From: Planktothricoides sp. SR001
GTDB taxonomy: Bacteria > Cyanobacteriota > Cyanobacteriia > Cyanobacteriales > Laspinemataceae
Direction: 5' to 3'
Assembly: GCF_001276715.1 (NCBI RefSeq)
Contig: NZ_LIUQ01000021.1
Coordinates: 21,218-85,217 of the forward strand
DNA length: 64,000 nucleotides
The translations under genes were made by a program, and so were the position numbers. The notes under the pieces were generated by a model, which saw nothing but the letters and a program-made list of their open reading frames with translations, did not search any database and was not told the origin of the DNA. Below, piece after piece: positions 1 to 64,000 of the stretch (position 1 is the first letter of the stretch; the number at the start of each line of letters is the position of its first letter).

Positions 1-126
1 TTCTCTATTCTCTTTTCTCTATTCTCTTTTCTCTCTTCCCCACACACCCCACACTTCGATGGCGGCTTCCCACACACCCCACACCCTACACCGATGGCGG
101 CCCCACACCCCAGGGTCTGGGTCAGC
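1..126. repeat. Low-complexity and short-repeat DNA
   Basis: Bases 1-40 are a pyrimidine-rich tandem of ttctctattctcttt-like units. This is followed by repeated cacaccccaca and gatggcggc words, the same short words found around 32.25-32.52 kb. It lies downstream of the minus-strand glyoxalase II gene. No coding signal is seen. It is probably short tandem repeat DNA of the kind common between cyanobacterial genes. Confidence 0.6.
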
Positions 127-927
127 TTAAAAAATATCTTTGCGACCCCGCAGACGGGCAAAGGTTTGTACTGGGTCTTGGCTGTCTACCGCTGACTGTA
201 ATGCCGGTTGATCCCAGCGCAAGAAAGGATTGGTGCGTTTTTCCAGCCCCAGAATTGATGGGACGGTGGGTTGAGATAGCGATCGCGCGGTTTTCACTTC
301 AGCAAAGCGCTGTTGTAAATCTGGGTTATCCCCATCGACGGTTATGGCAAATTGCAGATTACCGAGGGTGTACTCATGGGCACACCAAACTTGCGTCGAG
401 TCCGGTAAATTGCGTAGTTTGCTCAGGGAGTTGACCATTTGTGCGGGGGTGCCTTCAAATAATCGGCCACAACCTCCAGCAAATAAGGTATCTCCACAGA
501 ATAAATGGCCGGTGTCTTCGACCGCATTGGGCGGAAAATAGTAGGCAATGTGACCGCGAGTATGTCCGGGAACAAAGAACACTTGACCTGTGCGATTCCG
601 CGAAGCGGATCCCTTGCGGGAATCGCCAAATTCCACGGTATCGCCTTCCTCAAGAAAGACTTGCTGACCAGGAATTCGTCCCCGATCCTCTGCCCCCCCG
701 TACACGATCAGATTGGGGAAGCGTTCCATCAGCGATCGGTTGCCCCCCACATGATCGCTATGATGATGGGTGTTAAAAATTGCCACCAACTCAGCCCCTA
801 GTTCTTCAAGCTTTTGTAACACCGGGGGAGCCACCGCCGGATCCACCACAGCCGCAATATTTTTCTGAGCGTCGTATATTAAGAAAATATAATTATCAGA
901 CAGCGCCGGAATTCGATAAATTTGCAT
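127..927 (-). CDS. gloB: Hydroxyacylglutathione hydrolase (glyoxalase II)
   Basis: This cytosolic metallo-beta-lactamase-fold enzyme hydrolyses S-lactoylglutathione to lactate and glutathione, the second step of methylglyoxal detoxification. The metal site is visible: [10 protein letters not shown] at residues 53-62 (H54, H56, D58, H59), GHT with H122, CGDTLF with D146, and CAHEYT near residue 184. At 266 aa it is slightly longer than the usual ~255 aa. The excess is at about residues 101-113 ([13 protein letters not shown]), encoded by a stem-loop repeat at 592-627, just before the conserved VFFVPGHT strand. This looks like an in-frame insertion of a palindromic element. The start ATG at 927 gives the canonical [16 protein letters not shown]-terminus. 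It is a single gene with no operon partner in view. Confidence 0.93.
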
Positions 928-1064
928 AGAACCATGCCTCCATGAGCGGAAATTTATTCAGTTAAATTTTAATCTGCTTCCGGGGGACAAAGAAAAATCA
1001 ATCCTCAGTAGTACAATAATGAATACTCACTATCCGGTTAAGACCGATCGCTAGATCATTCCCT

Positions 1065-1274
1065 ATGGTTAGACAAAATCCAATTCCCGTCAGTTCAAAC
1101 ATTCATCAACTGATTACACGAATTGTCGAATCCAATGAAATTGGCAGAAGGGAACAGTTACAACTCACCTCTGCTATGCTAAGGGATAAGAATCTTACCG
1201 AGGAAGATCGCCGACAAATCAATCGGATCTTCGATCATATCCAAAGCGGGCGCATCAAAATTATCGATCTTTAG
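1065..1274 (+). CDS. Conserved small protein of unknown function (69 aa)
   Basis: A short, charged, probably all-helical soluble protein with no signal peptide or membrane segment. The middle (residues 20-60, including RREQLQLTSAM and LTEEDRRQINRIFDHIQSG) resembles a small helical cyanobacterial family whose function I do not know. It lies 61 bp upstream of galE on the same strand and could share its transcript. ATG 1065 follows a weak purine stretch. Its reading frame and composition are plausible, but I cannot assign a role. Confidence 0.6.
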   Translation: MVRQNPIPVSSNIHQLITRIVESNEIGRREQLQLTSAMLRDKNLTEEDRRQINRIFDHIQSGRIKIIDL

Positions 1275-1335
1275 TCGCTCTCTAAGAATTGTTTGGTAAA
1301 TATTAAGCCACTGAAACAATATAAGGAATTTGCAA

Positions 1336-2334
1336 GTGAGTAACAAAAAACAAATGATTTTAGTGACTGGGGGCGCTGGATATATTGGCTCCCATGCAGT
1401 TTTAGCCCTGAAACAAGCCGGTTACGATGTGCTGATTCTTGATAATTTGGTCTACGGTCATCAAGAAATTGTTGAGGAAGTTTTACAGGTGCCATTGGTG
1501 GTCGGGGATACCTGCGATCGCCCTTTGTTAGACCGCATTTTTTCTACCCATGATATTGCCGCTGTGATGCACTTTGCCGCCTATGCTTATGTGGGAGAAT
1601 CTGTCACAGAACCAGCCAAATATTATCATAATAATGTGGTGGGTACTCTCACTCTTTTAGAAGCGATGGTGGCGGCAAACGTGAAGAAATTTGTCTTTTC
1701 TTCTACTTGCGCTACTTATGGCATTCCCCACAGAATTCCTCTCACAGAAGACCATCCCCAAAATCCGATTAATCCCTACGGGGCGACTAAATTAATGGTG
1801 GAAAGAATTCTCCAAGACTTTGACCCAGCTTATGATTTCAAATCCGTAAGTTTTCGCTATTTTAATGCGGCTGGGGCTGACCCAAATGGCCAACTGGGAG
1901 AAGATCACAACCCAGAAACTCATCTCATTCCTTTAGTGTTACAAACTGCTTTGGGCAAACGAGACTCTATTGGAATTTTTGGCACGGATTATGAGACTGC
2001 CGATGGCACTTGTATCCGAGATTATATTCATGTGAATGATTTGGCCAGCGCCCATATTTTAGGTTTAGAGTATCTGATCAATGGAGGAAATACAGACTTT
2101 TTTAACTTAGGCAATGGCGGCGGTTTTTCCGTTAGAGAAGTGATTTTACAAGCAGAAAAAATTACGGGTAAAAAGATTAAAGTGGTAGAGAGCGATCGCC
2201 GTCCGGGAGATCCTCCGGTGCTCGTGGGTAGTAGCGAAAAAGCCAAAACAATCTTAGGATGGTCGCCCCAATACTCAGATTTAAAGGATATTATTGCTCA
2301 TGCTTGGCAATGGCATCAAAAACGTCATGGTTAA
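1336..2334 (+). CDS. galE: UDP-glucose 4-epimerase
   Basis: This short-chain dehydrogenase-type enzyme interconverts UDP-glucose and UDP-galactose with bound NAD, supplying UDP-Gal for surface polysaccharides. The N-terminal Rossmann motif is GGAGYIG, followed by DNLVYGH. The catalytic Ser/Thr segment is FSSTCATYG and the YxxxK pair is in YGATKLMVE. FRYFNAAGAD and RDYIHVNDLA are GalE hallmarks. Length (about 332 aa) is normal. Start choice: an AAGGA at 1323-1327 lies 8 nt before GTG 1336, which I prefer; TTG 1330 is too close to it, and ATG 1354 (MILVTGGAG) is also possible. It heads a same-strand run with two glycosyltransferases and an ABC exporter. Confidence 0.93.
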   Translation: MSNKKQMILVTGGAGYIGSHAVLALKQAGYDVLILDNLVYGHQEIVEEVLQVPLVVGDTCDRPLLDRIFSTHDIAAVMHFAAYAYVGESVTEPAKYYHNNVVGTLTLLEAMVAANVKKFVFSSTCATYGIPHRIPLTEDHPQNPINPYGATKLMVERILQDFDPAYDFKSVSFRYFNAAGADPNGQLGEDHNPETHLIPLVLQTALGKRDSIGIFGTDYETADGTCIRDYIHVNDLASAHILGLEYLINGGNTDFFNLGNGGGFSVREVILQAEKITGKKIKVVESDRRPGDPPVLVGSSEKAKTILGWSPQYSDLKDIIAHAWQWHQKRHG

Positions 2335-2368
2335 GTCTAGGCAGCATTAATAGCCAACATTAAAAATC

Positions 2369-3406
2369 ATGGTTCTTCAGTCAGGTGGTAAGATGGCTCC
2401 CCTAGTATCAATCATTATCAATTGTTATAATCAATCTCACTACCTGGAAAGGTCAGTTAAAAGTGTTTTAGCCCAAACTTTTACTGACCTAGAATGCTTG
2501 ATTGTGGATGATGGTTCCACGGATAATACTCGGCAGGTGGCGGAGAATTTAATGGCTCTAGATTCGCGAGTCAGATATTGCTATAAAGAGAATGGTGGTT
2601 TGCCCGCAGCCCGCAATTTTGGGGTAAAAGAAGCGCAAGGAGAATGGATTCAATGTCTGGATGCGGATGATTGGATCCACGAAGATAAAACCCGATTTCA
2701 GTTAGAGCATTTAAAGGGTTGGGAAAATCAAGATATTGTCTTTTATTGTGATTACGAGCGAGTGTTTATTGATGCGGATGAAAAGATTGTGGACAGACAG
2801 CCCAATATTATCGGTGACTTGAACCGAGAGCAATTAATTCAACGGTTATTGATTCCCGATTTTTTGGCAAATTCCCCCCATCCTGCCCTGCAACAATGTA
2901 TGTTGATGAAACGCAGTATTTTCCAAAAATGTCAGTTTCCCGCAGAGATGAAAGCCCTGGGAGATAGATACTTTGGGGTGGATATTCTGGTGAACGGTGT
3001 CACTTTTGTTTATACCCCGATGGTGGGGGCATTCTATACAAAACACCAGGGAAATCGCACGAACAGTTGGAACTATATGCAGAATTATTATCTGTTATTT
3101 TATGAAAAGGTTTATCGAGAACAGCCAAGTTTACGGAAACTTTGTAATATTGGCTTAGAGTTTCTGGTGAATGAGGCGATTCGGGATAAAAAATCAGCAA
3201 CTTTTGACCGTTTAGTCAATATCCTCGAAGTCCCGATCGCGCTCAAAATCTGGAATATGCGCTGGCAAATTTCCGGGTCTACTGGACTTAGGTTGGCTTA
3301 TGGGGTGCGATCGCTCATTCCCAGCTTTTTATTATATGAAAAATACCAAGGACCGCGCTCGAAGAAAGTGATTAATTTTATAGCCAAGCTAGGGTTAAAA
3401 AAATAA
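2369..3406 (+). CDS. Family 2 glycosyltransferase
   Basis: A GT-A fold inverting glycosyltransferase, expected to transfer a sugar from a nucleotide-sugar donor in the cytoplasm. The N-terminal SIIINCYNQSHYLERSVKSV is the classical GT2 opening. DDGSTDN (nucleotide binding) and CLDADDW (the DxD-type metal site) follow within the first ~110 residues. The C-terminal ~200 residues are not recognisable as a further domain. It starts 34 bp after galE; the start may be ATG 2369 or ATG 2393 (MAPLVSIII), the latter preceded by AGGTGG. The acceptor is unknown. Context with galE, a GT4 enzyme and an exporter suggests exopolysaccharide or another surface glycan. Confidence 0.88.
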   Translation: MVLQSGGKMAPLVSIIINCYNQSHYLERSVKSVLAQTFTDLECLIVDDGSTDNTRQVAENLMALDSRVRYCYKENGGLPAARNFGVKEAQGEWIQCLDADDWIHEDKTRFQLEHLKGWENQDIVFYCDYERVFIDADEKIVDRQPNIIGDLNREQLIQRLLIPDFLANSPHPALQQCMLMKRSIFQKCQFPAEMKALGDRYFGVDILVNGVTFVYTPMVGAFYTKHQGNRTNSWNYMQNYYLLFYEKVYREQPSLRKLCNIGLEFLVNEAIRDKKSATFDRLVNILEVPIALKIWNMRWQISGSTGLRLAYGVRSLIPSFLLYEKYQGPRSKKVINFIAKLGLKK

Positions 3407-3496
3407 TCCAATCAAAAATAAAAAATTATTATGATAAAAGCATTTGAGCATACAGTCAATCTCAAGCAAATATAAGCTAAGGAGTTATTTGAAATC

Positions 3497-4654
3497 TTGG
3501 TGAAAGTATCTTTAGTCGTCAGTGATTTATCCGGGGGAGGAGCAATTCGGGCGTTTCTCCTGGGGCAAGTGCTAAAACAACTGAACTATCAAGTCCAAGT
3601 GATTGGCTTTCAATTTGGTAAAGAAATTTACGCGATTCCGCCCCAGGGTTTCTCCGTGGATGAGGTAGCGGGAGAAAATTATCCCGGTTTCCTGAAAGCT
3701 GCCCAAAAGCTGCTGCAAAAAATTGATGGAGATATTATTTATGCGGTCAAACCCAAGCCCACTAGCTTTGGCGTATCCCTGCTGAAGAAACTGCAAACCC
3801 GTCGTCCTTTATTGTTAGATATGGATGACTGGGAATTGAGTTGGTATGGGGGGGATGATTGGCAATATCGCCCCGGTTCTCTGAAGCAATTTTATCGCGA
3901 TATTTTTAAAGAAAATGGCCAATTGCGATCGCCCGATCATCCCTTGTATGTGAAGTGGATCGAAAACTGGGTTCACCTCGCTGATGCCATCACCATTGAT
4001 ACGCAGTTTTTACAAGACCGCTTTGGCGGAATTTATATTCCCAATGGCAAAGACACAGATATGTTTGACCCGGAAAAGTACCACCCCGCCGCGAGTCGAG
4101 AAAAATATGGACTTTCTGGTTATCGAATTTTGATGTTTCCCGGCGCCCCGCGACCCCACAAAGGAGTAGAAGATGTTTTAATGGCTTTAGATCGATTAAA
4201 TCAGCCGGATTTCCGGTTAGCCATTGTCGGCGGCAGCCCTTATGATGACTATGACGATCGCCTCATGGAAAAATGGGGACGTTGGATTGTCAAAATTCCC
4301 AAGAGTCCAGTGGAGAAGATGCCGGAAATTTTGGCCGCTGCTCATCTGGTGGTGGTGCCTCAACGAGATACCTTGACCGCCAGAGCCCAGTTTCCCCTAA
4401 AGTTAACCGATGGCATGGCGATGGCCAAACCTGTTTTATCGACAAAAGTTGGGGATATTCCCGAAATATTAGGGGACACTGGGTATTTGGTTGAACCCAA
4501 TTCCCCGGAACAAATTGCCCGGGCAATTGCCAATATTTTCCAAGACTTTGAGTTGGCTAATCAAAAAGGTATGAATGCTCGGAAAAAATGCGTTCAATTT
4601 TATAGTTTAGACGCAATGGCGGCATCTTTAGAATTGTTAATCTCTGGTTTATAA
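3497..4654 (+). CDS. Family 4 (GT-B) glycosyltransferase
   Basis: A retaining GT-B glycosyltransferase of 385 aa. The N-terminal domain has SLVVSDLSGGGAIRAFLLGQ, a typical glycine-rich acceptor-side loop. The C-terminal Glycos_transf_1 domain (about residues 210-365) has GAPRPHKGVEDVLMAL, the VVPQR segment with LKLTDGMAMAKPVLSTKVGDIPEI, and the donor-binding E-loop region. TTG 3497 (or the adjacent GTG 3500) is taken as start because AAGGAG lies at 3479-3484 and no ATG fits. It lies 90 bp after the GT2 gene. Donor and acceptor cannot be read from sequence. Confidence 0.87.
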   Translation: MVKVSLVVSDLSGGGAIRAFLLGQVLKQLNYQVQVIGFQFGKEIYAIPPQGFSVDEVAGENYPGFLKAAQKLLQKIDGDIIYAVKPKPTSFGVSLLKKLQTRRPLLLDMDDWELSWYGGDDWQYRPGSLKQFYRDIFKENGQLRSPDHPLYVKWIENWVHLADAITIDTQFLQDRFGGIYIPNGKDTDMFDPEKYHPAASREKYGLSGYRILMFPGAPRPHKGVEDVLMALDRLNQPDFRLAIVGGSPYDDYDDRLMEKWGRWIVKIPKSPVEKMPEILAAAHLVVVPQRDTLTARAQFPLKLTDGMAMAKPVLSTKVGDIPEILGDTGYLVEPNSPEQIARAIANIFQDFELANQKGMNARKKCVQFYSLDAMAASLELLISGL

Positions 4655-4923
4655 TCTGAATTAATTGAGCCAATAGAGCCAGCGATTCCCTTGTCCTCCG
4701 CAAGCGGATCGCATCGAACTGGCAAAACCATTACTGATATTTCCCTGAAGATTTTTTTGCTGAAAACTTCCTAGAGTAGATTTAAGCAGCCTCTCTGAGA
4801 ATTTGTAGAGTTGAGGCGATCGAGTGACGAAGTTCGGTAATTTTGCTAAGGTTATTGGTGAATATCCATATTTCACCGCTCATTGGGGATTGATTAACCC
4901 ATCGAAACCCTCCGCAGGCAATA
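4655..4923 (+). other. Intergenic leader before the ABC transporter gene
   Basis: A 269-bp gap inside the glycan gene run. It contains a short palindromic word TCCGCAAGCGGA near 4697 that resembles the core of the small dyad repeats seen elsewhere in the window. No convincing ORF is present on either strand. It may hold a separate promoter for the transporter and cyclase genes. Confidence 0.4.
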
Positions 4924-6945
4924 ATGACTCCATATAAATTTCTCCTAAAATTTGCTCGCAGACAGCCGGTCTGGATTCTCATCACGATTATCCTAGGTTG
5001 GACCGGTGCTTTGTTCAATGGGGTGAGTACAACTCTGATTGTACCATTGTTACTGGGATTTTTAGGACAAGAACTGAAATTTGAACAAGCTCCCCCTTTT
5101 CTGCGCTACACTCTATCCCTATTCGATAACCTCCCGGCTAAGTATCGCCTCCTATATATGATGGGCATCATTCTGCTAGGTATTTTGTTAAAGAATGGTG
5201 CGATCTATGCCAGCACTGTGGCTTCTGCTTATGTGTCCAAACAATTGGTGAGAGATATTCGCCTTGCGGCGATCAAGTTACTATTAGATGTAGACCTGGA
5301 TTTTTACTCTAAAACTAAAATTGGCGATGTGATCAATTCCATTGGCCAAGAAGTGAGCCGTGCAGCGGGTGCCATTCGCTTGGGAATTCAAATGGTGGTT
5401 CATGGCATTACTATTTTAGTATTTATTGCTATTCTGATCTCGATTTCCTGGCAGCTAACATTAGTCGCTCCATTTATTTTAGTTTGGGTGCCTGTTTTGT
5501 CTCAGTTTGTGATTAATAGATCGCAAAAATATGGAGATTTTTTGTCCCAATCATCGAGAGCATTTTCGGGGAAATTTATAGAAATATTAAATGGAATTCG
5601 TCTGGTGAAATCAACTAGCAGTGAAGCTAGAGAATATGACATTATTGTGCAAAGAATTCTGGATCGGGAAGAAGCTGAATTAAAATCCGAGATGAACTAT
5701 GCCCTAACTGCCCCAATTAATGAAATTAGCGCAGTGAGTGCCTTGTTAGCCATGATTGCGATCGGTAGGGTTCTGTTTGCCAATCAGATCGATTCATTGT
5801 CTGCGGTTCTCTTAACTTATTTATTTGTGCTGAATCGGATGATGGTGGTGGTGGGACAATTAAATAGTACCCGTAGCCGATTTGCTAATGCGGTCCCTGG
5901 GGCTGTGATTGTGAGTGAATTTTTGCGCCTTGATGATAAGCCGATCATGCAAAATGGTTATATTCCCTACCAGGGAATTCAAAAAGAAATTCGGTTTGAG
6001 GGCGTCTCTTTTTCTTATCCGAGTAGTTCAGAATTGGTGTTAGATGAGATTAATTTAACGATTCCTCGAGGCACGACTTTGGCTTTAGTGGGGGGATCGG
6101 GGGCAGGAAAATCGACTTTGGCGGATTTAGTGCCCAGATTTTACGATCCAACCGCTGGAAAAATTACCATTGATGGAATTGATTTAAGAGATTATGACTT
6201 TACCACCCTGCGAAAAGCAATGGGGATTGTGAGTCAGGAAACTTTTTTGTTTAATGATTCGGTGCGAAATAATATTAGTTATCCCCGTCCTGATGCCAGT
6301 GAAGCGGAAATTATTCAAGCGGCAAAGCAGGCGAATGCTTATGATTTTATTGTGCAGTTGCCCCAGGGGTTTGATACGGAAATTGGCGATCGCGGGGTGA
6401 TGCTTTCCGGGGGACAACGACAACGCATTGCGATCGCCCGTGCCCTGTTGAGTAATCCGGATATTTTGGTCTTAGATGAAGCCACCAGCGCCCTGGATAC
6501 GGTTTCCGAACATTTAGTCCAACAAGCGATCGAACGGTTAAGCAGCGATCGCACCAGCATCGTCATTGCCCACCGACTCTCCACCGTCCAAAAAGCCGAT
6601 CAAATCGTCGTCCTGGAAAAAGGAAAAATCATCGAAATCGGCACTCATATAGAACTCTTAAAGAAAGGTGGTCGCTATACTCACTTATACTCCCTGCAAT
6701 TTTCCAAAGACTCACAAGAACTGTTGCTAAAACGAGCTCGCAATGAAACTTTAATGAATTCTTCTTATGAAATCCGCACCCGTTTAAACCCGATGATTGG
6801 ATTTCTCCGGTTACTGGTGGACAATGCTGCTGATTCAGCGGAAGAACGGCGGGAATTAACCCAAGAAGCTTATGAATCAGCCATGCGTCTGCTTGGCACT
6901 TTAGAATATCTCGAAAGTAGTGCCAAAGAATCGATTGATCCTTAA
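4924..6945 (+). CDS. ABC exporter (fused TMD-NBD) with C-terminal HisKA-like tail
   Basis: A half-transporter of the MsbA/HlyB/HepA type: about six membrane helices in residues 1-320, then one nucleotide-binding domain. Walker A GGSGAGKST starts near residue 389, the Q-loop is in VSQETFLFND, the signature LSGGQRQRIA is near 497, and Walker B with D-loop ILVLDEATSALD is near 513; the switch is IAHRLS. It probably flips or exports a lipid-linked glycan, given the upstream galE and two glycosyltransferases. Unusually, about 70 extra residues follow the NBD. NSSYEIRTRLNPMIGFLRLL aligns with the HisKA H-box, with Tyr615 in place of the phospho-acceptor His and Arg in place of the usual Pro. ATG 4924 has only a weak AGG 4 nt upstream. 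Confidence 0.9.
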   Translation: MTPYKFLLKFARRQPVWILITIILGWTGALFNGVSTTLIVPLLLGFLGQELKFEQAPPFLRYTLSLFDNLPAKYRLLYMMGIILLGILLKNGAIYASTVASAYVSKQLVRDIRLAAIKLLLDVDLDFYSKTKIGDVINSIGQEVSRAAGAIRLGIQMVVHGITILVFIAILISISWQLTLVAPFILVWVPVLSQFVINRSQKYGDFLSQSSRAFSGKFIEILNGIRLVKSTSSEAREYDIIVQRILDREEAELKSEMNYALTAPINEISAVSALLAMIAIGRVLFANQIDSLSAVLLTYLFVLNRMMVVVGQLNSTRSRFANAVPGAVIVSEFLRLDDKPIMQNGYIPYQGIQKEIRFEGVSFSYPSSSELVLDEINLTIPRGTTLALVGGSGAGKSTLADLVPRFYDPTAGKITIDGIDLRDYDFTTLRKAMGIVSQETFLFNDSVRNNISYPRPDASEAEIIQAAKQANAYDFIVQLPQGFDTEIGDRGVMLSGGQRQRIAIARALLSNPDILVLDEATSALDTVSEHLVQQAIERLSSDRTSIVIAHRLSTVQKADQIVVLEKGKIIEIGTHIELLKKGGRYTHLYSLQFSKDSQELLLKRARNETLMNSSYEIRTRLNPMIGFLRLLVDNAADSAEERRELTQEAYESAMRLLGTLEYLESSAKESIDP

Positions 6946-6983
6946 TAAATTAGATATAAATTAGATGTTTATCTCCCAAATTT

Positions 6984-8999
6984 ATGACCCTACCCAAATC
7001 AGCCAGCATGGGCAAATTTTTCCTCCGCACCACTCTTGTTGTCCCGTTTCTGATTCAAATTATCGCCACGGTTGGCTTAGTGGGGTATCTTTCTTTCCGC
7101 AATGGTCAACGGGTTGTCACCGACTTAGTGGGTCAGCTACAAGGGGAAATTAGTTCTCGAGTTAGAGAACGGGTTCAAGTCTATCTGGCTACACCACCCC
7201 TGGTGAATCAAATCAATGAAGATGCGGCGCGGTTAGGGTTGCTAGATTTTTATGACTTAGCCATCGATAGAGACTATTTGCGGCGTTATTTTTGGAACCA
7301 GGTGCAGCGTTTTCCAACCATTGGTCATGCGGGAATAGGGAACGAGGATGGACAATATTTACGCATGGGCTGGGTCAACCGTTCGGTGGGGGACGAACAA
7401 CCGCAACTGGCCGAACAATTAGAATGGGGAACCGGCGATTTAATTTATTACCTACTTGACCAGAATGGTAATCCCACTGAGGTGGCTAAAAAGACTCCGA
7501 ATTATGATGTCCGTAAGCGTCCCCTTTATGAGACGGTGCTGAAAAATAATCGAGCCGCTTGGAGTGAAGTTTATATTAATTTTGGCTATGGTTCACTACA
7601 AATTAATGCCAGTTCTCCCTACTACGATGAGCCGGGAAAGTTGCTGGGGATTTTCACTTGTCAGATGGGACTCGATCAAATTCAGGGTTTTTTGCAGACG
7701 TTGCAGGTGGGGCGGTCTGGTCAGGTGTTTATAATTGAACCTTCGGGAGAACTTATTGCTAGTTCTTTGAAAGACCAACCCCTAACCGTGGGCAAAGATA
7801 GTTCCCAAAGGCGTCTGACCGCCCAAGAAAGTAGCGATCCCATTATGCGTGCGAGTATCGATTTTCTCCGCCGCAAAATTCAGGATTTGCCCACGCTTCA
7901 AGAGGCAACGCAATTAGATTTTCAACTGGATAATCAACGCTATTTTCTCAAACTTTCCCCTCTAAGAGATAAATATGGGTTGAATTGGTTGATTGTGGTG
8001 GTTGTCCCGGAAGCGGACTTTATGGATCAAATCAATGAGAATACTCGCAATACATTCGTGTTGTGTTTGCTGGCATTGGCGATCGCGATCGCCTTTGGGA
8101 TGTTGACCGTGAGTTGGATTACCAATCCCATCCAACAAATTACCAAAGCCTCAAAAGCGATGGCTGATGGTGATTTGAATCAATATATTCAACATAGTCC
8201 CATTATTGAAGTGGATCGATTGAGCAGTTCTTTTAATTGGATGACCGCACAACTAAAAGATTCCGTAGAAGCTTTACGTTTGGCAAATGAAGAATTAGAA
8301 AACCGGGTGGAACAACGCACGCGGCAATTGAGTCAAGAAAAAGAGCGATCGGAACAACTGTTACTGAATATTTTGCCGGTGGAAATTGCCGATCGCTTAA
8401 AAAGAGATGAATCCCCCACGGAACATTTTGAAGAAGTGACCATTCTGTTTGCGGATATTGTCGGATTTACCAGTCTTTCGGCGGAGATGGAACCGATGCA
8501 ATTAGTGGCCGGACTAAATCAAATTTTCTCCGCCTTTGATGGGTTGACGGAAAAGCATGGCCTAGAAAAAATCAAAACCATTGGCGATGCTTATATGGTG
8601 GTCGGGGGATTACCGATTCCCCGTGGAGATCATGCGATCGCGATCGCGGAAATGGCCTTAGAAATGCAAGCTTACATGGCCAATATGCCCAGGGATTTAG
8701 GTCATGCCCTACAAATCCGCATTGGCATTAATACTGGCCCGGTAATTGCCGGAGTCATTGGCATCAAGAAATTTATTTATGACCTGTGGGGCGATGCGGT
8801 GAATGTCGCTTCCCGCATGGAATCTCACGGCAAACCGGGCTATATTCAGGTGACAGAAACAACATATAACCATTTAAAAGAGCAATATATCTTAGAACCC
8901 AGGGGAGCGATTTCGGTCAAGGGTCGGGGAGAGATGATCGCTTATTGGCTGGTGGGCAAAAAATCTTTGGCCTTGGCTAACCCTTCAATGCTTCAATAA
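6984..8999 (+). CDS. Membrane class III adenylyl cyclase (Cache-HAMP-cyclase)
   Basis: Predicted to sense an extracellular cue and make cAMP. Layout: membrane helix at about residues 18-40, a large extracytoplasmic dCache-like domain to ~345, a second helix around 356-378, HAMP (TNPIQQITKASKAMADGDLN), a short coiled coil, then the cyclase domain (~475-660). Metal-binding Asp491 (LFADIVGFTSL) and Asp535 (KTIGDAYM) are present. Base-selecting Lys529 and Asp600 (YDLWGD) match adenylyl rather than guanylyl cyclases, and the VNVASRM transition-state segment is intact. It starts 38 bp after the exporter gene, so the two may be cotranscribed. Its 3' end overlaps mutT on the other strand by 23 bp. 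Confidence 0.92.
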   Translation: MTLPKSASMGKFFLRTTLVVPFLIQIIATVGLVGYLSFRNGQRVVTDLVGQLQGEISSRVRERVQVYLATPPLVNQINEDAARLGLLDFYDLAIDRDYLRRYFWNQVQRFPTIGHAGIGNEDGQYLRMGWVNRSVGDEQPQLAEQLEWGTGDLIYYLLDQNGNPTEVAKKTPNYDVRKRPLYETVLKNNRAAWSEVYINFGYGSLQINASSPYYDEPGKLLGIFTCQMGLDQIQGFLQTLQVGRSGQVFIIEPSGELIASSLKDQPLTVGKDSSQRRLTAQESSDPIMRASIDFLRRKIQDLPTLQEATQLDFQLDNQRYFLKLSPLRDKYGLNWLIVVVVPEADFMDQINENTRNTFVLCLLALAIAIAFGMLTVSWITNPIQQITKASKAMADGDLNQYIQHSPIIEVDRLSSSFNWMTAQLKDSVEALRLANEELENRVEQRTRQLSQEKERSEQLLLNILPVEIADRLKRDESPTEHFEEVTILFADIVGFTSLSAEMEPMQLVAGLNQIFSAFDGLTEKHGLEKIKTIGDAYMVVGGLPIPRGDHAIAIAEMALEMQAYMANMPRDLGHALQIRIGINTGPVIAGVIGIKKFIYDLWGDAVNVASRMESHGKPGYIQVTETTYNHLKEQYILEPRGAISVKGRGEMIAYWLVGKKSLALANPSMLQ

Positions 9000-9384
9000 T
9001 CTTCACATTTGCTTGAGGAAAGGTAAATTGCTCCAACTGATCCAAGTTGACCCAACGGACTTCATCACATTCTAACGGTTGCGGTTCCCCCGCCAAGTGA
9101 CGGCAATGATGCACCATCAGGGAAACTCGAAAATGAGAATAGGTGTGCTCTACGGTAATCAGGTGCGCTTGGACGGCGATTTCTATGCCTAATTCTTCCC
9201 TAATTTCTCGCTGAATACAAGCTTCTACGGTTTCTCCCGGTTCAATTTTGCCGCCGGGAAATTCCCATAAACCACCGTGAAGTCCATGGGCTTTGCGGCG
9301 GTCAATTAAAATTTGTCCGCGATCGTTCCAAATCACGGCAACGCCAATGCATTTATGGGGAATCGGTGTCAGGGTTTCACTCAT
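8977..9384 (-). CDS. mutT: 8-oxo-dGTP diphosphatase (Nudix)
   Basis: A MutT-type Nudix hydrolase that removes oxidised nucleotides such as 8-oxo-dGTP from the pool. The Nudix box is complete: G-KIEPG-E followed seven residues later by REIREELGI. The first domain strand CIGVAVIWNDRGQILIDRR and the LWEFPGGK segment are typical, as is the 135-aa length. The end overlaps the end of the cyclase gene (convergent, 23 bp), so the two messages share complementary 3' ends. Confidence 0.92.
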   Translation of the reverse strand: MSETLTPIPHKCIGVAVIWNDRGQILIDRRKAHGLHGGLWEFPGGKIEPGETVEACIQREIREELGIEIAVQAHLITVEHTYSHFRVSLMVHHCRHLAGEPQPLECDEVRWVNLDQLEQFTFPQANVKIIEALKG

Positions 9385-9410
9385 AAGTATTTTTGGTTGT
9401 TGCTTGAGTT

Positions 9411-9462
9411 AGGGGTTTGAGGCAGGGGTTTGAGGCAGGGGTTTGAGGCAGGGGTTTGAGTC
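9411..9462. repeat. 13-bp tandem repeat, four copies
   Basis: Four consecutive copies of aggggtttgaggc, the last changed to ...gagtc, stand immediately upstream of mutT (minus strand). The remaining bases to the DUF760 gene show no coding signal. Confidence 0.85.
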
Positions 9463-9599
9463 AGTTAAACAAAACAAAATCAGGCAGACTGTTCTGGGAG
9501 CCTGCCTTGCTCGCTTGTAGCGATGTTGAGAATATCAATAATGCGGGTTGGACATAAATGACTGGGATCATGGAGTCAACGGAACACAAGCGAATAAGT

Positions 9600-9950
9600 T
9601 TAAAACTGATCCCCGTGGGAAGATTTCGGCTCATTTAATTGCAGCGATCGCTCAAAAGACATCCGTTGTTCGGCATTTCTGAGGAAATAACCGCTCATCA
9701 TCGCCGAAGCTAGTAATCTGCCCAAATGTTCCCGACTGGTAGTCACCATCATCCCAAAATGTTCGGGTGGTAAATTCCCTAACAGTCCCATAATATTTCG
9801 CTCAATCACTTGAAAGACTTCATTGGTGGTAGGCTGGGATAACTGAGAAATGGTTTCTGGACTCATAGATTGGACATATTGCCAGAGCAAATTATTGCCC
9901 TCACGGTCATGGTTGGTAAATTCTGGAAATTGATTCGACGAATTATTCAT
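9600..9950 (-). CDS. DUF760 family protein
   Basis: A 116-aa protein of the DUF760 family, found in cyanobacteria and chloroplasts; its molecular function is not established. The core VFQVIERNIMGLLGNLP, EHFGMMVTTSREHLGRLLAS and AMMSGYFLRNAEQRM are the family signature. It is all-helical and soluble, with a polar tail. It is a monocistronic minus-strand gene between mutT and the sigma factor. Confidence 0.85.
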   Translation of the reverse strand: MNNSSNQFPEFTNHDREGNNLLWQYVQSMSPETISQLSQPTTNEVFQVIERNIMGLLGNLPPEHFGMMVTTSREHLGRLLASAMMSGYFLRNAEQRMSFERSLQLNEPKSSHGDQF

Positions 9951-10160
9951 GGCGCATAACCTCCGAGATCAAAGACCTGCTCACAAATTGCTAAAGGATA
10001 CTATTATCAAAGACTTTTCAGTAAGCTCATTTTTAATTTAGCAATGATCGGTTAATCCGCAGGTAGGATTAACCGATCTCCCATAGACGGGTTATCTACT
10101 AATATTCTAACTTTTTATTTTAAATCTACCAGTAGGCTGGGCAAGATTTTCCCCATTAAT

Positions 10161-10335
10161 GTAGGGTGGGCAAGATTTTGCCCACCCTACCAGTAGTAAG
10201 GTGGGCAAAGTTTTCCCCATTAATGTAGGGTGGGCAAAATTCATTAATGTAGGGTGGGCAAGATTTTGCCCACCCTACCAGTAGTAAGGTGGGCAAAGTT
10301 TTCCCCATTAATGTAGGGTGGGCAAAATTCATTCT
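10161..10335. repeat. 88-bp tandem duplication containing perfect inverted repeats
   Basis: Two near-identical units start at 10161 and 10249. Each opens with a perfect 13-bp inverted repeat (gtagggtgggcaa ... ttgcccaccctac with a 4-bp loop) and continues with ggtgggcaaagttttcccc and gtagggtgggcaaaa. The array abuts the stop codon of the sigma factor gene (10338, minus strand), so its hairpins would form at the 3' end of that message and could act as a terminator or stability element. A partial copy precedes it at about 10135-10160. Confidence 0.85.
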
Positions 10336-10337
10336 AG

Positions 10338-11294
10338 TTAGCTGGCGACATATTCGTTCATATCCGCTTTGCGCTTGCGTAATTTGGCCAGGGCTTCCCG
10401 TTCAATTTGCCGCACCCGTTCCCGACTAATTTTTAGCCGATCGCCGATTTTGGCCAAAGTCATGCCCTGTCCGTCTTCCAAACCAAATCGCAAGGCGAGG
10501 ACTTCTCTTTGTTGGGGAGTTAATTCCGCCATCATGTTTTCTAAGTCCGATCGCAACGAGGCTTGAGTGGCGTAATCTTCCGGTGACGGGCCGGTATCTT
10601 CCAGCAATTCTCCCAGTTCCGTATCCTGGTTATCCCCGACTCGTAAATCTAAGGACAAGGGATGTCTGGCTCGTTCTAGGTATTCCCGAATTTGTTTGCC
10701 GGTCATTTCCAGTTCGGCGGCCAACTCATCAATGGTGGCTGCCCGCCCCAGTTGTTGGGAGAGTTGGCGTTGCGCTTTTTTAATTTTATTCAGTTTTTCC
10801 GTAATGTGAATGGGCAGACGAATGGTGCGACCTTTTTCGGCGATCGCCCGAGTAATTGCTTGGCGGATCCACCAGTAGGCATAAGTGGAAAACCGATAAC
10901 CTTTACTCGGATCGAACTTTTCCACACCGCGCTGCATTCCAATGGTGCCTTCTTGAATTAAATCCAGCAAATCCACATTCCGTTTAATATATTTTTTCGC
11001 CACCGAAACCACTAAGCGCAAATTCGCTTCCACCATTTTTCGCTTGGCAATTTTACCTTGGGCGATCGCTTGAGACAGGTCGGCTTCGGTAATTTCTGCG
11101 GCGATCGCCCATTCTTCATCAGTGGGTTCTCGATGTAATTTTTCCGCCAATTCTTGTTTAAGTTGTTGCAGGGAGGTTAATCGCTGCACCTGCTTACCCA
11201 GAACAATTTCTTGTTCATGGGTTAACAAAGGAACCTTCCCAATTTCTCGCAGATAGGTGCGTACTAAGTCTGTAGAACTTTGACCGATTTTCAT
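10338..11294 (-). CDS. Group 2 RNA polymerase sigma-70 factor (SigD-like)
   Basis: A nonessential primary-like sigma factor of 318 aa that directs RNA polymerase to stress or light-responsive promoters. Region 1.2 is [20 protein letters not shown]. Region 2 has [31 protein letters not shown] and [18 protein letters not shown]. Region 3 has [20 protein letters not shown], and the region 4 helix-turn-helix is [20 protein letters not shown]. The acidic N-terminal region 1.1 of SigA is absent, which marks group 2. Length matches cyanobacterial SigD better than SigB/C/E, but the paralogue name is uncertain. The second sigma gene at 61.7 kb differs in regions 1.2 and 3. Confidence 0.9.
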
Positions 11295-12376
11295 GGCAAT
11301 AAATTAATTATGATTAACGACAGTTGAACCCAATTTATCCAGTGGTTAATTAAGGGAAATGGAAAGATGATCCTGAGAAATCAATGGGATTGATTTCACT
11401 GCTTGTTGGATGCCTACTATGAATCTGTCTGGATTTTCTTCCCCTTCAGTTATTTTCGGGAATTTTTCTGACAACGATAAATTAAAAAGTTAAACAAGTG
11501 AATTGAGGAAAAATAAAATTTTCCCTCTGACCAAACATCCGTCACAAATCTATTTCGATCGCAGTTTTCCCAATATCAGCAAATGGATACGGGAGTTGAA
11601 TATCACTGACTCACGGCTTGATTTCCTGTACCGACGGATACTTTAGTCGGTTGAAATGTCAAGGTTTGCATATATTGTCGGCAGAGTATCTCGTCCGTTG
11701 AGCCTGCGATAATGCTACGCATCGCTATCGCTGGTATGTTAACAATTGTAACATTTATTAAAAAATTGTCTAGTCCTCCGCACCCTTTCTCCTCAGAAAA
11801 GTCAGAATTATGCTAGAGATTACCCAGGAATCACCCAGATAAATGCATCATGGAAAACATTTTGAAGATTTTTTTTGTCAACGCTCCGGAAATGAGCCGG
11901 ATCCGTGATTGGCGATTTGTCACGAACAATGAGAGGGCGATCGGCCATGATTATGCTTGCGATATCGAGGTTTTCCGGGCTATGTTTTCCTGGCGATTCC
12001 GGGGAAAATGACGGTTAAATGAAATTGGTTAATGATGTAGATATCAAGTGAATACTCTGTTATTTTTGAGTAACTTTGCTCTTTAGAGAAGGTAGAAACA
12101 TCAGTTTATTCTAATTCGGAAATCCCCGCTGCGGAAAATCCGGGGAAAACTGGCTAATTTCATTGGTTTTTCTGATGATTTGAGTAAAAATTACTTATTT
12201 TTTTGGCAAAAAATTATGCCGCCGAAAAAAGTGACGGGGTAAAACGGAAATAATTTTAGAAAAAATTAATCTTTTGCCAAGGATTTAAACATCAATTATT
12301 CTGATGGCGATGATAACAGCAATTGATGAATATCCCAAAAGTCCAGAGGCAACAAAAAACCCGGTTTTTTTGAATG
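11295..12376. other. Long non-coding region between sigma factor and carB
   Basis: About 1.1 kb, AT-rich, without a convincing ORF. It should hold the promoter and leader of the minus-strand sigma gene. A short dyad (ccgacggatactttagtcgg) lies near 11631-11650. Near 12352-12371 is the palindrome aaaaaacccggttttttt, which has the core of the type B repeat described elsewhere in the window. The length is unusual, so a small RNA is possible, but none is recognisable. Confidence 0.5.
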
Positions 12377-12418
12377 AAAAAACCCCCCTTTGACCGCCAT
12401 CGGGCAGGGGGGGTTTTG
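12377..12418 (-). terminator. Rho-independent terminator of carB
   Basis: Stem aaaaaacccccc with ggggggtttt around an ~18-nt loop. Read on the minus strand it ends in a T-run and lies about 30 bp beyond the carB stop. The stem is symmetric and could also stop plus-strand transcription. Confidence 0.8.
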
Positions 12419-12449
12419 TATCAGCTAGACCCTTAAAAAATCAACTAAC

Positions 12450-15400
12450 CTAACCAATATATTCCTGAAGTGCTTTCACCTCTAGGGGTTGGGATTTCAG
12501 GGTGCGAATGGCCGCTACCGTAGCCTTGGCTCCAGCAATGGTGGTGATAATCGGCAGTTTGTAATCCAGGGCAGTACGACGAATGCGTCGGCCTTCCGCT
12601 TGGGCATCTTCCCCAGAAGGAGTGTTGATAATAAATTGAATGTTTTCATTCTTAATCCAGTCGATCACATTCGGGCGACCTTCATAGATTTTCAACACTA
12701 AATCTACGTCATTAATGCCGTTTTCCTGTAAGACTCGTCGCGTCCCGGAGGTGGCCACTACCTTAAAGCCCAACTGGACTAACTCCTTGACCACGGGAAC
12801 CACCGCATTTTTGTCGCGATCGCTCATGGAAACAAACACCGTCCCCCCGGTAGCTAGTTTCACACTTGCGGCCATCTCTGCTTTGGCAAATGACTTGCCA
12901 AAATCGATGTCAATGCCCATTACTTCCCCAGTGGAGCGCATTTCTGGGCCAAGTAAGGTATCGGCACCAGGGAATTTATTAAAGGGCAGCACCGCTTCTT
13001 TCACGGCAATATGTTCGGGGATGACTTCAGCGGTAAATCCGAGAGATTGTAGGGTTTCCCCGGCCATGATCCGGGAGGCGAGTTTGGCCAAGGGGACGCC
13101 GATCGCCTTAGAGACAAAGGGTACAGTCCGAGAAGCGCGGGGGTTGGCTTCCAAGATATAAACTTGTGGGTCATAGCCGCTGGCGCCCGCCACCGCATAT
13201 TGAATATTCATCAAGCCCACCACTTTGAGGGCTTTGGCAATTTGATAAGTCCAAGTGCGGATCTTATTCATCACCGAGGGGGATAGGGTGATCGCGGGAA
13301 TAGAACAAGCGGAGTCCCCAGAGTGAACCCCGGCTTGTTCGATGTGTTCCATGATGCCGCCAATGACTACATTGCCCGTAGCATCAGCGATCGCATCCAC
13401 ATCCACCTCAATGGCATTTTCCAAGAAGCCATCAATTAAAATCGGGTGGTCCGGTTCTACCTGCACCGCGAGGGTCATGTACCGTTCCAGTTCACTATCG
13501 GAATAGACGATTTCCATTGCCCGTCCCCCTAACACATAAGACGGACGCACCACCACCGGATAGCCGATTTTTTGGGCGACCACCAGGGCTTCCTCGTAGC
13601 TGCGGGCAATGCCATTGGGGGGCTGCTTAATATTCAGCTCTCGGAGGATTTTCTCAAAGCGTTCCCGGTCTTCGGCAATATCAATAGAGTCAGGAGAGGT
13701 GCCCCAAATTTTCGTATCTAAGCCCGGAGTTAAGCCGTAGGTTTCCGGATCGTTCAGGGCTTTCTCAATGGGTACGGCCAATTTCAACGGGGTTTGACCG
13801 CCAAATTGAATAATCACCCCTTGGGGATTTTCCGCTTCAATAATATTCAGCACATCCTCTTTGGTCAGAGGTTCAAAGTAAAGCCGGTCTGAGGTGTCGT
13901 AGTCCGTGGAGACGGTTTCCGGGTTGGAGTTGACCATGATGGTTTCATAGCCGTTAGCCCGCAGAGCATAAGAAGCATGACAGCAGCAGTAGTCAAATTC
14001 AATCCCTTGACCAATGCGGTTCGGGCCACCACCGAGAATCATTACCTTGGGTTTGTCGGAGCTCCTGACTTCGGTTTCCGGTTCGTAGGTGGAGTAATAA
14101 TACGGCGTATAAGCTTCAAATTCAGCGGCACAGGTGTCTACCAGTTTGTACACGGGGGTGACGCCGAGTTGTTTCCGGTAAACCCGCACTTGGTCTTCGG
14201 TGGTCTTGGTGGCATAAGCAATTTGCCGATCGCTATATCCCTGACGCTTAATCTCAAACATAAGCTCTTGGGTGAGATTTTTCAGGGGAGTGCGTTTGAG
14301 GAATTTTTCGGTTTCCAGTAAATCGCTCATTTTATCTAAGAACCACGGGTCAATGCCGGTGATTTCATAGATTTCCTGATTACTCATCCCCATGAGCATG
14401 GCATGACGCAGGGTAAAGATGCGGTCTGGGTTGGGAGTACGCAACCCGGCGCTAATTTGTCCTAAGCTGGGGAGCACTTCGTCGCGATCGCACCCCCAAC
14501 CAAAGCGGCCAATTTCCAAACTCCTTAAGGCTTTTTGTAAGGATTCTTGGAACGTCCGCCCGATCGCCATCGCTTCGCCCACGGACTTCATCTGGGTGGT
14601 TAAAACCGGCTTGCTTCCGGGGAATTTCTCGAAGGCAAACCGAGGAATTTTCGTCACCACATAGTCAATGGTGGGTTCAAAACTGGCTGGAGTCTTTTGG
14701 GTAATATCGTTAGAAATTTCCGGCAAGGTATAGCCCACCGCTAATTTAGCCGCAAATTTGGCGATCGGAAATCCCGTGGCTTTGGACGCTAAGGCTGAAG
14801 ACCGAGATACCCGTGGGTTCATCTCAATCACCACCACATCCCCGTTCACCGGATTGACCGCAAACTGAATATTCGACCCGCCAGTTTCTACGCCAATTTC
14901 CCGAATAATGGCGATCGAGGCATCCCGCAACCGCTGATATTCTTTATCCGTCAGGGTTTGGGCTGGAGCCACCGTAATCGAATCCCCCGTATGCACCCCC
15001 ATCGGATCCAGGTTTTCAATGGAGCAAATAATCACCACATTGTCCGCCAGATCCCGCATCACCTCAAGTTCATACTCTTTCCAACCCAACAGAGATTGCT
15101 CAATCAAAATCTCGGAAACTGGGGAAGCATCAATCCCTGCTTGGGCCATTTCTTCAAATTCTTCTTGGTTGTAGGCAATGCCACCCCCGGTGCCCCCTAG
15201 GGTAAAACCCGGACGGATAATCAGCGGATAGCTGCCAATTTGTTGTGCCACCGTCTTGGCTTCATCAATATTATGGGCAATTCCTGACGGGCAGCATTGG
15301 ATGCCGATTTTTTCCATCGCTTCTTTAAAAAGCTGCCGGTCCTCGGCTTTTTCAATGGCCGGTAACTTCGCCCCAATCAGTTCCACCCCATACTTGTCTA

Positions 15401-15722
15401 ACACGCCATTTTTGGACAGGTCAACCGCAATGTTTAAAGCGGTTTGACCCCCCATTGTCGGCAGCATCGCATCGGGACGTTCTTTGGCGATCACCTTTTC
15501 CACCATTTCTGGGGTCAGGGGTTCCACATAAGTCCGGTCAGCGGTTTCCGGGTCGGTCATAATCGTGGCTGGGTTGGAGTTCACCAGTACCACTTCATAT
15601 CCTTCTTGTCTCAAAGCCTTGCAAGCTTGGGTGCCGCTGTAGTCAAACTCACAAGCTTGACCAATAATAATCGGGCCGGAACCAATGAGGAGAATTTTTT
15701 TGATATCGTCGCGACGAGGCAT
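12450..15722 (-). CDS. carB: Carbamoyl-phosphate synthase large subunit
   Basis: Makes carbamoyl phosphate from bicarbonate, glutamine-derived ammonia and 2 ATP for arginine and pyrimidine synthesis; it works with the small glutaminase subunit CarA, which is not in this window. The 1090-aa length is full. The two homologous ATP-grasp halves are clear: [20 protein letters not shown] at the start of the first, and [20 protein letters not shown] at the start of the second. Metal/ATP residues lie in [20 protein letters not shown] and [20 protein letters not shown]. The C-terminal MGS-like allosteric domain ([15 protein letters not shown]) is present. It is monocistronic, with a hairpin terminator downstream. 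Confidence 0.97.
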
Positions 15723-16523
15723 AAGTATATACTCCCACGGAATATTTTTGACTGAGTAGAATTATTTGCTAACAGAATTTACGCAAATCTTCTCTTAGCT
15801 ATCAGCTATTTGCTATCGGTTATCAGCTATGATTAATTTTGCTGGGAGCGAAACATTTCGCCCCTACTGTTATTGGTTGTTGGTTGGTGGTTATTGGTTA
15901 TTGGCTATTGGCTATTGGCTATTGGGGATGATCGGTTCAAATAACGAATAACCAATCACTCATAACAATATTAAGCGGCAAATTCTACGATTTTACTTAC
16001 TCAATTTAGTCAGATGTTAGTCAGATGAGTCAGAGTCGAGCCGGTCTATCTAGACCTGTCCGGGCAAAGTAGCCCGGTGATAGTCATTTAAAATCGACAT
16101 TTGACAGTGACTCTTTAAATCCACCACATTTTAAGGGGTTTTGTCTAGATCGTCCCAACTGCTTTCGGCCATTTTTCCAAGGTTTGATGACTTAAGGCCA
16201 AAAAATCAATTTAATATTTGCTATTTGTTATTTGTGATTTTGGGGACGGGAATCAAGGCATCTCTGGCGGTTGTCAGCGAAATTAGTCTTGATGGTATGC
16301 CTAAAAATTGCCAGGAGCTAAACCTCAATTGCCCACATCCGTTGCCCACATCCGTTGGTGGTGCCTTACGTTCCACTTCGTTCTACGCTTCGCACCCTAC
16401 TGTTAAAAAAAAGAGATCCATCTCTGGGTATTGCGTAAAATAAGCAACAAGGGATAACCAATAATCAAGCATTAACAAACAACAAACAACTTGCCAAAAA
16501 ACAACAAATAACAAATAACAAAT
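15723..16523. other. Non-coding region with short repeats and hairpins
   Basis: Intergenic space between divergent carB and the giant kinase. It holds ttattgg/ctattgg tandems at about 15885-15926, a pair of adjacent dyads (ggtctatctagacc and ccgggcaaagtagcccgg) at about 16043-16080, and A-rich acaaataacaaat tandems at about 16440-16523 that run right up to the kinase start codon. An ORF of 100 codons at 16141-16443 has no recognisable features and spans repeat words. Promoters for both flanking genes must lie here. Confidence 0.55.
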
Positions 16524-18260
16524 ATGCTAATCATTGCCAACTACCATCTCAGAGAAATTCTTTATCAAAGTAGTCACTCGGAAGTTTATCGGGGGACAAG
16601 TACCGTTGATGGACGACCGATTATTCTGAAAATATTTAGCGATCGCTACCCGGTTCGGGAAAAAATTGCTCAGTTTCAGCGGGAATATGAAATCACCAAA
16701 AGCTTAAATCTCCCTGGGGTGATTAAAGTTTATGAATTTGGCCGCTTTGAAAGCCAAAAATCAGGGGTTTTTAGCGATCGCTACGGGATGACTTTAGAAG
16801 ATTTTGGCGGCACCGCTTTAAACCAGTTGGGAATCCTGGGCAAATTATCTTTAGACAAGTTTCTCAAATTAGCCATTGCGATCGTGCGAATTCTTGAAGC
16901 AGTGCATACGCAAGAAATCATCCACAAAGATATTAATCCCAGTAACTTGGTACTCAATCCCAACACTGAAGAAATTAAACTGATTGATTTTGGGTTAGCC
17001 ACCCTTTTCTCTCAAGAAACAGCTACCTTTCAACCGCCCAATCAATTAAAAGGCACTTTGGCGTATTTAGCGCCGGAACAAACCGGACGCATAAATCGGC
17101 GCATCGACTATCGCACAGATTTTTACTCATTAGGGGTCACATTTTATCACCTCTTAACCGGACAATTGCCTTATGCTAGTCAAGATTCTTTAGAAATAAT
17201 TCATAGTCATCTCGCCAAAGAAGCGATTCCGCCTCATCTAATTTCCCCCCATATTCCCCCAGTGGTTTCCGAGATTATTCTCAAATTGATGAAAAAAAAT
17301 GCCGAAGCTCGCTATCAATCTTGTCAAGCAATTGCAGCGGATTTATCCGAATGTTTACGCCAATATCAAAGCCAGGGAAAAATTGAATCCTTTACCTTAT
17401 GCCAGAAAGATTTTTATGCCAGATTTCAAATTCCCCAGAAACTATACGGACGAGACAAAGAAATTGCCCGGCTGATGAATGCTTTTAATCGAATCGGTGG
17501 TTCAGCGATCGCTCCCGTTGAATTATTCTTAGTTGCGGGCTATTCTGGAGTAGGCAAATCGGCGTTAGTTAGAGAAATACAAAAACCAATTACCGCCCAT
17601 CAAAGTTATTTTATTACAGGCAAATTTGACCAATATCAGCGGCATACTCCCTATCTAGCATTTACCGAAGCCTTTCATCAACTCTGCGAGCAACTTCTGG
17701 CGGAAAAACCCGAAATTTTTACTCAATGGAAACAGCGGTTACAGAAAGCCGTGGGCAAAAATGGCCAAGTCTTAATTGATGTGATGCCTGATTTAGAATT
17801 AATCATTGGCAAACAACCCCCTGTGGATCATTTAGGAACCCAAGAAGCGCAAAATCGCTTTGAATTAGTTTTTAGAGAGTTTATCCAAACCTTATGTCAG
17901 CCCGATCGCCCGTTAGTCTTATTTATTGATGATTTACAATGGTCAGACCAAGCATCATTAAGGCTATTAGAGATGATTGTCACCAATCAGCGTTTGCATC
18001 ATTTACTGGTGATTGGGGCTTATCGGGATAATGAAGTCAATGCTACTCATCCGTTGATGCTGACTTTAGAAAATATTCAGAAAAACGGCGGACTAATCTC
18101 GGTGATTACTTTAGAAAATTTACCCTGGGATGAAGTGAATGCTTTTATCGCCGATTCTTTGCAACGTTCAAATAAAAAAAATCTCAAATTTTTAACTAAT
18201 TTAATTTATCAAAAAACTCAAGGTAATGTTTTTTTACTGGTCAGTTTTTACAAGCTTTAA
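16524..18260 (+). pseudogene. 5' part of frameshifted Ser/Thr kinase-AAA ATPase-histidine kinase
   Basis: The N-terminal portion (578 codons) of a cyanobacterial multifunctional sensor kinase. Residues 1-270 are a Ser/Thr kinase: KIFSDRYP carries the ATP-binding Lys, HKDINPSNLVL is the catalytic loop, LIDFGLA the DFG motif, and LAPEQTGR the APE segment. An AAA ATPase follows, with Walker A AGYSGVGKSALV and Walker B LFIDDLQWSD. The frame ends within the AAA module at VSFYKL. Adding one T to the seven-T run at 18229-18235 would give GNVFFTGQFLQALISEKLV and read on into the next segment. I therefore read 16524-23032 as one gene of about 2170 codons with a 1-base deletion, slippage site, or sequencing error. 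Confidence 0.85.
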
Positions 18261-18358
18261 TTAGCGAAAAATTAGTCATATTTTCTCCATTTCGGGGAGA
18301 GTGTATCTGGAATATTGCCCAAATTCAGGCGAAAAATTTTTCTGATAATGTCGTAGAC

Positions 18359-21300
18359 TTGATGGCGGAAAAACTGAGTAAGTTATCGGCAAAAACTCAG
18401 CAAATATTACGGTGGGCGGCTTGTATTGGCAATTCTTTTGATTTGGAAACTTTAGGGATTATTTCGGAAAGCTCCCCGGTTGAGGTATTCGCTGATTTAT
18501 CACCGGCTTTGAATATGGGGTTAATTTGCTTAGAGAGCGATATTGCATCCGCAAAGCGACCGGATATTGCATCCGCAACGAGGAGCGATCGCTATCGGTT
18601 AATCAATGGGGAGAATACAGGGGATATTCTCCAGGATATTGCCGGGGAAATCAGATTGTATTTTATCCATGACCGAGTACAACAAGCGGCGTATTCACTG
18701 ATTGATGAGGAGCAAAAACAAGCGACTCACTTAAAAATTGGTCGGTTACTTTTAGCCAATACCCCAGAAGCCAGTTTAGACTCGGTAATATTTGATGTGG
18801 TTTATCAGTTTAATCAAGGTTTGAATTTAATTGAAGACCTCCCGGAAAAATTAGAGTTAATCCAATTAAATTTAGCTGCCGGGAAAAAAGCAAAAGCAGC
18901 GAATGCTTATAACTCCGCTGGGGAGTATTTCCAAATTGCCTTAAACTTTTTACCCGAATCTAGCTGGCAGACCTATTACTCATTAACCCTAGAAGTCTAT
19001 ACCGAATTAGCCGAAACTGAATATTTACTCGGCAACTATGCCCAAATAGACCAATTAGCGGAAATTGTTAAAAGCCAAGCAAATTGTGCCTTGGATAAAG
19101 TCAGAATTTATTTAACCAAGATTTTAGCTTACAGTGCCCAAAATCAAATGAATAAAGCCTTGGACACTGGGATATTTTTCTTGAACCATATGTTACAGAT
19201 ATCTTTAAAAAAAGAACCTCCCGTAGGTTTGCACGTTGAACAGCTTTATGACCTGCCAGTGATGACTGATGTTTATAGCCAAGGAGCACTGAGAGTTTTA
19301 ATGACGTTGTTTGGACCGGTCTATATCACGGAACCCAGCTTATTACCTTCATTGGCTTATACAATGGTAGATTTATGTGTCACTTATGGCAACGATCCGC
19401 TGGCGGCTTATGCTTATGGCTTGTATGGAATGTTATTATGTGGTGTGTTAGGAGAAATTGAATTAGGCTATCAATTTGGCCAGTTAGCCCTGAAAATATT
19501 AGATAAGTTTTCTGCCTGCGAAATTTATTGTCGAGTCACGAATAAATTTTACTCCTTTATTATCCACTGGAAAGAACACGCTGCTTTAGCCCTGGAACCT
19601 TTACGGCAGAAAACTATCCCTGTGGGATTAGAAACCGGGGAAATCGAGTTTACTTGTTATGCCGCTACTAACTATTGTCATAATGTGGCGTTACTGGAAG
19701 AAAATTTAGCGATCGCCTCTGAGAAAATTACTCCTTATTTAGAATTAATCCAAAGTCTGCAACAAAATTTTCAACTTTATTATGCTCAGATTTGGCTTCA
19801 ATATCTGTGCAACTTGCAGGGGCAATCGGGAGATCCGAAAAAACTAGACGGTGCAGCTTTCCCTCAAGAGAAAATTTTGCCCCGCTTGATAGAAATTCAA
19901 AATCTTGCTTCTCTTTATTGTTTTTATCTCACCTCAACGATGCTGAATTATTTATTCAAAGATTATGAAGCAGCGATCGCATCGGCGGATTTAGCCGCGC
20001 AAAATGCTAGAGGAATTGTGGGATTATTTCCATTTACTTACTACCAATTTTACCAGTCTTTAGCTCTATTAGCGGTTTATCCGAGGCGGTCATCAGCGGA
20101 GCAGTTAGAAATTTTATATCAGGTGAATAAAAATCAAGATCATTTAAAAATTTGGGCAGACCATGCGCCAATGAATTATTTACATAAGTGGCAGTTAGTC
20201 GAGGCAGAGAAATCCCAAGTGATCGGCAACTATTGGCAAGCTGTGGAACTATATGAACAGGCAATTAAAGGATCAACTAAACACAAATATATCCAAGAAC
20301 AAGCTTTGGCATACGAGTTGGCCGGTGAGTTTTATTTGTGGCAAGGAATGGATAATTTTGCCAAAAATTATTTACAGGAAGCTCGTTATACTTATCTGCG
20401 GTGGGGGGCTGAGGCGAAGGTGACAGATTTAGATCGGCGGTATGCTCGATTTTGGCCGGAAATTTTTGCCAAAAAACAAACCAGTCAGAATATTGTAGTT
20501 GAAGATAATTCCCTATTATCTAGTCAAACTTTAAATAGCCAAATCGATTTAACCAGTATTATTAAAGCTTCCCAAGCTTTAACGGGAGAAATTGTCTTGC
20601 CAAATTTGCTGGAAAATATCCTGAAAATTTTAATGGAAAATGCTGGAGCAACTCAAGGTTATTTGATTTTAGAAAAAAATGGCCAATGGGTGATTTACTC
20701 CGCTGTCAGCTTTTCGGCAAGAACTGGAGAAATTTTGCAGTCAATTTCCCTGAACCAATTGGATAAAATTAAGTTTCCTGCGAGCATTTCTCCAGGAATT
20801 GTTAATTATGTGATGCGAAGTCAAGAAACGGTGGTTTTAGATGATGCGCTGAATCCACCAATCCAATTTACCCAAGACCATGATATTATAGAAGGGCAGT
20901 CTAAATCTATTTTGTGTTTACCTTTGCTGAATCAAGGGAAGTTGGTGGCGATTCTTTATTTGGAGAACGATCTGACTACGGGGGCATTTACCAAAGAAAG
21001 ATTGACGGTGTTAAATTTATTGGCATCCCAAGCGGCAATTTCCCTAGAAAATGCTAAACTTTATACGGAATTACAAGCTAGTGAAGCAAAGTTAAATCAA
21101 ATTTTAGAATCTTTGCCGGTGGGGGTTTCATTTCATGATATTACCGGACGAGTAATTTATCTGAATCAAACGGGCAAACAACTCATTGGTCAAGATGCTA
21201 AACCGGAAGTTTCTCCCGCAGAAATTGCTCAGGTTTATCAAGTTTATGTGGCTGGAACTGATGAACCTTATCCCGCAGAAAAAAATCCGGCTTTACGATC

Positions 21301-23032
21301 GCTTAAAGGAGAAATAGTCCTGATTGATGATATGGAAGTTCGTCGATCGGATGGCTATTCCCGATTGTTGGAAGTGCGATCGCATCCCATATTTGATGCT
21401 CAAGGAAATGTTATTTATGCGGTGACTTCCTTTGCGGATATTACCGAACGAAAACAAGCGGAAAAACTCCTGGCAGATTACAACCGCACTCTAGAAAATC
21501 AAGTGAGAAAACGCACGGAAGAATTAGTTAAATCTACGGAATTAGCCGAAAAAGCTAATCAGGCTAAAAGTACATTTTTGGCCAATATGAGTCACGAGTT
21601 ACGCACGCCTCTGAATGCGATTCTAGGCTTTACTCAATTAATGAGTCATAGTCCAAGCTTGCCCAAAAGCGATCGAGAAAATTTGCAGATTATTCAACGG
21701 AGTGGAGAACATCTATTACAACTGATTAATGATATCTTGGATGTGGCCAAGATTGAAGCAGGACGGGCGACCTTAAATGAAAAATATTTTGATTTACATC
21801 AATTACTTAAAGATATTGAGGGTTTATTTGATCTCAAGGCCAAAGAAAAAGGTTTGAGTTTAACTTTGGTGATGAGTCCAGACCTGCCCCAATATGTACA
21901 AACGGATCCGATGAAGTTGCGGCAAGTGTTGCTCAATTTGTTGAATAATGCGATAAAATTTACGGAAAATGGGGGGATTTCTGTAAAAGCGGGCATCGTG
22001 CCGAGTGCCAATCAGTCTCAGTCTTTGAACGGCCATCGCTTGTGCCGAATTTTCTTGGAAGTGGAAGATACTGGGTCAGGAATTTCTCCGGAAGATTGCG
22101 ATCTCTTATTTCAAGCTTTTGTCCAAACTGAAACGGGGAAAAATGCTCAAGAAGGGACGGGTTTAGGGTTAGCCATTAGTCAAAAATTTGTGCAAATGAT
22201 GGGGGGTGAGATTACAGTTATCTCCCAGGTGGATCGAGGCAGTTGTTTTCGCTTTGAAATTGATGCCAAACTGGTCGATTGTTTGACCGTAGAACATAAA
22301 TTAAGCGATCGCCATGTAGTAGCTTTAGCCCCCAACCAACCCAGTTATCGGATCTTATTAGTAGACGATCGCCCAGATAATCGGCACCTCCTAGTCAAAT
22401 TACTCAGTCCTTTGGGGTTTGAACTCCGAGAAGCGGGCAATGGTCAAGAAGCGATCGCCCTTTGGCAAAAGTGGGAACCCCATTTAATTTTTATGGATTT
22501 GCGAATGCCGGTAATGGACGGCTACAAAGCCACCGAAGAAATTAAATCCACCGCTAAAGGACAAGCTACGGCGATCGTTGCCCTGACTGCCAGTGTCTTC
22601 GATCAAGACCGGAACTTGATCTTAGATGCAGGATGTGATGATTTTATTCGTAAACCCTTCCGCGAGGCCGATATTTTTACCGTTCTGGAAAAACATCTGG
22701 GGGTGAATTTTATCTGGGGTGAACAGATACCCGTTCCCGTAACAGAAACCCAAGATGTCAACCAAATCGTGGCTGCCCTGCAAACGCAACCCATAGAATT
22801 ATTAGACCAATTAGCTGTAGCCGTGCAAGAGTGTGACATGGAAAAAATTTCCCTAACGGTGGCAGAAATTCGTCACCATAATCCCCCTTTGGCGGAAAGT
22901 CTGACAGGTTTAGCGGATAACTTTGCCTATTTGGAAATTCTCCAGTTAATTCAAAATGCAAAGCAAAAGACCTCTGGGCTTGACCCAAAAATTCAGCCCA
23001 TTGAATACCGGGGTGAGAGTCGCGATCGCTGA
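18359..23032 (+). pseudogene. 3' part of frameshifted giant hybrid sensor kinase (AAA tail-GAF-PAS-HK-REC)
   Basis: Continuation of the gene starting at 16524; the frame is open from about 18236, and ATG 18359 is only an internal codon. Residues from this ATG: a long helical TPR-like sensor region to ~720, a GAF domain ~740-900, PAS ~905-1035, HisKA with the phospho-acceptor in [19 protein letters not shown] (~1077), HATPase_c with N and G boxes (LLNNAIKFTENG, DTGSGI, GTGLGLAIS), and a receiver domain at ~1330-1450 with LLVDD, phospho-acceptor Asp in IFMDLRMPVMDG, and the KPF lysine. All catalytic motifs are intact, which argues the break is recent or is bypassed. A repeated IASA-K/T-RPD word near residue 62 comes from a short tandem insert at ~18541-18590. 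Confidence 0.85.
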
Positions 23033-23296
23033 TTTCTGCTACAATTCTGAGTGTTCAGGGAAAATCAAGAGGTGCTGGGAATCGTTTCTGCCGTTTTAAT
23101 TCTGGCAATTCAGTTATAATTTTAGCAAACGCCATCAACTCAAGGATTATTTCATTTTTTCATCTCTGATATTAGAGAACGAGCGGGAATTTTCTGATAG
23201 TAACGTTTTTCCGAAAGTCTGAAATTCCGAAAATCCGCTCGCTGTTTCCTCTTTTTAATCACTGATTAAAACAAATCACAGACTAATTAATTAAAA
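23033..23296. other. Intergenic region with a dyad
   Basis: 264 bp between the two hybrid kinases. An imperfect inverted repeat, cgagcgg-aattttc with gaaaat-ccgctcg, spans about 23172-23242. It has no T-run directly after it, so it is a weak terminator candidate. No ORF is seen. Confidence 0.4.
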
Positions 23297-25744
23297 ATGA
23301 CGATTAATCTCGCAGAATCTAAACACCAAATTAATATTCTGTTGGTAGACGATAATCTCGAAAATTTGCGTTTGTTGATCCAAATGTTAAGTAAACGAGG
23401 ATATAAAGTCCGACCAGCTAATCAAAGCAGTTTAGCGCTTTCTGTGGCCAGAACCACGGCACCAGATTTGATTTTGCTCGACATTATGATGCCAGAAATC
23501 AATGGTTATGAAGTTTGTCAGCAGCTAAAATCCGATCCGAACACTCAAGAAATTCCGATTATATTTCTCAGTGCCCTAGACGAACCGATTGATAAAATTA
23601 AAGCGTTTACGGTGGGAGGGGCAGACTATATTACCAAGCCTTTTCAAATTGAAGAGGCGATCGCCAGAATTGAGCATCAACTAACCCTGAAACATCTAAA
23701 AGAAAAACTTAACCAAGAAAAAACTCAGTTAGAAGAGGAAATTAAACAGCGAGAACAAAGTGAACGGTTATTTAGAAATATATTTGAAAATGCTGCCGTA
23801 GGGATGTGCTTAGTGGAACTTTCCGGTAATTTATTAAAAGTAAATGCGTCCCTAGGAGAAATGTTGGGGTATTCTGCCGCTGAATTTTTGCAATTAAACG
23901 CCAAAGACATTACTCACCCGGATGATTTAAATTTAGATGCATCGGATCTACAAAAGCTCCAACTGGGTACGATTTCTAATTATGATATAGAAAAACGCTT
24001 GATTCATAAAAATAAATCAATTATTTGGGCGTGGTTGAGTGTATCTTTGATGCGGAATGCGGAGGATCAACCTCTTTACTTAATCTGGCAAATTCAAAAT
24101 CTTACTCAACGCAAGGAAATGGAGGATGATCTAAAAAAAGCCAAAATTGCAGCGGATGATGCGAACCGGGCGAAAAGTGAATTTTTGGCCAATATGAGTC
24201 ACGAAATTCGCACCCCACTAAATGCCATTTTAGGATTTAGTGAACTTCTCCAGAGCCTAGTCAACGAGGAAAAGTTTGGGTCTTATTTACGGGGAATTAT
24301 TTCTAGTGGCAAAAATTTACAACGCTTAATCGAAGATATTCTCGATTTGTCCAAGATTGAAGCAGGAAAACTAGAATTAAACTATGAAAATGTGAATCTG
24401 GTCAATTTGATGAATGAGATCAGAAATATGTTTAGTAAGTCGGCGGAAGAAAAAGGATTATCTTTGATTTTTGAACTTGATGAGTCGGGGCCGTCAGTAA
24501 TTGTCTTTGATGAATTTAGACTGCAACAAATTTTGGTGAATTTGATTGGCAATGCGATTAAATTTACCGAGGCGGGAACGGTCAAAGTGCAAATGTTGAA
24601 TTCACCGAGCCAATCAGCCCAATTTGCGTCAGAGTATGCTCACGTTTTTGATTTGACCGTGATTGTTGAAGACACTGGGATTGGCATTAATCCCAGTCAA
24701 CAAACTGAGATTTTTAAAGCATTTCGCCAAAGTGCTGGACAAAATGTCCGTGAATACGGAGGCACTGGTTTGGGGTTAACGATTACCCAACGCTTAACGG
24801 AATTACTAGGTGGGACGATTAAAATTAGTAGTCAATTGGGCAAAGGGTCTCAGTTTAGCTTACATTTTCCCCAAGTAGTTGGGGTAGAATTATTTAATCA
24901 AGCGATCGCCCCTGGGGAGGAAACTTTGGATCTGAATTGTTTTCCCCCCCTGAATATTTTGGTGGTGGATGATGTTTTGTCTAATCGAATCTTGATCCAG
25001 GGATATTTTGATAATACGATTCATCATGTTTGGTTGGCCGAAGATGGGACTCAAGCCTTAGAAATGGTAGAAGCTTCTTGTCCAGATTTAATTTTTTTAG
25101 ATTTACGAATGCCCAATTTGGATGGAGAAGAAGTGGCGAAAATGCTGAAATCTAATCCAGACACCCAAGGAATTCCGATTATTTTTCTGAGTGCGGCTAT
25201 CTTTGAAATTCAAAAAAAGCATATGAGTAGCCTCTGTAACGGCTTTCTTTCTAAACCTGTGAGTCGGCATGAATTAATTATGACTATGAACAAAATATTT
25301 CCCACCACCATGAAATTCCCTGGGAATACACCAGAGTCATGGGTTATAGATGCCCCAGAAAAATTCTTAAGTTCAACGGCGATTACCCTCTCCAAAAGCA
25401 ATGGGACAAAGTTATTATTTCCCCTTGACCAAGATAGTGAATTTTCTGGATCAGAAACTTCAGAACGGTTCAGAGAATTGGCCAATATTCTCAAGGAATT
25501 AGAAGCAGAAGTTTGGCATAATTTACACAAAAAGATGATTTGGCAAGAAATTTATCATTTTATCGATCGATTACAATCCTTGGCCTTAGAATATCAATCC
25601 AAAACTTTATTAGTCTATACGGAAAAATTAGCGGCTTTGTATAACGAATTTGAAATTGAGCGATTAGAAGCAAGCATTTATCTCTTCCCAGAAGTTATTC
25701 AGGCGATCGCCCCACAGGATTCATCTCAACCAAATTCACCATAA
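23297..25744 (+). CDS. Hybrid sensor histidine kinase (REC-PAS-HK-REC)
   Basis: An 815-aa soluble two-component phosphorelay kinase with no membrane segment. The N-terminal receiver (~10-125) has LLVDDN, Asp in [13 protein letters not shown], and KPF. A short coiled coil links to a PAS domain (~160-275). HisKA has [19 protein letters not shown] (~300). HATPase_c has [19 protein letters not shown] and GGTGLGLT. A second receiver (~555-675) has [10 protein letters not shown] and Asp in [13 protein letters not shown], with SKPVSR. The last ~100 residues are helical and resemble an Hpt-like tail, but I see no clear phospho-His motif. It follows the giant kinase by 264 bp on the same strand and may act in the same relay. 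Confidence 0.93.
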
Positions 25745-25892
25745 ATCCTTTGGCTGAATGGCTGAGGTAAGTTTTCCGGTAAGTTGTCCGGTAAAATTTT
25801 AAGATTTCCTAAAAATTCACAACGGTGATGCCCGCAAAATTTACACTGGAAAAAAATGATTAAAATAACTTTCACTGGATGAGGGATTTCTT

Positions 25893-26078
25893 ATGGTGAC
25901 TCGTGATTTTTCTGATGAACTGGAATGGACGACAGAGGCGAAAACCAAGTTAAAAAATATTCCTTATTTTGTGCGATCGCAAGCTCGTCAACGCATTGAA
26001 CAAATGGCTAGAGAGGAAGAGTTACAGGTGGTTACACCAGACCTAGTAGAAAAAGCCCGTTTAGAATTTGGTCAATAA
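25893..26078 (+). CDS. PCP_red domain mini-protein
   Basis: A 61-aa protein matching the small C-terminal domain of the light-independent protochlorophyllide reductase B subunit (PCP_red family). Diagnostic features: W followed by [20 protein letters not shown], then [20 protein letters not shown]. Stand-alone copies are common in cyanobacteria; their role is not settled. ATG 25893 is preceded by GAGGG. The neighbours are signalling genes, so context gives no functional hint. Confidence 0.82.
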
Positions 26079-26110
26079 TTCAGATAAATTGTTGCCAACT
26101 TATTTTTATT

Positions 26111-26178
26111 TATTGCTTATTGGTAATTATGTTCAAGGTTCTTTGATGAAAAATAAATCAGATCACCAATAAGCAATA
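26111..26178. terminator. Inverted repeat between convergent genes
   Basis: tattgcttattggt (from 26111) pairs perfectly with accaataagcaata (to 26178) across ~40 nt. It lies between the 3' ends of the PCP_red gene and the minus-strand chemoreceptor, so a bidirectional terminator or mRNA-end structure is the likely role. The long loop makes this uncertain. Confidence 0.45.
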
Positions 26179-26180
26179 TT

Positions 26181-27722
26181 TTAGTCTGGCTGGACAATAT
26201 CATTCAACTCAGCAGCCGCATGGTTTAATTTTTGAATTCCTATTTTAATTTGATTCATCCCATCATTGCTATCTTGAGCATTTTGACTTAGATTATTCAT
26301 AGCTATCACCACTTGTTGAATCGCCGAAGCTTGTTGTTTGGCATTCAGGGAAATTTGCTGAGAACTCATCACAATTTCTTTAATTTTTTCTGCCATCAGA
26401 TTAAAACTATTCGCGGTTTCTTGGGCTAATTTTTCAGTATTTTCTACACTTTGAATCCCATGTTGAGTAACAGTCACCGTTGTGCTACTAGACTCTTGAA
26501 TATCTCTGACTAAGTTATTAATTTTTTCGGCGGATTTTTTACTTTGATCGGCCAATTTACGGATTTCTAAGGCTACTACAGAAAACCCTTTACCCGCTTC
26601 CCCCGCCCTCACCGCTTCCACCGCTGCATTCAGGGCTAACATATTGGTTTGATTGGCTAAATCACTGACTAATTGGGAGATGATGGCAATTTGGTTGGTG
26701 CGATCGCTCAGGCGTAAAGTTTGTTCGGCAATTCCCTGAACTTTTCCTTTCGTCTCTGCCATTTCTGCCAAGGTGGTGGCGACTAATTGATTACCTGTTT
26801 CCGCTAAATTTAAAAGGTGTTGGGCTCCTAGGGCTGACATATCTGCTTGTTGAGTGGCTTGTTTAGCAGATGCCCCTAATTCATCCATAGAAGTCGTGGT
26901 TTGATTAATAGAAATTACTTGACTATTAGTAATCGTTTCTTGTTGACGCACCGCCCGATTAATTTCTCCGGCAGAGTTGTCAATTGAACTGGCAGATTGA
27001 CTGATTTTGTTGCTGACTACAGAGGAAATTAACCAAGCAATCACCAACGCGGTAAGGGCGGAAATGCCTGAGCCAAATATTAACAGATTTACGGCTAATT
27101 GCAGAGTTTTTTTGGCGGCGATATTCTCTTGGGATAATTTTTGGGTTTCTGTTTCAGTAAATTCATTGGTTAACTTGAGAAAATCCGCCAAAGCTTTAGT
27201 GCCGATTCCCGAATTAAACAGATCCATCGCCGCTTGGCTGTTACCAGTTTTGACCAAATTAAATATTTGATTGGCATATCGATCGTATTCTTGGCCAATT
27301 CTTTTCATTTCCTCAAACCGTTGTTTTTGTTGAATATCGGTAACGATATGATCTCGCTCTAAAATCTTACTCGCTTGCTGAAAATCTTGCCAATTTTGGT
27401 TGTATAATTTGATGAAATCTTCTTTTTCTGATAGCAAAAAAGCTCGACTATTGGCTACCATATTACTACCGGATAAGGCAACTTTATTGGTTTCAATAAT
27501 AGATTTTTGCACAGTTTCAACTCGATTAAAAGCGTCAAATACTTCATTGGTGTTCGTATAAACAATGCTCGCCGAACCCATAAACACGACAACAGGTATG
27601 GCATAGCCAATCAGCATTTGGGTTCTGAGTTTAAGTCTACTCAGAAAGTTTTTTTGATTATTTTGACTAATTCGGCTATCTTGGATATTTTGGCTATTGT
27701 AGTTGCGATCGGAAGTATTCAT
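26181..27722 (-). CDS. Methyl-accepting chemotaxis protein, HAMP-less
   Basis: A 513-aa chemoreceptor-type protein for phototaxis/chemotaxis or pilus motility. TM1 is at ~36-58 and TM2 at ~206-230, flanking a four-helix-bundle-type periplasmic domain. The signalling hairpin tip [20 protein letters not shown] has the expected E-R pair but Val in place of the usual Ile/Ala. Between TM2 and the signalling domain I see no HAMP consensus. No methylation-enzyme or che genes are nearby. The signalling module resembles that of the second receptor at 30.7 kb, including a shared [18 protein letters not shown]-type segment. Confidence 0.9.
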
Positions 27723-28016
27723 AAAATTTCATAAGATAATATGAGTATTTAATGTCTATAAAGCTTTATCTTTGAACCAGTGACAGTTAGGGATTAGAAA
27801 AAAGCAGATCGGAAATTACCACCAACCCCCTGGGACTAAAAAATCGGGGGTAATGGTCTTTCCCCAAGATTTTGCTGCCAGAGGAAATGCAGATCGGTTT
27901 TTTGTCAGGATTCCCAGGATTCAGGCAGTTAGAATTTCGATAATAATTCATAACGATGGGTTGTGAGCAATGGAGGGAAATAACTATATAGTAAGGCTTT
28001 AATAATAAAGCTTTAA

Positions 28017-30065
28017 TTACTCACATCTCCAGATTTTGACGGTACTATCACTCGACCCACTGGCAAGGGTTTTGCCGTCGGGACTAAAGATGACGGAGGT
28101 GACGGCTTTGCTATGTTCGGTGAGGGTAGTTTGCAATTGACCCGTGGTTAAATCCCAAAGTTTAATTGTGGCATCATAGCTGCCGCTGGCAAAGGTTTTG
28201 CCGTTAGGGGCGATCGCCAGGGTGGTACTCGGCAACATAGGACCCGTGAGACTGTGTAATACTTGGCGAGTCTGAAGATCCCAAATTTTGATGGTGCGAT
28301 CCCAACTACTGCTGATTAACAGGCGTCCGTCCGGGGCGATCGCCACCCCATAGACTGCCCCAAGATGACCCGTCAGTTCAGCCAGTTCAGCCAGTTCAGC
28401 CCGTTCAGCCGGTTTTCCTGGGTGAGTGCTTTTGTCCAGTTGCCAAAGTTTAATCTTTTGATCTGCCGAACCACTCGCTAATAAATCACCAAGTAAATGG
28501 CGATTGGGATTAAAAGCCACACTGATTACTTGTTGGCTATGACCTTTCAGAATTTGGGTTAATTCTCCGGTCGGCAAATTCCACAGGCAAATCGTTTGGT
28601 CACGACTGCCGGAAGCGAGGGTTAATCCATCAGGGGCGATCGCTACTGATGCTACCACACTGCGATGACCTGTCAATTCAAATCTCAGGGTCGGTGGCAC
28701 ACCTTGGTGTAACTCAGCGGTTCCCAACTGCCACAACCGCCAAACCAGAATCCGACCATCGGCGCTGCCACTGACTAAGGTCTGACCATTGGGGGTAATG
28801 GCTAAACAGGTGACAGGATGGGGATGGGCCGTCAGAGTATGTAATAACTCACCCGTGGTAAAATCCCACAATTTAATCGTCCCATCGGCGCAACCAGCGA
28901 TTAAAGCCCGACATTGTGTACTAAAAGCGATCGCCGTGACTTCTGGTATTCCTGGCGTATCTGCGGTCGCCGCATTCAAAGTTTGCACGCATTGCCATTT
29001 AGGGATGCGCGGAGATTTTGCCACCACCGGACTAGGCAACTCATTCACCGTTTGGGGCGGGGATATTTTTTCTATGGCTAATGGGGATGGTTTCTGAGAA
29101 TTTTCTGGAGAATTTGGAGAACTCGTAGTCGATTTTGGGACTTTTTTAGCTTTAATTTGATAAGACTTGGGCAACTGCTTAATTAGCTGACGACTCAGGG
29201 CTGGATCTAAATCTGCTAACACCGCTTTTGCTGCATCGTAACGATGACTAACCGGCCACAGCATTTTATCTAAAATCCGGGCTAAAGCAGGACTAATCGC
29301 ACTTCTGAGATAGTCTCGCCAGACCCAGACCCCTTCCAAACTATCAAACAGATCAAACGGGGTCATTTCCGTCAGCAAATGCACGCAAGTCACCCCTAAA
29401 CTATAAATATCACTGGCAAAAACCGCCTGACCCATTAACTGTTCCGGGGCAGTATATTCCGCACTGCCCACCATCGTTCCTGGACTCAGCATGGCCAGAG
29501 AATTCATCTGTTTAGCTACTCCAAAATCTACCAAGACCAAAGACTGATTTTTCTCAGAGCGAATATCAGAGCGAATAATATTCTCTGGTTTAATATCTCG
29601 ATGAATTAATCCATAATTATGAATTAAGTGCAATACGGGCAAAATTGATTCTAATAATTCTCGAATATTCGCCTCGTTAAAACTCCCCGTATCCCTCAAT
29701 TCTGCTTCTAGATTTTTTCCGGGGATAAATTCTTGGATCAAATACTGGCGATCGTTCTTCTCCAAGGCATCAATCAGGGCAGGAATTTGGGGATGTTGCC
29801 CTAATTCCGAGAGATTGGCTAATTCCTGTTCAAAGGAATTGGCTGCTTGTTTGGACTGATGGCGAAACTGTTTAATAATACAGCGGGGTTTGGTCGCTTC
29901 TGCTTCGGCAATGCCGATAAAAGTCCGGCTATAGTTGCCACAACCAATGGGTTTGAGAACCCGATATTTGTCGCCCAGGAGTAACTTTTGGCCGCAATTT
30001 TGGCAAAAAAGATTCTGGTCAGGATTTTGGGGGTTTGGGCAATGGAGATTTAGGCAAAGGGTCAT
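28017..30065 (-). CDS. Ser/Thr protein kinase with zinc ribbon and WD40 propeller
   Basis: A 682-aa eukaryotic-type kinase. Residues 4-26 form a four-Cys zinc ribbon (C-x4-C ... CQNCGQ). The kinase domain (~32-285) has a Gly-rich GCGNYSRTF, IIKQF lysine, HRDIKPENII catalytic loop and VDFGVA. A Pro/Ser-rich linker runs to ~355. Seven WD40 repeats (~365-682, each ending IKLWD, ILVWR, ICLWN and so on) make one full propeller for target binding. Between blades 4 and 5 a run of AELAELAEL is encoded by a 9-bp tandem (agttcagcc) at ~28372-28420. No membrane segment is seen. It lies between two chemoreceptor genes. Confidence 0.93.
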   Translation of the reverse strand: MTLCLNLHCPNPQNPDQNLFCQNCGQKLLLGDKYRVLKPIGCGNYSRTFIGIAEAEATKPRCIIKQFRHQSKQAANSFEQELANLSELGQHPQIPALIDALEKNDRQYLIQEFIPGKNLEAELRDTGSFNEANIRELLESILPVLHLIHNYGLIHRDIKPENIIRSDIRSEKNQSLVLVDFGVAKQMNSLAMLSPGTMVGSAEYTAPEQLMGQAVFASDIYSLGVTCVHLLTEMTPFDLFDSLEGVWVWRDYLRSAISPALARILDKMLWPVSHRYDAAKAVLADLDPALSRQLIKQLPKSYQIKAKKVPKSTTSSPNSPENSQKPSPLAIEKISPPQTVNELPSPVVAKSPRIPKWQCVQTLNAATADTPGIPEVTAIAFSTQCRALIAGCADGTIKLWDFTTGELLHTLTAHPHPVTCLAITPNGQTLVSGSADGRILVWRLWQLGTAELHQGVPPTLRFELTGHRSVVASVAIAPDGLTLASGSRDQTICLWNLPTGELTQILKGHSQQVISVAFNPNRHLLGDLLASGSADQKIKLWQLDKSTHPGKPAERAELAELAELTGHLGAVYGVAIAPDGRLLISSSWDRTIKIWDLQTRQVLHSLTGPMLPSTTLAIAPNGKTFASGSYDATIKLWDLTTGQLQTTLTEHSKAVTSVIFSPDGKTLASGSSDSTVKIWRCE

Positions 30066-30088
30066 AAACTGAATTGAAATTAATATTC

Positions 30089-30207
30089 ACCACTTCAGAC
30101 AGAGGACAGAGAAATACACAGAAATATAGAGAGATGGCGTGAAGCTTCCGCAGCGTAACAGCGAATCGCCTCTGCCTCCGATCTTTGTGTCCTCTGTCTG
30201 AAGTGGT
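30089..30207. repeat. 20-bp inverted-repeat element with nested small dyad repeat
   Basis: Perfect 20-bp arms, accacttcagacagaggaca at 30089-30108 and its reverse complement at 30188-30207, enclose ~79 bp. Within them, at about 30134-30169, is a smaller dyad-type repeat (ggcgtgaagcttccgcagcg...). The arms include the cagaggacacaaag word that also occurs inside the WD40 gene at 36171-36199. It has no ORF, so it is a MITE-like or hairpin repeat. The rest of 30208-30750 is AT-rich leader DNA. Confidence 0.75.
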
Positions 30208-30750
30208 TATTTTAGTCTAATTTTATGCCAATCTTTAATTATGATATTTTATCCTAATATTTTATTCCTGAAGGTTAAATTCAGGGGATTCGCCCTCCGC
30301 GATCGCTCATTTACTCTCCGAAAATTGCGGATAAATTGGCAGTTATTTGTTAAGTTTTTTTAAGTTTTTTTGCGATTTATGATTTATTTTACCGTAAGCA
30401 GCCCCCACATATTTATCTGCATCAATTCGATATGTCACCCCATTTTGGGGCGCGATCGGCAGTCTGTGTTAGTCCAGCAAAGAATTCAAACCTAAAAATA
30501 ACTTTTTCGGTGCAATTAGCAGTCGCGGATTCCCCGAATTAGTGCAGGGTATTTTTTCGGCAAAAAAATTTTATATTATAGATTTGTCTAATTTAAGTTA
30601 TAATTTAATCAGGATCGAATTCAACTAAATTACGCTCCTTAATTCTCTATTTATTCTATTTATTTTCGCTGGTTCAATGCGAATAATCCCTGCTGGGAAA
30701 AAAAATATAGATGGCATCGAATATATCTGAAAATCAGGAGATGAGCAATT

Positions 30751-32232
30751 ATGCAGATTATTCCTAGAAATGAAATCATTAAATTTACCGAAGATGAAAA
30801 AAATTTATTGACAAAAAATCGCCAAAAAAATCAGTGGCGACTGGGGAAAACTATTCCCATAGGTTTAGGCATAATTGCCAGTTTAAATCTGTTCAGTGCC
30901 ATGATATCTCGAACCAACATATTGAGAATTTCTGATGCAATAGATTGGGTGAATACTGCCCATGAAGTTAAGGCAAATATTCGCTTATTGGACAGTCAAA
31001 TATTAGAATTAGAAACCGATGAGCGGGGTTTTTTGTTGACGGGTAATACGCAATATTTAACTCAGTATGAAGATTACGATGAATCTATATCTAAAGTGAT
31101 TAGCGATTTAAGATTATTAATCAAAGATCCAAACCAGCTTGAACGACTTGATGATGTGGAAACTATCCTAAAAATTAGATTAAGTGAAATTGCGGCAACG
31201 ATTCAGCTTAAGAAAAATAATGAAACCGCAACGGTTCTCAAAGCAGTTCAGGACAACACCAGTAAAAATACGAGAAATCAAATCCGAATCCAACTGAAAA
31301 AGATGGAGGAAGAACAACATAAAATTATTGGTGAACGGCAAGAAATTGCCAATCAAGCAGAAATCCAAGCGAATTTACTGACGATCGCCACTTCTACGGG
31401 TATTTTTATGCTGGTTTGTGGCATGATTTGGTTTGTTTTGCGACAAGTGATTCAACCGATCGATCGCGCAGCTTTGACCATTAGTTCATCTTCGGCACAA
31501 ATTGCCGCGACCGTGGAAGAACACGAACGCATTGCCAACCAGCAAGCAGCTTCGGTGAATCAAACCACCACGACAATGGATGAATTAGGGGCATCATCCC
31601 GACAAGCTGCGGGTCAAGCGGAAGCGGCAGCCCAAAATGTCGATCGCTTACTCATATTAGCCATTGGCAGCAATAAAGCGGAAAATATGACGTTTCAACA
31701 TGAAGCGAACTTAAAGGAAAAATCTCAACAAATTGCTCAACAAGTGCTGAGTTTAAGTGAAAAGCTGACTCAAATCGATCGCATTGCTGGAGTAGTGAGT
31801 CAATTGGCCAATCAAACCAATATGTTAGCCCTGAATGCGGCGGTGGAAGCGGTGCGAGCAGGAGATCAGGGGAAAGGCTTTGGGGTCATTGCCACGGAAA
31901 TTCGTAAACTGGCGGATCAAAGTGGTAAATATGCCGAGCAAATTAATGGACTGACCGCAGATATTCAACTAAGCACAGATGCCACAGTTAGTGTTAGCGA
32001 AGAGGGTAAAGAACTGGTGGAAAAAATGGTTAATTCTATTAATGAAATTGCCTTGAATATCAAACAAATTTCTTTTAATGCCAATCAACAAGCGATCGCC
32101 ATTCAACAAAGTGTTGAAGCCATGACCAGCATTAACCAAGGAGCCGCAGAAACTGCCACGGGTATTGCCCAAACAAAAGCCAGTACCCAACAGTTGAATG
32201 AAGCAGCACAAGCCTTGAAAGCTCTGGTGTAG
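30751..32232 (+). CDS. Methyl-accepting chemotaxis protein with CHASE3 sensor
   Basis: A 493-aa chemoreceptor-type protein. TM1 is at ~38-56. The extracytoplasmic CHASE3 domain (~60-200) is marked by [19 protein letters not shown] and [11 protein letters not shown]2 is at ~210-230. The signalling tip [20 protein letters not shown] is followed by [21 protein letters not shown] is not recognisable after TM2. ATG 30751 is preceded by AGGAG at the right distance. It is separate from che genes, and the ligand is unknown. Confidence 0.9.
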
Positions 32233-32251
32233 TTGTAGGGGTGTAGGGTGT

Positions 32252-32521
32252 AGAGCCGCCATCGGCCGCCATCGGCCGCCATCGGGGGGAGAAGTGAATA
32301 GTGAATAGTGAATAGTGAATAGTGAATAGTGAATAGTGATATTTAGGCATAACTTTTCACTTGTACGGGCGTCCTTGCGAAGCCCATGCCGTCAGGCTAT
32401 ATGGCCATTCGCCCCTACGAATGCATCACTTTCTTCCCCTACACCCTACACCCTCTCGAACCCTACACCCTACACCTCTTACCCTGAGCCTGCCGAAGGG
32501 CTACACCCCACACCCTACACC
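32252..32521. repeat. Composite short tandem repeats and a disrupted palindrome
   Basis: In order: an 11-bp tandem (cgccatcggc), six copies of the heptamer gaatagt at 32296-32337 followed by gatattt, a gcgaatgg/ccattcgc palindrome whose left arm is interrupted by about 35 bp (about 32365-32420), then cgaatgcat and caccctacaccct words. The heptamer array, the palindrome and the trailing cgaatgcat recur in the same order at 46.37-46.49 kb. No coding potential; Tyr/Phe/His-rich reading frames across it are artefacts of the heptamer. Confidence 0.85.
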
Positions 32522-33613
32522 CTAATTAGACTTATTTAAATGAGACTTTAACTCCTCGGTCATGGCATAATAAGCCGGTTTTGGGCGATAATTAAAATCA
32601 AAAATTAACGGATCTTTCACGGTGCCTAAAAAACTTTTTAGCCAAGTATAGCGATCGGTAAATCCCCACATATTCAAAGTGTTACAATTCGGCGCTTCCA
32701 AGCAAATCCTCAAAAAATACCGATATATATCCGCTTGTTGGGCTAATTTTTCCTCTAATGTACCCGAAAACTGTGTCACGGGAACATCCATTTCCGTAAT
32801 CACGATTTCTAAGCCAATCTCATTAAAACGCTTCATATTTTCTGCCACTTCTTTCGGGTCATTGGCGGAAAGAAAGCCAATATGGGTTTGAAATCCTACC
32901 CCATCAATTGACACCCCACGTTCTTTTAATTCTTTGGCTAATAAATATAAGGAATCGGCTTTTGAATTCAGCCCTTCCCCATATTCACTTAAATATAGCT
33001 TGGCGTCTGGATCCGCTTCGTGCGCCCAGCGAAAAGCTAAATCAATATATTCGGGGCCAATTGCTCGCATCCATAAGTTATCTCTTAAGGAACCATCAGA
33101 TCCCAAGGGTTCATTGACTACATCCCAATGTTGTACTTGACCGCGATAATGACCGACTAAAGTTTGAATGTGATCTCGGAGAATTTCTTTCATTTCATCT
33201 CTGGTAAATTGATTTTCCGTTAACCAACGGGGCAAGGAATGAAACCAAACAATTGTGTGTCCACGCATGGTCATATTATGGTCTTGAGCAAACTTCACCA
33301 GGGCATCAGGACGAGTAAAATCATAGCGATCGCGCTCTGGATGTACAATGATAAATTTCACCTCATTTTCCGTAGTCAGGCTATTGAACTCGCGGGCTAA
33401 AACTTCTCGATATTGCCAATCTTTTTCTAAAATTTTATCCCCAACCGCTGACCCAATTAAAAACCCTTGCTGACTAGCCAAAGACCGCAAGGAAGTCGAG
33501 GGAATTTCTAGTTGAGTACCGGGGACTGGATTGGCAATTAAGCATACAGAGGCAATGGCGATCGCCAACAGAATCACCTTCGTTACCACCCGCATTAAAA
33601 ATAGGTGTTTCAT
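32522..33613 (-). CDS. Secreted GH10 endo-1,4-beta-xylanase-type hydrolase
   Basis: A 363-aa glycoside hydrolase family 10 enzyme expected to cleave beta-1,4-xylan or a related glycan. The TIM-barrel signatures are all present: RGHTIVWFHSLPRW, WDVVNEPL with the acid/base Glu, YLSEYGEG, GVGFQTHIG, and IVITEMDV with the nucleophile Glu. The N-terminus (MRVVTKVILLAIAIASVCLI) is a signal peptide or membrane anchor, so it acts outside the cytoplasm. No carbohydrate-binding module is seen. Its substrate in a cyanobacterium may be its own sheath or environmental plant/algal polymer. Confidence 0.93.
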   Translation of the reverse strand: MKHLFLMRVVTKVILLAIAIASVCLIANPVPGTQLEIPSTSLRSLASQQGFLIGSAVGDKILEKDWQYREVLAREFNSLTTENEVKFIIVHPERDRYDFTRPDALVKFAQDHNMTMRGHTIVWFHSLPRWLTENQFTRDEMKEILRDHIQTLVGHYRGQVQHWDVVNEPLGSDGSLRDNLWMRAIGPEYIDLAFRWAHEADPDAKLYLSEYGEGLNSKADSLYLLAKELKERGVSIDGVGFQTHIGFLSANDPKEVAENMKRFNEIGLEIVITEMDVPVTQFSGTLEEKLAQQADIYRYFLRICLEAPNCNTLNMWGFTDRYTWLKSFLGTVKDPLIFDFNYRPKPAYYAMTEELKSHLNKSN

Positions 33614-33656
33614 TATATTTTCTTGGTAGTTATATTGGTAGTTATAGTTATACTAT

Positions 33657-33693
33657 AGTCGCACCATTGTCGCCATTGAGTCGCACCATTGTC
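33657..33693. promoter_or_regulatory. 15-bp direct repeat in a divergent promoter region
   Basis: agtcgcaccattgtc occurs at 33657-33671 and 33679-33693, exactly 22 bp apart (about two helical turns), between the divergent xylanase-type and WD40 genes. Spacing and position suit a regulator binding site, but no regulator is identified. Confidence 0.35.
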
Positions 33694-33773
33694 AGAAACG
33701 GCACTCCTAGTCAATGTGCGGTTAAGAATGCAATCTCTGACATCATAACGAACGTTTCACTTAAGGATCATTT

Positions 33774-36689
33774 ATGCATTTGATGATACCGATTTTTCCC
33801 TGTTATTCCGGCGAAATGCCGAAATTATTCAATCCATTGAACCCGCGCCATTATTTATTACTGGCTTATTGGATATTTTTTCGGCCTACGGCTTTAAATT
33901 CTTATTTCTATCAAGCTGCCCCGAACCTGCATCCGCAAGGAGGCTTCGGCAAATTCTGGCGCACCTGGAAAGTGCAGGCATATCGTCGCCTTTATCTGAT
34001 GTTCGGGGCTACTTTGCTGTTATTGACAATTTTGCTCGGTTTAATCGCCAGTTTCTATAACCTCGCTACGGATCAAGGACATACTGCTTCGGTGAATGTC
34101 GTGACGCCAATTTCCTCTACGCAATTTATCTCGGCTTCTACTGGTAGTAGTTTTAGTTCGTCTACTATTAAAATTTGGGATTTGCCAACCGGCGCTGTGA
34201 GTCATGCTTTAATGGCTGGGAATCGAGGAATTAATGCGATCGCCGTCTCTTCAGATCGAACACGCATCGTTTCCGGGGGCAGTAACAGCGAATTGATTGT
34301 CTGGGATTTAAAATCTGGCACAAAACTGAAAACCCTGGAAGGTCATCGCCGTTGGATCAACGATCTGGTGATTCTGGGGGATGGTCAGCGGGCGATTTCC
34401 GCTGCCGCTGATCAAACCCTCAAAATCTGGCAACTGGACTCCGGTAAAGCCTTATTCACTTTAGAAGGTCATACCAATTCGGTCAACGATATCGTTTTGA
34501 CCGAGGATCAGAAACAAGTGATTTCCGCTTCCGAGGATAGAACTTTAAAAGTTTGGGACATTTCCTCCGGCAAAGAAGTCAAAACCCTCAGCGGTCATCA
34601 GGTTGGGGTGAACAAAGTGGTGATTTTGCCCGGAAACAAAGCCCTCAGCGGATCTGTTGATGGGATTTTGAAAGTGTGGGATTTAGCATCCGGGAAAGAA
34701 TTGCGGACATTAACCGGACATACGGACAGCATCCAAGATATCGCGGTGACACCAGATGGGAAATTGGCAATTTCTGGGTCAGCCGATCGCACCTTAAAAG
34801 TCTGGGACTGGCAAACCGGAAAACTCTTGCATACCCTCACAGGTCATCAAGGCTGGGTGAATTCCGTAGCGGTGACTCCTGATGGTCAGCAAGCTATTTC
34901 CGCCTCTTCTGACCATACCTTAAAAGTCTGGAATCTCCAACAGGGAAAAGAATTAAATACCCTCAAGGGTCATACGGAATGGGTGCGAACGGTGCAATTA
35001 ACCCCCGATGGTCAATGGGCAATTTCTGGGTCAGGAGATGCCAGACCGAAAGTTTGGGATTGGAAGTCCGGTCAAGAAATTCCCCTCAAGTCTGCGGAGA
35101 ATACCATCAAGTTAGCCCGAATTGGTTTTTATGTCGCCATGATTTTCGCGATCGCCACGGGTCTATTTCTGATTGCCCTGATTTTGGCGATCGGGATGAT
35201 GGCTTTTGGCATTGCGGGCAGCCTCTTCTCTATTCTGGTTTTGGCTTTAGGCAGCACCATCGTCTTTACTTGGCTGTTCGTAGCTGCCGATGTGGTCGCT
35301 GTTAACCCCTCATTCCGAGAAGTATTCGGCGCGATGGCCCTAGATCCACAGTGGATTAATGCGGGGTTTGCCATTTCCTTGGGATTGCTATTTAATGTGG
35401 CGTTTAATTTAACCGGCAGAAAAGCGATCGCCCCAATCAGCAGCATCGCCCTAGTTTTCATCGTCGGGATTGCGATCGGTGCCCTCGAAGCCACTATATT
35501 AAGTAACAGTCAAATCATTACCCGAATTCGCCTAAACAGTGGCATAAAAACCGGGATAACTGTTGGTTTGCGATTCAACTTACTGGTCTTAATTGGCGCA
35601 GTGCGAGCCATATTTTACCCCATTGAACTTGCCTGGTCTGTCTATAGCAGCGTTCAAATTTTTTCTAAGGGGGGCAAAGGACATCCCGTGGAATGGGATG
35701 AACTACAAATTTTTCCCTTGTGGGGGACTCAGAAATATCTATATCGGCGATTACAGGCGTTTACTGCAAAGGGCGACCCCATCTCTGGACTACGTTTAAT
35801 TGCCGAAGTTGCCAGCAACCCCTTTCAAAGAGTTTTCGCTATCCAAGCCCTGCATAAATTCTTACATAACGCTGAAAATGATGGAAAAAATTACAGCCCG
35901 CTACATTTGATTTATGCCATTTTGACCGATCCAGAATTAAAAGCATTCGTTTCAACTCCCAGCAGTCAACAAGATTGGCGCATTTTACCCAGCCGTCAAC
36001 AATTACTCCTCGGCGAACTCGACCAACGCTGGGTTGACTGTAGTAGCGATTGGATCGATCGCCTAATTTCCCGAATTGTTTGGTTAAAATTGCGGATTTT
36101 AATTGGGTTTTGGTGGCACCACCGCACCACTCCCTTAACCCAATTTGCCGGAATGCTTTATGAATTTTTGAACCACAAAGACACAGAGGACACAAAGGAC
36201 ATCCGGGATTATGAAAGAATTTATGATCGTCTGATTGACTATCCCGGTGGCACAGAAATTGCCCTTTCCTTTCAAGCAATGGCTACTTGCTTGAAAGTTC
36301 AAGAATTGGCAGATATGGCTGAGGTGGTTAAGGCGATCGAACCCTTGGGAAATATACCCCCAGGTTCGCGGTTCGATTTTTTTGCGTCCCAAAGGGGCGA
36401 CACTGCCCCCCTATGGGGGGACGCCATTCGACCAGCAGTAATTCAGGCTTTAATTCGTTTAGCAGATATAGCCAAGATATCGATGAATCAACCTACCACA
36501 GATGCAGTTCAAAAATTAAGCGCGATCGCTTATGGGATGATTCTGCTGCAAGAACTCGATACCGAATTAATCGCCCAAACAAATATCCCCCTGCCGGAAA
36601 AAATCATCCTGAAAAAAATTATTGCTCATTGGCGTCCATTACTAACTCAAGCAACCCATCAAACCCTAGCACAGTTCAATATGTTTTAA
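33774..36689 (+). CDS. Membrane WD40-repeat protein of unknown function
   Basis: A 971-aa protein. One membrane helix (~76-98) precedes eight WD40 repeats (~105-440, ending IKIWD, LIVWD, LKIWQ, LKVWD three times, LKVWN, PKVWD). About five hydrophobic helices follow (~450-620), then a C-terminal cytosolic-looking domain I do not recognise. Two short segments appear to be repeat-derived: NHKDTEDTKD (~800-809), encoded by 36171-36199, and ASQRGDTAPLWGDA (~871-884), encoded by a hairpin at 36384-36425. ATG 33774 has AAGGA six bases upstream; MPKLFNPLNPRHY at 33816 is an alternative start. WD40 implies a protein-binding platform; nothing shows catalysis. Confidence 0.85.
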   Translation: MHLMIPIFPCYSGEMPKLFNPLNPRHYLLLAYWIFFRPTALNSYFYQAAPNLHPQGGFGKFWRTWKVQAYRRLYLMFGATLLLLTILLGLIASFYNLATDQGHTASVNVVTPISSTQFISASTGSSFSSSTIKIWDLPTGAVSHALMAGNRGINAIAVSSDRTRIVSGGSNSELIVWDLKSGTKLKTLEGHRRWINDLVILGDGQRAISAAADQTLKIWQLDSGKALFTLEGHTNSVNDIVLTEDQKQVISASEDRTLKVWDISSGKEVKTLSGHQVGVNKVVILPGNKALSGSVDGILKVWDLASGKELRTLTGHTDSIQDIAVTPDGKLAISGSADRTLKVWDWQTGKLLHTLTGHQGWVNSVAVTPDGQQAISASSDHTLKVWNLQQGKELNTLKGHTEWVRTVQLTPDGQWAISGSGDARPKVWDWKSGQEIPLKSAENTIKLARIGFYVAMIFAIATGLFLIALILAIGMMAFGIAGSLFSILVLALGSTIVFTWLFVAADVVAVNPSFREVFGAMALDPQWINAGFAISLGLLFNVAFNLTGRKAIAPISSIALVFIVGIAIGALEATILSNSQIITRIRLNSGIKTGITVGLRFNLLVLIGAVRAIFYPIELAWSVYSSVQIFSKGGKGHPVEWDELQIFPLWGTQKYLYRRLQAFTAKGDPISGLRLIAEVASNPFQRVFAIQALHKFLHNAENDGKNYSPLHLIYAILTDPELKAFVSTPSSQQDWRILPSRQQLLLGELDQRWVDCSSDWIDRLISRIVWLKLRILIGFWWHHRTTPLTQFAGMLYEFLNHKDTEDTKDIRDYERIYDRLIDYPGGTEIALSFQAMATCLKVQELADMAEVVKAIEPLGNIPPGSRFDFFASQRGDTAPLWGDAIRPAVIQALIRLADIAKISMNQPTTDAVQKLSAIAYGMILLQELDTELIAQTNIPLPEKIILKKIIAHWRPLLTQATHQTLAQFNMF

Positions 36690-36718
36690 TCACAAGGGGC
36701 GATTCCGCAAATAAGTAA

Positions 36719-36978
36719 ATATATTTGTATGGGCGTGATATTTCCGGCAGTAAATATCGGATTACAAGCAATAACCTATATACCGGAATGCTTCGCCCTG
36801 GTAAACATGAAATGCTCTCAACTCGTAGGCGATCGCGCTCTCGTTGCAACCAAGCAAGAAACCGGGGCAAGAAACCGGGTTTCTATAAGAGTTGTTGGTT
36901 AGTGGCAAAGGTTATCTGAAGAAACCCGGTTTCTGGGTTTGGGTGGCAAAGATGGTCTAAAGAAACCCGGTTTCTGGG
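36719..36978. repeat. Type A and type B palindromic repeats
   Basis: A variant type A element (36725-36801: gggcgtgat ... ttccggcagtaaatatcgg ... ccggaatgcttcgccc) is followed by a type B element (36855-36978) whose arms are aagaaaccgggtttct and agaaacccggtttct. The left arm has an extra aagaaaccgggg unit and the right arm is duplicated. It is non-coding and adjoins a degraded DUF4160 gene. Confidence 0.85.
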
Positions 36979-37030
36979 CCAGCGATCGCGTACAATAGAA
37001 AGCATACATTCTTGCCCAAAACCGATCTTT

Positions 37031-37185
37031 ATGCCAGTAATTTTCATGTTTTATGGTGCGATCGTGATGATGTACTACTTTGATAACCAAAAACATCAAT
37101 CCCCACACATCCACGTCACCTATCAAGATGATCTGTAATTGCAGTCAATGGGCAAGAAATATTCAAAATCAACCCCCTCCAGTAA
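37031..37185 (+). pseudogene. DUF4160 gene remnant
   Basis: MPVIFMFYGAIVMMYYFDNQ then PHIHVTYQD is the DUF4160 N-terminus; the frame stops at 37136-37138. In the +1 frame the typical C-terminus AVNGQEIFKINPLQ follows and stops at 37183-37185. The family is normally about 80-90 aa; here roughly 30 internal codons are missing and the frame is broken. DUF4160 genes usually sit directly before a DUF2442 gene, as here, in a pair often regarded as toxin-antitoxin-like. Confidence 0.75.
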
Positions 37186-37199
37186 TCAGGAGTAATTAT

Positions 37200-37475
37200 A
37201 TGTCTCCCAAAGTTATTCAAGTAGAACCCTTGGAATCTTATCAACTTCGCCTGACTTTTAGCAATGGCGAAATTCGTCGTTTTGATGTGACTCCTTATCT
37301 TAACAAAGGCATATTCACCGAACTTCAAAACATTGAATATTTTCAACAAGTAAAACTTAGCTTTGGCAGCATTCAATGGCCTCACGAACAAGATTTTAGT
37401 GCGGATACCCTCTACCTCACCAGTCAGCCGGAAGAAAAAACTGTAGAGCCGATATTTTCTCACTCAGCCCGATAA
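37200..37475 (+). CDS. DUF2442 family protein
   Basis: A 91-aa protein with the DUF2442 pattern: PLESYQLRLTFSNGEIRRFDVTPYL, an internal FxxVKLSFGSIQWP strand and the D-x-SADTLYL end. ATG 37200 is chosen because AGGAG lies at 37188-37192, eight bases upstream, and the family begins here; the open frame extends further upstream without support. Its usual partner, DUF4160, is broken just upstream. Function is unproven; a DNA-binding or antitoxin-like role has been proposed for such pairs. Confidence 0.83.
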   Translation: MSPKVIQVEPLESYQLRLTFSNGEIRRFDVTPYLNKGIFTELQNIEYFQQVKLSFGSIQWPHEQDFSADTLYLTSQPEEKTVEPIFSHSAR

Positions 37476-37510
37476 TAATTTGCACTCAACCAAATCGTTA
37501 CAGCCGATTC

Positions 37511-37852
37511 GTAGGGGCGAAGCATTCCGGCAGTCAATATCGGAGTAAAACCAATAACCTATATACCGGAATGCTTCGCCCTGGCACATATTATATCCGT
37601 AGGGGCGAAGCATTCCGGCAGTAAATATCGGGGTAAAACTAATAACCTATATACCGGAATGCTTCGCCCTGACTGGGGTTCACGAGTTGCCAGCTTGCCA
37701 AGAAACCGGGTTTCTATGAGCACGTTGGTGGGGTGACAAAGATGGTCTAAAGAAACCCGGTTTCTGGGGATTATATTTGTAGGGGCGAAGCATTCCGGCA
37801 GTAAATATCGGGTTAGAACTAATAACCTATATACCGGAATGCTTCGCCCTGA
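37511..37852. repeat. Three type A palindromes and one type B palindrome
   Basis: Type A copies are at 37511-37583, 37599-37672 and 37779-37852. Each is ~74 bp with arms ggcgaagcattccgg / ccggaatgcttcgcc and an interior cagtaaatatcgg...aataacctatata. A type B copy (aagaaaccgggtttct ... agaaacccggtttct) sits between the last two at 37699-37770. All are in one orientation. They fill the gap between DUF2442 and the minus-strand DUF29 gene. Confidence 0.9.
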
Positions 37853-37862
37853 CACAAATGAT

Positions 37863-38327
37863 TTACAAATCAGCTTGATTATCTTTGGGTAAAATATATT
37901 CCTCCTCAAAAACCTCTAACCAAGAAAGTGAGGTTAATCGACATTTTTTGCCCATTTCATCCTCGGCATCTTTCACCGCATTCTCAAAACATTTATCCCA
38001 TATAGACTCAAGAAAATTACGATTTAAACTTGGAATTTCCTCTTGACTTTCCTCAATTTCTCTACGGGCTGAACGAATACTGATAGCCCAGCTAGAAGTG
38101 CGTTTCTCTGGTTGACATTTCCACTTAATAACGTGAAGCATTAAGCGAATTAACTGGGTTTTTACCGCTCTTTTTTCAGTTCTTCCCATCGCTTCAATTA
38201 GAGATGCTAAACCTTCTGTTGCTTCCATCGATTTTCCTTCTTTGAGAAGTGTCTGTACTGTCACAGCAGTTTGATAATGAGAGCAAACTGCTAACCAATC
38301 CCAATCTTGTTTAGTCAGCATTGCCAT
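37863..38327 (-). CDS. DUF29 family protein
   Basis: A 154-aa helical protein with DUF29 hallmarks: W near the start, LASLIEAMGRTEKRAVKTQL, IRLMLHVIKWKCQPEKR and SWAISIRSARREIEE, then a C-terminal LPxD motif. DUF29 is abundant and multi-copy in cyanobacteria; its function is unknown. It is 80 bp downstream of the HTH gene on the same strand and probably cotranscribed with it. A repeat array begins right after its stop. Confidence 0.82.
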   Translation of the reverse strand: MAMLTKQDWDWLAVCSHYQTAVTVQTLLKEGKSMEATEGLASLIEAMGRTEKRAVKTQLIRLMLHVIKWKCQPEKRTSSWAISIRSARREIEESQEEIPSLNRNFLESIWDKCFENAVKDAEDEMGKKCRLTSLSWLEVFEEEYILPKDNQADL

Positions 38328-38407
38328 TTCCTTGAGATTATCTATATTTAATTAAGTTTAAAATAAGTCTTATAACAATTTGGCAAAAAAATATCAATAT
38401 ATCGACA

Positions 38408-38917
38408 TTATTCCGCGACTATTTTCCCGTTTTTCTCACTCAGCTTTTCAGTTTTTAAGGTTTCTTGGATCGCTAACTCAGGAACTTCAGATGTGGGTAT
38501 TTTTAAATTAAACTGAAAAACTATTTGATGTTGTTCAATATTGATATTAGTTATATTAACAACGCTTTGATCTGGTAATAAACTTTGCACGGGAATTTGG
38601 GGAGGTGCAGATTTATACCCCGACTCATCCAACCATTCATAGATTTTCCGCCAATTCTCCACCTTTTCGTCTACTTTGTCCAACAGAAATTTCACATATT
38701 TATAAATAGTGGCACATAAATCCGCCTCTACACCTCTGGGAATTTTATCTAATTTTTCCGCAATTGCTGAGGGACTATAGCCAGATAATAAACCTCTTAA
38801 ATGGGCTTTTTCAATGGGAGTCAAATGTTTTCCTTTTGCCGAGGCTAAGTCAGCATAAAGGGTTTCTAAATCCCATTCTTGGGCAGCTTGACTAAACATT
38901 TGATCCACTTGAGTCAT
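38408..38917 (-). CDS. VMAP-type N-terminal HTH domain protein
   Basis: A 169-aa protein. Residues ~17-75 (LYADLASAKGKHLTPIEKAH, LRGLLSGYSPSAIAEKL, CATIYKYVKFLLDKV) resemble the helix-turn-helix found at the N-terminus of vWA/MoxR-associated (VMAP) and many NTPase proteins of cyanobacteria. The rest is a linker and a beta segment (VVNITNINIEQHQIVFQFNL) without a match I know. It is transcribed divergently from the vWA/PP2C/kinase operon across 130 bp, so it may regulate or partner with it. Confidence 0.65.
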   Translation of the reverse strand: MTQVDQMFSQAAQEWDLETLYADLASAKGKHLTPIEKAHLRGLLSGYSPSAIAEKLDKIPRGVEADLCATIYKYVKFLLDKVDEKVENWRKIYEWLDESGYKSAPPQIPVQSLLPDQSVVNITNINIEQHQIVFQFNLKIPTSEVPELAIQETLKTEKLSEKNGKIVAE

Positions 38918-39047
38918 AGTAAGCGTTGGGAAATTGGCTAACAGAACTCTAACACCAGTCCTAACGTTAATCAGTAGATTTTTAGAACTGGGTTATTTTA
39001 CTCTGATTATAGCATACTTTTAGCCTTTAGATAAAGATAAAACGCTT
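38918..39047. promoter_or_regulatory. Shared divergent promoter region
   Basis: 130 bp between the HTH gene (minus) and the vWA gene (plus). It is AT-rich toward the vWA start, with tatagcata at about 38996-39010 as a possible -10 region. No clear operator dyad was found. Confidence 0.35.
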
Positions 39048-39707
39048 ATGCCAATAGGTAATAATGCTGACTTTGCCACTAACCAAGAGCCCCGCTGTCC
39101 AGTGGTGCTGTTACTGGATAACTCAGGATCTATGAGTGGTCAGCCGATCCAGCAGCTAAATCAAGGGGTGGCGGTGTTTAAGCAATCGGTAGAGCAAGAT
39201 GCTTTGGCTAAACTCAGAGTGGAGGTGGGGATCATTTCCTTTGGGCCGGTGAGGATGTGTCAAGATTTTGTCACGATCGATCAATTTGTGCCCCCACAGC
39301 TAAAAGCCGAAGAATTAACCCCGATGGGAGAAGCGATCAATTACGCTTTGGATTTATTGGAAAATCGCAAAGCTGATTACCACAATAATGGAATCCAATA
39401 CTATCGGCCTTGGGTGTTTCTAATTACAGATGGTAGTCCTACAGATACTTGGCAACCGGCAGCACAGCGCGTCAGACAAGGTGAGAACGATAAAAAATTC
39501 TCGTTTTTCGCAGTCGGTGTCCAAGGTGCGGATATGGGAATTTTAAGCCAAATTGCCACTCGTTCACCCATGCTGCTGAATGGTCTTGATTTTAAATCAA
39601 TGTTCTTGTGGCTCAGTGCATCGCTGACGCAGGTATCTCATAGTCAACCTGGAGCCAACACAATGATCCAAACTCCAGCGATCACGTGGAATCAAGTAGC
39701 TACTTAA
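39048..39707 (+). CDS. TerY-like von Willebrand factor A domain protein
   Basis: A 219-aa soluble vWA protein. The MIDAS metal site is complete: DNSGSMSG (DxSxS), LTPMGEAI (Thr) and LITDGSPTD (Asp). It is essentially one vWA domain without the C-terminal extension of some TerY proteins. It is the first gene of a tight operon (27 bp to PP2C, 21 bp from PP2C to kinase), an arrangement known as the TerY-phosphorylation (TerY-P) triad. In such triads vWA is thought to be a scaffold modified by the kinase and phosphatase in a stress response. Confidence 0.9.
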   Translation: MPIGNNADFATNQEPRCPVVLLLDNSGSMSGQPIQQLNQGVAVFKQSVEQDALAKLRVEVGIISFGPVRMCQDFVTIDQFVPPQLKAEELTPMGEAINYALDLLENRKADYHNNGIQYYRPWVFLITDGSPTDTWQPAAQRVRQGENDKKFSFFAVGVQGADMGILSQIATRSPMLLNGLDFKSMFLWLSASLTQVSHSQPGANTMIQTPAITWNQVAT

Positions 39708-39734
39708 TATAGTGAGGAGATTAAACAGACTTTT

Positions 39735-41186
39735 ATGCCTTGGAAAGCGATCGCCTGTTCTGCAAAGGGGACTAGCCATGAAAAAATCGGCTCGCCTTGT
39801 CAAGATTATGCTGGCTTTATCAGAGTGAATGACTCTGGAGAGGCTGACAATAATGGCGACATTGCGATCGGGGCTGTCTGTGATGGGGCTGGGAGTTGTA
39901 AATATTCTGATATCGGTTCTGAATTAGCCGTTAAAACAACTCTGCAATCTTTACAAAGTTGGCTTAAATGGCTGAAACATGAGAATAAAAAAGATTTATC
40001 ACAACCCATCTTAGAAGATTATGCTCGCCAAGTTTTTGGCAAAAATCTAGCAAAAGTACAAGAAGCGTTTAGGGTCAAAGCACAGGAAATGGCCTGTTAC
40101 TCAAAAGATTTCTCTTGTACTTTGTTAGTTGTGGTTGCAACTCCCAAGTGGCTGGCCGCGATGCAGATTGGCGATGGCTTTATTGTAATTCGACAGCCTG
40201 ACTCAGAATATAAATTACTTTTTCAGCCCATCAAGGGAGAATATGCGAATCAAACCACCTTTATCACCGCTAGTAATGCTCTAGAAGTAATGCAGGTTAA
40301 GGTGTTGCCTGGACCGCAACAGTTTATTTTCGCCTCAACTGATGGCTTAGAAAGATTAGCCCTTGAGATTAAAAAAGAGTCAAAACCTCACCCGCCGTTT
40401 TTTGATAACTTTAGAGACGCTATACAAATTCGTTTTGAAACTGAGGAAAAAAGCTCAACCCAAGAGTGGTTACAGTCAGAGAAAGTCAATGAGAGAACCG
40501 ATGATGATAAAACGATTTTATTATGCTGGTATAAATCGGCAGATGAGCTTAAACAATCAACCGAGACATCTCAATCATCAGCAATTGTTCATACCTCATC
40601 ACAAGCAATTCCAACAATTCAACTACCGGGAGGTGCTACCCGCTACTCCCCCCAACCAACTCCAGCGCCTCAACCATTGGGAGGTGTTACCAGCCAAACC
40701 ACACAAACCCGAGTAGCTCAACCATCGGAAAATGCTATTTCCCAATCTGATTCAAATTCAGAAACTGAACTATCGGAAGTTTCGGAATCAGAAGATCCTA
40801 AAGCCAAATCAGTTGAGAAAGCCGCTAAACAAAAAGATGCTTCCAGAGACGTTTACGCATTCGTCATTAATGTCTTAGCAGGCATTTTTTGGAACTCGCT
40901 TTGGCACGATTTATTTTTTGATATAAGGTTTAGCAGTTCAGTTGTCAGCAATTTTGTCGGTTTGTGTCTTGCGCTTCTACTGGCTGTCTTGATTTTATGG
41001 GTTGATTGGCAGCTATATCAACAAATCAAGCAGTATTCTTCTGATCAAGGGCAGAAAAAGGAACGTTTATTTCTTTACATGGCGCTAATTTGTGCAGTCG
41101 GACTAGGCTTAGGAGGTTTAGTATATTACCTAATTCGTTTAGGTTTATTGTATTTATCTAATGTGTCAATCGGATTACCCAAATAA
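39735..41186 (+). CDS. PP2C-family protein phosphatase with membrane tail (TerY-P triad)
   Basis: A 483-aa protein. Residues ~1-255 are a PP2C-type Ser/Thr phosphatase: GSPCQDYAG, VCDGAGSCKYSDIGS, MQIGDGF, STDGLERL and the final DDDKTILL carry the metal-binding Asp residues. A Pro/Gln/Thr-rich linker with a repeated GGxT motif (~280-350) leads to about three membrane helices (~375-475), so the enzyme is tethered with its catalytic domain in the cytosol. It lies between the vWA and kinase genes and should counteract the kinase. Confidence 0.9.
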   Translation: MPWKAIACSAKGTSHEKIGSPCQDYAGFIRVNDSGEADNNGDIAIGAVCDGAGSCKYSDIGSELAVKTTLQSLQSWLKWLKHENKKDLSQPILEDYARQVFGKNLAKVQEAFRVKAQEMACYSKDFSCTLLVVVATPKWLAAMQIGDGFIVIRQPDSEYKLLFQPIKGEYANQTTFITASNALEVMQVKVLPGPQQFIFASTDGLERLALEIKKESKPHPPFFDNFRDAIQIRFETEEKSSTQEWLQSEKVNERTDDDKTILLCWYKSADELKQSTETSQSSAIVHTSSQAIPTIQLPGGATRYSPQPTPAPQPLGGVTSQTTQTRVAQPSENAISQSDSNSETELSEVSESEDPKAKSVEKAAKQKDASRDVYAFVINVLAGIFWNSLWHDLFFDIRFSSSVVSNFVGLCLALLLAVLILWVDWQLYQQIKQYSSDQGQKKERLFLYMALICAVGLGLGGLVYYLIRLGLLYLSNVSIGLPK

Positions 41187-41207
41187 CAAAACATACAGTA
41201 AATAGCT

Positions 41208-43094
41208 ATGCCTAGCTACTCTGACGATCAAGGTAAATCTATCTCTCTAGTTAAGGAAATTGCCAAAGGTGGTGAGGGAACGATTTGGCAAACTAATCGG
41301 AGTGGATATTTAGCAAAAACCTATCATAATCCAAGTAACGAGCAAATCACTAAGCTTGAGTTAATGGTTGCCAACCCGCCACCAAACCCAACGGCGGGTA
41401 TGCGCCATATTGCGATTAGTTGGCCGACTAACTTAATTAAAGATAATCAGGGGAAGTGGGTAGGGTTCTTAATGCCAGAGATTAAGAATGCTAAAGAGCT
41501 TGTTTATGTTTATCATCCCACAAATCGCAACAAGCACGCCCCAGAATTTAACTGGTATTGTCTGCATATCATTGCCTATAATTTTGCCTCGATTCTGCGA
41601 GAAATTCATGCCAAAAATTATATAATTGGGGATATTAGTGTTAAAAATATTCTGGTAAATGGGAGCAGCTTAGTTTCTTTAATTGATACGGATTCTTTTC
41701 AAGTAACTGACCCGAAAACGCAGAAAGTTTATTATTGTTCTGTGGGTTCTGAAGGTTTTACCCCTCCTGAATTGATTGGGCAAACTTTATCTCAACTTGC
41801 CCAAAACCGATTTCATGACAGATTTCGCTTGGCAGTAATTATTCACTATTTACTGTTTGGTTCTCATCCCTTTATGGGAAAATGGACGGGTTCAGGCAAC
41901 CCCCCTGGACAAAATGATGCAATTAGTCAGGGTCATTGGCCCTATGGGATTAACAGCTTGCTTAAACCTAGTCCAAACACTATCCCTCTCAATGTTCTGC
42001 ATCCAAAACTTGGGCAATGCTTTACCAAATGTTTTAATGACGGTCATCAATCTCCAACTTCTCGCCCCTCTCCTGAAGATTGGGTTGATGCCCTGCAAGT
42101 GGCGATTAATGATTTAGTGGTTTGTAGTAAAAATCCGAATCATATCAATAGTCAGCATTTTCGTCGCTGTTATTGGTGCGATCGGGCTAAGGCTTTAAGC
42201 GTTGATATTTTTCCCGCTGTTAAAAATCCCATTGCTCCTCAGAAGATTTCTATAACACCACCACCCCCACCACCAGTGACAATACAACAATTGCAATCTC
42301 AAAATCAATCACTGAATCAACAGCTTGCTCAAGCTAATACACAATTATCAACACTGCAATCAAATAATCAATCACTGAATCAACAGCTTGCTCAAGTTAA
42401 CCAAAAAGTATCAACACTGCAATCGGATAATAAATCACTAAGTCAAGACATTCAAAAACTGCAATCGGATAATCAATCACTAAATCAACAGCTTGCTACA
42501 GTTTCTCAAAACTCTCACCATACCAGCCAATTATCACAACAAGTACAAAGATTAGAGATTATCAAAAAAATTGCCATAACTAGCACAATCATTAGCACAA
42601 TTGCTGCGACAGCTTTCGGGGGCTTATCTTTTCTTCAATATCAAGAGAGGAATCAGCTAATTAGGCAAATTGAGCAAATCAGAAGACAGAATAATCTTCC
42701 CTCTGGTCGATGGGACTTATCATCGTACTCTCTTGATAAGGAGTTAGAAAATTTGGGCGAGATGATTGAGGATGAAAAACCATTGGTTTCCCGTGACTTG
42801 GATGAGTTAATTAATAAAATGCAAGAGAATAAGGAGACGAGTATCAATGAACTAAACCAGAGAATTAGTAATTTAGAAGCTATTAAAACTGATTTAGAAA
42901 ATCAAAATAACTCCCGGAAAAACCGAATCAATGAGCTAGTCAATCAAAATAACTCTCAACAAAACCGAATCAATGAGCTAGTCAATCAAAATAACTCTCA
43001 ACAAAACCGGATCAATGAGCTAGTCAATCAAAATCAGTCTTTGCAAAACCGGATTAAGGAGTTAGAAGGCGAAACAACTACGCCGGGAATCTGA
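41208..43094 (+). CDS. TerY-P triad Ser/Thr kinase with coiled coils and membrane helix
   Basis: A 628-aa kinase. The domain (~10-300) has GGEGTIWQ in the Gly loop and LAKTYH as the ATP Lys. The catalytic loop is IIGDISVKNILVN (HRD replaced by GD) and the metal loop is DTDSFQ (DFG replaced); both are characteristic of this kinase subfamily. A C..CYWC segment follows. Residues ~350-440 form a coiled coil with NQSLNQQLAQ repeats, a membrane helix is at ~455-478, and the C-terminus (~560-625) is a coiled coil of three 14-residue repeats (ELVNQNNSQQNRIN) encoded by a 42-bp tandem at ~42930-43050. It starts 21 bp after PP2C. Confidence 0.88.
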   Translation: MPSYSDDQGKSISLVKEIAKGGEGTIWQTNRSGYLAKTYHNPSNEQITKLELMVANPPPNPTAGMRHIAISWPTNLIKDNQGKWVGFLMPEIKNAKELVYVYHPTNRNKHAPEFNWYCLHIIAYNFASILREIHAKNYIIGDISVKNILVNGSSLVSLIDTDSFQVTDPKTQKVYYCSVGSEGFTPPELIGQTLSQLAQNRFHDRFRLAVIIHYLLFGSHPFMGKWTGSGNPPGQNDAISQGHWPYGINSLLKPSPNTIPLNVLHPKLGQCFTKCFNDGHQSPTSRPSPEDWVDALQVAINDLVVCSKNPNHINSQHFRRCYWCDRAKALSVDIFPAVKNPIAPQKISITPPPPPPVTIQQLQSQNQSLNQQLAQANTQLSTLQSNNQSLNQQLAQVNQKVSTLQSDNKSLSQDIQKLQSDNQSLNQQLATVSQNSHHTSQLSQQVQRLEIIKKIAITSTIISTIAATAFGGLSFLQYQERNQLIRQIEQIRRQNNLPSGRWDLSSYSLDKELENLGEMIEDEKPLVSRDLDELINKMQENKETSINELNQRISNLEAIKTDLENQNNSRKNRINELVNQNNSQQNRINELVNQNNSQQNRINELVNQNQSLQNRIKELEGETTTPGI

Positions 43095-43137
43095 GAGTAA
43101 TAGTAAAAAATTTGATTTTATGACTCTCGTAGCAAGC

Positions 43138-43540
43138 AAGAAACCGGGTTTCTAGTAGGGGCGAATGGCCATTCGCCCCTACTTGGTTGGGTGACAAAGA
43201 TGGTCTAAAGAAACCCGGTTTCTGGGGATTATATCCGTAGGGGCGAAGCATTCCGGCAGGAAATATCGGGGTAAAACCAATAACCTATATACCGGAATGC
43301 TTCGCCCTGGCAACTCGTGAGCGATCGCATTGTCGTTGCCAGCAAACAAGAAACCGGGGCAAGAAACCGGGGCAAGAAACCGGGGCAAGAAACCGGGTTT
43401 CTATGACATTTGTTTGTTGGTGGCAAAGGTTATCTAAAGAAACCCGGTTTCTGGGGTTAGTGGCAAAGGTTGTCTAAAGAAACCCGGTTTCTGGGGTTAG
43501 TGGCAAAGGTTATCTGAAGAAACCCGGTTTCTGGGGTTTG
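43138..43540. repeat. Type B, type C and type A palindromes with tandem arm expansion
   Basis: A type B element (43138-43226) has a perfect 28-bp palindrome (type C: gtaggggcgaatgg and its complement) inserted at 43155-43182. A type A copy follows at 43237-43310. A second type B element (43348-43540) is expanded: its left arm unit caagaaaccgggg (13 bp) is present three times before the full arm, and its right arm is an exact 40-bp tandem in three copies starting at 43421, 43461 and 43501. No ORF is present. Confidence 0.9.
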
Positions 43541-43693
43541 TTCGGAGCGCTTCTTGGTTAGAGTAATTGTGTTAAAATTATCAAGTGGTTTAGTAGTATT
43601 CGCTACAGAGTCTTTGTGGATTCTAGCGGGCGCGGTTCGGGACAGGTTGTAGTTTGTCCCCGATCTATCGACAATATTCTAGGAGAATACAAA

Positions 43694-43915
43694 ATGGCTA
43701 ATTCCGTTGAATTTAAAACAAAAATTAAGCAGGGTATTATCGAAATACCAGAAGAATATAAACAGGAGTTAAGAGAAGAACAAGAGGTGACAGTAATTGT
43801 TGTCAAACCGCCAAAAAGAATCCCTCAAACAGGCATGATTGCTGAATTAACGCAAAATCCTATTTCAGTTCCCGGTATTCGCCAGTTAACACGAGATGAA
43901 ATTCACTCACTATAG
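43694..43915 (+). CDS. Antitoxin-like protein upstream of a PIN remnant
   Basis: A 73-aa protein. The N-terminal half (MANSVEFKTKIKQGIIEIP then EYKQELREEQEVTVIVV) resembles the AbrB/SpoVT-like or related beta-strand DNA-binding antitoxins that precede PIN toxins. The C-terminal tail IAELTQNPISVPG and LTRDEI would be the toxin-binding part. ATG 43694 has AGGAG eight bases upstream (43681-43685). A truncated PIN gene follows after 2 bp, confirming the module type. Confidence 0.75.
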   Translation: MANSVEFKTKIKQGIIEIPEEYKQELREEQEVTVIVVKPPKRIPQTGMIAELTQNPISVPGIRQLTRDEIHSL

Positions 43916-43917
43916 TT

Positions 43918-44004
43918 ATGTCAAATTTTCCCATGATTTTTTTTGATTCAAATATATGGTTATATCGATTTTTATTCGATATTTTCTATGATTCAAACGA
44001 TTAA
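43918..44004 (+). pseudogene. VapC/PIN toxin remnant (N-terminus only)
   Basis: MSNFPMIFFDSNIWLYRFL is the PIN N-terminus, with the first catalytic Asp in FFDSNIWLY. The frame ends after 28 codons, and the rest of the ~130-aa domain is absent. The next antitoxin gene begins inside it (43988), so a deletion appears to have fused two modules. Confidence 0.7.
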
Positions 44005-44197
44005 TGTCAGTGGCTTAAAACCCGAACAAGTCGAACAAATCAAATCGATTGTCGATGCTTTTAATGCTAAAAATAAACTCGAAGAATTAGCGATCGAGCG
44101 AATCGACAATCCAACACCAGATATCATCAATACTTTAACAGAAAATCCGATTAAAGTCAATGGTTTTCTCACCCGTGAAGATATTTATGACCGTTAA
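43988..44197 (+). CDS. Second antitoxin-like protein
   Basis: A 69-aa protein (MIQTINVSGLKPEQVEQIKSI then VDAFNAKNKLEEL). Its N-terminus differs from the previous antitoxin, but its tail TLTENPIKVNGFLTREDI closely resembles that protein's C-terminus. It overlaps the PIN remnant before it and is followed 9 bp later by another PIN remnant. ATG 43988 is chosen over the upstream open frame because the family-like sequence begins there. Confidence 0.7.
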   Translation: MIQTINVSGLKPEQVEQIKSIVDAFNAKNKLEELAIERIDNPTPDIINTLTENPIKVNGFLTREDIYDR

Positions 44198-44206
44198 TGA
44201 GGTAAA

Positions 44207-44378
44207 ATGCCCCTAAGCTTTATTGATACTAACATTTGGCTATAATCTCTCATTTTGGGATAGCCTTATTGTGGCTATTGCCTTAGCTGGTGGTGCAGAT
44301 ACTCTCTATTCTGAAGATATGCAGCATGGGTTAATTCAGCTTGCCAAGAAACCGGGTTTCTATGAGCACGTTGCTTGA
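44207..44378 (+). pseudogene. Second VapC/PIN toxin remnant (internal deletion, frameshift)
   Basis: MPLSFIDTNIWL (44207-44245) is a PIN N-terminus ending at a stop. In another frame, from 44247, LSFWDSLIVAIALAGGADTL and YSEDMQHG follow, the canonical PIN C-terminus with its catalytic Asp residues. The central ~80 residues are missing. The last codons (KKPGFYEH) come from a type B repeat at 44346, so the repeat adjoins or truncates the gene end. Confidence 0.75.
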
Positions 44379-44820
44379 GTGGCAAAGATGGTCTAAAGAA
44401 ACCCGGTTTCTGGGGATTATATTCGTAGGGGCGAAGCATTCCGGCAGTAAATATCGAGGTAAAACCAATAACTTATATACCGGAATGCTTCGCCCTGACT
44501 GGGGTTCACAAGTTGTCAGCAAGCAATAAACCGGGTTTCTATGAGCACGTTGGTTGGGTGGCAAAGATGGTCTTAAGAAACCCGGTTTCTGGGGATTATA
44601 TTCGTAGGGGCGAAGCATTCCGGCAGGAAATATCGGGTTACAAGCAATAACTTATATACCGGAATGCTTCGCCCTGACTGGGGCTCACGAGTTGTCAGCA
44701 AGCAAGAAACCGGGGCAAGAAACCGGGTTTCTATAAGAGTTGTTGGTTGGGTGGCAAAGATGGTCTAAAGAAACCCGGTTTCTGGGACAAAGATGGTCTA
44801 AAGAAACCCGGTTTCTGGGT
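44346..44820. repeat. Array of type B and type A palindromes
   Basis: Type B copies are at 44346-44414, 44526-44593 and 44703-44820 (the last with one extra left unit and a duplicated right arm). They alternate with type A copies at 44425-44498 and 44604-44677. The regular B-A-B-A-B order in one orientation suggests the pairs were amplified together. The array ends 14 bp from the stop of the next gene. Confidence 0.9.
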
Positions 44821-44833
44821 TTTTCTTTATCTC

Positions 44834-46252
44834 TTAGGTTTTAGGGTTTATCTGATACCAATGATGCACCGCTAACCAGATAGCAGAAAGTAACCCCGCA
44901 AGACTAAGAGTGATGCCACTGTATGTAACAATTAACCCCCAAATTGGCAAAACTCCCCCGGCGATCGTCGCCACAATTGCCGCTAATTTGGCAGATTTAT
45001 TTTTACCTAAACCCCAGACTAATCCTAACATTACCAGTGAAATCATACTCCAAGCCAACTTAACATCTATTGAGCGACTTAAATAGGTCAAAGTTAGTAA
45101 GCAGGCAAAGAATAGTCCCCCAGCGATCGCCACATCTCGTAAACTCAGATTAACCGAGAAATACAAGAGCAGAATCCACCACAAAAATAGTGCTGGCGCT
45201 AATAATAATAAGCGGGGTAAAATGCCGGTATTTTTGACGGTATCTGTGGACGTAAATACCCCAAAAGGATTGCTCACGGATACGTTATCTTCAAACACCC
45301 AAGTAAAGCGAGTCCCATTGCGTTCGTTCTTAGTTTCCGTGGGAATAATGCCACTAGCAAAGTCAGCTTTAGAGAAATTCGCCAATGCACTTAACTGAAA
45401 TTTCGCCAAAGACTCTCCTTGCGAATTATAGACCCACCGTGGCCCACCTTGGGCTTTATATCCTACCTGAAATGTGGCAGATTTACCCGCGCCTAACCGA
45501 AAGGGAAAGCCATAGTCTCCGGGGTTAATTTGTGGTAATATCTGCCCATCTTTTTCCACTTTAAAGTTTTGCAATAAAGTGTAACCGTAGGGAGGGTTAA
45601 ATTCAAAGAAAAAATCTTGCGCTTGTTTGAGTTGGTTAACAAATTGATATTCCGCTTTGAAGTCTACGATATAAATGGCGCTATTTTTTTTCTGCACGTC
45701 AGTGCTTTGGTTGATGGTGACATCAATGTTTGAGGAAGCGATCGCCATATATCGGTTAAGAATTTGTTCCGACTCCACTTTTACCTGTTTGCCATCCACC
45801 CAGTTATAGTAAAAATATGGTTCAACCACGGTGTAGCGAATTTTTGGGACAGGTTGTTCTAGGCGATCGCCTGATACCGTAGCCGCTACCTGTTGAACTC
45901 GTTGCTGTTCCCAATGATGATAGCGATTTGCCAAAGTGGAACAAAGAAAAAATCCCCCCGTAACCAAAATCAAAACCAGTACCAAATGAGGAAATTTATC
46001 TAATATTCGGAAATAATTTTCCACCCACTGTTGCAGAGAAAGGGTCGGTTCTTCGGGCGCTTCGCGCAGCGATCCGCTCTCGCGGAATCGCCGTTTTATG
46101 GAAAAATTAATCACAGCAATGACCAACCCCAAAAATGCCATAAAAATGGCTAAATTTAAGGAAATTTTCATAATTTGTGACCCAAATTCCATCAATTCAT
46201 TCGGATGGGTCAAATCTGGCAAATTAGGAATCCCTTGAAAATCTGAATACAT
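44834..46252 (-). CDS. Multi-pass membrane protein of unknown function
   Basis: A 472-aa protein not assigned to a family. A membrane helix is at ~30-52 and another at ~88-108; a long extracytoplasmic beta-rich region follows (~115-335), and then about five more helices (~340-465). The segment FRESGSLREAPE (~residues 56-67) is encoded by a dyad repeat at ~46055-46092, much like the insert in gloB, and lies in the cytosolic loop between helices 1 and 2. Neighbours give no functional clue. Confidence 0.75.
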   Translation of the reverse strand: MYSDFQGIPNLPDLTHPNELMEFGSQIMKISLNLAIFMAFLGLVIAVINFSIKRRFRESGSLREAPEEPTLSLQQWVENYFRILDKFPHLVLVLILVTGGFFLCSTLANRYHHWEQQRVQQVAATVSGDRLEQPVPKIRYTVVEPYFYYNWVDGKQVKVESEQILNRYMAIASSNIDVTINQSTDVQKKNSAIYIVDFKAEYQFVNQLKQAQDFFFEFNPPYGYTLLQNFKVEKDGQILPQINPGDYGFPFRLGAGKSATFQVGYKAQGGPRWVYNSQGESLAKFQLSALANFSKADFASGIIPTETKNERNGTRFTWVFEDNVSVSNPFGVFTSTDTVKNTGILPRLLLLAPALFLWWILLLYFSVNLSLRDVAIAGGLFFACLLTLTYLSRSIDVKLAWSMISLVMLGLVWGLGKNKSAKLAAIVATIAGGVLPIWGLIVTYSGITLSLAGLLSAIWLAVHHWYQINPKT

Positions 46253-46365
46253 AATCAGACGCCTCGCAGTTCTTTAATCATGGCGATGACTGATATATTC
46301 TAGACTTTTGGCAAAGTATCGGGAGAGCGGAGGAGCGGGGGAGCAGAGGTGCAGAGGTGCAGAGT

Positions 46366-46592
46366 GAATAGTAAATAGTAAATAGTAAATAGTGAATAGT
46401 GAATAGTGAATAGTGAATAGTGAATAGTGAATAGTGATATTTTTTTAACTTGTAGGGGCGAATGGCCATTCGCCCCTACGAATGCATAACTTTTCACTTT
46501 CCCCGTTCCCCGTTCCCCGATAACTGTTCCCTGTTCCCCAACCAACAACCAACAAACAACAAACAACAACCAACAACCAACAACCAACAAAA
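46366..46592. repeat. Heptamer array, perfect palindrome and A-rich tandems
   Basis: Ten heptamers (gaatagt/aaatagt) occupy 46366-46435. Then come gatattt, a perfect 28-bp type C palindrome at 46452-46479, and cgaatgcat. Next are gttcccc words and ccaacaa tandems (~46539-46590) ending at the add start codon. The heptamer-to-cgaatgcat order matches 32.30-32.43 kb. Confidence 0.85.
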
Positions 46593-46595
46593 AAT

Positions 46596-47636
46596 ATGCA
46601 GAAAACCCTGAAACAAATCATCAATGAAATGCCCAAAGCAGAACTACATCTGCACCTAGAAGCAACGCCCCAATGGTCAAGTATTCGCCAAGCATTTGCT
46701 CGACATTACGGAGAAACATTGCCAGAAATTTCTCCGTTGTATCATCCTGAATTTAGATTTAATAATTTTCAAGAATTCCTCAATGGCTTTACCAGTTATA
46801 TTCACCCGTGGTTACGCACCCCCAATGGCTATGCAGAATTAATCGATGCGGCGATTGACTCTTTAATTCAACAAAATATTCGCTATGTGGAACTAAATTT
46901 TAGTATCTTAAGTATTCAGCGAGTGAATCATAACCTTGAAGAGGTTTTATTTTTATTAGAAAATGCAATAAATCGAGCTAATCAACAAGGTTGTATAATT
47001 AAATTAATTGCGGGTATTAGTCGGAATCAAACCCCAGAAATAGCCGGTAAAATTGTCAAACAATTACTTAATTATTCTATAATTTCTGGGTTCGATCTTC
47101 ATGGGTTTGAAACCCCAGAAACTCGTGCTGATTTATTCCGAGAGGCTTTTGAACTAGCCCAAGCAGCAGGCAAAAAAATCAAAGCCCATGCGGGAGAAAT
47201 GGATGGGCCGGCAAGTATTCGGGCGGCGGTGACGGGGTTAGGGGTGACTCAAATTGGTCACGGGACTTCGGCTATGGAAGATGCGGATTTAATCCAGTTA
47301 TTAATTGAGCGAAATATTGTGTTAGAAATGTGTCCGAGTTCTAACGAAAAGTTAGGCAATATTCAGCGGTATGATGACCATCCAATTTTAGCCTTAGATG
47401 CGGCTGGGGTTAAGGTGACAATAAACTCGGATGATCCGAGTTTATTTGGAGTTCATTTAACTGATGAAATGGTGCGATTAGTGACAGAAAGAGGCGTGGC
47501 GATCGCAGATTTAGTGCGTTGGACTCGTAACGCTTTTAATTGTGCGATCGCCGATGGTGACTCGCGGAATGAATTGCATCGTCAATTAGATACCTGGGCA
47601 GCAGCCTATCAGAATTTCCAGCCTATACAGCGGTGA
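46596..47636 (+). CDS. add: Adenosine deaminase family protein
   Basis: A 346-aa amidohydrolase that deaminates adenosine (or a related purine such as adenine or an aminofutalosine) in purine salvage. Zinc ligands H18 and H20 are in ELHLHLEA. KAHAGE carries the third His and the catalytic Glu, IGHGTSAM a further His, and NSDDPSLFG the Asp pair. The usual HLHLEG has Ala in place of Gly, so exact substrate is not certain. ATG 46596 follows a run of short A-rich repeats, with no strong ribosome site. Confidence 0.83.
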   Translation: MQKTLKQIINEMPKAELHLHLEATPQWSSIRQAFARHYGETLPEISPLYHPEFRFNNFQEFLNGFTSYIHPWLRTPNGYAELIDAAIDSLIQQNIRYVELNFSILSIQRVNHNLEEVLFLLENAINRANQQGCIIKLIAGISRNQTPEIAGKIVKQLLNYSIISGFDLHGFETPETRADLFREAFELAQAAGKKIKAHAGEMDGPASIRAAVTGLGVTQIGHGTSAMEDADLIQLLIERNIVLEMCPSSNEKLGNIQRYDDHPILALDAAGVKVTINSDDPSLFGVHLTDEMVRLVTERGVAIADLVRWTRNAFNCAIADGDSRNELHRQLDTWAAAYQNFQPIQR

Positions 47637-47637
47637 T

Positions 47638-48681
47638 TTAGCAAATTCGGGGAAGCTGTTCGCCACTGAGCATATCAATAATCCGTTGTTGACCAATTCT
47701 ACTTTTCAGTTTAACTAAAGAATTGGCGTTGGGGTTCACGGAACCAATTTGACTGGCATTGGTTCCCAAGGGGTGCGATCGCATAATTTCCAAAGCTTTC
47801 TGGGCATCGGCAGGGGCGACAAAAGCCACAAATCGTCCTTCATTGGCCACATACAGGGGGTCAAATCCCAACAATTCACAAGCCCCTTGCACATCTTCCC
47901 GCACCGGAATCGCCAATTCATCAATAGAAATCTCAAAACCTGCTGCTGCCGCAATTTCATTTAAAGTGCTGGCTAAACCACCGCGAGTCAAATCTCGCAA
48001 ACAATGAATTTCAATGCCCGCTTGTAAAAGTTGACCAACTAAATCCGCAACCGGGGCAGAATCACTTTCGATCTCGGTTTCAAAATCCAATCCTTCCCGC
48101 AGGGCCATAATCGCGATGCCATGCCGTCCCAGGTCGCCATTCACTAATAAAATATCCCCTGGTTGCACGGAACCGGGCGCGATCGCCAGGGAATGTTCAA
48201 CAATTCCCACCCCTGCGGTATTGATAAAAATTCCGTCCCCTTTACCTTTGTCAACCACTTTGGTATCGCCAGTAACAATCTTCACCCCAGCATTTTCGGC
48301 CGCTTGCTGCATCGATTGGACAATCCGCCAGAGGGTTTCCATCGGCAGTCCTTCTTCTAAAATCAACCCAACGGTTAAATAAAGCGGACGGGCTCCAGCC
48401 ATCGCCAAATCATTCACCGTGCCGTGAATGGCTAATGAACCAATATCCCCTCCGGGAAAAAATAGCGGACGCACCACATAGGAGTCCGTGGTCATGGCTA
48501 TTTTCTGGGTGGGCAGAGTCAACACAGTGGCGTCATGGGGAATGTGGCTATCATCCCCAAAGGTGGAGATAAACATCTTTTCAATTAATTGATGCATCAG
48601 CTTACCACCGCCCCCGTGGGCTAAGAGGATATGAGGATATTGCTGAATCGGAATCGGACAGGTGCGGGTGTACTCTGGCAT
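47638..48681 (-). CDS. hypE: Hydrogenase maturation protein HypE
   Basis: A 347-aa ATP-dependent dehydratase that turns a carbamoyl group on its C-terminal Cys into the cyanide ligand of [NiFe]-hydrogenase. [17 protein letters not shown] is the HypE N-terminus. [37 protein letters not shown] and [17 protein letters not shown] are family blocks. The protein ends in PRIC, the modified Cys. It converges with add, with only 1 bp between stops. hypC is 1.3 kb away on the other strand; hypA, B, D and F are not in the window. Confidence 0.96.
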
Positions 48682-49181
48682 ATATATCTGTATCTATATA
48701 AATAGATATATTTATCTTGGTATTAGGTTGGCAATACTCAGTCCCAAATTTTAACCCTTGGATTGCCGATTATTCACAATTGCGTCAGTGAGCGATCGCA
48801 TCTTTCCCATTAGGGCAAGAAACTTACCCCAAGTCCAGGGGATCGAGTCCAGGTGCGACTCCCTACGGGACGCTTCGCGAACGCACTTCGCAGCAATTGT
48901 TAAAAAAAATCAACGAGTCAAAGTCAAAAACACCATTGGACTTAGAATTGTATCGAGTACAACATCTCTTTTTGCACAGAGATTTTGACCTGATGCAACT
49001 TGTCGATCGGAAAATCTGAATTTAATAACTTCAAACCCTTTGCTGTTAAAGGTTCCCAGTTTTCCCACCCCAGCTTCCACCAGGGATATGGCTTAGAATT
49101 GACAGTGATAGTTAGGTCAAGCTCAAGGGTCAAAAGCTTTCAATCTAATATTCGCGAATCATTTAATGGAGAAGGAAAATA
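48682..49181. other. Intergenic region with a small dyad repeat
   Basis: About 500 bp between divergent hypE and the DUF4327 gene. A tatata-rich stretch lies at 48683-48715. A dyad repeat with outer words gtgcg and cgcac spans 48853-48887 and belongs to the same class as those at ~592 and ~58885. Two short frames (48942-49133 minus, 49000-49182 plus) have no recognisable features. Confidence 0.45.
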
Positions 49182-49406
49182 ATGATGATTCCATCCGTTC
49201 GATACTCCATCGATGTGATTAAGGAAGAAGTCCGCGATTTGGTTAACAAAAAATTAATCAGCCGTCGGCAGTCAATTTACAATATTTGTCAATATATCCC
49301 GGTTAGAGAATGGCAAGAGGTGGAGAGAGAGTTAGAAAATCACGGATTTTTACTCAGAGATAGAATTATTGACCTAATGGGTCGAGAAGATTGGTACGAA
49401 GACTAA
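49182..49406 (+). CDS. DUF4327 family protein
   Basis: A 74-aa cyanobacterial protein of unknown function. The family pattern is clear: YSIDVIKEEVRDLVNKKLIS, R.QSIYNICQYIPVREW, then ELENHGFLLRDRIIDLMG. AAGGA at 49172-49176 lies five bases before ATG 49182 and eight before ATG 49185, so either of the paired ATGs can be used. Single gene. Confidence 0.85.
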   Translation: MMIPSVRYSIDVIKEEVRDLVNKKLISRRQSIYNICQYIPVREWQEVERELENHGFLLRDRIIDLMGREDWYED

Positions 49407-49972
49407 CTCAAGACTAACTCAAGACTTAACTCAAGGCTATTGTGAATTAGTCACAACCATCAAGGGGTGTGGGGCAGGACAATCATTATCAGGAAAAAAA
49501 TCCCCGATGACGGGTTCACCAATCAAATATACTCATCAAGTCAAACCCGCAAAGTTTGGCTATTTTTATTTTAGGTTATTTAAGGCAGTTTATTTAGGGC
49601 GATTTCCCGCAATCCCATCCCCAAATCCAGCCAAACAAAATATAGACCAATCTGGCAAATATAAGCAAATATAAAATTAATCGGAAATTTTAGCCATATT
49701 TCTAGACCCAATGCTAAAATAAAGTAGCGTCTCTCCTGGAAGCGATCGCTCCTAATTTAATTAACCCAACCCAGTCACCTGAACCCTCATATTTTCACCC
49801 TGACCTCCGCTCTGCCCGGTAGTTACTCTATTGGGGATGGCGCTATCTGATGCGCTATCTGATGCGCTATCTAAAGAATATATTCAAGAGAGATTAAGTT
49901 ATTTTGGAAATAAATATCACAAAAATTTATTTCCAACTTACAACATTTAACCAAGAAAACAACGAGAAAATT
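49407..49972. other. Intergenic region upstream of hypC
   Basis: 566 bp with no convincing ORF. A 12-bp tandem (cgctatctgatg, 2.7 copies) is at 49841-49872. The hypC promoter and leader are expected here. Confidence 0.45.
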
Positions 49973-50200
49973 ATGTGTTTAGCTGTACCAGGGAAAATTA
50001 TCAGTATTACCGGGGAAGATCCACTAATGCGTTCTGGGAAAGTCAGCTTTGGTGGGGTTCTCAAAAATGTCAGTCTGGCTTATGTTCCTCAAGCGAAAGT
50101 CGGAGATTATGCTATTATTCATGTAGGCTTCGCCATTAGTCTCATCGATGAAGAAGAAGCTCAACAAACTTTAGACGACTTAAAAAAACTAGCCAGTTAA
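49973..50200 (+). CDS. hypC: Hydrogenase assembly chaperone HypC/HupF
   Basis: A 75-aa chaperone that carries the Fe(CN)2CO unit with HypD and binds the hydrogenase large-subunit precursor. MCLAVPGKIISI gives the essential Cys2 directly after Met. KVSFGGVLKNVSLAYVP and VGDYAIIHVGFAIS complete the OB-like family pattern. The start must be ATG 49973, since the Cys must be second; the frame is open 69 bases further up. Confidence 0.95.
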   Translation: MCLAVPGKIISITGEDPLMRSGKVSFGGVLKNVSLAYVPQAKVGDYAIIHVGFAISLIDEEEAQQTLDDLKKLAS

Positions 50201-51054
50201 CCCATCAAGTTTAAGCAATGGTAAAGGTTAGATAATTTTTGATTAAGATTAGATCAAAAAATGCTCTTAGGCATTATCCGCGATCCCAAACTGGTTTAGG
50301 GCTAAATTTGCCTGGTTTTAGCCGCGATCGCGATCGGGGGAAAGTAGAGCCGTAAATCAGTCGTAAATCAAGATTTACTCACAAGATGCCTAAGTCAGCG
50401 AGACTGATCAAAATATTTTCCAGACTGGCAGGCAAACAAGCAGGGAAACAAGCAGGTAAACACCAGGAAAACGGGTAAATTTCCCTTTTCCTGGATTTTC
50501 ATCGGTTCTAGATGCCCATTGAATATTCACAAATATTAATATTAATATTAATATTTTCTCAGCAATTTCTCTCAACCCCAGGGATCCCAACAATCTCATC
50601 ATTTTTTGGGCAATGGGGTCAGACTGAACCACGGGAAAGATTCATATTTCTTAACAAAAACCGATCATAATTGAAGAATCATTAGAAAACATTAAATTTC
50701 TCGGAAAATCCCCAAATCAGTTATAGAATAATAAAAGTAAGAACTATGGAGTGGGAGTTGTCCATAAAAATATCTCTAACGCCCTTAAAAAAATAAGAAA
50801 TTGCCTGATTCACGCGCCCAACAAGCCCAATAAATTTAAAAACAAAATCACCGATAAATCGGGTGAATCTGAATCAGGGAAATAAACCGGGAATATGTAA
50901 CCTTTACAGTCCCACCACAATCGGTCGTTTTTCACAAGATTCATTGGGGCAAATTCAACATAAATACCCAAAAAATATCCAAAAAAAGCCCCAGAACTCA
51001 ACAGACAGATCGACCCAAAAATTCTGAGAGACTCACAATCAAGTTGAAATAAGT
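50201..51054. other. Long leader region of nifJ with structured segment
   Basis: 854 bp without a supported ORF. A 9-bp inverted repeat (cttaggcat at 50266, atgcctaag at 50386) encloses nested dyads including gctaaa...ttttagc. An attaat tandem lies near 50533-50553. tatagaataat at about 50723 is a possible promoter -10 segment for nifJ. Confidence 0.4.
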
Positions 51055-54000
51055 ATGACTACACGAACTTATGCAACCCTAGACGGGAACGAGGCAGTCG
51101 CCCGCGTTGCCTACAAGCTTAATGAAGTGATTGCCATTTATCCCATCACACCCTCCTCACCAATGGGTGAATGGGCCGATGATTGGATGTCACAAGGTCG
51201 TCCCAACTTATGGGGCACTATTCCCACGGTGATGGAAATGCAATCCGAAGCCGGGGCAGCGGGAACCGTTCACGGTGCCTTGCAAGGCGGGGCAATGACT
51301 ACCACCTTCACCGCATCTCAGGGATTATTATTAATGATCCCCAACTTGTACAAGATTGCCGGTGAACTGACCAGCGCGGTGATCCATGTGGCGGCGCGAT
51401 CGCTTGCGGCCCAAGGGCTGTCAATTTTCGGCGATCACAGCGACGTGATGGCAGTGCGGGCAACGGGAATTGCCCTGCTGAGTTCCGGTTCGGTACAAGA
51501 AGCCCAAGACATGGCTTTAATTGCCCAAGCCGCAACTTTAGAATCGCGGGTGCCTTTTATTCACTTCTTTGAAGGCTTCCGCATTTCCCACGAAGTGCAA
51601 AAAGTGGAACTGCTCGACGACAGCGTTCTGCGGGCAATGATTGATGATGACTTGGTATTAGCTCACCGGGCCCGTGGCATGACCCCAGACCGTCCCGTGT
51701 TGCGCGGTACGGCTCAAAACCCGGATATCTATTTCCAAGCCCGTGAAACTGTCAACCCGTTCTACGATGCTTGTCCCGATATTGTCCAGAAAGCAATGGA
51801 CAAATTTGCGGAACTAACCGGGCGTCAATATAAGATTTATCAGTATGAAGGCGCACCCGATGCCGACCGTGTGATTGTGGTGATGGGTTGCGGTGGGGAA
51901 ACCACTCACGAATTGGTGGATTATTTAACCGCTAAAGGCGAAAAAGTTGGTGTGCTGAAAGTGCGTTTGTATCGCCCGTTAGACGCCCAACGGTTAGTAG
52001 CTGAACTGCCAAAAACCGTCAAGAAAATTGCCGTGCTCGATCGCACCAAAGAACCAGGATCTGCTGGAGAACCCCTCTATTTAGATGTGGTGACTGCCCT
52101 GAACGAAGCATGGGAAGGCCCAATGCCCAAAGTGGTTGGCGGTCGCTATGGTCTATCTTCTAAAGAATTTAACGCGGCGATGGCCAAAGGGGTATTTGAT
52201 AATTTGGCCCAAGATAAGCCAAAGAATCATTTCACCATTGGCATTAACGACGACCTCGGCCATACTTCCATTGCTTATGACCCGAAATTCTCCGTAGAAC
52301 CGGATAACGTGGTCAAGGCTATGTTCTACGGTTTGGGGGCTGATGGCACCGTTGGGGCCAACAAAAACTCGATTAAGATTATTGGGGAAGAAACCGATAA
52401 TTACGCTCAAGGTTATTTCGTCTATGACTCCAAGAAATCTGGGGCAATGACGGTTTCTCACTTGCGCTTTGGCCCGAATCCCATTCGCTCTATTTACCTC
52501 ATTGAACAAGCCAATTTTGTCGGCTGTCACCAGTGGATTTTCCTGGAAAAATTTGATGTCTTACGCTCCGCTGGTCAAGGGGCAACCTTCCTGCTGAACA
52601 GTCCTTTTGGACCCGATGAAGTGTGGGATCAATTACCCATTGAAGTCCAAGAAGATATTGTTCGCAAGAATCTGAAGTTATTCGTCATTAATGCCAACAA
52701 AGTTGCCCGTGAAAATGGCATGGCCGGACGGATTAATACGATTATGCAGGTGTGCTTCTTTGCCCTGTCCAATGTGTTGCCACGGGAAGAGGCGATCGCG
52801 CAAATCAAGAAAGCGATTAAAAAGACCTACGGCAAGAAAGGGGAAGAAATCGTCCGAGTCAACCTGCAAGCGGTTGACAACACCCTGGACAACCTATTTG
52901 AAGTCAATATCGGTGATGTCACCAGCACCATCAAACGTCCCCCGGCAGTTTCGCCTCTCGCCCCAGATTTTGTGCGCGAAGTCGAAGCCAAAATGCTGAT
53001 CAAAGAAGGGGAAGACCTGCCCGTGAGTGCTTTACCTTGCGACGGCACCTATCCCACCGGCACCGCTAAATGGGAAAAACGCAACCTGGCGGAAGAAATT
53101 CCCGTTTGGGATCCAGATGTTTGCGTCCAATGTGGCAAGTGCATCATGGTTTGCCCCCACGCGGTGATTCGCGGCAAAGCTTACGATGAAAGCCAGTTAG
53201 CTAATGCCCCGGCCACCTTTAAGTTCACAGATACTAAAGATAAAGACTTTGCCGGAACCAAGTTCACCATCCAGGTAGCCCCAGAAGATTGCACGGGATG
53301 CGGTATTTGTGTGGATGTTTGCCCTGCGAAGAATAAGGCGCAACCTTCCCGCAAGGCGATTAACATGGCAGAGCAGTTGCCCTTGCGTCAACCAGAGGCG
53401 GAAAACTGGGAATTCTTCTTGAAGTTGCCCAATCCCGATCGCCAACAACTGCATATCGATCGCATTCGCCAACAACAATGGCAAGAACCCTTATTTGAGT
53501 TCTCTGGTGCTTGTGCCGGTTGTGGGGAAACTCCTTATGTGAAATTAATTTCCCAATTATTTGGCGATCGCATGATTGTCGCCAACGCCACCGGCTGCTC
53601 CTCCATTTACGGCGGCAACCTGCCCACCACCCCCTGGGCGCAAAACGCAGACGGACGTGGCCCAACCTGGTCGAACAGCTTATTTGAAGATAACGCCGAA
53701 TTTGGCCTGGGCTTCCGCCTAACCGTCAACAAATTTGCCCAATTTGCCGGGGAATTATTAGTCAAACTCGGTGGTGAAGTGGGAGATAATCTCGTCCGGG
53801 ATATCCTCAACAACACCCAAAAATCTGAAGCGGACATCTGGGAACAACGGGACCGAGTAGCCGCCCTGAAAGAAAAACTGCAACAAATCAATTCTCCCGA
53901 CGCCAAACAGCTTCTCAGTTTAGCGGATTATCTAGTCAAGAAATCCGTCTGGATTCTCGGTGGTGACGGCTGGGCTTATGATATTGGCTACGGTGGTTTA

Positions 54001-54615
54001 GACCATGTACTCGCCAGCGGCCATAACGTGAATGTTCTGGTCATGGATACGGAAGTTTATTCCAATACCGGCGGACAATCTTCTAAAGCCACTCCTCGCG
54101 GCGCTGTGGCCAAGTTTGCCGCTGGTGGCAAACCCAGTCCCAAGAAAGACCTGGGCATGATGATGATGACCTACGGCAATATCTATGTAGCATCGGTGGC
54201 TATGGGGGCACGGGATGAACATACCCTGAAAGCATTCATCGAAGCGGAAGCTTATGATGGCCCGTCGATTATTATTGCCTACAGCCATTGCATCGCTCAC
54301 GGCATTAACATGACCACCGCTATGAGTCACCAGAAAGAAGTGGTAGAAAGCGGACGCTGGTTGCTGTATCGCTATAATCCAGCCCTGAAAGAACAAGGAC
54401 TCAACCCACTGCAATTGGATAGCCGTTCACCCAAGAAGAAAGTGGCCGATTCTTTGTTGCAAGAAAACCGCTTCAAGATGCTGACTAAGAGCAAGCCCGA
54501 AGCCGCTAAAGTCCTGCAAAAACAAGCCCAACAAGACGTGGACGATCGCTGGAAAGTTTATGAATATCTAGCATCCCGGTCTTTGGAAAATGGTAACGGT
54601 AACGGACATCAGTAG
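51055..54615 (+). CDS. nifJ: Pyruvate:ferredoxin/flavodoxin oxidoreductase
   Basis: An 1186-aa TPP and Fe-S enzyme that oxidises pyruvate to acetyl-CoA and CO2, reducing ferredoxin or flavodoxin. Domain order is normal: the TYATLDGNEAVARVAYKLNE pyruvate-binding domain, a transketolase-like and gamma domain, then two [4Fe-4S] motifs (VCVQCGKCIMVCPH at ~688-701 and CTGCGICVDVCPA at ~745). The proximal-cluster Cys residues lie in GACAGCGE, ATGCSS and YSHCIAHG, and the TPP motif is in GGDGWAYDIGYGGLDH. Full length, ending in a Gly/Asn tail. A DHOD-like gene lies 1.3 kb downstream on the same strand. The enzyme serves fermentation, mixotrophy or nitrogen-fixation electron supply. Confidence 0.97.
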   Translation: MTTRTYATLDGNEAVARVAYKLNEVIAIYPITPSSPMGEWADDWMSQGRPNLWGTIPTVMEMQSEAGAAGTVHGALQGGAMTTTFTASQGLLLMIPNLYKIAGELTSAVIHVAARSLAAQGLSIFGDHSDVMAVRATGIALLSSGSVQEAQDMALIAQAATLESRVPFIHFFEGFRISHEVQKVELLDDSVLRAMIDDDLVLAHRARGMTPDRPVLRGTAQNPDIYFQARETVNPFYDACPDIVQKAMDKFAELTGRQYKIYQYEGAPDADRVIVVMGCGGETTHELVDYLTAKGEKVGVLKVRLYRPLDAQRLVAELPKTVKKIAVLDRTKEPGSAGEPLYLDVVTALNEAWEGPMPKVVGGRYGLSSKEFNAAMAKGVFDNLAQDKPKNHFTIGINDDLGHTSIAYDPKFSVEPDNVVKAMFYGLGADGTVGANKNSIKIIGEETDNYAQGYFVYDSKKSGAMTVSHLRFGPNPIRSIYLIEQANFVGCHQWIFLEKFDVLRSAGQGATFLLNSPFGPDEVWDQLPIEVQEDIVRKNLKLFVINANKVARENGMAGRINTIMQVCFFALSNVLPREEAIAQIKKAIKKTYGKKGEEIVRVNLQAVDNTLDNLFEVNIGDVTSTIKRPPAVSPLAPDFVREVEAKMLIKEGEDLPVSALPCDGTYPTGTAKWEKRNLAEEIPVWDPDVCVQCGKCIMVCPHAVIRGKAYDESQLANAPATFKFTDTKDKDFAGTKFTIQVAPEDCTGCGICVDVCPAKNKAQPSRKAINMAEQLPLRQPEAENWEFFLKLPNPDRQQLHIDRIRQQQWQEPLFEFSGACAGCGETPYVKLISQLFGDRMIVANATGCSSIYGGNLPTTPWAQNADGRGPTWSNSLFEDNAEFGLGFRLTVNKFAQFAGELLVKLGGEVGDNLVRDILNNTQKSEADIWEQRDRVAALKEKLQQINSPDAKQLLSLADYLVKKSVWILGGDGWAYDIGYGGLDHVLASGHNVNVLVMDTEVYSNTGGQSSKATPRGAVAKFAAGGKPSPKKDLGMMMMTYGNIYVASVAMGARDEHTLKAFIEAEAYDGPSIIIAYSHCIAHGINMTTAMSHQKEVVESGRWLLYRYNPALKEQGLNPLQLDSRSPKKKVADSLLQENRFKMLTKSKPEAAKVLQKQAQQDVDDRWKVYEYLASRSLENGNGNGHQ

Positions 54616-54698
54616 TGGTTGTTAAGTGATGTTGTTTGTTGGAAAGTTGTTTGTTGTTTGTTATTTGATGACACCAATAACGAAGAACGAAGAACGAA

Positions 54699-54774
54699 GG
54701 GTTCAGAAACCGGGTTTTTATCCCACATCTTGCTTAACCAACAAAACGTATCGAAAAAACCCGGTTTCTTTTCA
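54699..54774. repeat. Type B-like palindrome, upstream copy
   Basis: ggttcagaaaccgggttttt ... aaaaaacccggtttctttt, ~76 bp, placed just before the SMP-30 gene. It differs at only a few bases from the copy at 55808-55885 on the other side of that gene. It follows gttgtttgttgtttg tandems. Confidence 0.9.
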
Positions 54775-54788
54775 ATAACCCAAAAACT

Positions 54789-55769
54789 ATGACCAACATC
54801 AAAGATTTCCGACTCAACCCAGACCAGTTACGCTTTTTTGGCCAAAATTTGCACCGTCCCGAAAGCATCATTGCCACTAAGGACGGCACTCTCTGGGTGT
54901 CAGATCGGCAAGCGGCTGTCACTCGCATTGACGCAGATGGCACCCAAACCGCGATCGGTCACATGGGTGCTGAACCCAATGGTCTGGCAATGGATCGTCA
55001 TCGGGACAAGCATCGTAGGGGCAATCTTTATGTGGCGAATATCGGCGATGGGAAGTTTTACAAGCTATATCCCGACGGCACGGAGGAGGTACTCCTAAGT
55101 GAGTTTGAAGGCAAACCCCTGGGATCTCCGAATTTTGTGTTTATCGACCGGCGCGATCGCCTCTGGTTATCAGTTTCTACTCGCACCTTGCCCTGGGTTG
55201 CGGCAGCGATTAATCCCCGTCCCGATGGGTATATTCTGCTGATGGATGAAAACGGGGTCCGCATGGTTGCCGATGGCATTTATTTTACGAATGAAATTCG
55301 CCTGGATGCCAATGAAGAATATCTCTATGTGGCAGAAACCATGAAATCGCGGATCCTGCGTTTTCCAGTTAACCCTGATGGCAGTTTGGGCTCGCGCGAA
55401 GTCTTTGGACCCGATCCTCTGGATTACGGTGCTTGGGTCGATGGTTTCACCTTTGATATCGAAGGCAATCTTTGGATTACAACTCCCCTACGCAATGGGT
55501 TAGGAATTCTCACTCCTGATGGCGATTATCACGTCGTTTTTGAAGAGGTAAAACCGGATGCATTAAAAAATGCTGTCACCAACCTAGAAGCCAATCAATT
55601 AAAGCCAGAAGATATCTTCGCTTGCGCCGGAGAAAATTGGCCATTTCCTACTAGCGTGACTTTTGCCGGATCGGACTTAAAAACGGTGTATGTGGGTTCT
55701 TTAATTATGCCCCATTTAATTACTTTTGAGTCGCCAATTCCCGGTTTACCCATGCGCCATTGGCATTAA
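54789..55769 (+). CDS. SMP-30/gluconolactonase-like protein
   Basis: A 326-aa six-bladed beta-propeller of the SMP-30/gluconolactonase/LRE family, probably a lactonase or related hydrolase. Family features: HRPESIIATKDGTLWVSD, GAEPNGLAMD, GSPNFVFIDRRDRLWLS, FTNEIRLDANEEYLYVAET and WVDGFTFDIEGNLWIT, which carry the metal-binding Glu/Asn/Asp positions. There is no signal peptide. A short insert RDKHRRG after AMDRH may be repeat-derived. The gene is bracketed by two near-identical palindromic repeats. The substrate is unknown. Confidence 0.82.
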   Translation: MTNIKDFRLNPDQLRFFGQNLHRPESIIATKDGTLWVSDRQAAVTRIDADGTQTAIGHMGAEPNGLAMDRHRDKHRRGNLYVANIGDGKFYKLYPDGTEEVLLSEFEGKPLGSPNFVFIDRRDRLWLSVSTRTLPWVAAAINPRPDGYILLMDENGVRMVADGIYFTNEIRLDANEEYLYVAETMKSRILRFPVNPDGSLGSREVFGPDPLDYGAWVDGFTFDIEGNLWITTPLRNGLGILTPDGDYHVVFEEVKPDALKNAVTNLEANQLKPEDIFACAGENWPFPTSVTFAGSDLKTVYVGSLIMPHLITFESPIPGLPMRHWH

Positions 55770-55807
55770 GTAATGTTGTTTGTTGTTTGTTGTTTGTTGT
55801 TTGATGT

Positions 55808-55885
55808 GGGTTCAGAAACCGGGTTTTTATTCCACATCTTGCTTAACCAACAAAACGTATCTAAAAAAACCCGGTTTCTTTTCAA
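55808..55885. repeat. Type B-like palindrome, downstream copy
   Basis: Nearly identical to 54699-54774, same orientation, also preceded by gttgtttgttgtttg tandems. It lies between the SMP-30 and DHOD-like genes, with the DHOD-like ribosome site (agaagga) directly after it. Confidence 0.9.
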
Positions 55886-55906
55886 ACATTAGAAGGAAAA
55901 CAGAAA

Positions 55907-56917
55907 ATGGATTTAACTACGACTTATTTAGGTTTAAATTTGCGATCGCCCCTTGTGCCCTCAGCCGCGCAACCTTTGACTGAGGAAATTGATAATGTCA
56001 AACGGCTAGAAGATGCGGGGGCAGCGGCAGTAGTTTTGCATAGTATTTTTGCCGAACAACTGCGGATTGAACAATATGAACTGCATCATCACACCACTTA
56101 TGGGACGGAAAGTTTTGCCGAAGCGCTGACTTATTTTCCCGAACCAGATGAATATAAAGTCGGCCCAGAAACCTATCTAGAACATATTCAAAAAGCCAAA
56201 GAAATGGTGGATATTCCCATCATTGCTTCCCTGAATGGGGCATCATTAGGTCAATGGGTTGACTTTTCCAAACAAATTCAACAAGCCGGTGCCGATGCTT
56301 TAGAATTAAATATCTACAGTATCCCCACGGATATGCACAAAACAGGGGCACAGGTTGAAGAAGAATATATCGAAATCGTGGAAGCAGTCCGCGCTGATGT
56401 CACCATTCCACTGACCATTAAACTGAGTCCTTATTTTAGCAACATGGCAAATATGGCCTCTCGGTTGACGAAAGCAGGGGCGAATGGTTTGGTATTATTC
56501 AACCGCTTTATGCAGGAAGATATTAACCCTGAAGAGTTGGAAGTTTGGCCGCATTTAGTATTAAGTAATGTCCAAGAATCTCTCTTGCCAATGCGTTGGA
56601 TTGCCCTATTATATGGTCGCATTCATGCAGATATGGCCGCTACCAGTGGGATTCAAAAAGGCCATGATGTGGTGAAACTTTTAATGGCTGGGGCAAAAGT
56701 GACTCATGTTTGTTCACCATTACTCCGTCATGGGATTTCTCACCTAGCAGAAATTGAGCGGGAACTGGTGCATTGGATGGAAGAAAATGAATATGAATCC
56801 GTGCAGCAAATGATTGGCACCATGTCACAAGTTAATGTGGCTGATGAAAGTGCCTATGAACGGGCTCAATATATGAAAGTTGTTCAAAGTTTTAATCCCG
56901 ATCGCGTCCTGATTTAG
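55907..56917 (+). CDS. Dihydroorotate dehydrogenase-like flavoprotein
   Basis: A 336-aa TIM-barrel protein of the DHOD family. LGLNLRSPLVPSAAQPLTEE is the FMN-domain opening; IPIIASLNGASLGQWVDFSK, ALELNIYSIPTD and PLTIKLSPYFSNMANMA match barrel strands with phosphate/FMN contacts; GAKVTHVCSPLLRHG ends it. It is a divergent paralogue rather than PyrD. Such genes occur next to nifJ in cyanobacteria, as here. The substrate is unproven. AGAAGGA precedes ATG 55907. Confidence 0.85.
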   Translation: MDLTTTYLGLNLRSPLVPSAAQPLTEEIDNVKRLEDAGAAAVVLHSIFAEQLRIEQYELHHHTTYGTESFAEALTYFPEPDEYKVGPETYLEHIQKAKEMVDIPIIASLNGASLGQWVDFSKQIQQAGADALELNIYSIPTDMHKTGAQVEEEYIEIVEAVRADVTIPLTIKLSPYFSNMANMASRLTKAGANGLVLFNRFMQEDINPEELEVWPHLVLSNVQESLLPMRWIALLYGRIHADMAATSGIQKGHDVVKLLMAGAKVTHVCSPLLRHGISHLAEIERELVHWMEENEYESVQQMIGTMSQVNVADESAYERAQYMKVVQSFNPDRVLI

Positions 56918-56923
56918 GATAGC

Positions 56924-57015
56924 CCAGAAACCGGGTTTATTGAGACTACCTTTGCCACCAATTAAGAAACCGGGTAACTTCGGCGAAACCCGGTTTCTTA
57001 CCCGGTTTCTTGCTG
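56924..57015. repeat. Rearranged type B palindrome
   Basis: Contains agaaaccgggttta, aagaaaccgggtaac, gcgaaacccggtttctt and cccggtttcttgctgg: four arm-like segments in mixed state. Non-coding; follows the DHOD-like gene. Confidence 0.8.
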
Positions 57016-57123
57016 GCGGCAAAAAACCAAAAATATATAATCCGTTTAATAGACAAGAGTTTACGCAGGACGGATTGATCCCCCCAACCCCCCTTAAAAC
57101 CGCCATCGAGTTTGCACGAATGA

Positions 57124-57209
57124 AAGCCAGAATTGTCTAATGATCGATATCGTATTTGCTTTGGGGCGATCGCGGTGCTGAGAACGTTGAAATTGTCGAT
57201 TATCACTAA
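57124..57209 (+). pseudogene. HigB-type toxin remnant
   Basis: LSNDRYRICF (57133-57162) and, after a frame change, AENVEIVDYH then stop (57177-57209) are the last two conserved strands of HigB/RelE-family toxins. The start and most of the gene are gone and the linking segment is out of frame. It sits directly before higA, the normal HigB-HigA order. Confidence 0.65.
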
Positions 57210-57256
57210 ATATCATTAATATACTACTAAAATATACTACTAAGAGAGTCAGTTTT

Positions 57257-57568
57257 ATGATTCGCTTTCCCACTCATCGCCCACCCACTCACCCTGGGGA
57301 GATGATATTAGAAGAGTTTTTGATTCCGATGGGTCTGACACCGGAAGAATTAGCCGATGCTATTCATCTATCATATCAGCACGTTAATGAAATTATTAAC
57401 CAACGGCAAGAAATTACTCCGAGTACGGCTCTGCGGCTGGCTAAATTCTTTGGTATTTCCCCGGATTTCTGGATGAATCTGCAACTGCGTTGGGATTTAT
57501 ATCAGGCAGAGCAGAAAGACCAAGATATCCTTAAGACAATTCGCCCGTATCTGTCAACATCTGCCTAA
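57257..57568 (+). CDS. higA: HigA family antitoxin (XRE HTH)
   Basis: A 103-aa antitoxin. HPGEMILEEFLIPMGLTPEEL is the HigA opening. The helix-turn-helix is ELADAIHLSYQHVNEIINQR, and TALRLAKFFGISPDFWMNLQ is the family end. ATG 57257 follows a weak gagag purine run. The HigB partner is only a remnant upstream, so HigA is orphaned and may act only as an autorepressor or a rescue antitoxin. Confidence 0.9.
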   Translation: MIRFPTHRPPTHPGEMILEEFLIPMGLTPEELADAIHLSYQHVNEIINQRQEITPSTALRLAKFFGISPDFWMNLQLRWDLYQAEQKDQDILKTIRPYLSTSA

Positions 57569-57586
57569 AAATAGGGACGATCGGCC

Positions 57587-57965
57587 TAGAAACCGGGTTT
57601 CTTTACACTATCTTTGCCACCCAAGCATTTGCCAGGGCGAAGCATGACCGTATATAGGTTATTGGTTGTAACCCGATATTTACTGCGGTCAAGATCACGC
57701 CCCTACGGATATATTTATTGTAGGCGATCGCCCCTTTGCCCCCGCCCCAGAAACCGGGTTTCTTTAGACCATCTTTGCCACCCCACCAAAATGCTCATAG
57801 AAACCCGGTTTCTTGCTTGCTGACAACTCGTGAACCCCAGAAACCGGGTTTCTTTAGACTATCTTTGCCACCCAAACCCAGAAACCGGGTTTCTTCAGAT
57901 AACCTTTGCCACTAACCAACAACTCTTATAGAAACCCGGTTTCTTGCCCCGGTTTCTTGCTTGCT
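57587..57965. repeat. Type B palindromes with an inverted type A variant
   Basis: Type B arm pieces at 57587-57625, a type A variant in reverse orientation at 57633-57716 (arms gcatgaccg / cggtcaagatcacgcc), then further type B copies at 57747-57830 and 57838-57965, also reversed compared with those at 43-45 kb. Non-coding, between higA and the interrupted LOTUS-like gene. Confidence 0.88.
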
Positions 57966-57987
57966 GGCAACGACAATGCGATCGCGC

Positions 57988-58740
57988 TTAGATGACATTT
58001 GGCTCGATCGTAATTTGCCAACCATCATCTACTTGTTTCACAGATAACTCAGGAATATTTTTCAGGAAATCAACCAATTTAATTTGAATCGATAAGCTGC
58101 GGAATATCCCCCGAATTGGTTGCCGATAATATTTGGAAAATTCTTGACTTAATGCGCCAATGGTGGTAAAATTTTGGGGATGATTTATCGTTAAACTTTT
58201 AACTAATTATAGCAAAACAAATTCCAAGTAAACCCTAGATTTTATTTCATCAATTAATTTGGGCTTATATGGTAAACCGGCTGGTTTGACAAAAAGGCTA
58301 TTTTGTGGTTTGGGAATTTCTTGTGGTTTGGGAGTTTCTTGATATTCCTCTGATTTTAGCAGATCCAGCAAGCGTCCGTCAACTTTCCAGGGTCGTTTGA
58401 TAGTGTATTTAATTGAAAGTGCTGTAGTGGTTTTTTCTGGGGTTAAATTAGGATTGATCGCCGAAAAAGCAGCCACATAAAACTCTTGAGTATCGGGATG
58501 GTTGTAGATAGAAAAGCGTTGGCTGCTAGTCAGAAAGCTTTTTAAACAGTCGTAGCCTTTCTGTTTCATCACTGCTTTCAGTGAAATATGGTATTTATCT
58601 GCAAACAACTTACAAAGTGTAGTTGCCGTAAACCAGGGCCGATCGGTTTCTGCCGATAACTGAACCATGAAGCGTTCCAATTCTAGGAAAATCTGTTCGG
58701 CTGGTAAAGGCGAAAAGTCATGTTCCTCGGAGTTATTCAT
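57988..58740 (-). pseudogene. LOTUS/OST-HTH-like protein interrupted by one in-frame stop
   Basis: The first 177 codons (58740 to 58207) end at TAA 58207-58209. The same frame then stays open for 72 further codons to a TAA at 57988-57990. The first part has a winged-helix-like module (PWFTATTLCKLFADKYHISL, then GYDCLKSFLTSSQRFSIY). The downstream part has a second similar one (FTTIGALSQEFSKYYRQPI, LVDFLKNIPELSVKQV). The spacing of two such modules fits OST-HTH/LOTUS proteins, which bind RNA in other systems; the assignment is by pattern only. The single nonsense codon indicates either a recent pseudogene, readthrough, or a sequence error. Confidence 0.65.
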
Positions 58741-59127
58741 TTTGCTACACCCAATTAGTAATGCGATCGCATATAGCTACAGACTTACTGCCGATCATTT
58801 CGGAATTTTCGCCATACAACTTGCCATACAACTTGCGGTAAAACTTGCCTTTGTGGACAATATGCAAGCATAGATAGGGTTCCAGAAAGCGCGAACTCCG
58901 CACCGCTTACGCGAACGCCCGCCCGCAACGGGAAAAGGTCCTTAGCTGAGGAAATTTCTTGATCGCGATCGTGGATATGATAAATTAATTGCTCAAAAAC
59001 AAGATCGACCTGATTCGTAAGTCCTGAATTAGTGGCAAATTGGGAAAATCACAGTAAAGTAGTAATGGTTAATAATTAATCCTTTGACCATAGCTTGAGT
59101 AAAGGCGCGATAGAAAAGTAATAAGCC
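58741..59127. other. Intergenic region with a dyad repeat
   Basis: 387 bp between divergent genes. It includes small tandem words (acttgccatacaacttgc at ~58818-58835) and a dyad-type repeat at about 58888-58937 (gcgcgaactccg...gcgaacgcccgc). No ORF is supported. Confidence 0.45.
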
Positions 59128-60909
59128 ATGAATTCAGAACAACCATTAGGCTCAGTCATTCAAGGTTCCCTAAGTAACGGACTCGAAGTAAAACTGCATC
59201 CAGATGTCTCTGTAGAAGACATGAGGGTGGGCAAATTTTTAGTCATCCGAGGAGCGCGATCGCTATTTTTTTGCATTCTCACCGATGTCACCCTGGGTAC
59301 TTCCAGCGAGAGAATTTTGATTAACCCACCGCCACCGGAAGATGACTTTATGCAAGCGGTTCTAGCGGGAAGCGGCACTTATGGCACAATTAATCTATCG
59401 CCAATGTTAATGTTGGCTCCTGAAACTTCTGAAAGTGGCTGGAGTGTAGAATCTCTCCTCAAAACTCAATCCAGTGCTAATAAAAATGGATCAAATAACA
59501 ACTCAAATAACAACTCAAATAACAACGGAAAAAATAACGGATTAGCCTCGTATCAAGCCAACACTGGCACACCGATGCAACTATTGCCGGTCAAAACCAT
59601 TCCCAGCCATTTCTCCCAAGTTTATGAAGCCAGCGAAAGAGATTTTCGGGCCGTATTTGGCTGGGAAGATGACCCTCAGCGGCGGAATTTTGCCGTAGGA
59701 CAACCTTTAGACATGGATGTACCCGTCTGCATTGACCTCGATCGCTTCGTAGAAAGAAGTAACGGCGTCTTTGGCAAATCCGGCACTGGGAAATCTTTCT
59801 TAACCCGTCTGTTGCTGTCGGGAATTATCCGCAAACAAGCGGCAGTGAATCTGATTTTTGATATGCACTCAGAATATGGCTGGGAAGCTCAATGTGAAGG
59901 CAAACAAGTCAGTACCGTCAAAGGGTTACGGCAGCTATTCCCCCATCAAGTGCAGATATATACCCTTGACCCGGACTCTACCCGCAGACGGGGAATTCGC
60001 GATGCCCAAGAACTTTATTTAGGTTATGACCAAATAGAAGTAGAAGATATCAGCTTGGTTGCCAGAGAACTCAACCTTTCCGAAGCAAGTATCGAAAATG
60101 CTTACATCCTTCAAGGGGAATTTGGGTCATCTTGGATTAAAGATTTACTGGATATGAATAATGAGGATATTCAAGACTTTTGCGATCAAAAGCGGGGGAA
60201 TAAATCCTCAATTATGGCGTTACAACGGAAATTGATGCGGTTGGATCGACTGAAATATATTAAAACCCGTTGTCCCCAGAATTATCTCTCCCAAATTTTG
60301 GCCAATTTAGAAGCGGGTAAGCACGTTGTAATTGAGTTTGGTTCTCACTCGGATATGTTGTCTTATATGTTAGCCACGAATGTGATTACCCGGCGCATTC
60401 ACCGGGCTTATGTGGAAAAATCCGAGAAGTTTCTCCAAACCAAAAATCCCAGCGATCGCCCCCGACAACTGGTGATTACCATTGAAGAAGCCCACCGCTT
60501 TCTCGATAGCGCTACGGTGCGTCAAACCATCTTTGGCACCATTGCCAGAGAAATGCGGAAATATTTCGTCACCATGTTAGTGGTCGATCAACGTCCCTCT
60601 GGAATTGATAACGAGGTGATGTCACAAATTGGCACGCGAATTACGGCGTTACTTAACGATGAAAAAGATATTGAAGCAATTTTTACCGGCGTTTCTGGCG
60701 GGCAAAATTTGCGTTCTGTGTTAGCAAAACTTGACTCTAAACAACAAGCTTTAGTCTTAGGTCATGCGGTGCCCATGCCCGTGGTGGTGCGAACTCGTGC
60801 TTATGACCAACAATTTTATCGAGAAATTGGCGATATGTCCTGGGATGAAATGGATACGGAAACGTTATTAAAAGTGGCCGAAGCCGCCAAAGCGGATTTA
60901 GGGTTTTAG
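59128..60909 (+). CDS. HerA-type (DUF87) ATPase
   Basis: A 593-aa FtsK/HerA-superfamily ATPase, likely a DNA translocase or helicase. The N-terminal ~200 residues form a HAS-barrel-like region broken by an Asn-rich linker (SNNNSNNNSNNNGKNNG, ~residues 125-145) encoded by a tandem repeat. Walker A FGKSGTGKSFLTRLLL is at ~214-229, Walker B with Glu in VITIEEAHRF at ~447-457, and an arginine-finger region near IAREMRKYFVTMLVVDQRPS. No nuclease (NurA-like) gene is adjacent. In some bacteria relatives take part in repair or defence; no such partner is seen here. Confidence 0.87.
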   Translation: MNSEQPLGSVIQGSLSNGLEVKLHPDVSVEDMRVGKFLVIRGARSLFFCILTDVTLGTSSERILINPPPPEDDFMQAVLAGSGTYGTINLSPMLMLAPETSESGWSVESLLKTQSSANKNGSNNNSNNNSNNNGKNNGLASYQANTGTPMQLLPVKTIPSHFSQVYEASERDFRAVFGWEDDPQRRNFAVGQPLDMDVPVCIDLDRFVERSNGVFGKSGTGKSFLTRLLLSGIIRKQAAVNLIFDMHSEYGWEAQCEGKQVSTVKGLRQLFPHQVQIYTLDPDSTRRRGIRDAQELYLGYDQIEVEDISLVARELNLSEASIENAYILQGEFGSSWIKDLLDMNNEDIQDFCDQKRGNKSSIMALQRKLMRLDRLKYIKTRCPQNYLSQILANLEAGKHVVIEFGSHSDMLSYMLATNVITRRIHRAYVEKSEKFLQTKNPSDRPRQLVITIEEAHRFLDSATVRQTIFGTIAREMRKYFVTMLVVDQRPSGIDNEVMSQIGTRITALLNDEKDIEAIFTGVSGGQNLRSVLAKLDSKQQALVLGHAVPMPVVVRTRAYDQQFYREIGDMSWDEMDTETLLKVAEAAKADLGF

Positions 60910-61711
60910 GAAAAAAAGGAATCAAATAACAAATAACCAACAACAAATAATCAACAACCAACAACAAATAACCAACAACAAAAAATTTTGATTAAGTATT
61001 TTTGCGGATTGTCGTCAATGTAGTACAAGTGTAATATGGTAGTAGATTAAAAATTCAACCCAGATAATTCGCCAGTCACCGAGAAAGAAAAGGAATGGGG
61101 CGTAAACATGGCATGGGTACGCGCATTCAATTTTTGCCCTGACAGAAGTTCATGGGCGATCGCTGCTGTTAGGTTTAATTTCTTTGGGATTACTGGGTAC
61201 AGTTGCTATATCAAGTCGATGGAATCAAGCAAAAATTTTTTTCTCGATAACCCGGAATTCGAGATTAACCCACTGTAGTCATAGTGCAGTGATGACAAAT
61301 GATTATCAATGATGATGAATCCATGTCATTCGTCCTTGGCACTTTGCCAGGGTCAGTCCCGTCCAATCATTTAGTCACATTTAGTCAAATCACTTAGGAG
61401 AGAGATTTTACGGAACATTTCATCTTTCTGCGGGTAGCGAGTGATCTTGTAAATCTTTACAAACTTTTAATTTTGACTTACGATAATAAAACAAACTCAT
61501 AACGACTTCGCTTTAGCGGGATAAACCTACCTTTCATTCTCGGTGGCGGCTGAGTCACTCAGGCAAATTCCTGGTATCCAGCCTGGTATCCAGCCTGGAT
61601 CCCAGCTTTGACTAGGACTTCCTTATATCAGATATCTCCTGGATGACTGGATAATTTTTTTTCTAGGGATCCGGAAAAGTCGCCATCAAAAAGGCTACGC
61701 ATCTAATCTGT
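60910..61711. other. Long leader region before the second sigma gene
   Basis: About 800 bp. caacaaataacc/ccaacaac tandems occupy ~60924-60990. ggtatccagcct duplicates lie near 61573-61595. A 57-codon frame starting at 61108 has no recognisable features and was not called. The promoter region of the sigma gene is expected here. Confidence 0.45.
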
Positions 61712-61729
61712 TTGGAGAACTGCAACCCT

Positions 61730-62734
61730 ATGCCCACGATCAAAAACCAATCAACCACCACCCAGCAAAGCAATATGAGTACACGACGTAGTGAAACGAG
61801 TGATAGCATTCGGGCTTATCTACATGAAATCGGTCGTGTACCCCTGCTGACTCATGAGCAAGAGATTGTGTATGGGAAGCAGGTACAGCAAATGATGAAG
61901 TTGCTAGAGGATCAAGAAGCTTTGGCGAAAAAATTAAATCGCCAGCCAATTGAGCAGGAATGGGCTGACCATGTGAATTTGACGGTTTCTGAACTTCAGA
62001 GATTGTTGGATCTGGGGCAGCGGGCGAAGCGAAAAATGATTGAATCCAATTTGCGTTTGGTGGTGGCGATCGCCAAGAAATACCAAAAGCGCAATCTGGA
62101 ATTTTTGGATCTGATCCAAGAAGGCACCCTCGGCTTGGAACGGGGGGTAGAAAAATTCGATCCCATGCGGGGCTATAAGTTTTCTACTTATGCTTACTGG
62201 TGGATTCGCCAAGCAATTACCCGAGCGATCGCCCAACAAGCCCGCACGATTCGTCTACCCATTCACATCACGGAAAAACTGAATAAAATCAAACGAGTGC
62301 AGCGGGAACTCAGTCAAAAACTGGGTCGCACCCCAACACCGGCAGAAATTGGGGAAATTTTGGATCTGCAACCCGCCCAAATTCGGGAATATCTGCTGCT
62401 TTCCCGTCAGCCGGTTTCTTTGGATTTGCGAGTTGGGGACAACCAAGATACGGAATTGCAAGACCTGCTCGAAGATGTGGACGCTTCCCCAGAAAATTAC
62501 ATTATGCAAGAGTTGTTGCGGGAAGACTTGCATAATTTATTAGATGAATTAACCCCGCAACAAAAAGATGTGATTATGCTCCGGTTTGGCTTCAAAGATG
62601 GGCGCGAGCTTTCTTTAGCCAAAGTCGGTGCCGCCCTGAAACTCAGCCGTGAGAGAGTCCGCCAATTAGAGCATCAAGCTTTGGCGCATCTGCGGCGGCG
62701 TCGGGCGAATGTGCAAGAATATTTCGCCAGCTAA
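61730..62734 (+). CDS. Group 2 RNA polymerase sigma-70 factor (SigB-like)
   Basis: About 334 aa. A Thr/Ser/Gln-rich N-terminus precedes region 1.2 ([20 protein letters not shown]). Region 2 has [36 protein letters not shown] and [18 protein letters not shown]; region 4 ends LAKVGAALKLSRERVRQLEH. Region 1.1 is missing, so it is group 2; length and N-terminus resemble SigB, though the paralogue is not certain. Start: ATG 61730 lies 12 bases after GGAG at 61714-61717; the frame also offers TTG 61712. A T-tailed hairpin follows the stop. Confidence 0.9.
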   Translation: MPTIKNQSTTTQQSNMSTRRSETSDSIRAYLHEIGRVPLLTHEQEIVYGKQVQQMMKLLEDQEALAKKLNRQPIEQEWADHVNLTVSELQRLLDLGQRAKRKMIESNLRLVVAIAKKYQKRNLEFLDLIQEGTLGLERGVEKFDPMRGYKFSTYAYWWIRQAITRAIAQQARTIRLPIHITEKLNKIKRVQRELSQKLGRTPTPAEIGEILDLQPAQIREYLLLSRQPVSLDLRVGDNQDTELQDLLEDVDASPENYIMQELLREDLHNLLDELTPQQKDVIMLRFGFKDGRELSLAKVGAALKLSRERVRQLEHQALAHLRRRRANVQEYFAS

Positions 62735-62830
62735 TCCAGCTAAGAATAATCCAGCTAAGAATAATCCAGCGAAAAATATTGTTAGCAATTTTTAGCAAAT
62801 AGAATCACTGGCAAAGCCAAATAAATTCCC

Positions 62831-62868
62831 AAGACCAGAGAAATTAATGATTCTCTGGTCTTTGTTTT
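62831..62868 (+). terminator. Rho-independent terminator of the sigma gene
   Basis: aagaccagaga and tctctggtctt form an 11-bp stem around an ~11-nt loop, followed by ttgtttt. It lies ~100 bp after the sigma factor stop. Confidence 0.88.
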
Positions 62869-63057
62869 GTCCTAGGGATACGGTGTGCTGACTGAAAACC
62901 TGGACACTTGAAAAAATATGGGTTAATTTAGGCGTGTTTGTGACTTGCTCAGGCAGTCAAATTCCTGACCATCATTTTCAGGGTTAGTATCTACATATTG
63001 ACGAGCCGAAGTCTTGCAAATCAAGGGTTGATCTTAAACAGGGGATAAGAAACTTCA

Positions 63058-64000
63058 ATGACAATGAAGGATACAGAGAATCAGCATCCTGAACGGATCA
63101 GCTTGTTGACCGCGATCTGTCTTGTGGTCGCGAATATGATTGGCACCGGGGTGTTCACTTCTCTGGGTTTTCAGGTGGTGGATATTCAGTCCGGTTTTTC
63201 TTTGTTGTTTTTATGGTTTGTTGGGGGAGTTTTCGCCCTCTGTGGCGCCCTGGCTTACGGGGAATTGGGGGCGGCGATGCCCCGGTCTGGGGGTGAATAT
63301 CACTATTTATCTAAGATATATCATCCGGCTTTAGGCTTTCTTTCGGGATGGCTTTCGGTGACGGTGGGGTTTGCGGCGCCGATCGCTGCTGCCGCGATCG
63401 CATTAGGAAGGTATTTCTGTAGAATCATTTGGGAACCAGAAAATATACCCAGTTTTTACCCACAGGCGATCGCTTTATTCGTGGTGATCGTGATTTCTCT
63501 ATTGAATACCAAAGATTTGAAACTGGCCAGTTCATTTCAACAGATATTTACCCTGTTAAAAGTGCTGCTGATTGTGGTATTTATTGCCTGCGGATTGGTT
63601 ATGGCTACTCCCCAAGATATTAGCTTTTTGCCCTCTGCCGCCGATCCAAATCTGATTTTTAGTGCGCCGTTTGCCATTTCAATGGTCTATGTCACTTATT
63701 CTTATTCCGGTTGGAATGCGGCGATTTATTTAGCCAGTGATATTGACCAACCGGCCAAAAATCTGCCCCGGTCTTTGCTGCTGGGAACGGTGATCGTTAT
63801 GGTGTTATATTTGTTGTTAAACTTGGTTTTTCTCTACAGTACCCCCATCGATCAACTAGCCGGACAATTGGAAATTGGTTATATTTCTGGGAATCAGATT
63901 TTTGGGGCGATCGGGGCTAAAATTATGGCATTCTTAATTTCTTTTGGCCTAATTTCTTCCATTAGTTCAATGGTTTTAGCCGGCCCAAGGGTGACACAGG
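63058..64000 (+). CDS. APC-family amino acid permease (partial, 3' end off window)
   Basis: Open from ATG 63058 to the window edge: 314 codons so far, of a usual ~430-480. MTMKDTENQHPERISLLTAI leads to VVANMIGTGVFTSLGF, the APC transporter signature in TM1. About eight membrane helices are visible, with GELGAAMPRSGGEYHYLSK after TM2 and SYSGWNAAIYLASDIDQPAK near TM6, typical of amino acid/polyamine secondary transporters. The substrate cannot be read. GGGGATAAGA precedes the start. Confidence 0.9.
   Translation, partial: MTMKDTENQHPERISLLTAICLVVANMIGTGVFTSLGFQVVDIQSGFSLLFLWFVGGVFALCGALAYGELGAAMPRSGGEYHYLSKIYHPALGFLSGWLSVTVGFAAPIAAAAIALGRYFCRIIWEPENIPSFYPQAIALFVVIVISLLNTKDLKLASSFQQIFTLLKVLLIVVFIACGLVMATPQDISFLPSAADPNLIFSAPFAISMVYVTYSYSGWNAAIYLASDIDQPAKNLPRSLLLGTVIVMVLYLLLNLVFLYSTPIDQLAGQLEIGYISGNQIFGAIGAKIMAFLISFGLISSISSMVLAGPRVTQ

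Follow-up and report, generated by a model that had tools for sequence, protein, structure and literature searches.

A 27-nt insert that splits a HIP1 site in frame in gloB of Planktothricoides sp. SR001 is probably a mobile element of the SDR5 kind

In the glyoxalase II gene (gloB) of Planktothricoides sp. SR001, 27 nt have been gained exactly between GCG and ATCGC of the cyanobacterial octamer HIP1 (GCGATCGC). The inserted segment is very probably one of the copies of a tiny mobile element of the SDR5 kind, a likeness drawn from the described features of SDR5 rather than from its published sequence. According to the available text of PMC4390886, SDR5 (Elhai et al. 2008) inserts between nucleotides 3 and 4 of HIP1; HIP1 itself is here the target site of the element, rather than the inserted element. 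The gene lies in the window, that is, the whole 64,000-nt stretch of DNA analysed. A first-pass annotation had described a palindromic repeat at this position in gloB and overlooked both the splitting of HIP1 and the membership of the repeat in a dispersed family.

The gloB open reading frame was matched by TIGR03413 at 314 bits (cut-off 201), and the features of the gene and of its insert are listed in Table 1. The repeat had been described as about 36 bp at 592-627, in frame within gloB; the repeat and its position in the minus-strand frame (127-927) were confirmed, while its extent was corrected to 35 bp at 592-626 (GCGATTCCGCGAAGCGGATCCCTTGCGGGAATCGC). The exact 27-nt gap in orthologues gives a net gain of nine residues (SRKGSASRN) in place of the approximately 12 first proposed, and the insert precedes the conserved VFFVPGHT strand with four residues (RTGQ) intervening, where direct contact had been claimed. 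The insert was also said to spare the metal ligands, and the motifs containing those ligands are indeed unaltered. The addition to HIP1 can be read either as 27 nt following GCG or as 25 nt accompanied by a duplication of AT, and the 27 nt are capable of forming two hairpins.

Table 1. Positions of gloB and of the HIP1-splitting element in the window
Feature	Position	Strand	Basis
gloB, hydroxyacylglutathione hydrolase (glyoxalase II), 266 aa	127..927	-	ORF; TIGR03413 above cut-off; HAGH_C and Lactamase_B domains
35-bp unit: HIP1 octamer GCGATCGC split by the element (GCGAT ... ATCGC)	592..626	-	genome copies compared with reversed control
27-nt net insert, coding SRKGSASRN (aa 103-111)	595..621	-	exact 27-nt gap in 11/14 family orthologues
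HIP1 arm, low-coordinate end, GCGAT on + strand	592..596	-	sequence; empty sites
HIP1 arm, high-coordinate end, ATCGC on + strand	622..626	-	sequence; empty sites
Hairpin B: + strand CCGC GAA GCGG (gloB sense CCGC TTC GCGG), 4 bp, loop of 3	598..608	-	sequence
Hairpin A: + strand CCC TTGC GGG (gloB sense CCC GCAA GGG), 3 bp, variable loop of 4	611..620	-	covariation among copies

Within the window the gloB dyad had no second copy at up to 3 mismatches, and none of 100 shuffles contained its pattern. Folding of this single copy was mildly better than that of shuffled sequences (z of -1.5 and -2.1 for the two strands), which is unremarkable; the case for insertion is made by the further copies and the empty sites rather than by the folding of one dyad. 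An Rfam scan of window positions 1-2000 gave two hits, neither of which lay at the element or reached the gathering score. Just 3' of gloB, window positions 1-110 hold a CT-rich run with repeated CACCCCACAC / CGATGGCGGC units.

The gloB gene was compared across the 14 genomes returned by a search of the family, among them the SR001 genome (G000), a second genome of the same species (G037) and a congener (G152). The insert was present in these three, all of one genus, while exactly 27 nt were missing at the site in the other 11, which belong to 4 other genera. Gaps were also seen where the nine residues sit in the two solved homologues whose alignments were inspected (8ewo and 1xm8). Conservation of the segment in GloB from genomes lacking the repeat, which would have spoken against an insertion, was thus not found. 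An intact GCGATCGC occupies the gloB site in two of the 11 uninserted genomes (G079 and G151, of other genera); the remaining nine have no HIP1 there, which is expected for diverged genera and is not supportive by itself. Since two species of the genus carry it, the gloB insertion is most likely older than the split between them.

Presence and absence at HIP1 sites was also observed between the sister species themselves, from which mobility of the element is inferred. In ksgA the element is present in G000 and G037, while G152 has GCGATCGC with identical displayed neighbouring bases; in glk the arrangement is reversed, with the element in G152 and GCGATCGC in both G000 and G037. L141 offers a third case, in which G037 has the element and G152 reads GCGATCGC, with another small difference nearby; G000 is uninformative there, as the region was only partly matched. 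The single within-species difference looked at is L001, where G000 carries the element. In G037 and G152 this site is empty but reads GCGATCGA, which departs from HIP1 by one base, and it lies in a repetitive stretch with a 51-nt difference, so it is not a clean empty site.

Sixteen copies of the element were found at up to 3 mismatches in the 7.07-Mb G000 genome against none for a reversed-pattern control, which rules out a chance dyad. The 24-nt core, again at up to 3 mismatches, occurred 34 times in G000, 33 times in G037 and 47 times in G152 (17 of the G152 cores being exact), and was absent from G079, G151 and G008, which represent three other genera, and from the reversed control. Of 148 genomes drawn from the order, a draw that G152 fell outside, three matched a pattern made slightly degenerate when up to 2 mismatches were allowed, namely G000 (21 matches), G037 (20) and G096 (one); the remaining 145 had no match. 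The exact core was found in 17 stretches of the genome_contigs collection, all from the metagenome-assembled genome Oscillatoriales cyanobacterium S07.Bin090, although records of the SR001 genome itself were possibly excluded from that search. No exact core was found in viral_contigs and no blastn match at E 0.01 in plasmid and phage collections, so those collections give no sign of a carrier.

With any sequence allowed between GCGATTC and GAATCGC, 60 places were found in G000 and 61 in G037, with no control matches in either. At least one such match occurred in 49 of 146 genomes, the next highest count being 13 (G004); the reversed control gave 1-2 matches in 14 of the 146, so that single matches carry little meaning. 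Of 51 listed places of the element, 50 were retrieved, the other lying on contig C47. A 24-nt relative, GCGATTCGCNNNGCGATCCCNNNGGGAATCGC (32 bp including HIP1), was present in genomes of distant families of the order (G004, G091, G125 and G139) and may be a wider form of SDR5. Two further repeats were observed. At L030, L044, L164 and L170 hairpin B and the right HIP1 arm are kept, and GGGGGCAAGCTTC stands where the left arm and the initial part of hairpin A would be. In the family member G008, all four HIP1-split matches hold another HIP1-like repeat, GCGATTCGCGAATCG.

The stem of hairpin A covaries between copies. For this comparison the right 17 bases served as the sole criterion for choosing 102 copies; that half contains hairpin B, of which these copies are therefore no fair gauge. 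The left HIP1 arm was present with at most one mismatch in 87 of the 102, and among these 87 the middle pair of hairpin A was CG in 59 and GC in 22. Its three stem pairs were formed in 91.6% of cells (n = 87), compared with a mean of 78.9% and a maximum of 83.9% in 2000 shuffles; over all 102 copies the values were 82.0% observed and 71.6% (mean) and 76.5% (maximum) shuffled. The observed pairing was matched by 0 of the 2000 shuffles, a result which is not a probability because the copies are related to one another and hence not independent. The sequence in the loop of hairpin A is variable, being mostly GTAA or GCAA in the main subtype.

Elhai et al. (2008) reportedly described repeats of 21-27 nt with compensatory changes in a shared structure and recent mobility. 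The present element resembles SDR5 in lying inside HIP1 between its third and fourth nucleotides (at the gloB, ksgA, glk and L141 sites; the empty L001 site is one base off), in the length of its 27-nt insert, which falls within this reported range although some other HIP1 splits fall outside it, in the compensatory changes of hairpin A (in copies that are not independent) and in recent mobility, seen as presence and absence at HIP1 sites between sister species. It differs in its host, which belongs to a genus placed in the Oscillatoriales. A separate family of hairpins that target HIP1, unrelated to SDR5 of Nostoc and converged on the same site, would fit the near confinement of the CCC-type 27-nt sequence to one genus (3 of the 148 order genomes, one of them with a single 2-mismatch copy) and the restriction of exact genome_contigs cores to one metagenome-assembled genome. 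This is unlikely, as the insertion point is identical to that reported for SDR5 and HIP1 is also split by double hairpins, some of 24 nt and some of different length, in distant families (for example in G004, G091, G125 and G139), which suggests one broad family.

The enzyme was proposed to work still despite the insert, and this is probably so, since between the two insert-carrying species (G000 and G152) gloB has a dN/dS of 0.13 (dN 0.028, dS 0.207), with 0.18 before the insert and 0.11 after it. The insert likely forms a surface loop, as had also been suggested; an AlphaFold2 model of the inserted GloB, for which two sequences were supplied, had a mean pLDDT of 34 and was uninformative. Retention of the nine residues because they are useful to GloB, which is compatible with a mobile origin, might be suspected from the insert being identical in the two species at a gloB dS of 0.21, and from the wider set of shared elements. 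When the flanks of 41 G000 elements and 44 G152 elements were compared, 11 were found to be shared (12 rows, less the pairing of L010 with L123, a paralogue that pairs better with L043), and unpartnered elements can also reflect a missing contig or a diverged element. The 11 orthologous pairs differ at 8 of 385 sites, compared with approximately 30 predicted from flank divergence, a hint that could point to gene conversion or constraint, although the pairs were found by their likeness to the consensus, which biases the figure towards few differences. Usefulness to GloB is nevertheless a very improbable account, as other frames of the same DNA give other peptides in other genes and 27 nt are too short to reveal selection.

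Presence and absence are symmetrical when taken alone, and the insert could be ancestral and have been precisely lost elsewhere instead of gained. The distribution makes this highly unlikely: the gloB site is empty in 11 genomes of 4 other genera, the ksgA element is absent from G152 and from 5/5 outgroups searched, and the glk element is absent from G000, G037 and 5/5 outgroups searched. Local creation of the palindrome by slippage or repair around HIP1, which is itself palindromic and frequent (74 sites in the window, about 1.2 per kb), can be dismissed given three exact 35-bp copies in different surroundings and the clean 27-nt empty and filled pairs.

Under the favoured reading, insertion of an SDR5-kind element, HIP1 would be cut or nicked, and a two-base AT stagger would give the observed ends. 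The copy may be supplied through an RNA or single-stranded DNA hairpin, with the enzymes for copying presumably encoded elsewhere and acting in trans. Insertions into genes would often be tolerated and survive as nine-residue inserts, since the usual length is divisible by three and the majority of reading frames through the element are open. In gloB the insertion would have taken place before the species split and then have been maintained in a gene under purifying selection.

The element is striking in that a sequence of less than 30 nt stands repeatedly in frame in proteins, as do the palindromic elements of Rickettsia. The available text of PMC10969869 describes the latter as palindromic repeats of about 150 bp that lie in frame within host genes unrelated to one another and encode a conserved peptide; the element described here shares the palindromic, in-frame position within unrelated genes but is 27 nt long, lies in HIP1 and gives peptides that vary by frame. 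REP and REPIN sequences, which are linked to RAYT transposases, are likewise short paired hairpins dispersed through bacterial genomes. REPs are, however, called extragenic in the available text of PMC3116915, in contrast to the open coding frames that hold 43 of 48 examined main-subtype copies here, and by eye the gloB copy has neither GTAG nor CGTC, the tags named in the title of PMC3733652, on either strand. A partial literature search found no paper on in-frame SDR insertions, which Elhai et al. (2008) may themselves report. Through these clean pairs of empty and filled sites, a mobile element of 27 nt is documented within the conserved enzymes GloB, KsgA and glucokinase, whose frames stay open. 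Two questions become testable: which activity cleaves HIP1 and duplicates a hairpin of this size, and with what frequency proteins are changed by inserts of this sort. Annotators also gain an explanation for unusual insertions of nine residues, which recur in six types among the proteins of the genus.

Copies were scored as coding when an open frame of at least 120 codons ran across the element with a codon score above 8; sites shared between the two species count once per species, i.e. twice, in these tallies. By this rule all 18 main-subtype copies examined in G000 were coding, as were 24 of 29 in G152 and the one seen only in G037. Over all subtypes 64 of 87 were coding, with the six combinations of frame and orientation represented 17, 15, 11, 8, 7 and 6 times. 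Pfam matches were obtained for 17 of 20 host proteins scanned, including ksgA, glucokinase, AhpC/TSA proteins, a multicopper oxidase, a methyltransferase, a histidine kinase and a diacylglycerol kinase. A preference of the element for genes was considered and is unsupported, as its coding fraction is near that of HIP1 sites in the window (58/71) and of random 35-mers (1134/1500) under the same rule; the element goes where HIP1 is.

The gloB version contains no stop codon in any of the six frames, and in other genes the DNA of the element is read in other frames to give different peptides. Of 61 distinct 35-mers, 31 were open in all six frames (10 of 26 in the main subtype) and the remainder in four or five. 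Shuffled versions of the gloB inner sequence were open in all six frames in approximately 17% of cases, so this openness is helpful yet not extreme. In G152 the copy at L063 (element at 5211 counted on the minus strand) has the TAA of its GTAA loop in frame, so that the upstream ORF with the best score (286 aa) terminates within the element.

It is conceivable, though doubtful, that a mobile element of less than 30 nt has settled on a form that genes tolerate (divisible by three in length, with four to six of its six frames open, and aimed at mostly genic HIP1 sites). It would thus keep supplying proteins throughout a cyanobacterial genus with insertions of 8 to 10 residues, other lengths being purged from genes. 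HIP1 splits of 24, 25 and 28-32 nt are also present, and GCGATT...AATCGC splits number 90 in G037 compared with 10 for the reversed control. Forty-five of the 50 splits listed (first 3.42 Mb of G037; 90 in all) were examined for length, and frame-breaking lengths appeared rarer in open genes, although the support for this is weak. Under a strict double-hairpin test, coding splits made up 17 of 21 with a length divisible by three and 0 of 2 with another length (Fisher P = 0.059). Relaxing the rule to an inner GC of at least 0.55 gave 19/28 and 2/8 (P = 0.046), and adding five hand-picked odd forms under this looser rule gave 21/30 and 2/11 (P = 0.005), the last being a selected set. The comparison is partly circular, as the coding rule demands an open frame across the element, and L150 (28 nt, not coding) was omitted because its arms differ. 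The two exceptions, L203 and L208, fail the strict double-hairpin test, as do four of the six non-coding ones among the 45, and flank scores indicated no gene on both sides of those six non-coding cases.
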